Of a DNA stretch of 52,904 nt, positions 1 to 52,904 are shown piece by piece; the first letter of the stretch is position 1, and each line of letters begins with the position of its first letter. A program made the position numbers and the translations under genes. The notes beneath the pieces were generated by a model that saw only the letters and a list, made by a program, of their open reading frames with translations, was not told where the DNA came from and ran no database searches. Source of the stretch: Gammaproteobacteria bacterium (lineage in GTDB: Bacteria; Pseudomonadota; Gammaproteobacteria; Pseudomonadales; Pseudohongiellaceae); contig JAUHWU010000007.1 in the NCBI GenBank assembly GCA_030427065.1, positions 1-52,904 on the forward strand, in the 5' to 3' direction.

Positions 1-1
1 C

Positions 2-3000
2 GGCGTCAATTCGGTTAACAATGGCGCGCTTAATGATGGTACAGCCACCTATGTATTTGCCCCGGGTGATAGCGGTTCGGTTGATCTGGGTTATACCCTG
101 ACCAGCTCCAACACGGTTAATTTCAATGTGACTGATGGTTCAATCACTGAGACAGTATTTTTTGACAATGATTTGTTTGTCGGCAATTGTGCGTTTCGCA
201 TTTCCAATGTCGGCAATGCCTATACCTGTTCTGACGAAGCCATCACCATTACTGCGGTTGACGGGGGAGGTAACAGGCTGACTGGTTATGCAGGCACAAT
301 TTCCCTGAGTACCAGTACGGGTATTGGTGCCTGGAACTATGGCGGCGTTGGCTTGACTGACACTTTTGGTCCCAACGATGGTCTGGCGAGTTATACCTTT
401 CAACCGGGTGATGACGGAGAGGTTGTTCTGCAGTTGCATCATTCCGCCGCGAATGGGGCCGTTGATATTTTTGTTACTGACGGGGTTTACAACCAAGAAC
501 CAGGCTTTGTGCCCCTCAATGTATTGAACATCTGTGAATTCCAGATCAGTTTTGTCGGTCCGGGTGACACCTGTACGGCTGAGCCAATTACCATTGATAT
601 TGTGGATGGAGATGGAGCCCCCGGCAACAGGTTCGCCGGTTTGATAACCCTGACTACCTCCAATAACGATGGTACCTGGACGCTGAATACCGGTGCTGGA
701 GTCTTTAATGATGCAACGCCCAACGACGGCAAAGCCACCTATACATTCAGCGCCACGGATGCAGGGCAGGCGGTATTTGATTTTTCTACGCTGAATGGCG
801 CGCCGGTCAATTTCAATGTCACCGGTGGTGGCTATACGGTGGATATCGGCGCGGATCCGACCCTGACCATTGTTGACTGCGGCTTTGAAATTTCCTTTGT
901 CGGTGGTAATAACTCCGATGTATGTTCCCTGAAGCTGGTAGAGGTGCGGGCGGTCGATGGTAGTGGTGGACCCTTTTCATATGTTGGAACTATTAACCTT
1001 TCCACAGCTCTCACCACCGGTGACGGTTCCTGGGGCCTGGATACCGGCTTTGGCACCTTCAATGATCCATCCCCTGAAGATGGCGCCGCCAGTTATACCT
1101 TTTTGGGCGATGACGGTGGCGTGGCAGTCTTCGAATTAAGGCATTCCACACCGGGATTGGTAAATATCGATATTGTTGGCGGTTCCCTGACTGAAAATGC
1201 CAGCGCCGATCCTGACTTGACCGTTGCGGATTGCAGTTTCCGCTTCTCCCTGAGCAGTCCCTCCATCAATGCCTGTACGTTTGCTGAGGCCACGTTGGAG
1301 GTACGCGACAGTCTGGGTAATCCGGCAGCGGATTTCGAAGGTACGGTCAATCTCACCACCAGTACCGGCAATGGTAACTGGCTGACCACAACCAACGGAC
1401 TGGGGCCGCTGACTGATACCAATCCCAATGATGGTATCGCCAGTTACACCTTTTTGGACGGAGACGGCCCCAGTGTTATTTTTGAATTTTCCAGCGAGAC
1501 AGTGGAGACCTTGAATCTTGAGGCAGAATTCAATGGCAGTATTGTAGATTCATTATTTGATCCGGCCCTGCAGATTACCCAGTGTCAGCCCACTATTAGC
1601 GATACCCAGTGTTACACCACGGAAAGTGAGGTATCGGCGATAACGCTGCCTTCCTCATCAGAAACCGGTGGTTCGCGGATGGTGCTGATGTACACCAATG
1701 TGGAAAACCAGGTTGCCTCAGTCACCGCAACCATCAGCGCCAATCCGATGACGTTGCTGCGTACCGAAACCGCAGTTAATGGTGGTACCACCAATGTATT
1801 ACAGGTATTTGCCATACTGGATGCAGCTTTACCGGCTGGTGCCGGCACCTATTCGGCAGCCCATGATGGCAATGCCAACTCAGCGATGTGTATCGTGGCA
1901 GTAGAGGGGGTGAAGCAAAGTTTTCCAGTGCAAAATGGCACGACTCCTGCCAATGGTCAGCTCAATGGCACCAACTATCCTCCGCCGGCTACCGGTAATG
2001 CCTCTACAGATATCACAGTGAATGAAAACAATTCCATTTTGCTCAGTGTGGCTGCCAATGGTCAGGGAGGAACCACCTATACTTCAAGCCTGGGTACTAC
2101 CGAATGGATTCCCGGTGCGGCAGATGCAGTCGGTGCTGACTGGGCCGGGTTTTCTGATTTCCAGGCTACGGCGACTTCGCTTACTGTCAGGCAGCCCAAT
2201 AATGCCACGCCTAATGCGGAAACCCATATCGCGCTGGCTTTGGCACCGTTCTTTAGTGGTGACCCGATAGTAGAGGGCTATGTCCCTGTAACCTTGTTCA
2301 AGACATTCTCGGGGAATCTGAATTACCGGGCTACCGGGAATAGTCTGAGGGCTTTGCCCAATACCAGTAATGCCAATGCCTGTACTTTTTTTGATCCGGC
2401 CAGTGGTCCGGGGGGAAATCAAACGGTCAATAACACAACTGGAACTACTGCGATACTTGATTTGCCACCCGGTTCAAGCGTAGTTGATGCCTATCTCTAC
2501 TGGGCTGGTTCCGGCAGGGATGCGGATATTGATAATGCGGTGAGCTTTGGGGTGGATGGCTCGGAAGTGTCTTTTACCGCAGATGGTATTTACAAGATTG
2601 AAAACCCTTATGGCTTTAACCTGGAGTATTTTGCCGGCTATAAGAATGTTACCGGGCTAATAACGACTACGCCGAAAGAAATCTACCGCTTCAAGGATCT
2701 GGAAGTCAGGATTACAGAGCCAGGTGGTGGTATTGACTGGCTGGATATCCAGGGCTGTCTGGGCGGCTGGGGCATGATAGTGGTTTACGAAAATCCGCTG
2801 GAAGATCTCAATGTAATCAATCTGTTTGACGGTTTTCAGCCGTTCCGTTTTACCAGTTTTACCCTGACGCCGGGAAATTTCAGAATGGGCAGTCCAGACG
2901 GGGTGAGTAGTCCCAATGGTCAGATTACTCATCTTACCTTTGAGGGCGATGATTCCCTGAATGAGCCGGGCGAACTTTTTCAACTGCAGAATTCCACCTC

Positions 3001-6000
3001 GACATTAACGTTTACACCTTTGATTAATTCCGAGAATTCCGCCATCGCCAATGGCGATGTTGATGCCCAGTACAACGATACCATTACCTACCCGATCTAT
3101 GATGCTAACCTGAATTTTGATCCCTTGACTGGAGTTGGTGGTTACACTGTAGCCAGCACGACAAGCTATGGCACCGATGTTGATACCTATTATATTCAGG
3201 GCGCCGTGCCGGGATCTACCCAGCTGGAAATACTTTGGCCCTTTGGCGAATCCGGCGCTGAACAAATTAACACGCTCTTTGGTACCGGTCAGGATGGGGT
3301 CTTCCTGGTGGGTGAGTTCATTTCGGTGAACAATGCCGCCATAGCGGATCTGGAAGTGTTTATTAGCCAAAGCGGCAGTTTCAAGGTCGGCAGTTCCGCT
3401 ACTGCTACCTACAACTACACCGTCACTAATAATGGCAATGGTACCGGGGCGACTCAGCCAGGACCTCCATTCAATTTTGCCGATGGCGATGTGATTCTTA
3501 CTATCAATCTGCCTATTGGCATGACTGCTGCGTCTGTCACTGAGAATGGCTGGACTTGCGTTGCCGATGTTCCTGTGCCGAATGCGACGGCGTTCACTTG
3601 TGTATTTAACATTGGCGCTGACTACACAACGGGTGCGGTGAATTCCCAGTTGTGGGCAGGAGAGTCCCTGCCTGATGTAGTCGTGACGGTGAATCTGGAT
3701 GATGAAAGCTCCAATCCCTTGTTAAGCAATTCGGTTTCGCAGTCGGCCCGTATTGCCCACACTGAGAATTACCCCGGTACCTGTGTGGTGGAAGCGCCCG
3801 GTGTTCAGCCTGATCCAACGGTCTGTGAGTTGCCGCCGCAATTTGACAACGTCAATGACCTGAATAAAAACATTATTGATGTGGATGATCTGGATGAGAA
3901 AACTGCCAACAATAATAATGTGGTGCAACAGACGACCAATGTATTGGGTATTGTTACTGATTTAAGAATGGTGAAGTCTGTCGTTGGTGTGCTGGAAGAA
4001 AACCAGCCAGCCCAGTATTTATTGACGGTTACCAATCTTGGCCCGGACATTACCACCAAAACCATGACGATTACGGACACACTGCCAGATGGCCTGGTGC
4101 CCAGCACAGCCATCGGCGCCGCCTGGAGCTGTAATATTGTCAGCCAGACAGTAACCTGTACCAACAATATTCCATTGAACGTTGGTGTGGGCTATCCACT
4201 AAATATCACTACCGTGAGCGTGGTGGCACCAGCCATTGAGGGTGCCTTTGTCAGCAATACCGCTTTGGTCCAGGCGGGTACTTTCAATTTCGATCAGGTC
4301 AATGGCAATAATACCAGTACCACAAATACCCAGGTGGTGGGGGAGCCGGTGGCTTCGAACCGGAAGTTCCTGATTTCCGTGAATGAGCTGTCTGATCTGG
4401 GCACCGGGACAGGTGTGTTGCCGGGTTTTGAGGATGGCGACCTGGTCCTGTATGACCCGCAGACTGATGTGGCGACGATGTTCCTGGCGGAAGCGGATAT
4501 TCCCGATTTACCCGGCTTGACCGAACTTAATAATATCAATGCCGTGCATTTGCTCCCCAACGGTCAAATATTGATGTCGACGGATACTGATGGCAGCTCT
4601 ATTGTCGGTGTCACTTTCAACGCCGAGGATGTGGTGCTTTATGACCCGATTCTGCAAACAGCCACGGTGGTTTTCTCCGGAACCGGTGTGTTTGACAGCC
4701 AGGCCAATATTGATGCCATTCATGTGCTCTACAACAACAGTTATAACCCATCCGACTGGGATCTGATTGTCTCAACGGAAGATGATGTCCTTATTGCAGC
4801 GGTGCCTTATGACGATAATGATCTTATTCAGTTTGATTTGAGCCCTGCGACACCTACGGCTACTTTGCGGGTGGATGGCGCTGATAGTGAAGTGTTCGGC
4901 GCAGATACGGGTGATATAGATGCTCTGTATATTGATTTTGAAAACGAGGATATTTATACCCTGTCCACCGATGATCCAGGTGCGGTCACCATCGGGGGAC
5001 CGATGGATCAGGATACCTATACCCAGGATGACCTGGTGCAGCTTGATCTGGGCACGCCAACCATGTCCATCGCCCAGAACGTATTCCTTGGCGATGTTGC
5101 TAACGGCGTGTTCCTGCCTACTCCCTCTGCTACCCGAAAACTGGATGCGGTGCATGTGATCGAGGATGGCTACTATGGGCACTTTGCCATTATCAGTAAT
5201 GGCTCCGGTGATACCTGTACCCCTACCTCCATTACCATACGCCGCCACATTGGTCTTAGTCATGTGACCGACACCAATTATGCTGGTTCCATCCGACTCA
5301 GCAATGATTCCGGCACGGGCGAGTGGCAAGCCGATATCAGCGCTAATGGCATGCTCGTCGATAGCCTTACCACTGATGGGGAAGCCATCTATACCTTTGA
5401 CCCAGCCGATAATGGGGAAGTGATTTTGTTCCTGAAAGATACCGCACCGGTGCTGCTGAATGTGGATGTTACGAATTTCTTTAACGAAGAAGATCCCAAT
5501 GAGGATAACGATATTCTGGTCAGTGATGTAGTGACTAATGTCAGCTATCTGGATACCTTCGGTTCCGTTAGCTACAACAACAACGACGGGATTGCCTCTT
5601 TTGCTGACGACTGGATTGAAATTAATGATGGCCTGACGGGTGCGGCTTCAGGGGCTATAAAAATTGTCAGTAACAGTCTCAATTTAACCAACCCGGGCGG
5701 AAATACCTTCCCGGAGATACTGCGTGAAATTGATATGAGTGGTTATACCCCGAACACGGTCACTGATCCGCTAACGCTTAATTTTGACTGGAGCCGCACG
5801 GGCGGTGTTGGCGTTGACAGTTTCCAGGTCCAGGCCAGGAATAATGCTCCGTCAGGCGCATGGACAACCCTGACCAACATAAACGGCATTACCGGCGCTG
5901 TGGCAGGCAATAGCGTCTCCCTTGATTTGACTGCGGCGGGCATTACGCCAACAGCTACAGTACAAATCAAGTTTGTGGTCAATGCGGGCTACCAAATACA

Positions 6001-8578
6001 AAGTTTCAATCTGGATAATATCGAAGTCACCACCGCCACCAATGATTGTAATGTGGGCGGCACGGTGGACCACTATGCCATTAGTAATTCAGGCTTTGGT
6101 ATTTCCTGTCTGGTAGAAAATATCACGATTATTCCTCATACCCCGGCTGACCTCACCACGCAACCCGGGCAAGGGGTTACTATTACCTTGAATACCAGTG
6201 GTAAGGGGACCTGGTTTCCGCCGATAGGCGGAGCCGGGCCGTTCAGTAGTGTAGAGGGGACCGGTTCTGCGCAGTATACCTATCAGGCGGGCGAAGACGT
6301 CCTGGTGTTCCCCTACAACCATACTGGTCCGGCGACTGATCCTGATGTGGTGAATTTTTCATTGGTGGACAGCAATGTGCCGACCAAGACTCAGCTGGAA
6401 AATCAGAGTCTGTCAGTGTCTCGTGCGGGCTTGCGTTTCTATAACGACACGGCAGGCAACATGACTTATCCCACGCTGGTGGCGGGCATGGATTCCTTCC
6501 TCTACACCGGCGACATATTAACGGTGCAGGCGATCCAGGCCAGCAACAATAACCCGGCGGTATGTGAAGATATTTTTGCAGCGGGTACCGATGTACAGAT
6601 TGAGCTGGCCTTTGAGTGCGCGGATCCGGCCGTGTGTTCTGCTACAACTATTCCGGTTGAGGTGACGAATAATAGTAATACCACCGTCATCGAGCCAACT
6701 GACAATAATAGTGGCGCTGGACCTAACCCTGGTGGTTATAATCCGATTACCCTGCGTTTTGAAACCTTCAACAACGGGGATTTTGATCAGGATCCCGGTC
6801 CCGGTACTGATTTCAGCTATATCGGTGCGCGCATCAATCTGAACTATGCCGATGCCGGATCCCTGCAGATTCATGGCCGCTACAATATTCCTTTCCTGGA
6901 CGGTGCCGGTGCCCAGTCAGGCAATTACATGCAGGGTAGCGGTGATAACAATTTCGTAATACGTCCATTTGGTTATGACATTGATGTTATTGTTGATACC
7001 GGTAGCGGGCCGCAGGCTGACCGCAGGCTGGGCGGTGGAAATGATACCGATGCTTATTCCTGGGCTGATGATGCCATTGACAATGGCGCCTTCGTCGCAG
7101 GTGAGGGCTTCAACACTATTGTTACCGCCATTGCCTGGGATGCTGCTGATGATGATGGGGATAATGGTGGCGTTGCCAACGATGGTATACCTGACCCCGG
7201 CAGTGATCTGTTTGATAATGATCCGACGCCAAACTACGGTAATGAGTTCGACCCGACCCAAAATAATATGACCATTGTGCAGTCTCTCAATGCGGTAATG
7301 CCGGTGGGCGCGGTGACCGGCACGCTGACCAATACTGCCTATACTGATTTCAATGCCAACAATGGCAGCCAGACCAATGCGCTGGTATGGGATGAGGTAG
7401 GCATCATTGACCTGACGGCGACGCTGGACTCTGGCAGCTACCTGGGATCGGGGGAAGGAGTGACAGGCGATCTGTTTAACCTGGGCCGATTTATACCGGC
7501 CAACTTTACCGTCACCATGACCAACCTGGTGGACCGTCCCTTGTTTACGCCATCTGCGTCGGCCTTTACCTACATGGGGGAAGACTTTACTGCCGAGTTT
7601 ACACTTACAGCGATCAATGCCTTGGGTTCACCGACCACTACGCGAAACTATATCGGTGACTTTGCCAGGCTGGATACCCCGGGGGAACTCAGCTTCTTTG
7701 CCATTCAGGATCTGACCGGTGCTGGTGATGATATTGACTATAGTGCCCGTCTACAGACCTCTGTCAGTAATGGCTTTCCTGCCGACTTTTCTGCTGACTG
7801 GGTTGCCGGCGCTGTACCCCTGAGTGGTAATCTGATTTTCAACCGGCAGGATGCGCCCTCACAAGTGGATTATGATCTGGGGTTACGCCAGGAAGAGGCG
7901 CCTATCACTTCCCTGCAGATCGCGGTGACCGCTATTGATGAGGATAGTGTGATTGATACCGGGCGTAATGTTGATGATGATGATGGCAGTGTCGAAACTG
8001 ATACCTTTTTATATAACCTGATCGGCATCCAGGAATTCCGTTATGGGCGCATTCGTCTGGAAAATGCCTATGGCTCGGAAATTCCTGAGGAGCAGGAAAC
8101 GGATGGCGAAGACCAGAACATAACCGGTGAAGATATTCCAATTTATATCATCGCCGAATACTTTGATGGCACCGATTTTGTCCCGAATACCGATGATGTG
8201 GCGACGCCTTATTCCAGCGCGAATCTATCCCTGGTACCGGGCAGCTTTACCGATAATCTGAATGTCACGAATGCCTCCAGCACCATCACGGTGGGCAATG
8301 GCGTGATATTCCAGGGCGAGACCGGGGAGCAGAACGTCAATGACCGGCCGCTGTTTTTACAGGCACCGGGGGAAGGCAACGATGGCACGATGTTGATCGA
8401 GCTGGATCTTGATGCCCTGGGGCTTGGATTCCTCAAACATGAATGGCGTGGTGCCGGGCAAATTGAAGACGATCTTCAGGACAGTAGTTTTGATGATAAC
8501 CCGCGCGCCTTGATCGAGTTCGGGGTGTTGCAGTCCGATGAGCGCATCATCAACTGGCAGGAATTATTTCTGGAATAA
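2..8578 (+). CDS. Giant secreted DUF6701 (MshQ-like) adhesin, 5' end missing
   Basis: The frame is open from base 2, so the gene begins left of the window; about 2,858 codons are visible. No signal peptide can be seen for that reason. Four tandem repeat units begin at Cys codons at 188, 533, 878 and 1232 and the array ends near 1583, a spacing of 345-354 nt. Each has the pattern C-x-F, a second Cys about 13 residues on, then NDG-x-A-x-YTF and a VN-x-x-V stretch. Degenerate copies recur near 5175-5530 and 6060-6400. Between them lie a beta-sandwich-like region (1585-2275), a region resembling DUF3344 (about 2300-3350), two DUF11-like domains (about 3355-3760 and 3960-4320), four propeller-like units (4438-5170) and a jelly-roll-like segment (5540-6045). 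From about 6420 to the stop the sequence resembles DUF6701 of MshQ, including RYGRIRLENAYGSE at about 8038. The composition is rich in Asn, Asp, Gly and Thr. I infer a large surface or pilus-associated adhesin. There is no C-terminal anchor. The DUF6701 call is confident; the inner domains are less so. Confidence 0.8.
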   Translation, partial: GVNSVNNGALNDGTATYVFAPGDSGSVDLGYTLTSSNTVNFNVTDGSITETVFFDNDLFVGNCAFRISNVGNAYTCSDEAITITAVDGGGNRLTGYAGTISLSTSTGIGAWNYGGVGLTDTFGPNDGLASYTFQPGDDGEVVLQLHHSAANGAVDIFVTDGVYNQEPGFVPLNVLNICEFQISFVGPGDTCTAEPITIDIVDGDGAPGNRFAGLITLTTSNNDGTWTLNTGAGVFNDATPNDGKATYTFSATDAGQAVFDFSTLNGAPVNFNVTGGGYTVDIGADPTLTIVDCGFEISFVGGNNSDVCSLKLVEVRAVDGSGGPFSYVGTINLSTALTTGDGSWGLDTGFGTFNDPSPEDGAASYTFLGDDGGVAVFELRHSTPGLVNIDIVGGSLTENASADPDLTVADCSFRFSLSSPSINACTFAEATLEVRDSLGNPAADFEGTVNLTTSTGNGNWLTTTNGLGPLTDTNPNDGIASYTFLDGDGPSVIFEFSSETVETLNLEAEFNGSIVDSLFDPALQITQCQPTISDTQCYTTESEVSAITLPSSSETGGSRMVLMYTNVENQVASVTATISANPMTLLRTETAVNGGTTNVLQVFAILDAALPAGAGTYSAAHDGNANSAMCIVAVEGVKQSFPVQNGTTPANGQLNGTNYPPPATGNASTDITVNENNSILLSVAANGQGGTTYTSSLGTTEWIPGAADAVGADWAGFSDFQATATSLTVRQPNNATPNAETHIALALAPFFSGDPIVEGYVPVTLFKTFSGNLNYRATGNSLRALPNTSNANACTFFDPASGPGGNQTVNNTTGTTAILDLPPGSSVVDAYLYWAGSGRDADIDNAVSFGVDGSEVSFTADGIYKIENPYGFNLEYFAGYKNVTGLITTTPKEIYRFKDLEVRITEPGGGIDWLDIQGCLGGWGMIVVYENPLEDLNVINLFDGFQPFRFTSFTLTPGNFRMGSPDGVSSPNGQITHLTFEGDDSLNEPGELFQLQNSTSTLTFTPLINSENSAIANGDVDAQYNDTITYPIYDANLNFDPLTGVGGYTVASTTSYGTDVDTYYIQGAVPGSTQLEILWPFGESGAEQINTLFGTGQDGVFLVGEFISVNNAAIADLEVFISQSGSFKVGSSATATYNYTVTNNGNGTGATQPGPPFNFADGDVILTINLPIGMTAASVTENGWTCVADVPVPNATAFTCVFNIGADYTTGAVNSQLWAGESLPDVVVTVNLDDESSNPLLSNSVSQSARIAHTENYPGTCVVEAPGVQPDPTVCELPPQFDNVNDLNKNIIDVDDLDEKTANNNNVVQQTTNVLGIVTDLRMVKSVVGVLEENQPAQYLLTVTNLGPDITTKTMTITDTLPDGLVPSTAIGAAWSCNIVSQTVTCTNNIPLNVGVGYPLNITTVSVVAPAIEGAFVSNTALVQAGTFNFDQVNGNNTSTTNTQVVGEPVASNRKFLISVNELSDLGTGTGVLPGFEDGDLVLYDPQTDVATMFLAEADIPDLPGLTELNNINAVHLLPNGQILMSTDTDGSSIVGVTFNAEDVVLYDPILQTATVVFSGTGVFDSQANIDAIHVLYNNSYNPSDWDLIVSTEDDVLIAAVPYDDNDLIQFDLSPATPTATLRVDGADSEVFGADTGDIDALYIDFENEDIYTLSTDDPGAVTIGGPMDQDTYTQDDLVQLDLGTPTMSIAQNVFLGDVANGVFLPTPSATRKLDAVHVIEDGYYGHFAIISNGSGDTCTPTSITIRRHIGLSHVTDTNYAGSIRLSNDSGTGEWQADISANGMLVDSLTTDGEAIYTFDPADNGEVILFLKDTAPVLLNVDVTNFFNEEDPNEDNDILVSDVVTNVSYLDTFGSVSYNNNDGIASFADDWIEINDGLTGAASGAIKIVSNSLNLTNPGGNTFPEILREIDMSGYTPNTVTDPLTLNFDWSRTGGVGVDSFQVQARNNAPSGAWTTLTNINGITGAVAGNSVSLDLTAAGITPTATVQIKFVVNAGYQIQSFNLDNIEVTTATNDCNVGGTVDHYAISNSGFGISCLVENITIIPHTPADLTTQPGQGVTITLNTSGKGTWFPPIGGAGPFSSVEGTGSAQYTYQAGEDVLVFPYNHTGPATDPDVVNFSLVDSNVPTKTQLENQSLSVSRAGLRFYNDTAGNMTYPTLVAGMDSFLYTGDILTVQAIQASNNNPAVCEDIFAAGTDVQIELAFECADPAVCSATTIPVEVTNNSNTTVIEPTDNNSGAGPNPGGYNPITLRFETFNNGDFDQDPGPGTDFSYIGARINLNYADAGSLQIHGRYNIPFLDGAGAQSGNYMQGSGDNNFVIRPFGYDIDVIVDTGSGPQADRRLGGGNDTDAYSWADDAIDNGAFVAGEGFNTIVTAIAWDAADDDGDNGGVANDGIPDPGSDLFDNDPTPNYGNEFDPTQNNMTIVQSLNAVMPVGAVTGTLTNTAYTDFNANNGSQTNALVWDEVGIIDLTATLDSGSYLGSGEGVTGDLFNLGRFIPANFTVTMTNLVDRPLFTPSASAFTYMGEDFTAEFTLTAINALGSPTTTRNYIGDFARLDTPGELSFFAIQDLTGAGDDIDYSARLQTSVSNGFPADFSADWVAGAVPLSGNLIFNRQDAPSQVDYDLGLRQEEAPITSLQIAVTAIDEDSVIDTGRNVDDDDGSVETDTFLYNLIGIQEFRYGRIRLENAYGSEIPEEQETDGEDQNITGEDIPIYIIAEYFDGTDFVPNTDDVATPYSSANLSLVPGSFTDNLNVTNASSTITVGNGVIFQGETGEQNVNDRPLFLQAPGEGNDGTMLIELDLDALGLGFLKHEWRGAGQIEDDLQDSSFDDNPRALIEFGVLQSDERIINWQELFLE

Positions 8579-8667
8579 CTGAATTAAATCGTCAGTTTTT
8601 CGGGCGTACATTGCTTATTAATCAGTAAGTCGGGAGAAAATGGAAGTGCTGGCAACAAGCAGCGTTT

Positions 8668-9123
8668 TCAGATTGTCAGTGCTTGAGCCTGCACACCAAA
8701 GCTGTTTATTTTCCAGTTATCACCTTCCATAACAAATTCCAGCAAGATGTTTGCCGTGCCAGTTTCAAAGGCACTTTCGACAACAATGTAAAAGCCTTCA
8801 TCATCAGGGCCTGATCGGGTAATTAAATTTTCCGAATCTGAGCGAATTGCAACGATTTGCTGATACGAGCCCATGTAGTCCAGCAACTTCAGATATTGAG
8901 CCAGATCAGAGTCTTTGAGTATAGCGTTATACTGTTGCGAGCAATGTTGTCGGAAATAGTCTTGATCATGGTTTGATAGAAAAGTATCCATCGTAATCTC
9001 GATAAATTCGACTATTTCCGCTGTGGTTGCCTCATCCTGCTTTTTGAAATAGAGACTGGTGGCAATAAAGCCAGTAACAATACTGAGAAAAACTGCGAAG
9101 AGTGCAAGATAGGTTTTATTCAT
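8668..9123 (-). CDS. Small membrane-anchored protein of unknown function
   Basis: This is a 151-residue protein that I do not recognise. Residues 5-26 form one hydrophobic segment, which suggests an uncleaved N-terminal anchor or signal peptide with the rest in the periplasm. Residues 35-95 look helical, and residues 105-150 alternate like beta strands (GFYIVVESAF, then NILLEFVMEGDNWKINSFG). That layout resembles the NTF2-like or DUF4864/DUF4019 type of small periplasmic protein, but only by general shape. The ATG at 9123 has no clear Shine-Dalgarno sequence; the bases upstream belong to the folded element at 9131-9231. The gene converges with the adhesin gene and lies downstream of ntrC on the same strand, so it may be read through from ntrBC. 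Confidence 0.6.
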   Translation of the reverse strand: MNKTYLALFAVFLSIVTGFIATSLYFKKQDEATTAEIVEFIEITMDTFLSNHDQDYFRQHCSQQYNAILKDSDLAQYLKLLDYMGSYQQIVAIRSDSENLITRSGPDDEGFYIVVESAFETGTANILLEFVMEGDNWKINSFGVQAQALTI

Positions 9124-9130
9124 GGTTGAG

Positions 9131-9231
9131 CCGGACAGGTATTCACAAGCAATATGAGTTTTTATTTCTGCTGAAAACAGGGAATAAAAACGTGAGCATA
9201 GCCGAAGCTATCCGACTTGTGAATAAGCCGG
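9131..9231 (-). other. Folded element: candidate three-way-junction RNA or palindromic repeat
   Basis: TATTCACAAG at 9140-9149 and CTTGTGAATA at 9216-9225 are perfect inverted repeats, extended by CCGG at 9131-9134 and 9228-9231. Two further hairpins nest inside: GTTTTTATT (9158-9166) with AATAAAAAC (9183-9191), and an ATAGC/GCTAT stem around 9198-9211. Read on the minus strand the latter has a C(UUCG)G tetraloop, which favours an RNA role on that strand. The element fills most of the gap between the ntrC stop and the start of the small membrane protein. It could be a leader of that gene, an intercistronic structure, or a REP-type repeat. No second copy was noticed in the window. Function is unknown. 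Confidence 0.5.
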
Positions 9232-9267
9232 GTGTTTCCAAAGCGCCATAGCGTTCAGGTTAAACGA

Positions 9268-10692
9268 TTATTCGGCGGGTTCCGGACTATTGTTCTCCAA
9301 ACCAAGCTCCTTGATCTTGCGGGTCAGGGTGTTCCTGCCCCAGCCAAGGAGTTCAGAGGCATCGCGCTTGCGACCACCACTGTGCTTGAGAGCAACATCA
9401 ATCATGCACTTTTCAAACAGCGGGGTTGCCTGTTGCAGAATGCCGGAATGACCAAGACTGAGCTCCTGGTCGGCCCAGTTTTTCAGGCTAAGCACCCAGT
9501 TGCCGGTGACAGCTTCCTCATCACCGGGATTGAGGAATTCTTCTGGCAGGTCATTGATGTATATTTCACGGCCGGAGGCCATTACGGTTATCCAGCTGCA
9601 AAAGTTTTCCAGTTGACGAACATTGCCCTGCCAGGGCAGACCGGTCAGATACTGTGTGGTTTCTGCCCGCAGTTCTTTCTTTTCCACGCCCATTTGCTGA
9701 GCTGCCCTGCCAAGAAAATGTTCCATCAGGGCTGGAATATCTTCTCTGCGATCCGAGAGTTTGGGCAGATGAATAGGAATTACATTCAAACGGTGGTAAA
9801 GGTCTTCGCGGAAAAGGTGTTCTTTAACCCTTTCCTCCAGAGTCTGGTGGGTGGCTGCTATAACGCGAACATCAGCTTTGATCGGGGTCAATCCACCGAC
9901 GCGGTAAAACTCACCATCGGATAATACTCGCAGCAGTCGGGTTTGTGTTTCCATTGGCATGTCGCCAATTTCATCGAGGAAAAGAGTTCCGCCATCAGCC
10001 TGCTCGAAGCGACCAACCCGCATCTGGGTGGCGCCGGTAAATGCGCCTTTCTCGTGACCAAATAATTCTGACTCGATCAGGTCCTTGGGAATTGCAGCTA
10101 CATTTAAAGGAATATATGGCTTGTCTGCCCGAGGGCTGTGTTTATGCAGGGCCTGGGCAACCAGTTCTTTACCAGTACCTGATTCGCCCTTGATGAGCAC
10201 TGTAATATTGGAATGTGCAAGCCGGCCAATGGCGCGAAAAACTTCCTGCATGGCAGGGGCTTCACCAATAATTTCTTTGGCTTCAATCTTGGGTTTTACA
10301 GTGGAGGTGGTTTTGTATTCGCTGGCATGCTTGACGGCCCGCTGCGCAACTGCAACGGCATCATTTACATCAAAAGGTTTCGGTAGATATTCGAATGCAC
10401 CGCGCTTGTAGGATTTGACCGCACTGCTTAAATCGGAATGAGCGGTCATGATAATCACCGGAATTTGCGGAAAAGCCTCCTGGATCTGATCCAGTAACTC
10501 GAGTCCGTCAATGCCGGGCATGCGTATATCGCTGATTATCGCGTCAGGCTGGGTGTCCTTGAGTTTTTCCAGCAAGCCATTGCCACTTTCAAAGCTCTCA
10601 CTATTGAAGCCGGCTTTCTCCAGAGATTTTTCCAGTACCCATCTAATCGACCTGTCATCATCAATAATCCATAAAAGATTTTTACCTGGCAT
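9268..10692 (-). CDS. ntrC: Nitrogen regulation response regulator NtrC (GlnG)
   Basis: This 474-residue protein has the full sigma-54 activator layout. The receiver domain (1-120) has the acidic pocket at Asp11-13 and the phosphoacceptor Asp55 in [11 protein letters not shown]. The AAA+ domain (about 142-380) carries the Walker A motif GESGTGKE, the GAFTGA loop that contacts sigma-54, and the Walker B motif [11 protein letters not shown]. The C-terminal Fis-type helix-turn-helix (about 430-468) contains [17 protein letters not shown]. It activates nitrogen-limitation genes once phosphorylated by NtrB. Its ATG overlaps the ntrB stop by one base, so the two are translationally coupled. Length and domain order match the family. 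A candidate NtrC site lies upstream of ntrB, which suggests autoregulation. Confidence 0.97.
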
Positions 10693-11834
10693 TACGAATC
10701 TTCCTCAATGTCATTGAGTGCATTTTCATTCGACAAGGGCAGGGAAATAGTGAAGCATGTTCTGCCTTCATGACTGTCGCACTCTATGAGTCCGTTGTGA
10801 TTTTTCAGTATATTTTGCGAAAGCGATAAACCCAGACCGGTGCCATTGGCTCTGCCACTGATCAATGGATAAAAAATGCTTTCAAAAAGTTCCTGTTTGA
10901 TTCCAGGGCCATTATCAATAATTTCGATTCTCGCTACCATCTTGTGCATGACAGGCCCAATAGTGACGTGGTTAACAGTCCGTGTCCTGAGAATAATTTT
11001 TGGCTTTGTGTCACCAGGATCAGATTCTGTCAGGGCCTGCATTGCATTTCGTACGATGTTTAATACTGCCTGGATTAACTGCCCCAGGTCTCCGGTGATT
11101 TCAGGAATGCTGGGGTCGTAATCTTTTTCCAGTTCAATTGAACCCCTGGTTTCTGCAATCACCAGGTTGTTAACACGTTCGAGCACCTCGTGGATATTCA
11201 ACTTCTGCAATGCCGGTTTCTGGTACTGGCCGGTAAGCCTGTCGATCAGCCCAACAAGACGATCAGCTTCCTCGATTATCACATTGGTATAGTCTTTCAG
11301 GTTGTTGTCTGTAAGTTCTTCAGCAAGCAGTTGGGCGGCGCCGCGAATCCCTCCGATGGGGTTTTTGATTTCATGGCCGAGGCCTCTGACCAGACCCAGT
11401 GTGGTTTCATGATTGGATATCAGCATTTCCTTGCGGGAGATATTGTAGGAACGATCAAGTTCCTGGATCTCGAGCATGATGTAGGTATCATTTTCGTAGA
11501 TAAGTCGACTAGCAGAATAGTCTACTGTCATACGGTTGGTATTTGCCTTAACCAGTTTCACCTTTCTTGCGATAAAGGTAATGCCGTTGTCCTTAACATT
11601 TTTAAGCGATTTAATAAGCTCCTTTACATTGATCAGAACATCGCCGATAAAGGAGTTATGACTGTGTTTATCACTGGTTTCCAGCAACGCTTCAGCAGCG
11701 GGATTGATATAAATAACGCGCAGGTCCTTATCCAGCAAAATTATTGCCGTTGTCAGGTTGTCCAGCAGGCTGGTATTAAGGTTGTCTGTGTTCAATTTCA
11801 GTGCAAGCCTGTTAGGGATTAGTCCAGCATTCAT
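10692..11834 (-). CDS. ntrB: Nitrogen regulation sensor histidine kinase NtrB (GlnL)
   Basis: This 380-residue soluble sensor kinase has no membrane segment. A PAS domain covers about residues 20-130. The dimerisation and phosphoacceptor helix has LGHEIKNPIGGIRGAAQLL with the phosphorylated His, and the ATPase domain has NAMQAL (N box), DNGPGI (G1) and GTGLGLSLSQNI (G2). NtrB phosphorylates NtrC when nitrogen is scarce and dephosphorylates it under PII control. It is the first gene of the ntrBC pair. The 265-nt gap to the divergent thiI holds a sigma-54-type promoter and an NtrC-type palindrome. In Pseudomonas glnA lies between this pair and thiI; here it is absent. Confidence 0.96.
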   Translation of the reverse strand: MNAGLIPNRLALKLNTDNLNTSLLDNLTTAIILLDKDLRVIYINPAAEALLETSDKHSHNSFIGDVLINVKELIKSLKNVKDNGITFIARKVKLVKANTNRMTVDYSASRLIYENDTYIMLEIQELDRSYNISRKEMLISNHETTLGLVRGLGHEIKNPIGGIRGAAQLLAEELTDNNLKDYTNVIIEEADRLVGLIDRLTGQYQKPALQKLNIHEVLERVNNLVIAETRGSIELEKDYDPSIPEITGDLGQLIQAVLNIVRNAMQALTESDPGDTKPKIILRTRTVNHVTIGPVMHKMVARIEIIDNGPGIKQELFESIFYPLISGRANGTGLGLSLSQNILKNHNGLIECDSHEGRTCFTISLPLSNENALNDIEEDS

Positions 11835-11883
11835 AACCTATCATCTCAATTACTCAGCACCTACCCATTTAGACACTAGATAT

Positions 11884-11900
11884 TGCAAATAGCGCACCAA
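11884..11900 (-). promoter_or_regulatory. Candidate sigma-54 promoter of ntrBC
   Basis: Read leftward the bases are TTGGTGCGCTATTTGCA. The invariant GG (-24) and GC (-12) are exactly ten bases apart, and the -12 box TTGC is intact. The -24 box differs from TTGGCACG at two positions. Transcription would start about 40 nt before the ntrB ATG. The call rests on one short match, so it is moderate. Confidence 0.45.
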
Positions 11901-11951
11901 TTTATAACTAATTGAAATATATAGATATAAGCGATTTTCTCTTAAATATAC

Positions 11952-11966
11952 GCACTATTATAGTGC
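11952..11966. promoter_or_regulatory. NtrC-type enhancer site
   Basis: GCACTATTATAGTGC has seven-base arms around one central base and fits the NtrC core GCAC-N7-GTGC. It sits about 85 bases upstream of the start expected from the sigma-54-like promoter, a normal enhancer distance. This suggests that NtrC controls its own operon. Confidence 0.5.
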
Positions 11967-12000
11967 ATTCAGGATTTTTTAACCCGCAGAAATGCCCTAA

Positions 12001-12058
12001 TATAATGCGAAAGTGGAAAAAAGACCTCTAAGACGCCTTTGCCTGATTTATATATAAT
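12001..12058 (+). promoter_or_regulatory. Possible -10 elements for thiI
   Basis: Two exact TATAAT hexamers lie before thiI, at 12001-12006 and 12053-12058. Neither has a good -35 box at the usual distance, so which one is used, if either, is open. Confidence 0.3.
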
Positions 12059-12099
12059 CTCCATTTCCGGATTCCTGAAGTAGCAAGCACGCTGTTGAT

Positions 12100-13557
12100 A
12101 TGAATTACCTGATCAAATATTCACCGGAAATGATTATAAAAAGTCGTCCGGTCAGAAAAAGCCTTGCCAAACAATTGAGAAGAAATCTTGGCAAACAACT
12201 CGGACGCTTATCCCAGGACATAGACGTTCAGGGAGGCTGGGATCATATAGAAGTAATACTACCGGCAAATCATGAATATCTTCAGCCCCAGGTTGAGCAG
12301 GTACTGGCTTCTACTCAGGGCATCTGCTTTTTTGGGCGAGTCCGGGTTCATAAAGTAGAAAGCCTGGAGGAAATTTTTAAGCATACTTTGCCGGCATTTC
12401 AGAACAGGCTTGCTGGAAAAACTTTTGCCGTACGTTGCCGTCGTATTGGTACACATGCTTTTAATTCCATGGAGGTTGAAAAGTTTGTTGGTAGCGGTCT
12501 CATCCAGCAAACAGAGGCGGCAGGTGTCAATCTTTCCCAACCGGACATTACCGTTAAACTGGAAATTCGCAATGATGCTCTTTACGTCGTCGAGGAAAAC
12601 AGGCCTGGACTTTCCGGCTTTCCGCTTGGTACCCAGGATGGTGTTTTGTCGTTAGTGTCAGGCGGGTTTGATTCTTCAGTATCCACTTATCTGACAATGA
12701 GAAGAGGGCTGATTACGCATTTCTGCTTCTTTAATCTGGGTGGCAAGGCGCATGAGGTAGCCGTCAAGGAAGTGGCTCTTTACCTGTGGATGCGCTTTGG
12801 GTCGACACATCCGGTTAAATTCATCACTGTGCCTTTTGAAGGAGTCGTTGCGGAGATACTGGAAAAAGTCGACAACTCCCAGATGGGGGTTGTACTTAAA
12901 CGTATGATGTTACGCGCTGCTTCCCGGGTAGCCCAGAAGCTGAATCTCGAAGCTGTTGTCACCGGTGAAAGCATCGCGCAGGTTAGCAGTCAGACATTAG
13001 CCAATCTGTCAGTCATCGACAAGGTCACCGATGTGCTGACGCTACGACCTCTGGCCATAATGGAAAAACAGGATATTGTCGATATCGCCAGAAAAATCGG
13101 AACAGAGGAGTTCTCGGCGGTTATTCCCGAATATTGTGGCGTTATTTCGGTCAAGCCCACTACCCGGGCAAGAATGCATAAAATCGAAAAACAGGAAAGC
13201 CGCATTGATTTTTCGATTCTGGATAAGGCCCTCGCCAATAGTGTCAGAGAGAGTATCCACAAGCTGGATCTGGATAGAGGTTCATATAATGGTGATATAC
13301 GCATTGCCGCGCAGCTCAAGCCGGATGATATTGTGCTTGATATCAGGCATCCCGATGAAGAGGAGCAGCATCCACTGATAGTTCCCGGGAATACTGTGGA
13401 AAAACTGCCTTTCTATAAGCTCAACTCCCGGTTTCCTGAGAAGCCCGGAGAAGCGGCATATCTGCTTTATTGCGGAAAAGGCATCATGAGTAAACTCCAT
13501 GCATCCTATTTGAGAGATGAGGGGTTCAAAAATGTAGGTGTGTATCTGCCCCAATAA
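12100..13557 (+). CDS. thiI: tRNA uracil 4-sulfurtransferase ThiI
   Basis: This 485-residue enzyme makes 4-thiouridine at position 8 of tRNA and, in many bacteria, passes sulfur to the thiazole of thiamine. A ferredoxin-like and THUMP region covers about residues 1-165. The adenylating PP-loop SGGFDSS is at about 187-193. The Cys near 346 in PEYCGVIS matches E. coli Cys344, and the C-terminal rhodanese domain (about 400-485) ends with YCGKGIMSKL, whose Cys near 457 matches the persulfide Cys456. Having the rhodanese domain makes this the long E. coli-type form. It is divergent from ntrB and followed by typA after 183 nt. Confidence 0.96.
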   Translation: MNYLIKYSPEMIIKSRPVRKSLAKQLRRNLGKQLGRLSQDIDVQGGWDHIEVILPANHEYLQPQVEQVLASTQGICFFGRVRVHKVESLEEIFKHTLPAFQNRLAGKTFAVRCRRIGTHAFNSMEVEKFVGSGLIQQTEAAGVNLSQPDITVKLEIRNDALYVVEENRPGLSGFPLGTQDGVLSLVSGGFDSSVSTYLTMRRGLITHFCFFNLGGKAHEVAVKEVALYLWMRFGSTHPVKFITVPFEGVVAEILEKVDNSQMGVVLKRMMLRAASRVAQKLNLEAVVTGESIAQVSSQTLANLSVIDKVTDVLTLRPLAIMEKQDIVDIARKIGTEEFSAVIPEYCGVISVKPTTRARMHKIEKQESRIDFSILDKALANSVRESIHKLDLDRGSYNGDIRIAAQLKPDDIVLDIRHPDEEEQHPLIVPGNTVEKLPFYKLNSRFPEKPGEAAYLLYCGKGIMSKLHASYLRDEGFKNVGVYLPQ

Positions 13558-13704
13558 AGCGGTGCTAAGTCTTAACAAGAGGCCCATCCCGGTAATACCC
13601 TTTGCAGCTATGGACTCTTTATGTGCCCGGTCATGTATTGAGAGTCATCCCTTTTTTGTGTGTAGTAGCTACAACTAAATCCTTACCAACTCCGAAAGAA
13701 ACTG

Positions 13705-13710
13705 TATAAT
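13705..13710 (+). promoter_or_regulatory. Likely -10 box of typA
   Basis: TATAAT is exact and lies 31 bases before the typA start codon, but the -35 region is weak. The inverted repeat TCGCG/CGCGA at 13710-13725 would fall at or just after the transcription start. Confidence 0.4.
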
Positions 13711-13740
13711 CGCGGCTTTTCGCGAATTCCGGATACTCCA

Positions 13741-15564
13741 TTGATAGAAAAAATCAGAAATATAGCCATTATTGCCCATGTTGACCACGGTAAAACGACT
13801 CTCGTTGATAAGCTGTTACAGCAATCCGGGACCTTAAACTCGCGCGGACCAGAAGTTAAGCGTGTGATGGATTCCAATGACCAGGAGAAGGAACGTGGTA
13901 TCACGATTCTGGCCAAGAATACCGCAGTAAGCTGGCAGGACTATCGTATTAACATTGTAGATACACCGGGACACGCTGATTTCGGTGGTGAGGTGGAACG
14001 TGTATTGTCCATGGTCGACAGCGTACTGTTGCTGGTTGATGCGGTTGAAGGCCCCATGCCACAAACGCGATTTGTTACCCAGAAAGCCTTTGCCCGTGGC
14101 TTGCGTCCCATCGTGGTCATTAACAAGATTGACCGTGATGGTGCCAGACCTGACTGGGTACTCAATGAGGTGTTTGATTTGTTTGATCGCCTGGGTGCCA
14201 CTGAAGAGCAATTGGATTTCCCCATTATTTATGCCTCTGCACTGGAAGGTAAGGCCGGTCTTGAAGCGGATCAGCTGGAAGACAACATGGACAGTCTTTT
14301 CAAACTGATTGTAGAAGAGGTGCCTGCACCGGATGTCGATGCCCAGGGGCCTTTTCAGATGCAGATAAGTGCTCTGGATTACAGCTCCTACGTTGGCGTT
14401 ATCGGTGTAGGTCGAATTACAAGAGGCAAGGTTAAACTCAATATGCCGATTGTGGTGCTGGACCGTGAAGGCAAAAGCAGGAAAGCCAAGATCGGCCAGA
14501 TCAAGACTTACATGGGGCTTGAGCAAATCGATGCCACTGAAGCCTCCGCCGGCGATATTATTTGCGTTACCGGAATTCCTGAATTGAACATCAGTGATAC
14601 GCTCTGTGATCCGGATAAACCGGAAGCCATGACACCACTTAGTGTCGATGAACCGACAATCAGTATGACTTTCCAGGTTAATGATTCACCTTTTGCAGGA
14701 CTGGATGGGAAATATGTGACCACCAGAAATATCAAAGAGAGGCTGGAAAGAGAATTGATTCATAATGTTGCCTTGCGTGTAGAGCCGGGTGACAGCGCGG
14801 AAAAATTCAAGGTTTCCGGTAGGGGTGAGTTACACCTGTCGGTGTTGATTGAGACTATGCGTCGTGAAGGTTTTGAGCTTGCCGTGTCGCGTCCTGAAGT
14901 GGTCATCAAGGAAATTGATGGCGAGATGCTCGAGCCCTACGAAAATCTGGTGGTTGATGTTGAAGAAGAACATCAGGGAGCCGTCATTGAAGAGCTGGGG
15001 CTTCGTAAAGCAGAAATGATGGATATGACATCAGATGGCAGGGGACGAAGCCGGGTCACGTTCAATGTGCCAACCCGCGGATTGATAGGTTTCAGGACAC
15101 AGTTTCTTGGCATGACGTCGGGTTCAGGCATCATGACTCATGTGTTTGACAAGTTCGGGCCCATCAAAAAAGGGGATATTGGATCGCGCAATAATGGCGT
15201 ACTGATTTCCATGGTGAAAGGCAAGGCGCTGGGCTATTCGCTTTTCACTTTACAGGAAAGAGGACGACTTTTTATAGAGCCTAACAGTGAAGTCTATGAA
15301 GGCATGGTTATAGGTCTGCACAGCCGTGAAAATGACCTGTCAGTGAATCCCACCAAAGGTAAACAATTGACAAATGTCAGGGCGTCGGGCACTGATGAGA
15401 ATATTCTTCTCACGCCACCGGTAAAACATAGTCTTGAGCAGGCCATGGAATTTATTCAAAGGGATGAGCTGGTAGAAATCACGCCGAACCATATTCGTAT
15501 TCGCAAGCAGTACCTGACAGAAAATGAGCGCAAGCGTCATAGTCGAGGCAGTGAGCTCAGATAA
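13741..15564 (+). CDS. typA: Ribosome-associated GTPase TypA/BipA
   Basis: This 607-residue translational GTPase of the EF-G family acts in ribosome assembly and stress or cold adaptation. G1 is [10 protein letters not shown] (residues 12-21), the switch region is [16 protein letters not shown], and G4 is [10 protein letters not shown]. Domains II and III and the TypA-specific C-terminal domain follow, at the normal length. The start is a TTG at 13741: the protein then begins [20 protein letters not shown], which aligns with E. coli TypA from its first residue, and there is no ATG nearby. The Shine-Dalgarno sequence is weak. dtd follows after 24 nt and is probably co-transcribed. Confidence 0.97.
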
Positions 15565-15588
15565 GTCCCAAGGAACCTCTGAATAAAT

Positions 15589-16026
15589 ATGCTGGCATTA
15601 ATTCAACGGGTAACTGCCGCACAGGTTGAAATAGAGGGGCGCATTGCTGGTGCGATCGGCCAGGGATTGCTGGTATTTCTCGGGGTTGAAAAAAATGACA
15701 GCCGGGAAGATGCCGATAAGTTATTAAGAAAAGTGCTGGCCTATCGAGTGTTTTCAGACGCTGATGAAAAAATGAATCTCAGCGTCAGCGATATTGCCGG
15801 TGGCGTGTTGGTGGTTTCGCAGTTTACTCTGGCCGCCGATACGCAGCGGGGGCTGCGTCCAAGTTTTTCCAGCGCCAAACCACCCGGGGAAGCCCGTGAT
15901 TTATATAATTATTTCGTAAATCAAGCTGTGATTAATCATGGTGAGGTGGCCACAGGGGAGTTTGCTGCGGATATGAAAGTAACTCTGACCAATGACGGCC
16001 CGGTAACCTTCATGCTCAATAGTTGA
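15589..16026 (+). CDS. dtd: D-aminoacyl-tRNA deacylase Dtd
   Basis: This 145-residue protein is the usual length for Dtd. It hydrolyses D-aminoacyl-tRNAs and mischarged glycyl-tRNA-Ala in the cytoplasm. The two family motifs are present: SQFTLAA near residue 78 and TNDGPVTF near 135, the latter carrying the cross-subunit Gly-Pro. It starts [15 protein letters not shown], typical of the family. It lies 24 nt after typA and faces tatC, with a hairpin between the two stops. Confidence 0.96.
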
Positions 16027-16057
16027 GCTGACTTAAATAGTTAGTTCGGGGCAGTTG

Positions 16058-16077
16058 ATTCAGCATAGTTGCTGAAT
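16058..16077. terminator. Hairpin between dtd and tatC stops
   Basis: ATTCAGC and GCTGAAT form a perfect seven-base stem around a six-base loop, between two convergent genes. The T tract is short and broken, so termination is likely but not certain. Confidence 0.4.
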
Positions 16078-16105
16078 ATTCTTCGGCTTACTGACTGTAT
16101 TGGCG

Positions 16106-16912
16106 CTACTCAGCCCCTTCCTTTTTATTGTCAGTGTCATCAGCATCATCGCTGCTTTCTACGTCAACTTCCTTATGCAAAATCCTGCCAGCGAAAACAC
16201 CGACTTCAAATAACATCCACATGGGGATAGCGACAAAAGCCTGTGACAGTGGATCCTGTGGTGTGAGAAACATACCTGCAACAAAGCAGCCAATAATGAT
16301 ATATGGCCTTTTTTCCGCAAGTTTATTCGGTGTGGTTACACCGGAAAAAATTAGTAGCAGGGTGGCAATGGGTATTTCAAACACCAGGCCAAAGACCAGG
16401 AACAGTGACAGGACAAAATCCAGATACTGGGTGATATCTGTCATCACGGCTACCGTTTCCGGCGCACTGTTTACAAAGAAGGCAAATACATAGTTAAAAA
16501 CCAGATAGTAGGCAAAGGCGATACCCAGATAAAAAAGTACCACGCTGGATAACAGAATAGGCATGGTGACCCTGATTTCATTTCTGTATAGCCCGGGGGA
16601 TATAAAAGCCCAGGCTTGATGCAAAATGAAAGGCACGCCGAGAAACAGTGCGGCATAGATTGAGGTTTTAAAAGGGATCATAAAGGGGGAGGTGACTCCC
16701 GTTGCAATCATGTTTGACCCTTCCGGTAATACATCACGCAGGGGTTGGGAAATGAAAATATAGAGGTCGTTGCCGAACGGAAAGATACAAAGGAATAGCA
16801 CAAGCACGACCAGCAGGCAGCGCAAAAGCCGGTCTCTCAATTCCACAAGGTGTGAGATCAGAGGCTGCTCTGTGTGCTCATCATCCTGCTTGATTTCTTC
16901 GGTATCGGTCAT
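16106..16912 (-). CDS. tatC: Sec-independent protein translocase TatC
   Basis: This 268-residue polytopic inner-membrane protein has about six hydrophobic segments. It starts with the family's cytoplasmic segment, including PLISHLVELRDRLL. TatC recognises twin-arginine signal peptides with TatB and recruits TatA to pass folded proteins across the membrane. A charged, acidic tail follows the last helix (ESSDDADDTDNKKEGAE). It is the last gene of tatABC, 10 nt after tatB. Confidence 0.97.
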   Translation of the reverse strand: MTDTEEIKQDDEHTEQPLISHLVELRDRLLRCLLVVLVLFLCIFPFGNDLYIFISQPLRDVLPEGSNMIATGVTSPFMIPFKTSIYAALFLGVPFILHQAWAFISPGLYRNEIRVTMPILLSSVVLFYLGIAFAYYLVFNYVFAFFVNSAPETVAVMTDITQYLDFVLSLFLVFGLVFEIPIATLLLIFSGVTTPNKLAEKRPYIIIGCFVAGMFLTPQDPLSQAFVAIPMWMLFEVGVFAGRILHKEVDVESSDDADDTDNKKEGAE

Positions 16913-16922
16913 TGCTGTAAAA

Positions 16923-17558
16923 TTATTTTTCAGTGTTGTCCGGCTTAACAGCTCCGGTATCTGTTACATCAGGTGTCGTAGGTGTGGTAGCAGGTTTGGC
17001 TGGTGTTTCAGTTGACCCCGTTGCAGTGTCGGATTCCGGGCTTTGTGCCTCTGACTGCTGTTTTCCACTTCCACTGTCATCACTGCTTTTTTCTGAGCTG
17101 TCCGGCGAGCTTGCTGGCGTTTTGTTGGCAGACGCTGTTGAGCTGCCGGTTCTGGCAGCCGGGTCATTGGTTGGCAGTTTTTCCAGGGGGTCGGCACTGT
17201 TTTCGAGCTCGGATCCAGCAGAGTCCCGGGACCCTGCAACACTGCCAGATAAGCCTTTTGTGATGTCGAGATCCTTCTTTATGGACTCTGCTTCACTTTT
17301 TACCGATTCAATGGAATTGGTAATCTGGGATTTGGTATTTTTGAACTTTTCCATGATGGCTTCGTTACGAAGCTGTCTGCGGATTTCGTCAGCACCGACT
17401 TCCTGCTCTATTTCCCGCTTGATATTATTAAAGCTTCTGCGCAATCTGCCAATCCACAGGCCCAGTGTTTTAATTGCACCAGGCAAGCGATCGGGGCCCA
17501 GTACCAGCAGGGCAACAACGCAAATAATTATTAGTTCAAAAAAACTGGGATCGAACAT
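16923..17558 (-). CDS. tatB: Twin-arginine translocase subunit TatB
   Basis: This 211-residue protein starts [26 protein letters not shown], shown here only as landmark residues: the N-terminal membrane helix, the Gly-Pro hinge, then an amphipathic helix with [13 protein letters not shown]. The ATG at 17558 is chosen because the family begins MFD; the frame also stays open eight codons upstream from a TTG. TatB forms the signal-peptide receptor with TatC. The C-terminal half (about residues 105-211) is a long low-complexity tail rich in Ser, Ala, Thr and Pro, longer than in E. coli TatB. Confidence 0.94.
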
Positions 17559-17629
17559 CTGAAACCGAATTCGGCTACACAATAGCAGCCTGTGGAGTTA
17601 TGAATATTAGAAAAAAGCCGGTAATGAAA

Positions 17630-17881
17630 TCAGGACTGCTTTTCGTCAGCAGTTTCTTCTACCTTCTCTGCCTTCACATCAAAGGTGTCCTTTTCCTCTT
17701 CAATCTGCGGGGGTGAATCCTCAGACTTTTCCTCACCATCCTCTTTCATGGCGCTCTTGAATCCTTTCAATGCACCGCCCAGATCAGAGCCAATATTTTT
17801 CAGTTTCTTGGTGCCAAATACCAAAATCACAATGCCCAATATAATAAGCAGTTGTGTGACGCTTATTCCGCCAAGTCCCAT
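17630..17881 (-). CDS. tatA: Twin-arginine translocase subunit TatA
   Basis: This 83-residue protein has the short N-terminal helix (about residues 8-22), the hinge [10 protein letters not shown], the amphipathic helix and an acidic tail. TatA oligomers form the translocation pore. An almost ideal Shine-Dalgarno sequence, AGGAGGT, lies 5 nt before the ATG, which fits a subunit needed in excess over TatB and TatC. It is the first gene of tatABC; the 199-nt gap to hisE probably contains the tat promoter. Confidence 0.97.
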
Positions 17882-17903
17882 GATTACCTCCTAAAACCTT
17901 AAT

Positions 17904-17918
17904 GTTAGTACTACTAAC
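17904..17918. repeat. Palindrome upstream of tatA
   Basis: GTTAGT and ACTAAC flank a three-base centre, 23 nt before tatA. It could be an operator or chance; no known regulator is implied. Confidence 0.3.
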
Positions 17919-18080
17919 TTAATCGGGGGATTATTGTAACAGAAGGCCCCTGTGATTAAGTATTGAATTCATTCGGTCATCTTTTTAGTGAATTATCGGC
18001 TATCCAACAGCTTTTTATCACGTATCCATAGACCACCCTTGAAAAGCTATCGTCCGGCGATTTCAGGATGCTTAAGCCTG

Positions 18081-18407
18081 CTATCCTCGGGACGCTTTTT
18101 CGTCCAGACCGCTGACACCAAAGCGTCTTTCAAGTTCTGCCAGTACGGCATCGGGGCCGGTCTCAAGTTTTGCCAGCATGACCAGTGTATGAAACCAGAG
18201 ATCAGCAGTTTCATAAATGACATGGTCCAGTTCGCCGTTGTGTTCTGCCTCTCTGGCGGCCTCAATTGTTTCTTCTGCTTCCTCTGCCACCTTGGCCAGA
18301 ATCTTTTCCAGCCCCTTTTGGTGTAACTGGGCTACATAGGATGAATCGGGTGCAGCTGATTTACGCTCTTCTATAATAGCGGCCAGTTTCTGCAAGGTGT
18401 CGCTCAT
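18081..18407 (-). CDS. hisE: Phosphoribosyl-ATP pyrophosphatase HisE
   Basis: This 108-residue enzyme hydrolyses PR-ATP to PR-AMP in the second step of histidine synthesis. The MazG-like core has [13 protein letters not shown] with its metal-binding Glu residues, followed by [14 protein letters not shown]. The start at 18407 is preferred over the upstream ATG at 18467, because it has the Shine-Dalgarno GGAAGTGAG and gives a normal N terminus ([12 protein letters not shown]). It lies 19 nt after hisI, as a separate gene and not the fused hisIE found in enterics. Confidence 0.95.
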
Positions 18408-18426
18408 GATAATCTCACTTCCAGCA

Positions 18427-18813
18427 TTAACGATATATGTCGTCCGGGTTTTTAAGCACAGGTGCATTCTCTACCCATTGACCATTTTCCAGGCTCAGGA
18501 AGTAGCAGCTTTCCCTGCCGGTATGACAGGCAATCCCGCCCAGTTGTTCAACACGGAAAATAATACAGTCCTTGTCACAATCCAGATAAATACCATGCAG
18601 TACCTGCACATGGCCTGATTCTTCACCTTTGCGCCAGAGTTTCCGACGCGAGCGGGACCAGTATACAGCTCTGTTTTCTTCTGCGGTCAGAGCCAGGGAC
18701 TCACGGCTAACCCAGGCCTGCATCAGTACGCGTCCACTCTCCCAGTCCTGGGCTATGGCCGGTATCAGGCCATCATCGTTCCAATTAATCTGGTCTAACC
18801 AGTCAACACTCAT
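18427..18813 (-). CDS. hisI: Phosphoribosyl-AMP cyclohydrolase HisI
   Basis: This 128-residue enzyme opens the purine ring of PR-AMP, the third step of histidine synthesis. The zinc and magnesium sites are present: [14 protein letters not shown] gives the Asp and Cys ligands, and [11 protein letters not shown] gives the third Cys. [18 protein letters not shown] is the canonical substrate segment. It lies upstream of hisE in a two-gene unit; the other his genes are elsewhere, as in Pseudomonas. Confidence 0.96.
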
Positions 18814-18931
18814 GATTACTGCTCTTTAAATATCAGGCGCCAAGAATACTCTATTTTGGGGTCGAAAGTCAGAATTCAAGGTACTTGAAGCGCAATCCCG
18901 GCATGCACAGTGGCATATTGCTATCGTGTTG

Positions 18932-20572
18932 TTATTTTTGGCGAAGCACAAGCAGTGTGATACCGGCAGTGGCGAGAATAAGGCTGGTCAAGTGCATATG
19001 TTCAAGCAAACCAGCCAGTGTTGGGTGAAGTGAAATACTGGCGGCTATTAACGCAGCCACACCCAAAAATGTATAACGGCGTGATAACTGTTGCTTGCGC
19101 CGGGCTTCCTGCTTGCGTGCTTGGAGCTCCATTGTTTCACGATAGCTTCTGGCGAGTTTTAGTTCCTGCAGGGTTTCAAAGACAAGCTCCGGAATTTCAG
19201 GCAGTTGTTCCAGCCATTGAGGTAGTTTCTCGGTGATTTTTTTCAAATTACTAATGGGGGACAGTCGTTCCCGTTGCCAACTCTCCAGAAATGGGAGAGC
19301 ATTTTCCCAAAGATCAAGCTCGGGATAGAGTTGTTTTCCGAGACCTTCTACATTGAGCAGGGTTTTTTGCAGTAATACCAGTGAAGGCTGAACTTCCATA
19401 TTAAAGCGGCTGGCGGTTCGAAATAATTGCAATAACAGCATGCCAAAGGAAATATCTTTCAATGGTTTCTCAAAGATAGGTTCACATACGCTACGCATGG
19501 TCGCTTCGAATGCATTGACCGGTGTGTTTGGGGGTACCCAGCCGCACTCCACATGAAGCTCGGCTACCCTGCGATAATCCCGCTTGAAAATAGCCAGCAG
19601 ATTGCGTGCCAGATAGTATTGGTCATCCTTGCTCAGAGTGCCGATTATTGCGCAATCCAGGGCAATGTATTGGGGCTTTTCAGGGTGCTCCCTGGAGACA
19701 TATACATTTCCCGGGTGCATGTCTGCATGGAAAAAACTGTGATCGAATACCTGGGTAAAGAAAATTTCCACCCCGCGTTCTGCCAGAACCTTCAGGTCAA
19801 TGCCGGCAGATTTCAACTCTTCTATCTGGCTAACAGGAATACCATAAATTCGTTCCATAACCAGCACGTTAACACTGCAATAGTCCCAATAAACTTTTGG
19901 CACATACAGCAAGTCAGAGTGTTCAAAATTTCTTGCCAGCTGGGTTCCATTGGCGCCTTCAGACATCAGGTTTAATTCATCGTGAATAATATATTCATAA
20001 TCCTGAACTACCTCTACAGCCCGCAGTCGTTTGCCCTGATCAATATTGTTTTCTACAAACGCAGCGACACTTTTAAGCAGAGCGATGTCCTGGGTAATAA
20101 TCTTGTCTATGCCCGGACGGATAACCTTGACGACGACCTCTTCACCGGTTTTCAGTGTGGCAGTATGTACCTGGGCAATAGAGGCTGATGCCAGAGGAGT
20201 AGGTGAGAATTTTGCAAACTGATTTTCTATGGAATCGTTTAGAGCTTTTTCGATCAGGGCAACAGCTTGTTGTTCCGGAAAGGGTGCAACATTATCCTGA
20301 AGGATAGCCAATTCGTCTGCGATATCCTCAGGAACCATATCGCGGCGTGTTGACAGTAGCTGGCCAAACTTGATGAATATGGGCCCCAGTTCCTGCAGGG
20401 CCAGACGTAATCTTTTGCCACGACTTAATGTGTCAATGTTGGAAACAGCGGGCAGGGGCAGATCAAGCAGCATGGAAAGCAGTTTTGCTTGCTCCAGGCT
20501 GTCAAATAATTCTCCCAGGCGGTAGCGATTAGCTACCCGGTAGATTTTCAGTAGTCTCAAAAACCTGGTCAC
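18932..20572 (-). CDS. ubiB: Ubiquinone biosynthesis atypical kinase UbiB
   Basis: This 546-residue ABC1/ADCK family protein has the family marks: the KxGQ segment [17 protein letters not shown] (about residues 67-83), the Ala-rich loop [10 protein letters not shown], and [11 protein letters not shown] with the catalytic-loop residues. Two hydrophobic helices at the C terminus (about 500-545) anchor it in the inner membrane. UbiB supports the ubiquinone biosynthesis complex, probably through its ATPase activity. It is the third gene of ubiE-ubiJ-ubiB, separated from ubiJ by 238 nt in which I see nothing clear. Confidence 0.96.
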
Positions 20573-20810
20573 AACAATTAAATGGATCCGGACTTTACAG
20601 GGGCGGCAACAATATCACTATTCATAATGCCAGTAAAATCAAAGGGCTTGGTAAATATGCAGGGTTGGCAAAGTCTGCCTGAACTCAACAGCGGGTGTTC
20701 CTGAAAAGTGGCTTGCCGGCTGTTATTTGCGGAATCCGGATGTTTCAGATTCTCTTCGGGTAACTCATACTTATGGTGCAGGAACAGCTGTTAAACCCGG
20801 TTCTTCCAGG

Positions 20811-21479
20811 TTAAATGTCTGCAGCCGATTCTGATTGAAGTTTTAAGGTTCTGGAGTTAAGTCGATCAACCCGAAGGCGGAGCGCATCAACCGATTCATA
20901 AAAGTCATTTAACTCTGTCGCTGAAGGAAACAGCCTTGCTTCTTCATGCAGATAGTTATCTATATCGTCTTGCAGATTTTGCCGGGTCTTTTTTGCAAAC
21001 TGGCCTGCCGAATGAATACTGTCATGGGCAAACTGGGTAGGGATATCGCCAATAAATTTACTTAACTGGTATTCCCAGTCGATATCCAGATTCTGTAATA
21101 TTTTCTGGAACTTTGTCAGCAGCCCTGCATCGCCGGTAATAATTATGCCATCGTGTTTCAGACTGGAAGTGTTTCTTGTTAGCAGTAATTTTATTAATGC
21201 TGAAGCGTTTCCTGTAATCGTTATGTCAGCTTGCAATGCTTCATTACCGGAAAGGGACAGGTATTGCTCACAAACCAGCACATTCAGCAGCAGGTCAGGT
21301 GATTGGCAGTGAATGCTCATGCATTTTCCCGATAGCATTGCAATTTGCTTTCGGGTAGCTGGGTCCAGGGACAGTGCCTGATTAAGGCCGGTCTCAATGA
21401 TCGAATAGATAGTTGATTGGAGTAAGCTGTTCACTGTAAAGAATCGCCGGCTATCGGCTTGTGGTTTTATGGCCGACAT
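20811..21479 (-). CDS. ubiJ: Ubiquinone biosynthesis accessory factor UbiJ
   Basis: This 222-residue protein has an N-terminal SCP2-like lipid-binding domain (about 15-125, including [16 protein letters not shown]) and a C-terminal helical, coiled-coil-like region. UbiJ works with UbiK as an accessory factor of the soluble Ubi complex and binds lipid intermediates. The assignment rests on the SCP2 fold, the length, and the place between ubiE and ubiB, which is conserved in gammaproteobacteria. Its start overlaps the end of ubiE by 29 nt. Confidence 0.9.
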
Positions 21480-22215
21480 GAATTGCGCAAATACCGCCCA
21501 TTACATTGTGGTATTCACAGTTTTCAAAACCAGCCTCAAGCATCATCTGCTTCAGCGTTTCCTGGTCGGGGTGCATGCGAATGGATTCGACCAGGTACTG
21601 GTAACTTTCACCATCTCCGGTGATGAGCTGTCCTGCTTTGGGCCATAAAGCGGAATAGACGTCATAGGCTTTACCAAGAAGGGGATTCACGGGCTTGGAA
21701 AATTCAAGTATCAGGACTCTGCCACCGGGGGCAGTCATTTCAAACATGGAATTCAACGCTGCCTGCTTGTCAGTCACATTTCTCAGGCCATAGGCGATAC
21801 AGATGCAGTCAAAGGTGTCTGGTGTAAACGGCAGTTGTTCGGCATTGGCGAGGGTATAGCTGATATTGCCACTTTTCCCCTTATCAATAATGCGATCACG
21901 TCCGACCCTGAGCATTGATTCATTGATGTCGGCAAGAATAACCTGGCCCTGACTGCCCACCAAAGGAGAAAAAAGAAGGCTGAAATCCCCTGTGCCTCCA
22001 GCCAGATCCAGCACTTTCATGCCTGGCCTCAGGGCGCTCAATTCGACAGTAAATCTTTTGATAATTCGATGTGTTCCTAGAGACATCACATCGTTCATCA
22101 GGTCATATTTTTTTGCTACAGAATGGAAGACTTCGCCTACGAGGTCGGCTTTATCCTCAACGGCTACCTGTCGGTAACCAAAATGGGTGGTTTTGCTCTG
22201 GCTGTCGTTACTCAT
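21451..22215 (-). CDS. ubiE: Ubiquinone/menaquinone C-methyltransferase UbiE
   Basis: This 254-residue SAM-dependent class I methyltransferase methylates the quinone ring carbon in ubiquinone and, where present, menaquinone synthesis. Motif I is [24 protein letters not shown] follows, then [12 protein letters not shown] and the family signature EFSKP and [12 protein letters not shown]. The start at 22215 ([15 protein letters not shown]) is preferred over an ATG four codons upstream: it has the Shine-Dalgarno GGAAAG and matches E. coli UbiE. The 3' end overlaps ubiJ. Confidence 0.96.
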
Positions 22216-22351
22216 GTTGCTTTCCATACAAAGCTATATTCGTCACAGGCATTGTACTGCAATGCAGATCAGTTTCGTAACGAAAGCTTGAGAAGAGGGG
22301 GGGCAGGAATAAATCCGAAAAGGCTATTAAAGAAAGAATGGGCGGTTCTTT

Positions 22352-22747
22352 TCAATCGTTAATGGGCATGATATTGACCACCTGAACATCGCCTGGCAGG
22401 TTTTCCCGGCGTGCTCCTGCCTGCTTTAGTTTCAGCAAATAATTTTCCCACATGTCGGCCTGATTAAGGCAAAGTTCGCGCAGATACTCCCAGCTATAAA
22501 TTCCGGTATTGTGATCATCGCTGAAATGCAGGCGAATAGCATAGTTGCCTACTGCATCCAGGTTGTCGATTTTGACATCAATTTTTCCTGTTTGCAGAAC
22601 TTCCTGGCCAGGGCCATGTCCACGCACTTCCGCTGAAGGTGAGTTCACTCTGAGAAATTCTGCGGGTAAGGAATAAATGCCACCATCTTCATACTTGAGC
22701 TCAAGAATGCCGGTTTTGCGGTGGAGCTTGATATCTGTTGGCTGCAT
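22352..22747 (-). CDS. DUF971 (GBBH-like N-terminal domain) protein
   Basis: This 131-residue protein resembles the N-terminal domain of gamma-butyrobetaine hydroxylase, standing alone (DUF971). Landmarks are LHRKTGILELKYEDG, LPAEFLRVNSPSAEVRGHG, AIRLHFSDDHNTGIYSW and LRELCL. The function of the free-standing form is not settled; links to iron-sulfur metabolism have been suggested. The gene sits just downstream of hslU, as in Pseudomonas. There is no signal peptide or membrane segment. Confidence 0.88.
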   Translation of the reverse strand: MQPTDIKLHRKTGILELKYEDGGIYSLPAEFLRVNSPSAEVRGHGPGQEVLQTGKIDVKIDNLDAVGNYAIRLHFSDDHNTGIYSWEYLRELCLNQADMWENYLLKLKQAGARRENLPGDVQVVNIMPIND

Positions 22748-22769
22748 ATCTGGTAACCCGGGTTAGTGA

Positions 22770-24089
22770 TTAAAGTATAAAACGGCTCAAATCTTCATCG
22801 GCCGCCAGGCTGCCAAGGTTGTCATTTACAAATTTTGCGTCAACAACAACATCGCCCTTGCCCTCACTGACCAGTTCACGAGCGCTGAAAGAGGTTTCTT
22901 CCAGTAATCTTTCCAGTACTGTATGCAATCTTCGGGCGCCAATATTTTCTGTACTTTCATTGACTTGCCAGGCGATTTCTGAAATACGCTTGATACCGTC
23001 TTCGGTAAACTCAAGATTAACCCCTTCAGTTTTCAGCAGTGCCACATCCTGTTTGGATAGTGAAGCATCGGGTTCGGTCAGTATGCGTTCAAAATCTTCT
23101 GCGCCGAGCGCATCCAGTTCGACGCGAATGGGCAGGCGACCTTGTAACTCCGGAATCAGGTCGGAAGGCTTGGCAAGGTGAAAGGCACCGGAAGCAATAA
23201 AAAGGATATGATCTGTTTTCACAGAGCCATACTTTGTTGATACTGTTGATCCTTCTATCAAAGGTAGCAGGTCACGCTGCACACCTTCACGTGATACGCC
23301 GCCACCATGGGTTTCATTTTTCTGAGCCACCTTGTCGATTTCATCAATAAATACGATAGCGGTTTGTTCGGTGACCTCAATTGCCCGTGCTTTAAGCTCA
23401 TCCTCATTAATCAGTTTTGACGCCTCTTCATCCTTGAGTATTTTAAGAGCGGACTTTACGCTGACCCGGCGAGGCTTGCTGCGGCCGGCTCCCATGCTGG
23501 AAAACATACTGCTGAGCTGACTGGTCATATCTTCCATGCCGGGAGGAGCCATGATTTCAACACCGACCCTGTCAGAAACCTTTATTTCAATTTCCTTGTC
23601 ATCGAGCTCACCTTCTCTCAGCTTTTTGCGAAACACCTGCCTTGAGCCGGAAGTATCTTCAGAATTATCGGAGGATCCGGGCAACAGGATATTCAGCACA
23701 TGGTCCTCTGCGGCATTTTCTGCCTGTTGAGAGACTTTCAGTAGCTGCTCTTCGCGCAGCATTTTTACGGCGGCATCCACCAGGTCCCTGATGATGGATT
23801 CAACGTCCCGGCCCACGTAACCCACTTCGGTAAACTTGGTGGCCTCAATCTTGATAAAGGGAGAGCCTGCCAGTCGTGCCAGGCGACGTGCTATTTCGGT
23901 CTTGCCAACGCCAGTGGGGCCGATCATAAGAATATTCTTGGGAGTCACCTCCTGGCGCATGGCTTCAGGTAACTGCATGCGACGCCAGCGGTTTCTTAGC
24001 GCAATGGCAACAGCCCGTTTGGCTTCATTCTGGCCAACAATATGTTTATCCAGCTCAAAAGCGATTTCCCTGGGAGTTAAGTCAGACAT
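22770..24089 (-). CDS. hslU: ATP-dependent protease ATPase subunit HslU
   Basis: This 439-residue AAA+ unfoldase feeds substrates to the HslV peptidase. It begins [20 protein letters not shown]. Walker A is GPTGVGKTE, the pore-loop motif GYVGRD is present, and Walker B is [10 protein letters not shown]. The intermediate I domain occupies about residues 110-240, and the C terminus ends LSRFIL, the tail that inserts into HslV. It starts 6 nt after hslV, so the two are translationally coupled. Confidence 0.97.
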
Positions 24090-24095
24090 AATTGA

Positions 24096-24635
24096 TCAGG
24101 AATCCAGTGCTTCAATGGTTAAATTATGATTTGTATATACGCAGATATCAGCTGCAATATTCAGGCTTTTCTCAACAATTTCCCAAGCGCTTAGCTGGGT
24201 GTTATCGATTAGTGCGCGGGCTGCAGATTGGGCAAAACTGCCCCCTGAACCGATCGCCATAAGGCTATCTTCAGGCTCAATCACATCACCATTACCTGTG
24301 ATAATCAGGGAGGTATGTTTGTCAGCCACCACCAGTAAAGCCTCGAGCCGGCGCAGGGCTCTTTCAGTACGCCAGAGTTTTGCCAGTTCAACAGCCGCCC
24401 GCGTCAATTTGCCGGAATGCTTTTCCAGTTGGTCCTCAAAGCGCTCAAACAGGGTAAATGCATCAGCAGTCCCGCCGGCAAAACCTGCGATAACTTTGTC
24501 ATCGTAAAGACGCCTGACTTTGCGGGCATTGCCTTTCATGACAGTGTTGCCCTGGCTGACCTGGCCATCACCGCCAACCACTACCTGGCCGTTGCGGCGA
24601 ACCGAGAGGATAGTGGTGCCTCTGTATTGATCCAT
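24096..24635 (-). CDS. hslV: ATP-dependent protease subunit HslV
   Basis: This 179-residue proteasome-like peptidase forms a two-ring dodecamer. The catalytic Thr is the first Thr of [10 protein letters not shown] at residue 7, so six residues (MDQYRG) must be removed to expose it; E. coli HslV removes only Met. [19 protein letters not shown] is the family block. The Shine-Dalgarno AGGAG lies 7 nt before the ATG. hslU follows in the same operon. Confidence 0.97.
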
Positions 24636-24694
24636 ACTTGCTCCTGAAAATTTTGGAGAGAGTTAGCGTATTCCAACGGATGTTGGGGCAAATG

Positions 24695-24739
24695 CCTGAA
24701 AATCAAGCGGGCGTTTCCCGCAGGACGGCAACTTTCAGG
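24695..24739 (-). repeat. Nested hairpin between the SPOR gene and hslV
   Basis: An outer stem CCTGAAA/TTTCAGG (24695-24701 with 24733-24739) encloses an inner GC stem GCGGG/CCCGC (24707-24711 with 24717-24721). It starts directly after the stop of the SPOR-domain gene. It may be an attenuating or mRNA-stabilising structure; the following T run is broken. Confidence 0.4.
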
Positions 24740-25330
24740 TCAAGGAACGGGAATTCTCATCCGGATAGGATCGATATTATTTTCGATCATGATATTTTCT
24801 GCCGCTTCCACTGCTTTTCTGCCCAGAAAAGGCCCGGACTGCACTCGATACCATGTTCTGCCTGAAAGCGGGTGAGGCTGTATACGAGTGTCGAGATTCA
24901 TTAAAATAAGTCTTGCGCGCAGTGCTTCCGCATCATTGGGATCAAGGAAGGAGCCCGCCTGGAGTAAATAATTGATTTGATTGGCTTCACTTTCAACGGC
25001 GCTGGAGGCAATTTCGACGGGAACAACATTAACCTCAACTTCTGCCTGCGGAAGATATTCATAGAACTCAAGATGGGTACCGGGGTTGTTTTCATTATTA
25101 CCGGAATCCTGTATGGAATCCACAACATCGGAAATGGTGGTGCCATCGTTTAACTGGGTTAGTGCTACGTAGCCAATAACACAAAGCAGCAAACCACTGA
25201 ATAAACCGGAAAAATACCAGCTCCAGTGATTGCTGATTTCTGCATTATTGTTGCGTGTTGCAGACCGAACAGGTTTTTTCTTGCCCGGAGTGCTGCCGGC
25301 TTTTTTCTTCTTCGCGAAATCCTGGGCCAT
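24740..25330 (-). CDS. FtsN-like SPOR-domain cell-division protein
   Basis: This 196-residue bitopic protein has a basic cytoplasmic start (MAQDFAKKKK, then a Lys-rich stretch), one membrane helix (about residues 37-57, WSWYFSGLFSGLLLCVIGYV), a variable periplasmic linker and a C-terminal SPOR domain (about 122-196, beginning NYLLQAGSF). SPOR domains bind denuded glycan strands at the division septum. The start at 25330 has the Shine-Dalgarno AGAGGA and is preferred over an ATG 14 codons upstream. The place before hslVU matches the ftsN-type gene of other gammaproteobacteria. Confidence 0.85.
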   Translation of the reverse strand: MAQDFAKKKKAGSTPGKKKPVRSATRNNNAEISNHWSWYFSGLFSGLLLCVIGYVALTQLNDGTTISDVVDSIQDSGNNENNPGTHLEFYEYLPQAEVEVNVVPVEIASSAVESEANQINYLLQAGSFLDPNDAEALRARLILMNLDTRIQPHPLSGRTWYRVQSGPFLGRKAVEAAENIMIENNIDPIRMRIPVP

Positions 25331-25395
25331 ATATCCTCTAAACAATAGTTGAAGCTGAAATCCTTGCTTCAATTTTTAGGCGTTATTGTCGCTAT

Positions 25396-25424
25396 CAGCG
25401 CCATCCTGGCGGATGTGAGCGCTG
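25396..25424 (-). repeat. GC-rich hairpin upstream of the SPOR gene
   Basis: CAGCGC (25396-25401) pairs with GCGCTG (25419-25424), and an alternative inner pairing GCCA/TGGC competes with it. It lies between the priA terminator and the SPOR gene, in the likely leader of the latter. No function can be given. Confidence 0.3.
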
Positions 25425-25486
25425 CCAGGGAAAATGAATCACTCGGTGTATAACACTGTGTGTCAGGAAAAAAATAATTATCCTTT

Positions 25487-25509
25487 AAAAGCGCTTCAGG
25501 AAAAAGCGC
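25487..25509 (-). terminator. Rho-independent terminator of priA
   Basis: On the minus strand GCGCTT and AAGCGC form a stem with a seven-base loop, followed directly by TTTT. It lies 29 nt after the priA stop. The stem is short but the layout is right. Confidence 0.55.
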
Positions 25510-25537
25510 GGTGATCGATTTTCTGATCCAGGGATAA

Positions 25538-27754
25538 TTATGTGAAATCTATTGGATCTACATCGACTGACCAGCGTACCTTTCGATTGTCCGGGTGTTC
25601 TTCCATTTTTGTTATCAGGGCATTGAGAAAAAGTTGTACCCAGGAGCGTTTGTCCGCCTCAACAATCATTTGCATACGAAACATGCTGGCCCGTTTTTCC
25701 ATCGGCGAAGGCATGGGGCCAATAACCACCACATTGGTAAAGGCAGACTGTATGTCATCAACAATCTCGCTGAGAAATTTTATCGGTAAATTCTGATTTG
25801 ATGCTTCTGCGCGGATCAGAGCCATATAACTGAATGGAGGGAGGTTACCCAGTTTCCTCTCCTCAAGTAACTTGCGCGCAAAGGGAACATAGCCTTCCCC
25901 GACCAGTGACTGCAATGTGGGATGTGTGCTGTTGTAGGTCTGGATGACAACTTCGCCGGATGTCTCCCCCCGGCCAGCTCGGCCGGAGACCTGGGTCAGC
26001 AGTTGCCCCATTTGTTCCTGGCCGCGAAAATCCGCACTGAAAAGCCCGCCATCCGCATCCAGCACTGCCACCAGTGTTACATTCGGGAAATGGTGTCCCT
26101 TTGATAGCATTTGCGTGCCGACAAGAATGCATGGCTTGCCGCTGTCGACCTTTTCAATAATGTTATGCAGGGCATCTCTGTTCCGGGTGGAATCCTTGTC
26201 AATACGATGTACAGGGATTTCGGGGAATAAGTCTTTTACGGTCTGTTCGGTTTTCTGGGTGCCCAAACCCATTGCGGCGAGATCAGTGCCGCCACATTCC
26301 TGACAGCTTGCTGGAACCGGCTTTTGCGCTTCACAATGATGGCAGCTGAGTCTTGGAGGGTGTCTGTGCAGGGTGTAACTACTGTCACAGCGAGGGCAGG
26401 TTGCGATCCACCCACATTCCCGACACAGCAGCAGGGGAGCAAAACCACGGCGATTAATGAAAATAAGTACCTGGTTTTTTCTTTCCAGATGCGAGCGAAT
26501 TATGTCAATCAGTGCAGCGGAAAAGCCTTCGCTGAGTTCCTGCCCTTTAATGTCCAGCAGACGGTATTCAGGGTGATTTGCCTCACCTGCTCTGTGTGTG
26601 AGACGAAGATAGTGATAGCGACCGGCCAGGGCATTATTCAGGCTTTCCAGACTTGGCGTGGCAGTGCCAAGAACCACAGGAATGTTCAGTTGCCTGGCGC
26701 GGTAGATAGCCAGATCGCGGCCCGAATAACGAAATCCATCCTGTTGTTTATAGGATGCATCATGCTCTTCATCGATAATGATTAATCCTGGATTGGCAAG
26801 CGGAGTAAAAATTGCAGAACGTGTTCCAATAATAATATCGGCCCTGCCATTAAGAGCTCGAAGCCAGGCTGACAGGCGCTGATTGTCAGTCAGGCCAGAG
26901 TGGAATACAGCGATATCCCGATTAAAGCGACGTTCAAAGCGACGCAGGGTTTGAGGTGTCAGGCTGATTTCGGGTACCAGCACCAGGACCTGCTTGCCCA
27001 GCGCCAATACATCTGCAATGGCCTGCAGATAGATTTCTGTCTTGCCACTGCCAGTGACCCCCTCAAGTAAATGAACATTAAACTGATCGTTGTTTTGCCT
27101 GATGGCAGTCAACGCAATCTGCTGTTCAGGGTTGAGCTGCAGTGGTTCATCCTCACCATAAAGGTTTTTGTTGTGAGTTTCAGTAACCCGCTGATGCCGG
27201 ACTTCTTCTATCAGGCCCTTTTCGACAAGGGTTCTCAGAATGCTGGAGACCTCCTTGCCGACTGATTTTTTAAGATCTGCGGAGGTCATTTTTTCCCGTC
27301 TGCAGATGAGCTCGAGTAATTCCAGTTGCCTGGGGGCATTTTTCAGGGAGGAAGTTTCAAAGCTGGCACCAGCGCCTGTTAATTGCCAGTAATGGGACTG
27401 CTTTTCTTCGGCGGCATTGCCTTTGCGAATCTGAACCGGCAGTGAGGTTTGCAGTACCTGGCCGATCGGGAACTGGTAGTAAGCGGCGGCCCACTGGTAG
27501 AGTTGCATAAGCTTGTCATCAAGCACGGGCGTCTGGTCGATCAATTTATACGCAGCCTTGATTTTGGCGGCAGGAAAATCGCTATTTTTGCTGGTTCCGG
27601 TTATCAGACCAATCATCCGTCTGCTGCCAAATGGCACCTGGACTCTTGCTCCGGATTTTAATCTGGTTTGGTCACAGCCCGGCGGCGGCCGGTAGTCGAA
27701 AGTCCGGCGTAAGGGCGAGGGAACGGCAACCTGTATATAAAAATCTGTTGTCAC
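25538..27754 (-). CDS. priA: Primosomal replication restart helicase PriA
   Basis: This 738-residue superfamily 2 helicase reloads the replisome at stalled forks. The N-terminal DNA-binding domain begins TTDFYIQVAVPSPLRRTFDY. Walker A is GVTGSGKTEIYLQ, Walker B is DEEH, and a cluster of Cys pairs (CRECGW, CPRC, CHHC, CQEC) binds zinc. Helicase motifs IDKDST and QVSGRAGRG follow. A GTG at 27754 is the only plausible start codon near the expected N terminus. It gives a length close to the 732 residues of E. coli PriA. The frame stays open upstream to 28063, but that part is antisense to the chorismate mutase gene. Confidence 0.96.
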   Translation of the reverse strand: MTTDFYIQVAVPSPLRRTFDYRPPPGCDQTRLKSGARVQVPFGSRRMIGLITGTSKNSDFPAAKIKAAYKLIDQTPVLDDKLMQLYQWAAAYYQFPIGQVLQTSLPVQIRKGNAAEEKQSHYWQLTGAGASFETSSLKNAPRQLELLELICRREKMTSADLKKSVGKEVSSILRTLVEKGLIEEVRHQRVTETHNKNLYGEDEPLQLNPEQQIALTAIRQNNDQFNVHLLEGVTGSGKTEIYLQAIADVLALGKQVLVLVPEISLTPQTLRRFERRFNRDIAVFHSGLTDNQRLSAWLRALNGRADIIIGTRSAIFTPLANPGLIIIDEEHDASYKQQDGFRYSGRDLAIYRARQLNIPVVLGTATPSLESLNNALAGRYHYLRLTHRAGEANHPEYRLLDIKGQELSEGFSAALIDIIRSHLERKNQVLIFINRRGFAPLLLCRECGWIATCPRCDSSYTLHRHPPRLSCHHCEAQKPVPASCQECGGTDLAAMGLGTQKTEQTVKDLFPEIPVHRIDKDSTRNRDALHNIIEKVDSGKPCILVGTQMLSKGHHFPNVTLVAVLDADGGLFSADFRGQEQMGQLLTQVSGRAGRGETSGEVVIQTYNSTHPTLQSLVGEGYVPFARKLLEERKLGNLPPFSYMALIRAEASNQNLPIKFLSEIVDDIQSAFTNVVVIGPMPSPMEKRASMFRMQMIVEADKRSWVQLFLNALITKMEEHPDNRKVRWSVDVDPIDFT

Positions 27755-27953
27755 TACTTGAGTCTGTGCTGGCGAATAAGCAGGAACAGCATCTGCAAGC
27801 GTCCGGGAAGATCGCCTGGAAAGAGTTGTCCGTGCCAGATTAACGAAGAAGAAAAAGCGAATATAGCAAATATCAGCCAGTAGAGGAGATTCATAATTTC
27901 TTGGTTTATACTCTACTGTTTTCACGGACCACGCCCGCGGAGTATTTAACCCT

Positions 27954-28244
27954 ATGCAAAGCCAACAAGTTCCTGACGAATTGCTCGAGCTGCGAGACGC
28001 TATAGATCGTATTGATGATGAATTGCTGACCTTGCTGGCACGACGCTTTGAGGTTACTGCCAAGGTTGGTGAACTTAAAGCCAGTCAAAAGCTGGATTCC
28101 GTGGATCCTGTCAGGGAGCAGCAGAAGCTTGAACGCCTGAAAAAACAGGCAATGGATAAATCCCTGAATAGTGAATTCATTCTGGATTTGTTTCAGGCTA
28201 TTTTTGATGAGGTTGTAAAGAATCACCGTTCTTACCTGAAGTAG
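27954..28244 (+). CDS. Stand-alone AroQ-type chorismate mutase
   Basis: This 96-residue all-helical protein rearranges chorismate to prephenate. The first helix has LRDAIDRIDDELLTLLARRF, where the first Arg and the later Arg match E. coli Arg11 and Arg28. VGELKAS carries the Lys39 equivalent, and DPVREQQ the later Arg. There is no prephenate dehydratase or dehydrogenase domain and no signal peptide, so it is a cytoplasmic monofunctional form. The gene is divergent from priA. A TATACT hexamer at 27907-27912 may be its -10 box. Confidence 0.88.
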   Translation: MQSQQVPDELLELRDAIDRIDDELLTLLARRFEVTAKVGELKASQKLDSVDPVREQQKLERLKKQAMDKSLNSEFILDLFQAIFDEVVKNHRSYLK

Positions 28245-28352
28245 ACGTCTGTTTTTCGTTTTTTTCTACTGGTTAACCCTGCCGAGGCAGTAAACTAATG
28301 TCTCGGGATCGCGCTTACCGGTAGTCCCATTGTCCGGCCCTGCCTTGATCTC

Positions 28353-28380
28353 TTGTACTGGGACTATTTTCTGTTAGAAT
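28353..28380 (+). promoter_or_regulatory. Sigma-70 promoter of rpmE
   Basis: TTGTAC (28353-28358) and TAGAAT (28375-28380) are 16 bases apart. A start near 28387 would give a leader of about 178 nt before rpmE. Confidence 0.55.
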
Positions 28381-28386
28381 GCGCCC

Positions 28387-28564
28387 TCTTTTTTTCCGCG
28401 GGAAAAAAGCCTGGCCAGCTCCCTTGCTGGTTTTGATTGATAATCCAATAGATGGATATGGTGCCTGTAAGAGCCAGCGTCTGGTAAGCCTTTAGCAAGC
28501 GACCAGATAGAAACAGATAGAAAGCCGGTTTAGTGACAGGTAGCGATATTCGGAGAGACAGACC
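28387..28564 (+). promoter_or_regulatory. Structured rpmE (L31) leader
   Basis: Three hairpins can be drawn in the expected leader: a T-rich/A-rich stem at 28390-28408, CCAGC/GCTGG at 28415-28430 followed by TTTT, and TCTGGT/ACCAGA at 28480-28507. The second resembles a terminator. L31 leaders that bind the protein are known in gammaproteobacteria, so autoregulation is plausible, but I did not match a known model base by base. Confidence 0.45.
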
Positions 28565-28777
28565 ATGAAAGCAGACATTCATCCAAAATATCAGGACATT
28601 ACCGTTACCTGTGGTTGCGGTAACGTGATCGAGACCCGTTCAACCCTGAAAGAAGACGTACGTATAGACGTATGTTCCCAGTGCCACCCCTTTTATACCG
28701 GCAAGCAGAAAATTGTTGATACCGGTGGCCGTGTAGACCGCTTCAAGAAACGTTTTGGTGGCGCTCGCAAGATCTGA
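28565..28777 (+). CDS. rpmE: 50S ribosomal protein L31, zinc-binding form
   Basis: This 70-residue protein is the usual length. The four zinc ligands are present: TCGCG gives Cys16 and Cys18, and CSQC gives Cys37 and Cys40, so this is the C+ form and not the zinc-free paralogue YkgM/RpmE2. L31 forms a bridge between the subunits near the central protuberance. The Shine-Dalgarno GGAGAG lies 8 nt before the ATG. The gene has its own promoter and a long leader. Confidence 0.97.
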
Positions 28778-29001
28778 TTGCAGACTGGTAGCTGCTTTGT
28801 GGCGGTTTGATAGTTGTTAGCTGGATGCTTTAACAATCACCTGGTTATAGCTGACTATCTATCAACTCACTATCAGCTACCTCGTTTCAGAAAGTAAGCC
28901 GGCAAGGCTCAGTTGCCGCCTATTATTTTGCCGATAAATACGTGCTGGCAGGGTGTGGTGCTTTAATGGCGCGCTATAAACGTCAGCACTCGGCATTCAA
29001 A

Positions 29002-29026
29002 CCAATGCTAAATCAGCATGGCTTTT
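29002..29026 (+). terminator. Candidate terminator between rpmE and mrcA
   Basis: CCAATGCT and AGCATGG form a stem with one bulge and a five-base loop, followed by CTTTT on the plus strand. It lies 225 nt after rpmE and 20 nt past the mrcA stop, so it may serve either gene. The rest of 28778-29046 holds imperfect inverted repeats (GATAGT/ACTATC at 28809-28859, CGGCAA/TTGCCG at 28900-28918) but no gene. Confidence 0.4.
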
Positions 29027-29046
29027 CCAGTCTTTTCTGTATCAGG

Positions 29047-31455
29047 CTAAAAGGGATTTTCCTGTAGCTTGCCTGAATCACCCTCGTTGCCCTGGTTATT
29101 TTCATAGCCAGGGACGTCCTCGGTTCTGAAAACTTCAAAAAATGAATTGGCATCATCGGGTCTTGCCCTGAGTCCCGTGTCCCGATTGATTCTGACAAAT
29201 TCAAGGTCGTTAGGCTGGGCCATACTGGCTAGCGGAGTGCCTTGAAGTACTTTCTTCATATAACTAATCCAGATAGGCAGGGCGACCGTTGCCGCTTGTT
29301 CTTCGCGCCCACCAAGCGACCGGGGTTGGTCATATCCCACATATACGGTGGTGACCAGGTTGCCATTAAAACCGGAAAACCACAGATCATTATTGTCATT
29401 GGTAGTACCAGTTTTACCATGCAGATCTTCTCTTTCCGGCATCGCCCGGTTTGCCGGTCGGCCACTGCCGTCGGTAATGACAGAGCGTAAAATCGTATTC
29501 ATTATGTAGGCTGTGCGCTCATCAATTACTCTTGGTGCAGGCGTCACTGGTGGAACTTCGGGGACTTCATTGTTGTCCAGCAGGGAATCAATAGCAGACA
29601 TATCTTCACAAATATCACATACCGTATAGGGTTGGGCGCGGAACATTTCACCGTCATTAAAGTTATCAATCCGTTCAATCAGATAGGGTTCTACCTTGTG
29701 ACCACCGTTGGCAAAAACGCTATAGCCTGTTGCAATTTCAAGGGGGTGAACGGCGTGGGAACCAATTGCTACGGTCAGGTCGTTTTGAGGAAATTCCCGG
29801 GTATCAAAGCCGAAGCGGGAGATATAGGGCAGTACTTGGTCTGACCCTAACGCATCATAAAGCCTCAAAGATACAAGGTTTTTAGAGGTAGTAAGTGCAT
29901 ACTTAAGGCGAATAGGGCCCATAAATTCGCCGCCAAAGTTCTCCGGTCGATAGTCACTGCGGGCAAGCGGTGCATCATTGATCAGACTGGCAGCGGTATA
30001 GCCGTTTTCCAGCGCTGCAGAGTACAGGAAGGGCTTGATATTAGACCCCGGTTGGCGTTGCGCCAGGGTGACACGATTGAACTGGCCATTGTTTTTGCGA
30101 TCGTTAAAATCATAACCTCCAACCAGAGATTTGATGGCGCCAGTATTAGGGTCCAGTGCCACCAGCCCGCCATTGACTGCTGGTATCTGCCCCAGCATCC
30201 ACTGACCTTGCGCATCCTGTTTTACCCGGATCAGGTCGCCCGGTTCCCCGACTTCGAAGGCAGAGCGTGGCGACGAGCCCCAGGTGCTGGTTGTAATGAA
30301 TCGTTTAGCCCAGCGGATGCCATCCCAGGGGATAGTGATGCTCTCACCTGAAGCCAGAAGAGCAGTAATTGATTGATCTTCAACAGCCTGAACAAATGCC
30401 GGTAATTGCGATGCTATTACCGAAGTATTCTCCAGCGCATCCAGCCACTGCTTTACCGAGCCATCAGCTGCGGGCCTGAGATGGTTTTCCCTGCCGCGAT
30501 AGCCGTGGCGGCGATCATAGTCTTCAAGCCCCCCCTGGAAGGCATTATTAGCTGCCTCCTGCATGCTGCTGTCGACAGTGGTATAGACTTCAAAACCATC
30601 GGTAAGAGCAAGATCACCATAGCGCTCAATCATCTCCTGACGCACCATTTCTGCAATGTAGGGGGCATCAAGTTCGGTTTCCCTGCCATGTCTGAAGGCG
30701 GTGTTGGGTGCATTTCTTGCCAGCTCATAATCAGCCTGGGAAATCCTCCCCTGTGCAAGCATTCTGGAGAGAACGCGCTGGCGAACTGCTTTTGCCTGAT
30801 CTTTTGACGACAGGGGGTTGTAGGCATTGGGCCTGGGTAAAAGCCCCACCATGGTAGCCGCTTCCGCCAGGCTCAGTGCATTTATATCCTTGTCATAATA
30901 TTGCTGTGCTGCGGCAGCTATACCGTAAGCGGAAATACCAAAAAAAGTTTTGTTGAGATAGAGCTCAAGGATTTCTTCCTTGCTGAGTTCCCGTTCCATT
31001 TTCAAGGCAAGCAGAATCTCCTTGAATTTACGGGTATGGGGTGATTCCCCTTCAAAGAAAAAGTTTTTTGTGACCTGCATGGTAATGGTGCTGCCACCAC
31101 CCCAGTCGTTACCGGTAAAAATGCCCGCGACAGATCTGAGCAGGCCCAGGGGGTCAACGCCATGGTGGCTGTAAAAGCGTTTGTCTTCACTGGCAATCAG
31201 TGCGTCGAGAACCAGTTGTGGTATCTCTTCATACTTGACCGGGGTGCTGCGGCGACTGCCAAATTCTGCGATCAGTTTGTTGTCGGCGGAATAGATGCGC
31301 AACGGGTTTTCCAGGCGCAAATTGGTATAGGTTTCCTTGTCGGGCAGTTTTGGTGAAATATAGAGGTACATGCTGGCGGCAAGCATGACCAGCCCGATAG
31401 CAACGGTGAAACCGCACCAGGTCAGGAAAATGCCAATTTTCTTTATTTTAGTCAT
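29047..31455 (-). CDS. mrcA: Penicillin-binding protein 1A
   Basis: This 802-residue bifunctional class A PBP polymerises and cross-links peptidoglycan in the periplasm. One N-terminal membrane helix covers about residues 10-32. The GT51 transglycosylase has EDKRFYSHHGVDPLGLLRS with the catalytic Glu, then GGSTITMQVTKN. An OB-like insert follows. The transpeptidase has GSNIKPFLYSA (SxxK nucleophile), TSKN (SxN) and GKTGTT (KTG). Facing pilM across a divergent gap is the usual gammaproteobacterial arrangement. The Pseudomonas name is ponA. Confidence 0.96.
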   Translation of the reverse strand: MTKIKKIGIFLTWCGFTVAIGLVMLAASMYLYISPKLPDKETYTNLRLENPLRIYSADNKLIAEFGSRRSTPVKYEEIPQLVLDALIASEDKRFYSHHGVDPLGLLRSVAGIFTGNDWGGGSTITMQVTKNFFFEGESPHTRKFKEILLALKMERELSKEEILELYLNKTFFGISAYGIAAAAQQYYDKDINALSLAEAATMVGLLPRPNAYNPLSSKDQAKAVRQRVLSRMLAQGRISQADYELARNAPNTAFRHGRETELDAPYIAEMVRQEMIERYGDLALTDGFEVYTTVDSSMQEAANNAFQGGLEDYDRRHGYRGRENHLRPAADGSVKQWLDALENTSVIASQLPAFVQAVEDQSITALLASGESITIPWDGIRWAKRFITTSTWGSSPRSAFEVGEPGDLIRVKQDAQGQWMLGQIPAVNGGLVALDPNTGAIKSLVGGYDFNDRKNNGQFNRVTLAQRQPGSNIKPFLYSAALENGYTAASLINDAPLARSDYRPENFGGEFMGPIRLKYALTTSKNLVSLRLYDALGSDQVLPYISRFGFDTREFPQNDLTVAIGSHAVHPLEIATGYSVFANGGHKVEPYLIERIDNFNDGEMFRAQPYTVCDICEDMSAIDSLLDNNEVPEVPPVTPAPRVIDERTAYIMNTILRSVITDGSGRPANRAMPEREDLHGKTGTTNDNNDLWFSGFNGNLVTTVYVGYDQPRSLGGREEQAATVALPIWISYMKKVLQGTPLASMAQPNDLEFVRINRDTGLRARPDDANSFFEVFRTEDVPGYENNQGNEGDSGKLQENPF

Positions 31456-31895
31456 TGCAAGGCATGAAAGTTTGCATGGTTGGAGTCGTTTCTGCTTAAA
31501 ATCAAGTTACCATTTTAAACACTTTTGACCTTGGTAGTTAGCATTGAAGAGAATTAGCCAGACTGGCCGTAAAGCCCCATAAAATGGGAGTTCCGCTTGA
31601 TATCCCTCGCTTTTTCAGTGGAAAACCCTGTTTAATATGCACACTTCCACTTTCAGTAAAATGTGAAGCGCTCTTCACCGCTTTTGTGAACTGGCTAGCA
31701 AATTAATGTAATTTGTAAAAAAAATGCGATAATTGCTTGAAAATAATGATTATATTGATTAACGTGCCTCACTGTAATAAAGAGTAAAAGGTATTATTGC
31801 GGTAGTCTAGATTCATACTCTCTCAGCGAAAACCGATGTGTGCAAAGATTTAGGATTGATTCAGAGCAGGCCTGTATTTTATTTGGGGAGACATC
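31456..31895. promoter_or_regulatory. Divergent mrcA/pilM intergenic region
   Basis: This 440-nt AT-rich gap has no gene. It must carry promoters in both directions, but I could not fix one with confidence. Notable items are a perfect palindrome GTGAAG/CTTCAC at 31663-31678, CCCAT/ATGGG at 31576-31588, and a -35-like TTGACC at 31525-31530. Confidence 0.4.
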
Positions 31896-32954
31896 TTGGT
31901 CAGTTTCTTAGCTAAAAAGAACAATGGCTTGCTTGGTATCGACATCAGCTCCAGCTCAATAAAATTACTGGAGTTGTCCAAGTCGGGTTCCAAGTACAGG
32001 GTAGAAAGCTATGCCAGCAGGCCGTTGCCTGATGGTTCTGTCGTGGAAAAAAATATTGCCAATCTTGATGCTGTTGGTGAAACCATGGTCAAACTGGCCT
32101 CACTTGTGGAGGCCTCAACAGATAAAGCCGCTGTCGCCGTTTCAGGGTCTGCTGTTATTACCAAGTCCATTGAAATGAATGCATCCATGAGTGACACTGA
32201 AATGGAAACGCAGATCGCCCTGGAGGCAGACCAATATATTCCCTACCCTCTTGAAGAGGTATTGATTGATTTTGAGCGTCAGGGGCTCTCAGAAAAAGAC
32301 CCGGATATGGTAGAAGTATTGCTTGCTGCCTGCAAAAAAGAAAATGTTGATGCTCGAGTGGCAGCTTTGGAGATCGGTGGTTTCCATGCCAAAGTGGTGG
32401 ACATTGAGGCCTATGCCATGGAAAGGGCTTTTGCTCTCATGTGCGAGCAGATGGATCTGGATAAGGAAGGGCTTACCGCTATCATTGATATCGGTGCCAC
32501 CATGACAACGATGTATATTCTGCGTGATGGTATTTCTATTTATAACAGAGAACATGTATTTGGCGGTTCACGACTTTCTACTGATATTCAGGCGCGTTAT
32601 GGCCTTTCACCTGCCGATGCAGAGGCTGCCTTGCTAAATGGCGACCTGCCAGAGGTATATGAAGAGGATGTCCTGAAGCCCTTTGTTCGGGAAATGAGCG
32701 AACAGATTGGCCGCACATTGCAATTTTTCTTTTCATCAAGCCAGTATAATGATGTCGATTTGCTGGTCCTTGCAGGTGGAACGGCAGCGACTTCGGGCCT
32801 GGCGGAAATGGTTCAGGAGGATTTAAGTACCAGCACTGTAGTCGCAAACCCGTTTGCAAAAATGGTGGTCGGCAAGAAAGTAAATACCAAGCAGTTACAT
32901 AATGATGCCGCTTCTCTGATGCTGGCCTGCGGGCTTGCAATCAGGGGATTCTGA
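31896..32954 (+). CDS. pilM: Type IV pilus assembly protein PilM
   Basis: This 352-residue actin-like cytoplasmic ATPase of the alignment subcomplex binds the PilN N terminus. LLGIDISSSSIKLLEL is the first nucleotide-binding segment, IDIGATMTTMYI the second, and LVLAGGTAATSGLAEMV the third. The start is a TTG at 31896, 5 nt after the strong Shine-Dalgarno GGGGAG; no ATG lies before the GIDIS motif. It is the first gene of pilMNOPQ; the gap to pilN is 2 nt. Confidence 0.96.
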   Translation: MVSFLAKKNNGLLGIDISSSSIKLLELSKSGSKYRVESYASRPLPDGSVVEKNIANLDAVGETMVKLASLVEASTDKAAVAVSGSAVITKSIEMNASMSDTEMETQIALEADQYIPYPLEEVLIDFERQGLSEKDPDMVEVLLAACKKENVDARVAALEIGGFHAKVVDIEAYAMERAFALMCEQMDLDKEGLTAIIDIGATMTTMYILRDGISIYNREHVFGGSRLSTDIQARYGLSPADAEAALLNGDLPEVYEEDVLKPFVREMSEQIGRTLQFFFSSSQYNDVDLLVLAGGTAATSGLAEMVQEDLSTSTVVANPFAKMVVGKKVNTKQLHNDAASLMLACGLAIRGF

Positions 32955-32956
32955 CG

Positions 32957-33511
32957 ATGGCGAATATCAATCTATTACCCTGGCGTGAAGAGCTAAGGGA
33001 AGAAAGAAAAAAGGAATTCCTGATTGGTTTGGTAATTACCGTGGCTATTGCTGGTGTTATTATTTTTGCTGGTGACCGTTTTGTGAATAATCTGATCGGC
33101 AACCAGAATAGTTTGAATGATTATTTACGCCAGACAGTTTCTTCCCTGGATGAGGAAATTGCCGAGATCAGGGAGCTGCAGCGTCAGAAAGCAGAGCTGA
33201 CAGAACGTATGTCGGTAATTCAGGACCTGCAGGGCCGAAGACCGGTAATTGTCAGGTTGTTTGATGAGCTGGTCAGAACGATGCCTGATGGTGTCTATTA
33301 TGAAAACATTTCACGAGTTGGCGATCAGATAAATTTCCAGGGACTGGCTGAATCGAATAACAGGGTCTCAGCCTTACTTCGCTCTCTTGATGATTCAGAA
33401 TGGTTTGAATCACCAGTGCTTCAACAGATTTCCTCAAATCAGCCTGGTCCTCAGGGTAACAGGTTTGAGCTGACCGTCCTGGTTACAACCCCGGACATTG
33501 AAGAGGAATAA
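32957..33511 (+). CDS. pilN: Type IV pilus assembly protein PilN
   Basis: This 184-residue bitopic inner-membrane protein begins MANINLLPWREELR, the conserved cytoplasmic motif that docks into PilM. A membrane helix covers about residues 23-43. A coiled-coil stretch (about 55-95) and a periplasmic ferredoxin-like domain follow and pair with PilO. It sits 2 nt after pilM and 13 nt before pilO. Confidence 0.96.
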   Translation: MANINLLPWREELREERKKEFLIGLVITVAIAGVIIFAGDRFVNNLIGNQNSLNDYLRQTVSSLDEEIAEIRELQRQKAELTERMSVIQDLQGRRPVIVRLFDELVRTMPDGVYYENISRVGDQINFQGLAESNNRVSALLRSLDDSEWFESPVLQQISSNQPGPQGNRFELTVLVTTPDIEEE

Positions 33512-33524
33512 GCAGACAGTTGCC

Positions 33525-34160
33525 ATGAGTGCCATCGAAACATACAAGAAAAAAATTCAGCGACTCGTTGATGAACTGAAGAATTTTGACTGGAATGACC
33601 TGCAGGACATCGAGTCGATTGGGGTCTGGCCTGCACCGGTAAAGTTTCTACTGATTACCGTCGTTTTCTGTGCCTGTCTGGGTGGTAGTTACTGGTTTCA
33701 TATCAAGAATCTTCAGTCAACGCTGGCAACGGTTACCCAGGAAGAAAATACGCTCAGGAATGAACTTGAAACGAAGGCGGTGCTGGCCGCAAACCTTGAG
33801 GCCTATCGTCAGCAGTTGGCCGATATGGAAGATTCCTTTGGGGCCCTTTTGAGGCAGCTGCCGGGAGAGACTGAAGTGCCCGGTCTGGTTGATGACATTA
33901 CAGTACAGGGTGTTGGTAGTGGTCTGGAGTTTTCAACCATGAGATTGGAAGCTGAAGTGCAGCAGGAATTCTATATTGAGCTGCCCATCAGGATTTCAGT
34001 GGTAGGGGATTATCATGATTTCGGTGCTTTTGTGAGTGGCGTTGCCAGTCTTTCCCGTATTGTGACCCTGCATGACTTCAGTATTAAAAACTCTGACGGC
34101 ACCGATTTGCTTATGGATATTACCGCCAGAACTTACCGTTATAAATCCGATGAAGAATAA
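33525..34160 (+). CDS. pilO: Type IV pilus assembly protein PilO
   Basis: This 211-residue partner of PilN has a cytoplasmic N-terminal segment, a membrane helix at about 41-60 (FLLITVVFCACLGGSYWF), a coiled coil and a periplasmic domain with LPGETEVPGLVDDITVQG. The ATG at 33525 (MSAIETYKKKIQ) is chosen over a TTG nine codons upstream, which would overlap pilN. Its 3' end overlaps pilP by 11 nt. Confidence 0.95.
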   Translation: MSAIETYKKKIQRLVDELKNFDWNDLQDIESIGVWPAPVKFLLITVVFCACLGGSYWFHIKNLQSTLATVTQEENTLRNELETKAVLAANLEAYRQQLADMEDSFGALLRQLPGETEVPGLVDDITVQGVGSGLEFSTMRLEAEVQQEFYIELPIRISVVGDYHDFGAFVSGVASLSRIVTLHDFSIKNSDGTDLLMDITARTYRYKSDEE

Positions 34161-34698
34161 TTACTGGATAGAAAACAGTGTTAGCCACTTATTACTGATA
34201 TCAGTAATATTGTTTTTATCTGCCTGTTCCAATAATGATGAAATGATAGAGCTTCAGAATTATGTGACCAGTACAGTTAACAGGCCTCCTGGTCGGATTG
34301 AACCAATTCCGGCATTTAATTCCTACGAGCCGTTCCAGTACAGTGCTGCCTCCTTGCGCAGTCCTTTTGATGCGCCGCTGGATATTACGCTGATAATTCG
34401 TAATCAGGCAAATAATGTTAGCCCGGATGAAAACAGGCCAAAGGAATTGTTGGAAAACTTCCCGTTGAGCTCGCTGATAATGGTTGGAACTATCAGCAGA
34501 GATAACACGGACTGGGTGCTGATACTTGATGAAACAGGTTTGGTAAGCAGGGCCACCATTGGTAACTATATGGGCAGAAATCATGGTCGTATAGTTGATA
34601 TTAATGAAAACCAGATTGAGCTGGTCGAAATCGTACCAACCGGTGATGGCTCGTGGATGGAGCGTCCGCAGACGGTGATGTTGAGAAATACGCCATAA
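34150..34698 (+). CDS. pilP: Type IV pilus assembly lipoprotein PilP
   Basis: This 182-residue lipoprotein has the signal segment HLLLISVILFLSACSNN with lipobox LSAC; Cys26 would be lipidated. The periplasmic part has the PilP landmark LRSPFD and a C-terminal HQ-like beta domain (about 100-182) with GRIVDINENQIELVEI, which contacts PilQ. The ATG at 34150 lies inside the end of pilO; longer readings would lose the signal peptide. Confidence 0.95.
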   Translation: MKNNYWIENSVSHLLLISVILFLSACSNNDEMIELQNYVTSTVNRPPGRIEPIPAFNSYEPFQYSAASLRSPFDAPLDITLIIRNQANNVSPDENRPKELLENFPLSSLIMVGTISRDNTDWVLILDETGLVSRATIGNYMGRNHGRIVDINENQIELVEIVPTGDGSWMERPQTVMLRNTP

Positions 34699-34786
34699 AA
34701 CAGGTGTTGGAAATAAGTAAAAAATTCGGCGGATAGAAAGAAAAAGAATAGCTCAGACTCATGAGTAGTAATAAAAAAATGAATAA

Positions 34787-34804
34787 GCATTATATAGATA
34801 ATGC
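34787..34804. repeat. Perfect hairpin between pilP and pilQ
   Basis: GCATTAT and ATAATGC flank the four-base loop ATAG. A separate ten-base palindrome, ACTCATGAGT, lies at 34757-34766. The 167-nt gap is long for this operon, so a promoter or processing site for pilQ is possible. Confidence 0.35.
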
Positions 34805-34865
34805 CTAGATCAGAACAGTGATTGACACAAAGAATAGAAATGCTGGTAAAGCCGGGAGACTCGTA

Positions 34866-37013
34866 ATGACGAGATTGGTGAGGATAAAAAGCATCAAGAA
34901 TTTGCTGCTGACCTTTTGCATGGTCAATGGTCTGTTCCTGGCATCTGCATTGCAGGCCCAGGTCTCACTTGAAGACATACAATTTGTATCGTTGCCAGGT
35001 GGCATGCTGGAAATTGAACTGGAATTTGATTCTGCACCACCTGAGCCCGGTGTTTTTGAGATCGAAAGTCCGCCGCGTCTTGTCATGGATTTTCTGGGTG
35101 TGGCTAATGCCCTGGACCAAAATAACTACCCGGTGAATTCCAGAATTGCCGACATGGTGACGGTTGTTGATTCCGGCAATAGAACCCGAATGATTGTTAA
35201 TCTCAGTGAATCAACCTCTTATATTTCGAGCATCAGAAATAACTCCCTGGTGATCACTTTGGGGGACGGCTCAACTGCGAGTGCGGCAAATGTCAGCTCC
35301 AGGCCGGAAATCCCTTCAAGTGCTGCCGGAGATATTGCCGCTATCGATTTTCGTCGTGATGAAGAGGGGGCGGGACAAATTATTATAGATCTTGCCAATG
35401 ATAACCTGGTTGGTAATCTGAACCGAGCAGGAAATAGACTGGAGCTTGAATTCCTGAACGCAAGCCTGTCAGATGAGTTGCAGATGCGCCTAGATGTAAC
35501 CGACTTTGCCACTCCGGTCAGAAATGTTGATATGTACCGGGAAGATTCCAGTGTTATGGTTGTTGCTGAAATGATTAGCGGTTTTGACTATCTGGCTTAC
35601 CAGAGCAGTGGACAATATATCATCAATATCACGCCTGTTGCCGGTTCTGCAACGGCAGGCAGTGACGTCAGTGCAGGCGGCTTTTCCTTTAGCGGGGAGC
35701 TGATCAATGTCAACTTCCAGAATGTCGATATTCATTCTGTGCTTTCTCTTCTTGCCGAGGTGAATGATTTTAGTCTGGTGGTAGCCGATTCGGTTTCAGG
35801 TAATGTGACCCTCAGGCTGGTCAATGTGCCCTGGGATCAGGCGCTGGACATGGTGTTGCGCTCTGAAGGCCTGGGTCAGCGGATTGAAGGCACGGTTATG
35901 TATATAGCGCCAGCTGGAGAAATTGCTGCTGCAGAATTACAGCAGCTTGAAAATGATCAGCAGCAGGTTAATCTGGCGCCGCTTGTGACGGAATACATAG
36001 AAATCAATTATGCCGATGCACAGACCATTGCCAATCTGCTAAGTGGTCAGGCGGGCAGTATTCTTTCCGAGCGTGGCACGGCTACGGTCGATCTTAGAAC
36101 CAATACCTTGATTGTGCAGGACGTAGCTGCAGTATTGAATGATATCCGCAACATGATCAGACAGCTCGACATTCCTGTCCGTCAGGTACTGATTGAGGCT
36201 CGTATTGTGAATGCATCGACTTCGTTCAGTGATGCATTGGGCGTGCGCTGGGGGGGCGGACAGACTTTTCCCGGCTCAGGTGATCGCTTTGTATTGGCCG
36301 GCAGTCAGGAAGCCAGTATAGAATTTGGGAATAATATTGCCAACAGAAATCAGGCTATTGCCCAGGGTATACTGGGTGGCATGTCAGTTGAAGAGACGCT
36401 GGCTGGCAATCCTCTCCTGCCACCGACTTTTCCGGGTGCGCTGGTGGTGGACATGGGGGTAGAACAGGCGTCTTCCATTGCATTGGGGTATGCCGGAAAT
36501 AAAGGGTTACTGGAGCTTGAATTGTCAGCTCTGGAATCCAGCGGTAACGGGGAAGTCATTGCCCAGCCCAAGGTAACTACCCAGGATCAACAGCTCGCCA
36601 GAATTGAGTCAGGTGTTCAGATCCCTTATCAGGCTCAGGCTGGTGGTACCGCAGGTGGATCAACCACAGAATTTGTCTCCGCAGTACTCGCGCTGGAAGT
36701 GACGCCGCAAATAACACCGGACGGTCGCATTAATATGTTACTGCAGATAAATCAGGATTCTGTTGTACCTGGAGCCGGGGCTGTACCCGCCATTGCAACC
36801 AACTCGGTAATAACACGGGTGCTGGTTAATGATGGTGATACCATTGTTCTTGGTGGAGTCTTCCGTGAGGAAGTAACCACTACAGTAACCAAGACACCTG
36901 TTCTTGGAGATCTGCCTTATGTTGGCAATCTGTTCAAGCGAACTGAAAATGCAGAAACCAAAACAGAGCTTCTGATCTTCATTACACCGTCGATAATCAA
37001 TGAGCTTCTTTAA
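34866..37013 (+). CDS. pilQ: Type IV pilus secretin PilQ
   Basis: This 715-residue outer-membrane channel has a signal peptide (about residues 1-31, cut after ALQA), two AMIN domains (about 35-130 and 155-255) that bind peptidoglycan, an STN/N0 domain near 285-345, an N1 domain near 375-445, and the secretin beta domain from about 450. The signature TPVLGDLPYVGNLFKRT lies near the end. The ATG at 34866 follows the Shine-Dalgarno GGGAG and gives a proper signal peptide; a GTG 16 codons upstream does not. Confidence 0.96.
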   Translation: MTRLVRIKSIKNLLLTFCMVNGLFLASALQAQVSLEDIQFVSLPGGMLEIELEFDSAPPEPGVFEIESPPRLVMDFLGVANALDQNNYPVNSRIADMVTVVDSGNRTRMIVNLSESTSYISSIRNNSLVITLGDGSTASAANVSSRPEIPSSAAGDIAAIDFRRDEEGAGQIIIDLANDNLVGNLNRAGNRLELEFLNASLSDELQMRLDVTDFATPVRNVDMYREDSSVMVVAEMISGFDYLAYQSSGQYIINITPVAGSATAGSDVSAGGFSFSGELINVNFQNVDIHSVLSLLAEVNDFSLVVADSVSGNVTLRLVNVPWDQALDMVLRSEGLGQRIEGTVMYIAPAGEIAAAELQQLENDQQQVNLAPLVTEYIEINYADAQTIANLLSGQAGSILSERGTATVDLRTNTLIVQDVAAVLNDIRNMIRQLDIPVRQVLIEARIVNASTSFSDALGVRWGGGQTFPGSGDRFVLAGSQEASIEFGNNIANRNQAIAQGILGGMSVEETLAGNPLLPPTFPGALVVDMGVEQASSIALGYAGNKGLLELELSALESSGNGEVIAQPKVTTQDQQLARIESGVQIPYQAQAGGTAGGSTTEFVSAVLALEVTPQITPDGRINMLLQINQDSVVPGAGAVPAIATNSVITRVLVNDGDTIVLGGVFREEVTTTVTKTPVLGDLPYVGNLFKRTENAETKTELLIFITPSIINELL

Positions 37014-37123
37014 TTAAAAGTTTCCTGGTTTTAAAGACTAATCCGCGGCATGTAGATTACAATGGCATGCTGGGTTATTCGTATTTACTCAACAACAACT
37101 TTCAGCGATAACATCCAAAAATA

Positions 37124-37663
37124 ATGAAAAAAGCAGTGGATAATATTTTCCTGATCGGTCCTATGGGCGCTGGTAAAACGACTATTGGCCGTCAGCTTGC
37201 CCGATCCCTGAAAATGGAGTTTGTCGATTCAGACCAGGAAATTGAAGAAAGAACGGGCGCCGATATCGCCTGGATATTCGATGTAGAAGGTGAAGCGGGC
37301 TTTCGGGAAAGGGAAAAGAAAATAATTGAGGAGCTGACCCTGAGCAAGAATATAGTTCTGGCTACTGGCGGTGGTGCCGTACTGGCGCCTGAAAACCGTA
37401 AATTTTTGCAAAGCCGTGGCACAGTAGTTTACCTGATGGCGACAATTGGTCAGCAGGAAGAAAGAACAAGGCATGATCAGCGACGGCCATTAATTCAGAA
37501 CGTCACTGACATTAAGGGAAAGTTGACAGAACTTATGGATATTCGTGATCCTCTTTACCGGGAAATTGCGGATTATGTTGTCATGACCAATAGAAGAAGC
37601 CCTAGATCTGTCAGCAGTGAAATTGTAAAACAGTTGTTTGATGAAGAAATTCATGAAGAGTAA
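37124..37663 (+). CDS. aroK: Shikimate kinase AroK
   Basis: This 179-residue kinase phosphorylates shikimate at the 3-hydroxyl. The P-loop is GPMGAGKTT (residues 12-20). DSDQEIEERTG has the Asp that binds shikimate, GGGAVLAPENR is the second substrate loop, and RRPLIQ is the lid. It follows pilQ after 110 nt and overlaps aroB, as in most gammaproteobacteria. Confidence 0.96.
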   Translation: MKKAVDNIFLIGPMGAGKTTIGRQLARSLKMEFVDSDQEIEERTGADIAWIFDVEGEAGFREREKKIIEELTLSKNIVLATGGGAVLAPENRKFLQSRGTVVYLMATIGQQEERTRHDQRRPLIQNVTDIKGKLTELMDIRDPLYREIADYVVMTNRRSPRSVSSEIVKQLFDEEIHEE

Positions 37664-38759
37664 TACTTGGCAGAGCGAAAGTCGGCAGACGGTTACTGTT
37701 GACCTGGGGGATAGAAGTTATCCGATTCACATAGGCGAGCAATTACTTTCCGATGCGCAGCTCCTGATACCCCACATCCGGGGAAAACAGGTTTGTATCA
37801 TCAGTAATGAGACCGTTGCACCGCTTTATCTCGAGACCGTGTCAACCACACTGGCAGCGTATGATCCCCTGTCAATCATTCTGCCTGACGGGGAAGAATA
37901 TAAAACTCTGGATACTGTAAGTCTGATTTATGACCGCTTGCTTGAAGCCAGGTTCAGTCGCTCCGCGACTCTGGTGGCTCTGGGTGGGGGAGTTATCGGT
38001 GATATGGTGGGCTTTGCTGCAGCCACCTACCAGCGTGGCATAGATTTTATTCAGATTCCTACCACCTTGTTGTCACAGGTAGATTCATCTGTGGGAGGCA
38101 AGACTGGCGTCAACAGGCCGCTTGGGAAAAACATGGTAGGCGCTTTTTACCAGCCAAACTGTGTGCTGGCAGACACCTCAACACTGCGAACTCTGCCAGA
38201 CAGGGAATTAAAAGCAGGTCTGGCTGAAGTGATCAAATATGGTCTGATTAATAATCTTTCGTTTCTGAACTGGCTGGACGAGAATATTGAAAACATCCTT
38301 GCACTTGATGCAGACGCCCTGGCTTATGCCATTCGCACCAGCTGTCATGAAAAAGCGCTTATAGTGGCTGAAGATGAAAAAGAAGCAGGTATTCGTGCCA
38401 TATTAAATCTCGGTCACACCTTTGGTCATGCAATCGAAACTGCTATGGGCTATGGAAACTGGCTTCATGGTGAGGCGGTGGCGACTGGTATAGTAATGGC
38501 GGCCGAGCTTTCATGCCGTGAAAATTTAATCAAGGCCGATGATGTTGAGCGAGTCCGCTCAATTATTCAGCGTTGCGGATTGCCAATAAGCCCGCCAGAA
38601 GAAATGGATGTTGATACATTTATCTCCCTGATGAGCAGGGATAAAAAAGCCGACCAGGGCAAGATAAAATTCATCCTGCTTGAAGAACTGGGCAAGGCCA
38701 GGGTTTCCGGGCAGGTCAGTCAAGACGTGTTGACGTCTGTTTTGGAATCTCTGTTGTAA
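37653..38759 (+). CDS. aroB: 3-dehydroquinate synthase AroB
   Basis: This enzyme of about 368 residues converts DAHP to 3-dehydroquinate using NAD and a metal ion. GGGVIGDMVGFAAATYQRG is the NAD-binding stretch, QVDSSVGGKTGVN the substrate loop, and NLGHTFGHAIE and WLHGEAV supply metal-binding His and Glu. The start is uncertain: the ATG at 37653 has a purine-rich stretch before it, but one at 37641 is also possible. Either overlaps aroK. damX, often next in this cluster, is missing. Confidence 0.95.
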   Translation: MKSNTWQSESRQTVTVDLGDRSYPIHIGEQLLSDAQLLIPHIRGKQVCIISNETVAPLYLETVSTTLAAYDPLSIILPDGEEYKTLDTVSLIYDRLLEARFSRSATLVALGGGVIGDMVGFAAATYQRGIDFIQIPTTLLSQVDSSVGGKTGVNRPLGKNMVGAFYQPNCVLADTSTLRTLPDRELKAGLAEVIKYGLINNLSFLNWLDENIENILALDADALAYAIRTSCHEKALIVAEDEKEAGIRAILNLGHTFGHAIETAMGYGNWLHGEAVATGIVMAAELSCRENLIKADDVERVRSIIQRCGLPISPPEEMDVDTFISLMSRDKKADQGKIKFILLEELGKARVSGQVSQDVLTSVLESLL

Positions 38760-39187
38760 ATCCCTGTATTGATTGTTTTGGTTTTTTCCTGTTTTGTCTC
38801 CTTGTTTCCCATACTCTCCTTGCTGCATAGACTCCCGGTACTTTCCACGCTTCCGGTTATAGCCATTTTGACTTTAGATATTTTTCCGGGATTGGTGCCG
38901 GGCGCGGAGTTTTTCAAACCAGTCTCTTGGCGACAAAAGTTTCATGCCCTCAACGCAGTGTTGTTGACGGTGCCATTTGCCATATAAAAAGTATGCCCGG
39001 GGTTTGTCTGGTTAAAAGCAGCAAAAAAGCCATATCAGCTCAAACCCGCATAATAATTGAGGTTAATCATATTGCTAATTGCTCGACAGGAATGATATGT
39101 GTAAAATGGCTGGCTGTTTTTCCGACAAATTCAAGGTAGTTTTTCTTCCTTTTGTAGTCCCCCTAACTTACTGATTTGAGAAGGAAT
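38760..39187 (+). promoter_or_regulatory. aroB-gltB intergenic region
   Basis: This 428-nt gap has no convincing gene. It includes a gltB promoter candidate near 39079-39107. Its first part encodes only a short hydrophobic frame from a TTG, without a ribosome binding site. The SPOR gene damX, found at this place in relatives, is absent, and I see no recognisable remnant of it. Confidence 0.5.
39079..39107 (+). promoter_or_regulatory. Candidate gltB promoter
   Basis: TTGCTC (39079-39084) and TAAAAT (39102-39107) are 17 bases apart. The -35 box keeps only the TTG. The leader would be about 75 nt. Confidence 0.4.
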
Positions 39188-42100
39188 ATGAGGACGGGTC
39201 TGTATCATCCAGATGAGTTCAGAGATAACTGTGGCTTTGGCCTAGTCGCCCATATTGAGGGCAAGCCAAGTCATGATCTACTGGAAACCGCAATTAAATC
39301 ATTAGCCTGCATGACCCACCGAGGTGGCATTGCAGCAGATGGTGTGACCGGTGATGGCTGTGGTTTGCTCATGCAACTGCCGGATTCCTTCCTGCGTGAA
39401 ATTGCCAGAGAGCTTTTCAGTATTGAATTGTCTGAATCCTATGGTGTTGGCATGGTATTTCTTAGCCAGGATCCGGTAAAGGCAACCAAAGCCAAGTCTA
39501 TTCTTGATGAAGAAATTGAAGCCCAGGGCCTGGATATAGCAGGCTGGCGCATGGTGCCCTGTGATGATTCGGTTTGTGGTCGGATGGCATTGGCGAATAT
39601 GCCAACCATTGAGCAGATTTTTGTTAATGCCCCGGGACTCTCTAAAAAAGACCTGACGGTCAAGCTGTTTATTGCCAGGCGTAAAGCTGAAAACCGCCTG
39701 GTTAGTGATGAAGATTTCTATATTTGCAGCCTCTCCAATTCAGTCATTTCCTATAAGGGGCTGATGCTGCCGGTAGACTTGCCTAACTTCTATCTCGACC
39801 TTAAAGACCCGCGAATTGAAGTCGCGATGTGTACATTCCATCAGCGTTTTTCTACCAATACCTTGCCGAAATGGCCTTTGGCCCAGCCTTTCAGAATGCT
39901 GGCTCATAATGGCGAAATCAATACTATCCGTGGCAACAGAAACTGGTCCGTAGCGCGGATTAATAAATTCCGCTCTGAGGCAATCCCGAATATCGAGGAA
40001 ATTGCCCCCGTGGTTAATTTCTCGGGATCGGACTCCTCTTCCATGGACAATATGCTGGAACTGCTTACCACCAGTGGCATGGATCTGTACCAGGCCATCA
40101 GACTGATCATGCCGCCAACCTGGCAAAATATGGAAAATATGGATGCCGACCTGCGCAGCTTCTATATTTATAACTCTATGCATATGGAAGCCTGGGATGG
40201 CCCCGCTGGCGTTGTTTTGACTGATGGTCGCTTTGCAGCCTGTGTGCTTGACAGCAATGGACTGCGTCCATCACGTTGGGTGATGACCAAAAACGGCTAT
40301 ATTACTGTGGCTTCCGAAATCGGTGTAAATGATTATGCACCGGAAGATGTTATTGCCAAGGGCCGGGTTGGGCCGGGTCAGATACTGGTGATAGACACCC
40401 AGGAAGGCAAGATCATGCATTCGGATGATGTCGCCGACTACCTGAAAGGCAGACAGCCCTATGCGAAATGGGTAAGAGAAAACACCAGTTATCTCGAATC
40501 AAAACTCTCTGAAGATACCGCTGCATTATTACCCTTGTCTGATAGCGAGGGTGAAAAGCATATGAAGATGTTTCAGGTGACTTTTGAGGAAACCGATCAG
40601 GTTTTCAGGCCGCTTGCCGAAAAAGGCGCAGAAGGTACCGGGTCAATGGGCGACGACACCCCCATTGCAGTACTTTCAAGGCATGTGCGTCCACTTTATG
40701 ACTATTTCAGACAGCAGTTTGCCCAGGTAACCAATCCGCCCATTGACTCACTCAGGGAAACCATCGTGATGTCACTGGAAACCCGGCTGGGCAAAGAGCT
40801 CAATATCTTCAAGGAAACACCGGCCCATGCAGACCGTATCATCCTGCATTCCCCCCTGTTGTCACCCAGAAAATTTTATACCCTGCAGCATGTCGAAAGG
40901 CCGGGCTTTGAATCTGCACATATCAGTTTGACCTATGAGCCGGCTATTGGGCTGAAGCAGGCGATAGAAAACGTGATGGCTTTAGCCGAACAGCATGTGC
41001 GCGATGGCAAGGTCCTGTTATTCCTTTCGGAAAGACTTCCCGAAAAAGGCCAGCTCGTTATTAATGCCTTGCTGGCCACTGCGGCAATTCATTCAAGTCT
41101 GAGTAAAAAGGGACTGCGTTGTGATACCAACCTCATTGTCGAGACCGGTTCAGCCCGTGATTCACATCAGATTGCCTGTCTTATCGGTTACGGTGCCACC
41201 GCTGTTTATCCCTACCTGAGTTTTGATCTCATTGACCGCATGATAAATAAAGACATATTGCGCATGGGCTCGCTGGAAGCACACAAAAATTACCGCAAGG
41301 GAATCAACAAGGGTCTGCTGAAAATTCTGTCCAAGATGGGTATCAGTACTATTTCCTCCTATCGCGGGGCCCAGTTATTTGAAATTGTCGGTCTGGCTGA
41401 CGAAATCATGGCCTTATGTTTTCCTGATGTGGACAGCAGAATTGGTGGAGCGACATTCGAGCATTTGCAGCATGACATGGAATCGCTCAGTCGCGATGCC
41501 TGGCTTCCCAGGAAGAAGATCATGCAGGGTGGACTGCTCAAGTATATCCATGGCGGCGAGTACCACATGATCAATCCCGATGTGGTAAGTACCATTCAGG
41601 ATGCGGTGCAAAGCGGTGATTTCGAGAAGTATCGCAAATTTGCCCAACTGGTGGATAATCGCCCGGTATCCACCATCAGGGATATGTTCAAGTTACGTGA
41701 AGACCAGGAGCCTGTTGATATAGACCAGGTTGAGCCTATCGAAGGCATCCTGAAGCGCTTTGATTCTGCTGGAATGTCTCTGGGAGCACTTTCACCGGAA
41801 GCCCATGAGGCGCTCGCGCAGGGCATGAACAGGCTTGGCGGCAGGTCAAACTCTGGAGAAGGCGGAGAAGATCCGGCCCGATTCGGTACTGACAAGGTCA
41901 GCAAGATCAAGCAGATTGCCTCCGGTCGTTTTGGTGTGACACCCCATTACCTGGTGAATGCCGAAGTATTACAAATTAAAATCGCCCAGGGCGCGAAACC
42001 CGGTGAAGGCGGCCAATTACCAGGTGGCAAGGTGAATGACCTTATCGCCCGACTGCGCTTCTCTGTGCCCGGGGTTACCCTTATCTCACCACCGCCGCAT

Positions 42101-43636
42101 CATGATATTTATTCCATTGAGGATCTGGCGCAGCTTATTTTTGACCTGAAACAGGTCAATCCAGAGGCTCTGGTGAGTGTGAAACTGGTATCAGGACCCG
42201 GTGTCGGAACTATCGCTGCCGGTGTGGCAAAAGCCTATGCAGACCTGATCACCATATCAGGCCATGATGGCGGCACCGGCGCCAGCCCGCTAACTTCCAT
42301 TCGCTATGCGGGAACCCCATGGGAACTGGGATTAAGTGAAGTACAGCAGGCATTGCGTTCCAATGACTTGCGTGGGCGTATTCGGCTGCAGGCTGATGGT
42401 GGCCTGAAAACCGGCCTTGATGTTATCAAGGCTGCCATTCTGGGGGCTGAAAGTTTTGGTTTCGGTACCATTCCGATGGTAGCGCTGGGCTGTAAATATC
42501 TGCGAATTTGTCACCTCAATAATTGTGCAACCGGTGTTGCTACCCAGGACAAGCGCCTGCGTGACAAGCATTTTATCGGTCAGGCAGAAATGGTAATGAA
42601 CTACTTCAGGTTTGTCGCACAGGATACCCGGCAGTGGCTTGCAATGCTTGGAATTACCAAGCTCACTGATGTAATCGGGCGCACCGATTTGTTGGAAAAA
42701 TTACCGCCGCAAACTGAAAAACAGGCCAATCTTGATTTTTCCCGTCTGTTCTACAATGACCTGATTCCAGAAGAAATGGATCGTTTTTGTGTCAGTGAAA
42801 AAAATGAGCCCAAGGACAAGGGCGAGCTGGCAGAGCAAATGGTGGAAGACATTCTTCCGGCCATTGAGAACAAGAGTGGCGGCATATTTAACTACAAGGT
42901 CCAGAATTTTAACCGTTCCATCGGTGCACGCCTGTCTGGTGAAATAGCCAAACGCTATGGCAACCAGGGCATGGCTGATACACCGGTCAACCTGCGTCTG
43001 AGTGGCTCATGCGGACAAAGTTTCGGTGTCTGGAATGCTGGCGGCCTGCATATGCATCTCAGCGGCGATGCCAATGATTATGTAGGCAAAGGCATGGCTG
43101 GCGGCAAGCTGGTTGTGGTACCGCCACCCGGTAGCAGTTTCAAAACCCGGGATACATCGATTGTAGGTAATACCTGTCTGTATGGTGCAACTGGCGGCAG
43201 ATTGTTTGCTTCAGGCACTGCGGGCGAACGCTTCGGGGTAAGAAACTCCGGCGCCCATGCTGTAGTGGAAGGCGTTGGCGATCATTGCTGTGAATACATG
43301 ACAGGTGGTCACATCACTGTGCTTGGCAATACTGGCCATAATTTTGGTGCCGGTATGACCGGAGGTTTTGCTTACGTTCTTGATCTGAACAAAGACTTTG
43401 TCGACAAGTACAACCACGAGTTGGTTGAAGTGCACCGTATTCGTATGGAAGGCATGGAAGAGTACCGCAGTCATTTACGCTCGGTAATCGAGGAATTTGT
43501 CATCGAAACCGGCAGTGACTGGGGCAAGCATATCCTTGATAACTACATGGATTACACCCGCAAGTTCTGGCTTGTTAAACCAAAAGCAGCAAGTCTTAAA
43601 ATGCTGCTCAATGATGTCACAGTGACGGGGAACTAA
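39188..43636 (+). CDS. gltB: Glutamate synthase (NADPH) large subunit GltB
   Basis: This 1,482-residue enzyme makes two glutamates from glutamine and 2-oxoglutarate. The class II amidotransferase domain needs an N-terminal Cys: cleavage before Cys15 in [10 protein letters not shown] would expose it. The FMN synthase domain has [15 protein letters not shown] and [27 protein letters not shown] holds the three Cys of the 3Fe-4S cluster. The C-terminal GXGXXG-type beta helix runs from about residue 1250. The ATG at 39188 matches relatives (M-x-TGLYHP); a TTG four codons upstream is the alternative. gltD follows after 3 nt. Confidence 0.97.
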
Positions 43637-45070
<1,434 letters not shown>

Positions 45071-45122
45071 TTTCGTATTTGAAAGCAATTTTATCTATTT
45101 ACTCTTTAACCCGGTCCAGGCA

Positions 45123-46187
45123 ATGGCAGAACTAAAAAACGATCGTTTTCTTCGTGCTCTTTTGCGTCAGGATGTTGATGTCACTCCGGTCTGGATGATG
45201 CGACAGGCTGGTCGCTATCTTCCCGAGTATCGGGAAGTCAGGCAGCAGGCCGGTGATTTCATGAGCCTTTGCCAGAATCCCGAGCTGGCTTGCGAGGTCA
45301 CATTACAGCCACTGCGCCGTTACGCGCTGGATGCCGCCATTCTTTTTTCCGATATTCTTACTATTCCCGATGCCATGGGACTGGGGCTTTACTTTGCCCA
45401 GGGTGAAGGACCAAAGTTCAGAAAACCCGTACGCAGTGCCGCCGATGTTGAGGCGCTTAAAGTCACCAGTGCTGAAAAAGACCTGCCCTATGTGCTGGAC
45501 GCTGTAAAACTGATCCGCCAGGAGCTCAATGGCAGTGTTCCCTTGATCGGTTTTTCCGGTAGCCCATGGACGGTTGCTACTTATATGGTTGAGGGCGGTT
45601 CGAGCAAGGAATTTTCCCATATCAAATCAATGATGATGAACACCCCCGAAGTCATGCATCAGCTACTGGATACATTGGCACAATCGGTGATCGATTATCT
45701 GAATGCCCAGATCCTGGCAGGGGTTCAGGCTGTGCAGATCTTTGATACCTGGGGCGGTGCCCTGAGTGCGCATGCCTATCAGGTCTTCTCGCTGGACTAT
45801 ATGAAGAAAATTGTCAGCGGTCTGATCAGAGAGCATGAAGGGCGCAGGATTCCAGTGATCCTGTTTACCAAGAATGGCGGGCATTGGCTGGAACAGATCA
45901 TAACCAGTGATTGTGACTGTGTGGGGCTGGACTGGACGCTTCCTATTAACGAGGCAAGAGCCAGAATCGGTGATAAAGTCTCGCTACAGGGCAATATGGA
46001 TCCTGCTGTGCTTTATGGCGGCGCCCATGCCATTCGACAGGAAGTTGGCTTTATTCTCGAACAGTTCGGTCATGGCAATGGCCATGTCTTTAACCTTGGC
46101 CATGGTATTCACCAGCATGTGAATCCTGATCACGTATCGGTTTTTGTAGATGCTGTTCATGAGCTATCAGCGCAATACCATGCCTAG
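45123..46187 (+). CDS. hemE: Uroporphyrinogen decarboxylase HemE
   Basis: This 354-residue enzyme removes four carboxyl groups from uroporphyrinogen III in heme synthesis. The N-terminal signature [17 protein letters not shown] has the Arg residues of the active site, and [19 protein letters not shown] is the second signature. The ATG at 45123 ([13 protein letters not shown]) fits the family; the frame is open further up but would run into gltD. The gltD-hemE order matches Pseudomonas. Confidence 0.96.
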
Positions 46188-46205
46188 CATGCATTATTGC
46201 TGATC

Positions 46206-46781
46206 ATGACTGAGCCAACAGATTTTTCTTCTTACAGTTTTATTTCCATTGGCGCCAATCTGCCCTCCGCCGCAGGATCCCCTCAAGAAACCATTGCCTT
46301 TGCTTTTGATCAAATTGCCGGGCTTTCAGATTTTCCATTACTAAAGTCATCGCTGTATGCATCCAGTCCAGTGGACAGTCCGCAGGGAACCCCTGACTTT
46401 TTAAATGCAGTGGCAGGCATTATTCCCAATGACGCAGAAACGCCACTGTCTCTGTTGTATAAATTACAGGACATGGAAAATGCTGCGGGAAGAACAAGAA
46501 GTGGAATTAGAAATGAAGCACGTACGCTGGACCTGGATCTTATTCTTTTCAGGAAAGAGCTTTGTAATACCCGGGAACTTATACTTCCACACCCAAGAGC
46601 CCATGAAAGACGTTTCGTTCTTCAGCCTTTAATAGAAATTACAGCAGGCGATTTTTTCTTGCCGGGTTATGACACTGATCTCAATCAATTGCTTATCGCT
46701 ATTTCAGATGAGCAGGTAATTCGAAGGCTCCAATACCGCAACCCTCTTCATAGCCTGGTAAATGCATTAAACAAGAAATAA
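46206..46781 (+). CDS. folK: HPPK, folate biosynthesis enzyme FolK
   Basis: This protein of about 191 residues transfers pyrophosphate from ATP to 6-hydroxymethyl-dihydropterin. Family marks are FISIGANLPS near the start, DFLNAVAGI, RTLDLDLILF (metal-binding Asp pair) and LPHPRAHERRFVLQPL. The ATG at 46206 is taken; a TTG three codons upstream is possible. It lies 18 nt after hemE, away from the more common pcnB-folK pair, and ends before a strong terminator. Confidence 0.92.
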   Translation: MTEPTDFSSYSFISIGANLPSAAGSPQETIAFAFDQIAGLSDFPLLKSSLYASSPVDSPQGTPDFLNAVAGIIPNDAETPLSLLYKLQDMENAAGRTRSGIRNEARTLDLDLILFRKELCNTRELILPHPRAHERRFVLQPLIEITAGDFFLPGYDTDLNQLLIAISDEQVIRRLQYRNPLHSLVNALNKK

Positions 46782-46793
46782 AAGATTCAAAAA

Positions 46794-46820
46794 AAAACCC
46801 CGGGGTTAACCCGGGGTTTT
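46794..46820. terminator. Strong bidirectional terminator, folK/metF
   Basis: AAAACCCCGGG and CCCGGGGTTTT form a perfect 11-base stem with the loop GTTAA. On the plus strand TTTT ends the stem; on the minus strand a run of nine T follows. It would stop both folK and the convergent metF transcript, although metF ends 148 nt away. Confidence 0.85.
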
Positions 46821-46967
46821 ATAAGTAGTGAGACCAAAATCATGAAAGGAAAGTGATTCGACGTCTATCTTACTCCATCCTTCATTACGGTCTGCGAACT
46901 GATTCACAAAGACTCTGCCAGATTGGGAAACGTGTCACATTCTGACTGATAGACTTTGTCCGGTTTT

Positions 46968-47876
46968 TTAAATGTCCAGTTCGCGGGTTAAATCAAAGCC
47001 GCCTTTTTCATTCAGCTCAAAATCACCATCCATTACTGCATACATCCAGGCTGCTGACTTCTTCATGCCGCCCAACGGATATAAATGGCAAAGGGTAATA
47101 CCACAATCCGGATCATTGGCCTGGTAATTCGCCAGATCACGGGTGAGCTTGTCCGGCATACGTGTGGTCATGAGTTTGGCAATGTTAGCGGCCTGACGCG
47201 TAAGCACTCGCATGGAGGGACCAATACCACAGTGAGTGGCATGAGCCATTAGCGTCTTGATAGTGGCCAGACCCGGAATGCCGATATGAATTGGCAGTTC
47301 ATTGCCTTCAGCGCGAATACGTTTGTCCCATTCAATGATGGGTTCTGCCTCAAAACAGAACTGGGTAGTTATATACATGTCTATGCCGTGCTCTTTGGCA
47401 TAGGCATTTTTCTCAAGCAGTGCACTGGTCACATCGGCAGGAGGAATATCCGGGGATCCTTCAGGATGACCGGCAACGCCTAGTTTCTTGATGCCGTATT
47501 TTTGGAAAAGGTCTGTGCGCAGAACTTCCATTGAGCTTGAAAAATCTCCAACCGGATTATCAACACCACCACCAATCAGCAGGGCTTCATCAACCTGGGC
47601 TTCTGCCTGAAGAATTTTCAGATTTTCTTCAAAGAATGCCTTTGAAGGGATGGAGCGGGCAGCAAAATGGGGTACAGGATTCATGCCTTCGGCAAACAGC
47701 CTTTTTACACAGGCGACAGTATCCTTGATGTCGGAACCAGGCAAAAAGGTAACAAATACTGTGGTTCCCGGGCGCAGAAGGTCCCGGAAATCTTCAATTT
47801 TCTGGGCACCACCTGGAGTAACCTCAACGGAGGTGTTTTCCAGGAATTTGAGAATATTTTGTTTTTCGTCTGACAC
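46968..47876 (-). CDS. Methylenetetrahydrofolate reductase family protein, short atypical form
   Basis: This 302-residue protein has the MTHFR barrel pattern but is distant from E. coli MetF. SVEVTPGG (residues 16-23) lines up with SFEFFPP, placing Glu18 where MetF has its catalytic Glu28. PHFAARSIPS, LLIGGGVDNPVGDF, GVAGHPEGSPDIP and TQFCFE match the core blocks. It probably reduces methylene-THF, but members of this branch are also found near methyl-transfer and demethylation genes, so another folate C1 role is open. The start is GTG with Shine-Dalgarno AAGGAAG. It lies 33 nt after bioA in the comF-bioA-metF series. Confidence 0.8.
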   Translation of the reverse strand: MSDEKQNILKFLENTSVEVTPGGAQKIEDFRDLLRPGTTVFVTFLPGSDIKDTVACVKRLFAEGMNPVPHFAARSIPSKAFFEENLKILQAEAQVDEALLIGGGVDNPVGDFSSSMEVLRTDLFQKYGIKKLGVAGHPEGSPDIPPADVTSALLEKNAYAKEHGIDMYITTQFCFEAEPIIEWDKRIRAEGNELPIHIGIPGLATIKTLMAHATHCGIGPSMRVLTRQAANIAKLMTTRMPDKLTRDLANYQANDPDCGITLCHLYPLGGMKKSAAWMYAVMDGDFELNEKGGFDLTRELDI

Positions 47877-47909
47877 GGTTTCTTCCTTTGAGTTAAAAAG
47901 GCGGCTATT

Positions 47910-49187
47910 TTAGCTATTTGCCACCCACTTGGTAAACTTTATTATTGTCCGGGTTAAAACAAGCAGATCGTCGGGCTCCATGATGTAGGGAGGCATGATA
48001 TAGACCAGCTTGCCAAAAGGCCTTATCCACACGCCATTTTGGACAAAAAAGGCCTGTGCCCGGGCCATATTAACAGCCTCTTTCATTACCACCACCCCGA
48101 TAGCGCCCAGGACTCTGACATCGGCCACGCTTGCGCTATCCCGGCATTCTGCCAATTCGCTATTCAGCTGCTTTTCAATACCAGCCACTTTCTTCTGCCA
48201 GTTTTCCTGTTCAAGCAGCTTGATGCTGGCAAGTGCGGTGCTGCAGGCCAGAGGATTGGCCATAAACGTGGGCCCGTGCATGAAAACCCCCTGGTCTCTT
48301 GAAATGCCCGCACTTACTCTTTCCGTGCACAGGGTGGCGGCAAGAGTCATATAGCCTCCGGTAAGCGCTTTTCCCAGACACAGAATATCCGGACAGATAG
48401 CGGCATGCTCACAGGCGAATAATTTGCCGCTGCGGCCGAAGCCGGTGGCAATTTCGTCGGCGATTAACAGCACGTTAAATTCATCGCACAGGGCTTTTAT
48501 GGCCGCCAAATAATCGGCTGAATAAAAGAACATTCTGCCTGCACCCTGTACGATGGGTTCGAGAATGACCGCGGCAACGGTATTGTGGTGCTCTTCCAGC
48601 AAGGCTTTCATGCTGGCAATATCGGTATCAGAGCAAGTTTCATTGAAGCGGCATTGAGGCGCATCGGCAAAATAATGCTGAGGCAGAATGCCGTTAAAAA
48701 TATCATGCATGCCGGTAACCGGATCACATACGGACATGGCCGCGAAAGTATCACCATGATAACCATTACGGATGGTCACGAACTTGTGTTTCCCTGTCAC
48801 GCCCGAGTTGATCCAGTACTGCAAAGCCATTTTCATAGCGACTTCCACAGCAACAGAACCGCTGTCACAAAAAAATACCTTTTGCAGCTCGGCCGGGGTG
48901 CTATCCACCAGTTTTCTGGCTAATTCCACTGCAGGAGCATGGGTAATACCGCCAAACATGACGTGAGACATGCTTGAGAGCTGATCCATTACAGCCTGGT
49001 TTAGTACCGGGTGGTTATAGCCATGGATAGCACTCCACCAGGAGGCCATGCCGTCAATGAGCTGTGTGCCATTTTCCAGTACCAGCCTGACACCTTCTGC
49101 GTGCGTAACTGGATATACCGGCAGGGGATTCTCCATGGACGTGTAGGGGTGCCAGATATGTTGCCTGTCGTAGTCGAGGTCTATCAT
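47910..49187 (-). CDS. bioA: DAPA aminotransferase BioA
   Basis: This 425-residue PLP enzyme makes 7,8-diaminopelargonate from KAPA with SAM as amino donor. It begins with [17 protein letters not shown], typical of BioA, and has [27 protein letters not shown] has the PLP-binding Asp, [17 protein letters not shown] the Schiff-base Lys, and [14 protein letters not shown] the BioA-type phosphate-binding turn. It lies 44 nt after comF. With BioF, BioB and BioC nearby, only BioD and the pimeloyl esterase are unseen. Confidence 0.96.
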
Positions 49188-49231
49188 GGTTGGCTATTCT
49201 ATTGAATTAGCCCCCTCAGTCATAGTCGCAT

Positions 49232-49978
49232 TCACGCCACTGTTCGAGCAATTGCCCAGACATGTACTTCGCTGGCGCCGGCTTTCAATAACACCCTTGC
49301 AAGCTCGGACACAGTGGCGCCGGTAGTCACCACATCGTCCACTACTGCGACACTGGTGTTTGCCGCGAAATGAAAATCACCAACAATAGCGAAAGCAGAG
49401 CGCAGATTGCGCTGTCGTTCCCTGGCTGACAGTCCCGTTTGCCGGGTGGTATTTCTCGTTCTGCAGACAATACCCCTGCTGATCGTAATATCCAGATAGC
49501 GTGAAAGTGTGCGGGCAATTTCCAGTGCCTGGTTGTAACCACGCTGGCGAATACGGGCGTTATGGAGAGGAATCGGTATGACCATGGAAGGCAGGGGGTA
49601 ATCCTGGTATTGGCGTGCAATATGGCAGGCCAGTTGCTCGCTCAGCACTCGTCCACCAGTTAACTTATGTCTGTACTTGAAGCCCGCTATTAACGCAGAC
49701 ACCGGAGGATGATATTGGAAAGGAATAACGCTGCGGCAATAACCCGGTGGTAATACCAGGCAGGTGCCACACCGCGAAACGGCAACATTGTCAGTCGGCA
49801 GAGGCTGGCCGCAAACCGTACAGGGGTTTTTTACCCGCGGCAGGGCAAGCCGGCATGAGTCACATAAATCGGAATGTTGATAACTGGGTTGCCTGCAGTG
49901 AATGCAGGTACCCGGAAATAGAGCGAACTGTGCATTTATTAACCATTTGTAAACACTTTCTGGGATTCGGGTTGACAT
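49232..49978 (-). CDS. ComF family phosphoribosyltransferase-like protein
   Basis: This 248-residue protein has N-terminal zinc-finger Cys pairs (CIHC, CDSC, CTVCGQ, CGTC, residues about 25-75) and a C-terminal PRTase fold with VAVVDDVVTTGATVSEL as the PRPP loop. Homologues (ComF, GntX) help in DNA uptake or in use of DNA as a nutrient; the exact role is unclear. The ATG at 49978 lies within the BirA-type operator. comF, bioA and metF appear to form one leftward unit. Confidence 0.9.
   Translation of the reverse strand: MSTRIPESVYKWLINAQFALFPGTCIHCRQPSYQHSDLCDSCRLALPRVKNPCTVCGQPLPTDNVAVSRCGTCLVLPPGYCRSVIPFQYHPPVSALIAGFKYRHKLTGGRVLSEQLACHIARQYQDYPLPSMVIPIPLHNARIRQRGYNQALEIARTLSRYLDITISRGIVCRTRNTTRQTGLSARERQRNLRSAFAIVGDFHFAANTSVAVVDDVVTTGATVSELARVLLKAGASEVHVWAIARTVA
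49947..49978. promoter_or_regulatory. BirA operator of the biotin genes
   Basis: TTGTAAACA, 14 bases, then GGTTGACAT. The BirA consensus is TTGTAAACC-N14/15-GGTTTACAA, so 15 of 18 positions match at a correct spacing. It lies 99 nt before bioB and covers the comF start codon. BirA loaded with biotinyl-AMP should repress bioBFC here and probably comF-bioA-metF too. Confidence 0.8.
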
Positions 49979-49986
49979 GATAAGAT
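49978..49986 (+). promoter_or_regulatory. Extended -10 box of bioB
   Basis: TGATAAGAT fits an extended -10 (TGn-TAAGAT) and touches the BirA operator, so bound repressor would block polymerase. The -35 is weak. Transcription would start near 49993. Confidence 0.4.
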
Positions 49987-50076
49987 GCGCTCTTGAGCAA
50001 CTGGCTTCAGTGTAGGATCTAATTCATCTTGCGCCAGTCCAGTTTTTTGTCCGCATAACGATCTTCAGGATTATCT

Positions 50077-51105
50077 ATGACATCAATTACCCGCCATGAC
50101 TGGTCATTTGACGAAATAAAGGCACTCTATGAGCTGCCGTTCAATGATTTGCTTTTCCGCGCCCAGAGCGTTCATCGTGAAAATTTCGACCCGAATGCTG
50201 TGCAGGTCAGCACTTTGCTCTCAATTAAAACCGGGGCGTGTCCGGAAGACTGTAAATACTGTTCCCAGAGCGGGCATTACAATACCGAACTGGAAAAAGA
50301 AAAGCTTATTGAAGTCGCAAAAGTGCTGGATGAAGCCCGCAGAGCAAAGCAAAACGGTGCCTCCCGTTTTTGTATGGGCGCGGCGTGGAAGCATCCTTCG
50401 GCAAAAGATTTTCCCCATGTTCTGGACATGGTGAAGGGTGTCAGGGCGCTGGGAATGGAAACCTGTATGACACTGGGGGCCTTGAGTCCTGAGCAAAGCG
50501 AAGCACTGGCAGACGCGGGCCTTGACTACTACAACCATAATATTGATACCTCTCGTGAGTATTACAAAACCATTATCTCCACCCGAACCTTCGACGATCG
50601 ACTGCGAACTCTTGCCAATGTGCGAGATGCCGGTATCAAGGTTTGCAGTGGCGGTATCGTTGGTATGGGCGAAAATGAGCAAGACAGGATTGGCTTTCTG
50701 ATGGAACTGGCGAACCTTCCTCATCATCCCGAAAGTGTCCCTATTAATAATCTGGTGAAGATAAAGGGAACACCGCTGGAAAATGTGGATGAACTGGATG
50801 AATTTGATTTTGTTCGCATGATAGCTGTTGCCAGAATTCTGATGCCGGCTTCTCATGTGAGGTTGTCTGCCGGACGTGAGGAAATGAATGATCAGATGCA
50901 GGCTTTGTGTTTCTTTGCCGGTGCCAATTCAATTTTTTACGGTGAAAAACTTTTAACGACCTCCAATCCTCTCGAGAACGATGACATGCTGCTTTTCAGC
51001 AGGCTCGGCATTCATCCCGAAGAGATTGTTCTGGACCATGATGATCAGGAGCATGCACCGGTACCGGAGTCGTCTTCGGCTTTTTACGATGCGCTGTCGC
51101 ATTAG
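50077..51105 (+). CDS. bioB: Biotin synthase BioB
   Basis: This 342-residue radical SAM enzyme inserts sulfur into dethiobiotin. [10 protein letters not shown] (about residues 53-62) binds the 4Fe-4S cluster. The 2Fe-2S ligands lie in [17 protein letters not shown] and [11 protein letters not shown], plus the Arg in VRLSAGRE. The length is normal. It is the first gene of bioBFC and lies downstream of the BirA operator. Confidence 0.98.
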
Positions 51106-51126
51106 CAGTTGTTTCAGAAAGCCCCG

Positions 51127-52332
51127 GTGAAATCTTTTCGACAGGAACTCCAGTTAGCACTGGACGAAAGACAGAAAAATGCCTTATTCAGGCGCCGTCG
51201 CACGCTTTATTCTCCCCAGGGAACAGAGGTCATTCTGGATGGACAGCATGTCACTAGTTTTTGCAGCAATGACTACCTGGGTCTGGCAGATCATCCCGAT
51301 GTGGTTGAGGCCTTTCATCAGGGCCTGAATAAATTCGGTGCTGGCAGTGGTGCGTCTCATCTGGTTAGTGGTCATCTCGTTCCCCACGAGCTTCTGGAAC
51401 AGGAACTCGCTGCATTTACCGGACGTAGCGCAGCACTGGTTTTTTCCAGTGGCTACATGGCCAATGTGGGTGTACTGACGACTTTGCTGGATAACAACGA
51501 TGTTGTGTTGGAAGACCGGTTAAATCATGCCTCGCTACTGGATGGCGGACTTTTTAGTGGTGCCAGATTCAAGCGCTTTGCCCACCTTGATACAGCTGCT
51601 CTGGAAAAGAAACTATCCTCTATTCATGATGCCAGGAGAAAACTGGTGGTGGCGGATGGTGTCTTCAGTATGGATGGTGAAATCGCAGCACTGCCGGAAC
51701 TGATCAGGGTTACCAGTAATCACAATGGTTTGTTAATGATTGATGATGCTCACGGTATTGGTGTGCTGGGCAAAAATGGCGGCGGTACCATAGCTCATTG
51801 GCAAGAGCAGGGTGCCAAGATCGACGAAGATAATCTGCAAATTCTTATTGGTACATTTGGCAAGGCATTTGGTGCAAGTGGTGCGTTTGTTGCCGGCAGT
51901 GAAGAGCTGATAGAAACATTAATTCAGTTTTGCCGACCCTATATATATACCACTGCCATTTCTCCCGCACAGGCTGAGGCTGTACGCGCCAGTCTTAAAA
52001 TAATCCAGAAGGATAATTGGCGACGCCAGTATCTGGCCCAGTTGATCAAGCGATTCAGAGCACATTGTGAAGATCTGGGATTGACCATGATCCCTTCCAG
52101 CACGCCAATCCAGGCAGTAGTTATTGGTGATGTCAGCAAAACTATTCAAGCCAGCGAACAATTAATGCATGAAGGGGTTTTTGTTTCTGCCATTCGTCCG
52201 CCCACAGTGCCAGCAGGAACAGCAAGATTACGTGTAACTTTTAGCGCGCTTCATACAGAATCACAGTTTCAGAAGCTGCTTGATGTGTTTGAAAAATATG
52301 CCCACTGCTGGGTTGAGGATGCGTCAGAGTGA
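51127..52332 (+). CDS. bioF: KAPA synthase BioF
   Basis: This PLP enzyme of about 401 residues joins pimeloyl-ACP and alanine to give KAPA. FCSNDYLGLADHP opens the fold, VLEDRLNHASLLDG and DDAHGIGVLG line the cofactor site, and GTFGKAFGASGAF holds the Schiff-base Lys. The start is uncertain: a GTG at 51127 lines up with E. coli BioF and leaves a 21-nt gap after bioB; a TTG at 51109 is the alternative. The end overlaps bioC by four bases (GTGA). Confidence 0.96.
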   Translation: MKSFRQELQLALDERQKNALFRRRRTLYSPQGTEVILDGQHVTSFCSNDYLGLADHPDVVEAFHQGLNKFGAGSGASHLVSGHLVPHELLEQELAAFTGRSAALVFSSGYMANVGVLTTLLDNNDVVLEDRLNHASLLDGGLFSGARFKRFAHLDTAALEKKLSSIHDARRKLVVADGVFSMDGEIAALPELIRVTSNHNGLLMIDDAHGIGVLGKNGGGTIAHWQEQGAKIDEDNLQILIGTFGKAFGASGAFVAGSEELIETLIQFCRPYIYTTAISPAQAEAVRASLKIIQKDNWRRQYLAQLIKRFRAHCEDLGLTMIPSSTPIQAVVIGDVSKTIQASEQLMHEGVFVSAIRPPTVPAGTARLRVTFSALHTESQFQKLLDVFEKYAHCWVEDASE

Positions 52333-52904
52333 ACAGCTTTCAGGGCTTACCGGACAAAAACAGAATTGCCCATGCGTTTGGCCAGGCAGCGAGTAGTTAT
52401 GACAGCTACGCCTGCTTGCAACGGGATATCGCCGATAAATTGTTTTCCAATTTGGGTGTTACTGAGCCCACCTCTATTCTTGACCTGGGCAGTGGCACCG
52501 GTTATTGCGCAGGGATTCTTTCTCAGCGATTTCCTGATGCAACAATAACCAGCCTGGATCTTGCTGATGCCATGTTGAGATATGCCAGAGCGAACAGCAT
52601 TAAACAACAGCAGGACAAATGTGAATTCTGGCTTTGCGGTGACGCCGAGAATTTACCCTTTGCTGATCAGAGCTTTGATCTGGTTATTTCCAACCTGACC
52701 ATACAGTGGTGTGAAAGCCCTCTTCAGGTCTTCAGGGAGTTGTTCCGGGTGATGAAACCCGGGGCACAGGCAAGTGTGAGTACGCTGGCAGAAGAAACCC
52801 TGACGGAATTGAAAGAAAGCTGGGCGGCCATTGATGATTATGTGCATGTCAACGAATTCCTGGCCTGCGAAAAAATTATTCAGGTTTCTGAAACCCAGCC
52901 ATTT
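52329..52904 (+). CDS. bioC: Malonyl-ACP O-methyltransferase BioC, 3' end missing
   Basis: 192 codons are visible before the window ends. A GTG overlaps the bioF stop, and the protein reads RIAHAFGQAASSYDSYACLQ, the usual BioC start. Motif I is ILDLGSGTGYCAG, followed by LDLADAML and NLTIQWCESPLQVFREL. BioC methylates malonyl-ACP to begin the pimelate chain. The coupling to bioF supports one bioBFC operon. Confidence 0.93.
   Translation, partial: MNSFQGLPDKNRIAHAFGQAASSYDSYACLQRDIADKLFSNLGVTEPTSILDLGSGTGYCAGILSQRFPDATITSLDLADAMLRYARANSIKQQQDKCEFWLCGDAENLPFADQSFDLVISNLTIQWCESPLQVFRELFRVMKPGAQASVSTLAEETLTELKESWAAIDDYVHVNEFLACEKIIQVSETQPF

Follow-up and report, generated by a model that had tools for sequence, protein, structure and literature searches.

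A predicted BirA operator for bioB embedded in the coding start of comF, with comF as a probable collateral target of biotin control

Upstream of the biotin synthase gene in the analysed window (the whole stretch of 52,904 nucleotides), a predicted BirA operator coincides with the start of a divergent comF/gntX-type gene, raising the question of whether a competence-type gene is a target of biotin control or a bystander. To the right lies bioB (50,077–51,105, plus strand; Pfam BATS and Radical_SAM), the first gene of bioB-bioF-bioC. A bioF-like aminotransferase gene (51,109–52,332, plus; Pfam Aminotran_1_2 and position) follows after 3 bp, and its end is overlapped by a bioC-like methyltransferase gene (52,329–52,904, plus; Pfam Methyltransf_11 and position) that runs off the contig. 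To the left lies comF (49,232–49,978, minus; 248 amino acids), with bioA (47,910–49,187, minus; TIGR00508, 598.6 bits against a cut-off of 405) 44 bp downstream in the same direction. The reading that we favour, with a probability of roughly 0.7, is that the site is an ordinary BirA operator for bioB(FC) embedded in the comF coding start, which makes comF a probable collateral target.

The operator is predicted at 49,947–49,978 (no strand assigned) and consists of the arms TTGTAAACA (49,947–49,955) and GGTTGACAT (49,970–49,978) separated by N14; the full sequence is TTGTAAACA-CTTTCTGGGATTCG-GGTTGACAT, or TTGTAAACa-N14-GGTTgACAt in mixed case. It is an imperfect palindrome scoring 15/18 against the BirA consensus TTGTAAACC-[N14/15]-GGTTTACAA of Rodionov et al. 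2002, as quoted in PMC545781; among the regulon sites quoted there, the consensus, the spacing of 14 or 15 and a GGTTGACA arm (e.g. Geobacter) fit the present site. In a scan of the 3.42 Mb genome, 49,947–49,978 was the sole match to TTGTMAACC-N14-GGTTKACAA with two mismatches, the random expectation being about 0.24 such matches per genome on a uniform-base estimate. The 15/18 match ending on the comF ATG, as described in the initial annotation, was confirmed by the sequence. Three-mismatch matches were approximately as common as with a backward-pattern control in the same genome, and one next-best match falls within the hfq coding sequence. A candidate second BirA target (TTGTAAACCATCTGGTTTACC...; contig C100 of genome G000 and C92 of G002) was rejected for G000, where it forms part of the hfq coding sequence and its translation is conserved Hfq protein.

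Helix-turn-helix (HTH, DNA-binding) and ligase domains are both present in this genome's BirA, which scored 321.6 bits with the bifunctional ligase/repressor model NF008847 (cut-off 293) and matched TIGR00122 over nearly its full length (58.4 bits, under the cut-off of 70). Because the site is conserved together with the gene order, is tied to the predicted bioB promoter as described below and occurs in a genome with an HTH-bearing BirA, we regard the prediction of a genuine BirA operator for bioB as well supported. A chance match was rejected, given that this is the only two-mismatch site in the genome and that 0.04 loci were expected from shuffled sequences among relatives; the position beside bioB also makes a chance origin very unlikely.

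On the bioB side, an extended −10 element is predicted at 49,978–49,986 (plus strand; TGATAAGAT) from the alignment of six genomes of the host genus. This element, TG-A-TAAGAT, overlaps the operator by one base, and TGRTARKAT adjoins the operator arm in all six genomes, so that the contact with an extended −10 of bioB noted in the initial annotation holds. The use of the right arm as the bioB −35 element in the host genus was rejected, since no −10 element occurs at the right spacing and the extended −10 is present instead. In the related genera g3, g5 and g8, all 14 loci (14/14) have a −10 element (at least 4/6 matches) exactly 16 nt beyond the right-arm TTGACA, and the same spacing was found in 11 of the 14 loci from other families of the order. 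The right, outer arm is therefore predicted to double as operator and bioB −35 in these related genera. With either promoter type, operator-bound BirA would lie over the promoter of bioB.

The comparison with relatives covered 57 genomes of the genus, family and order, with a comF match in 55, and 42 loci in which comF and bioB diverge. The best match in these loci had one (7 loci), two (6), three (13), four (5), five (5), six (5) or seven (1) mismatches. A site with at most three mismatches was thus found in 26/42 loci, against a mean of 0.04 loci from shuffled sequences, which answers in favour of conservation the motif scan of relatives with the same gene order that had been proposed for this locus. 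A scan of named genomes found this gene arrangement in Pseudomonas, Stutzerimonas, Azotobacter, Xanthomonas, Lysobacter, Methylobacter, Kangiella, Sedimenticola and others. Taken together, 65 of the 102 comF loci next to a divergent bioB had a site with no more than three mismatches, as against none of the 31 remaining comF loci (Fisher p of 1e-11, indicative only because the loci are related), and where present, the site usually falls within the first codons of comF. Some scanned loci share the gene order but have weak sites (genus g2, 4–6 mismatches) or no site (G040, G041 and most beta-proteobacterial loci).

In the genome studied, the comF ATG (49,978–49,976) forms the final three bases of the bioB-side arm, and codons 1–11 (MSTRIPESVYK) are operator DNA. 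A scan found no other in-frame ATG, GTG or TTG before the zinc-ribbon cysteines; hence, the overlap is real and not an annotation choice, and a wrong start annotation was rejected for this genome. The product combines a zinc ribbon with a phosphoribosyltransferase-like domain, as in the ComF/GntX family (DZR_2, 36.8 bits, cut-off 27; Pribosyltran, 24.9 bits, just under 26.3), and is matched by the GntX and comF NCBIfam models below their cut-offs. ComEC is encoded in the same genome. In Helicobacter pylori, ComFC is required for DNA uptake or handling and has its zinc-finger cysteines, C3 and C6, at the very start (PMC9005727); by this comparison, the operator-encoded residues of comF are an N-terminal extension.

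The position of the comF start relative to the operator varies by lineage, where starts outside the genome studied are readings of open frames rather than mapped starts. It lies in the bioB-side arm in the host genus, g2, g8 and G051, inside the spacer in, for example, Stutzerimonas (ATGGTTTACAA), 5 nt before the operator in Pseudomonas (codons 3 onward, CQP.....VYxWLK) and past the operator in a dozen loci. Of the 55 loci whose comF reading frame runs open across the operator, 50 combine a spacer of 14, 15 or 16 with outer-arm frame 0, 1 or 2, respectively. The spacer tracks the frame, so that the inner arm continues to be read as GTT-TAC (Val-Tyr; exactly GTT in 43/50 and TAC in 39/50). comF proteins without a nearby bioB mostly lack the Val-Tyr start. 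From this pattern, we infer that the operator DNA, rather than protein function, keeps the first codons of comF. The same 32 bases would then serve as BirA site, as border or part of the bioB promoter and as comF start, with a repressor operator and a protein N-terminus evolving as one sequence. In one genome without bioB (locus L055 of G045), MVYSP still precedes the first cysteine pair of comF and may be a vestige of the lost operator.

For comF itself, the initial annotation had considered a promoter further left; as comF lies on the minus strand, a comF promoter would instead be expected on the right-hand, bioB side. A putative comF −10 element, TACACT (50,009–50,014, minus), was proposed there from the conservation of the motif AGTNTAG on the plus strand, with its direction deduced. 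This motif (CTANACT on the minus strand) occurs in 17/25 family loci, 12–56 nt right of the operator (approximately 0.2 in shuffles), and was found in 0/14 loci of other families of the order and 0/40 loci of named Gammaproteobacteria. Together with a −35-like CTGGCG 17 nt away (50,037–50,032), it is a plausible comF −10, the comF promoter as a whole being a weak consensus. The comF transcript would then start at approximately 50,002, placing BirA at about +25 to +56, a roadblock position. Since a comF mRNA that starts to the right of the ATG must cross the operator, biotin-dependent blocking of comF is likely and, with tight BirA binding, would be difficult to escape.

In the proposed mechanism, BirA would dimerise with biotinyl-AMP when biotin is plentiful, bind the operator and hide the bioB promoter, through the extended −10 abutting the right arm or, in related genera, through the right arm acting as the −35 TTGACA. 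As comF starts inside the operator, a transcript arriving from the right would run through it, and bound BirA would probably also block comF as a collateral roadblock. Repression of comF by biotin is thus likely, as a side effect, and the biotin control of comF suggested in the initial annotation is supported in part. In this view, comF is a neighbour of long standing, and the operator has shaped its first codons. In Escherichia coli (bioA <- bioO -> bioBFCD), one BirA operator likewise lies between divergent transcripts with bioB on one side. There, however, the leftward neighbour is bioA rather than comF, and the spacer is 16 rather than 14; in the present locus, unlike bioO, the operator lies inside the coding sequence of the leftward gene and the predicted −10 of bioB sits immediately beyond it. 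The initial annotation had contrasted the two arrangements by the presence of comF between the operator and bioA. This gene order is correct and common to most of the family, but the contrast is smaller than stated. In E. coli, 7 bp separate the end of the operator from the bioA ATG, so that in both systems the start of the leftward gene borders or overlaps the operator. While a BirA operator is of a known kind, its variant within a coding start, the wide conservation and the frame coupling are new in the literature searched. We found no description of an overlap of comF codons with a BirA operator in that literature (Rodionov et al. 2002 itself excluded) and no report of biotin effects on comF.

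Two alternatives concern how far repression reaches. The operator might control bioB only, with comF transcription passing BirA unhindered or occupancy too weak to block it. The imperfect 15/18 match would suit weak occupancy, and the centre of the site would lie not over the comF promoter but about 40 nt into the predicted comF transcript. However, E. coli bioA, with similar geometry, is repressed by BirA (PMC5438404), and we consider control of bioB only rather unlikely. Repression could instead extend further, to a comF-bioA leftward operon with comF as first gene, i.e., the E. coli layout with an inserted gene. Such an operon would fit the same-strand arrangement with a gap of 44 bp, the comF-bioA order seen in most genera of the family and the lack of a BirA-like site between comF and bioA. 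On the other hand, a ATTCAATA(G/A)AAT block with a −10-like element stands just before the bioA ATG in 5/6 genomes of the host genus, and TATNAT-like elements also precede bioA in genus g5. In the window, this conserved block yields a putative promoter ATGACT-N16-TAGAAT (49,196–49,223, minus) ending 8 bp before the bioA ATG, although a promoter scan of the comF-bioA gap, taken alone, was at chance level. bioA probably has its own promoter in the host genus. BirA control would then not have to reach bioA by way of comF, but both promoters could still operate. A repressed comF-bioA operon is a tentative alternative, somewhat more credible than control of bioB only. In the gap itself (49,188–49,231), most genomes of the genus share a conserved ATTCAATAGAATAG block whose end closely precedes the bioA ATG, which suggests a (nearly) leaderless bioA transcript with a promoter of its own.

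A further alternative to the collateral reading is that selection keeps comF in the biotin regulon, its function in DNA handling, or in the use of DNA as a nutrient, being tied to biotin status through shared control. The linkage of comF with bio genes is indeed widespread, as comF-bioB here and in named Gammaproteobacteria and as comFC/gntX-bioH elsewhere (PMC5438404); moreover, the operator lies at or inside the comF start in most lineages, and the putative family-specific promoter points at comF. The comFC/gntX-bioH neighbourhood, attributed to Akatsuka and co-workers as cited in PMC5438404, resembles the present locus as a long-standing association of comF with a biotin gene (Vibrio and Shewanella loci), but the biotin gene concerned is bioH, and a BirA site was not found at the comF of Vibrio or Shewanella. 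Likewise, none of the 31 comF loci away from bioB has a site. The operator also outlives the decay of comF in G001: locus L061 (ca. 2270–2630) retains a comF remnant with an internal deletion, and the adjoining operator (TTGTAAACA-N14-AGTTTACAT), the bioB −10, bioA and bioB are kept. Furthermore, 15 genomes in which comF is absent or does not adjoin bioB were searched for bioB, which was undetectable in 12; those of the 12 that have comF keep it without the site. As the site tracks bioB and not comF, as bioB-less relatives keep comF without it and as it persists in G001, control of comF by biotin is probably not what selection maintains, and selected membership of comF in the regulon appears improbable. 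Equally hard to credit, and if anything slightly more so, is the broader proposal that, across many Gammaproteobacteria, the presence of the operator in the first comF codons makes ComF synthesis obligatorily dependent on biotin starvation through BirA, and that this coupling is itself selected; if true, it could serve, for example, the handling of incoming DNA when biotin or nutrients are short. As the layout is shared with well-studied Pseudomonas species, the biotin response of a competence-type gene could be tested there cheaply.

Several minor observations concern the gene neighbourhood and BirA among relatives. The divergent comF-bioH pair of Shewanella and Vibrio (loci L172 and L184) may be what is left of an ancestral comF-bioB-bioF-bioH-bioC cluster after other bio genes had moved elsewhere. 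Within the host family, bioB was not detected in G008, G009, G010, G015, G016, G020, G025, G026, G030 and G034, which are probable biotin auxotrophs. No good site was recognised in G009, G010, G016 and G026, which lack bioB and have an HTH-bearing BirA; the single two-mismatch match, in G026, was rejected as a BirA target because it falls in recB. Genomes of genera g5 and g6 without bioB keep the DNA-binding part of BirA with no recognisable operator. In genus g4, which lacks bioB, the best BirA match is without the N-terminal DNA-binding part, which would suit a loss of the HTH going with loss of the site; HTH detection, however, misses some genomes with strong sites (e.g. G055 and G043), probably as a limit of sensitivity. 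Finally, G004, a genome of the host genus, carries two full-length BirA genes (C28:2072–3070 and C150:4639–5619), either a true duplicate set or contamination.
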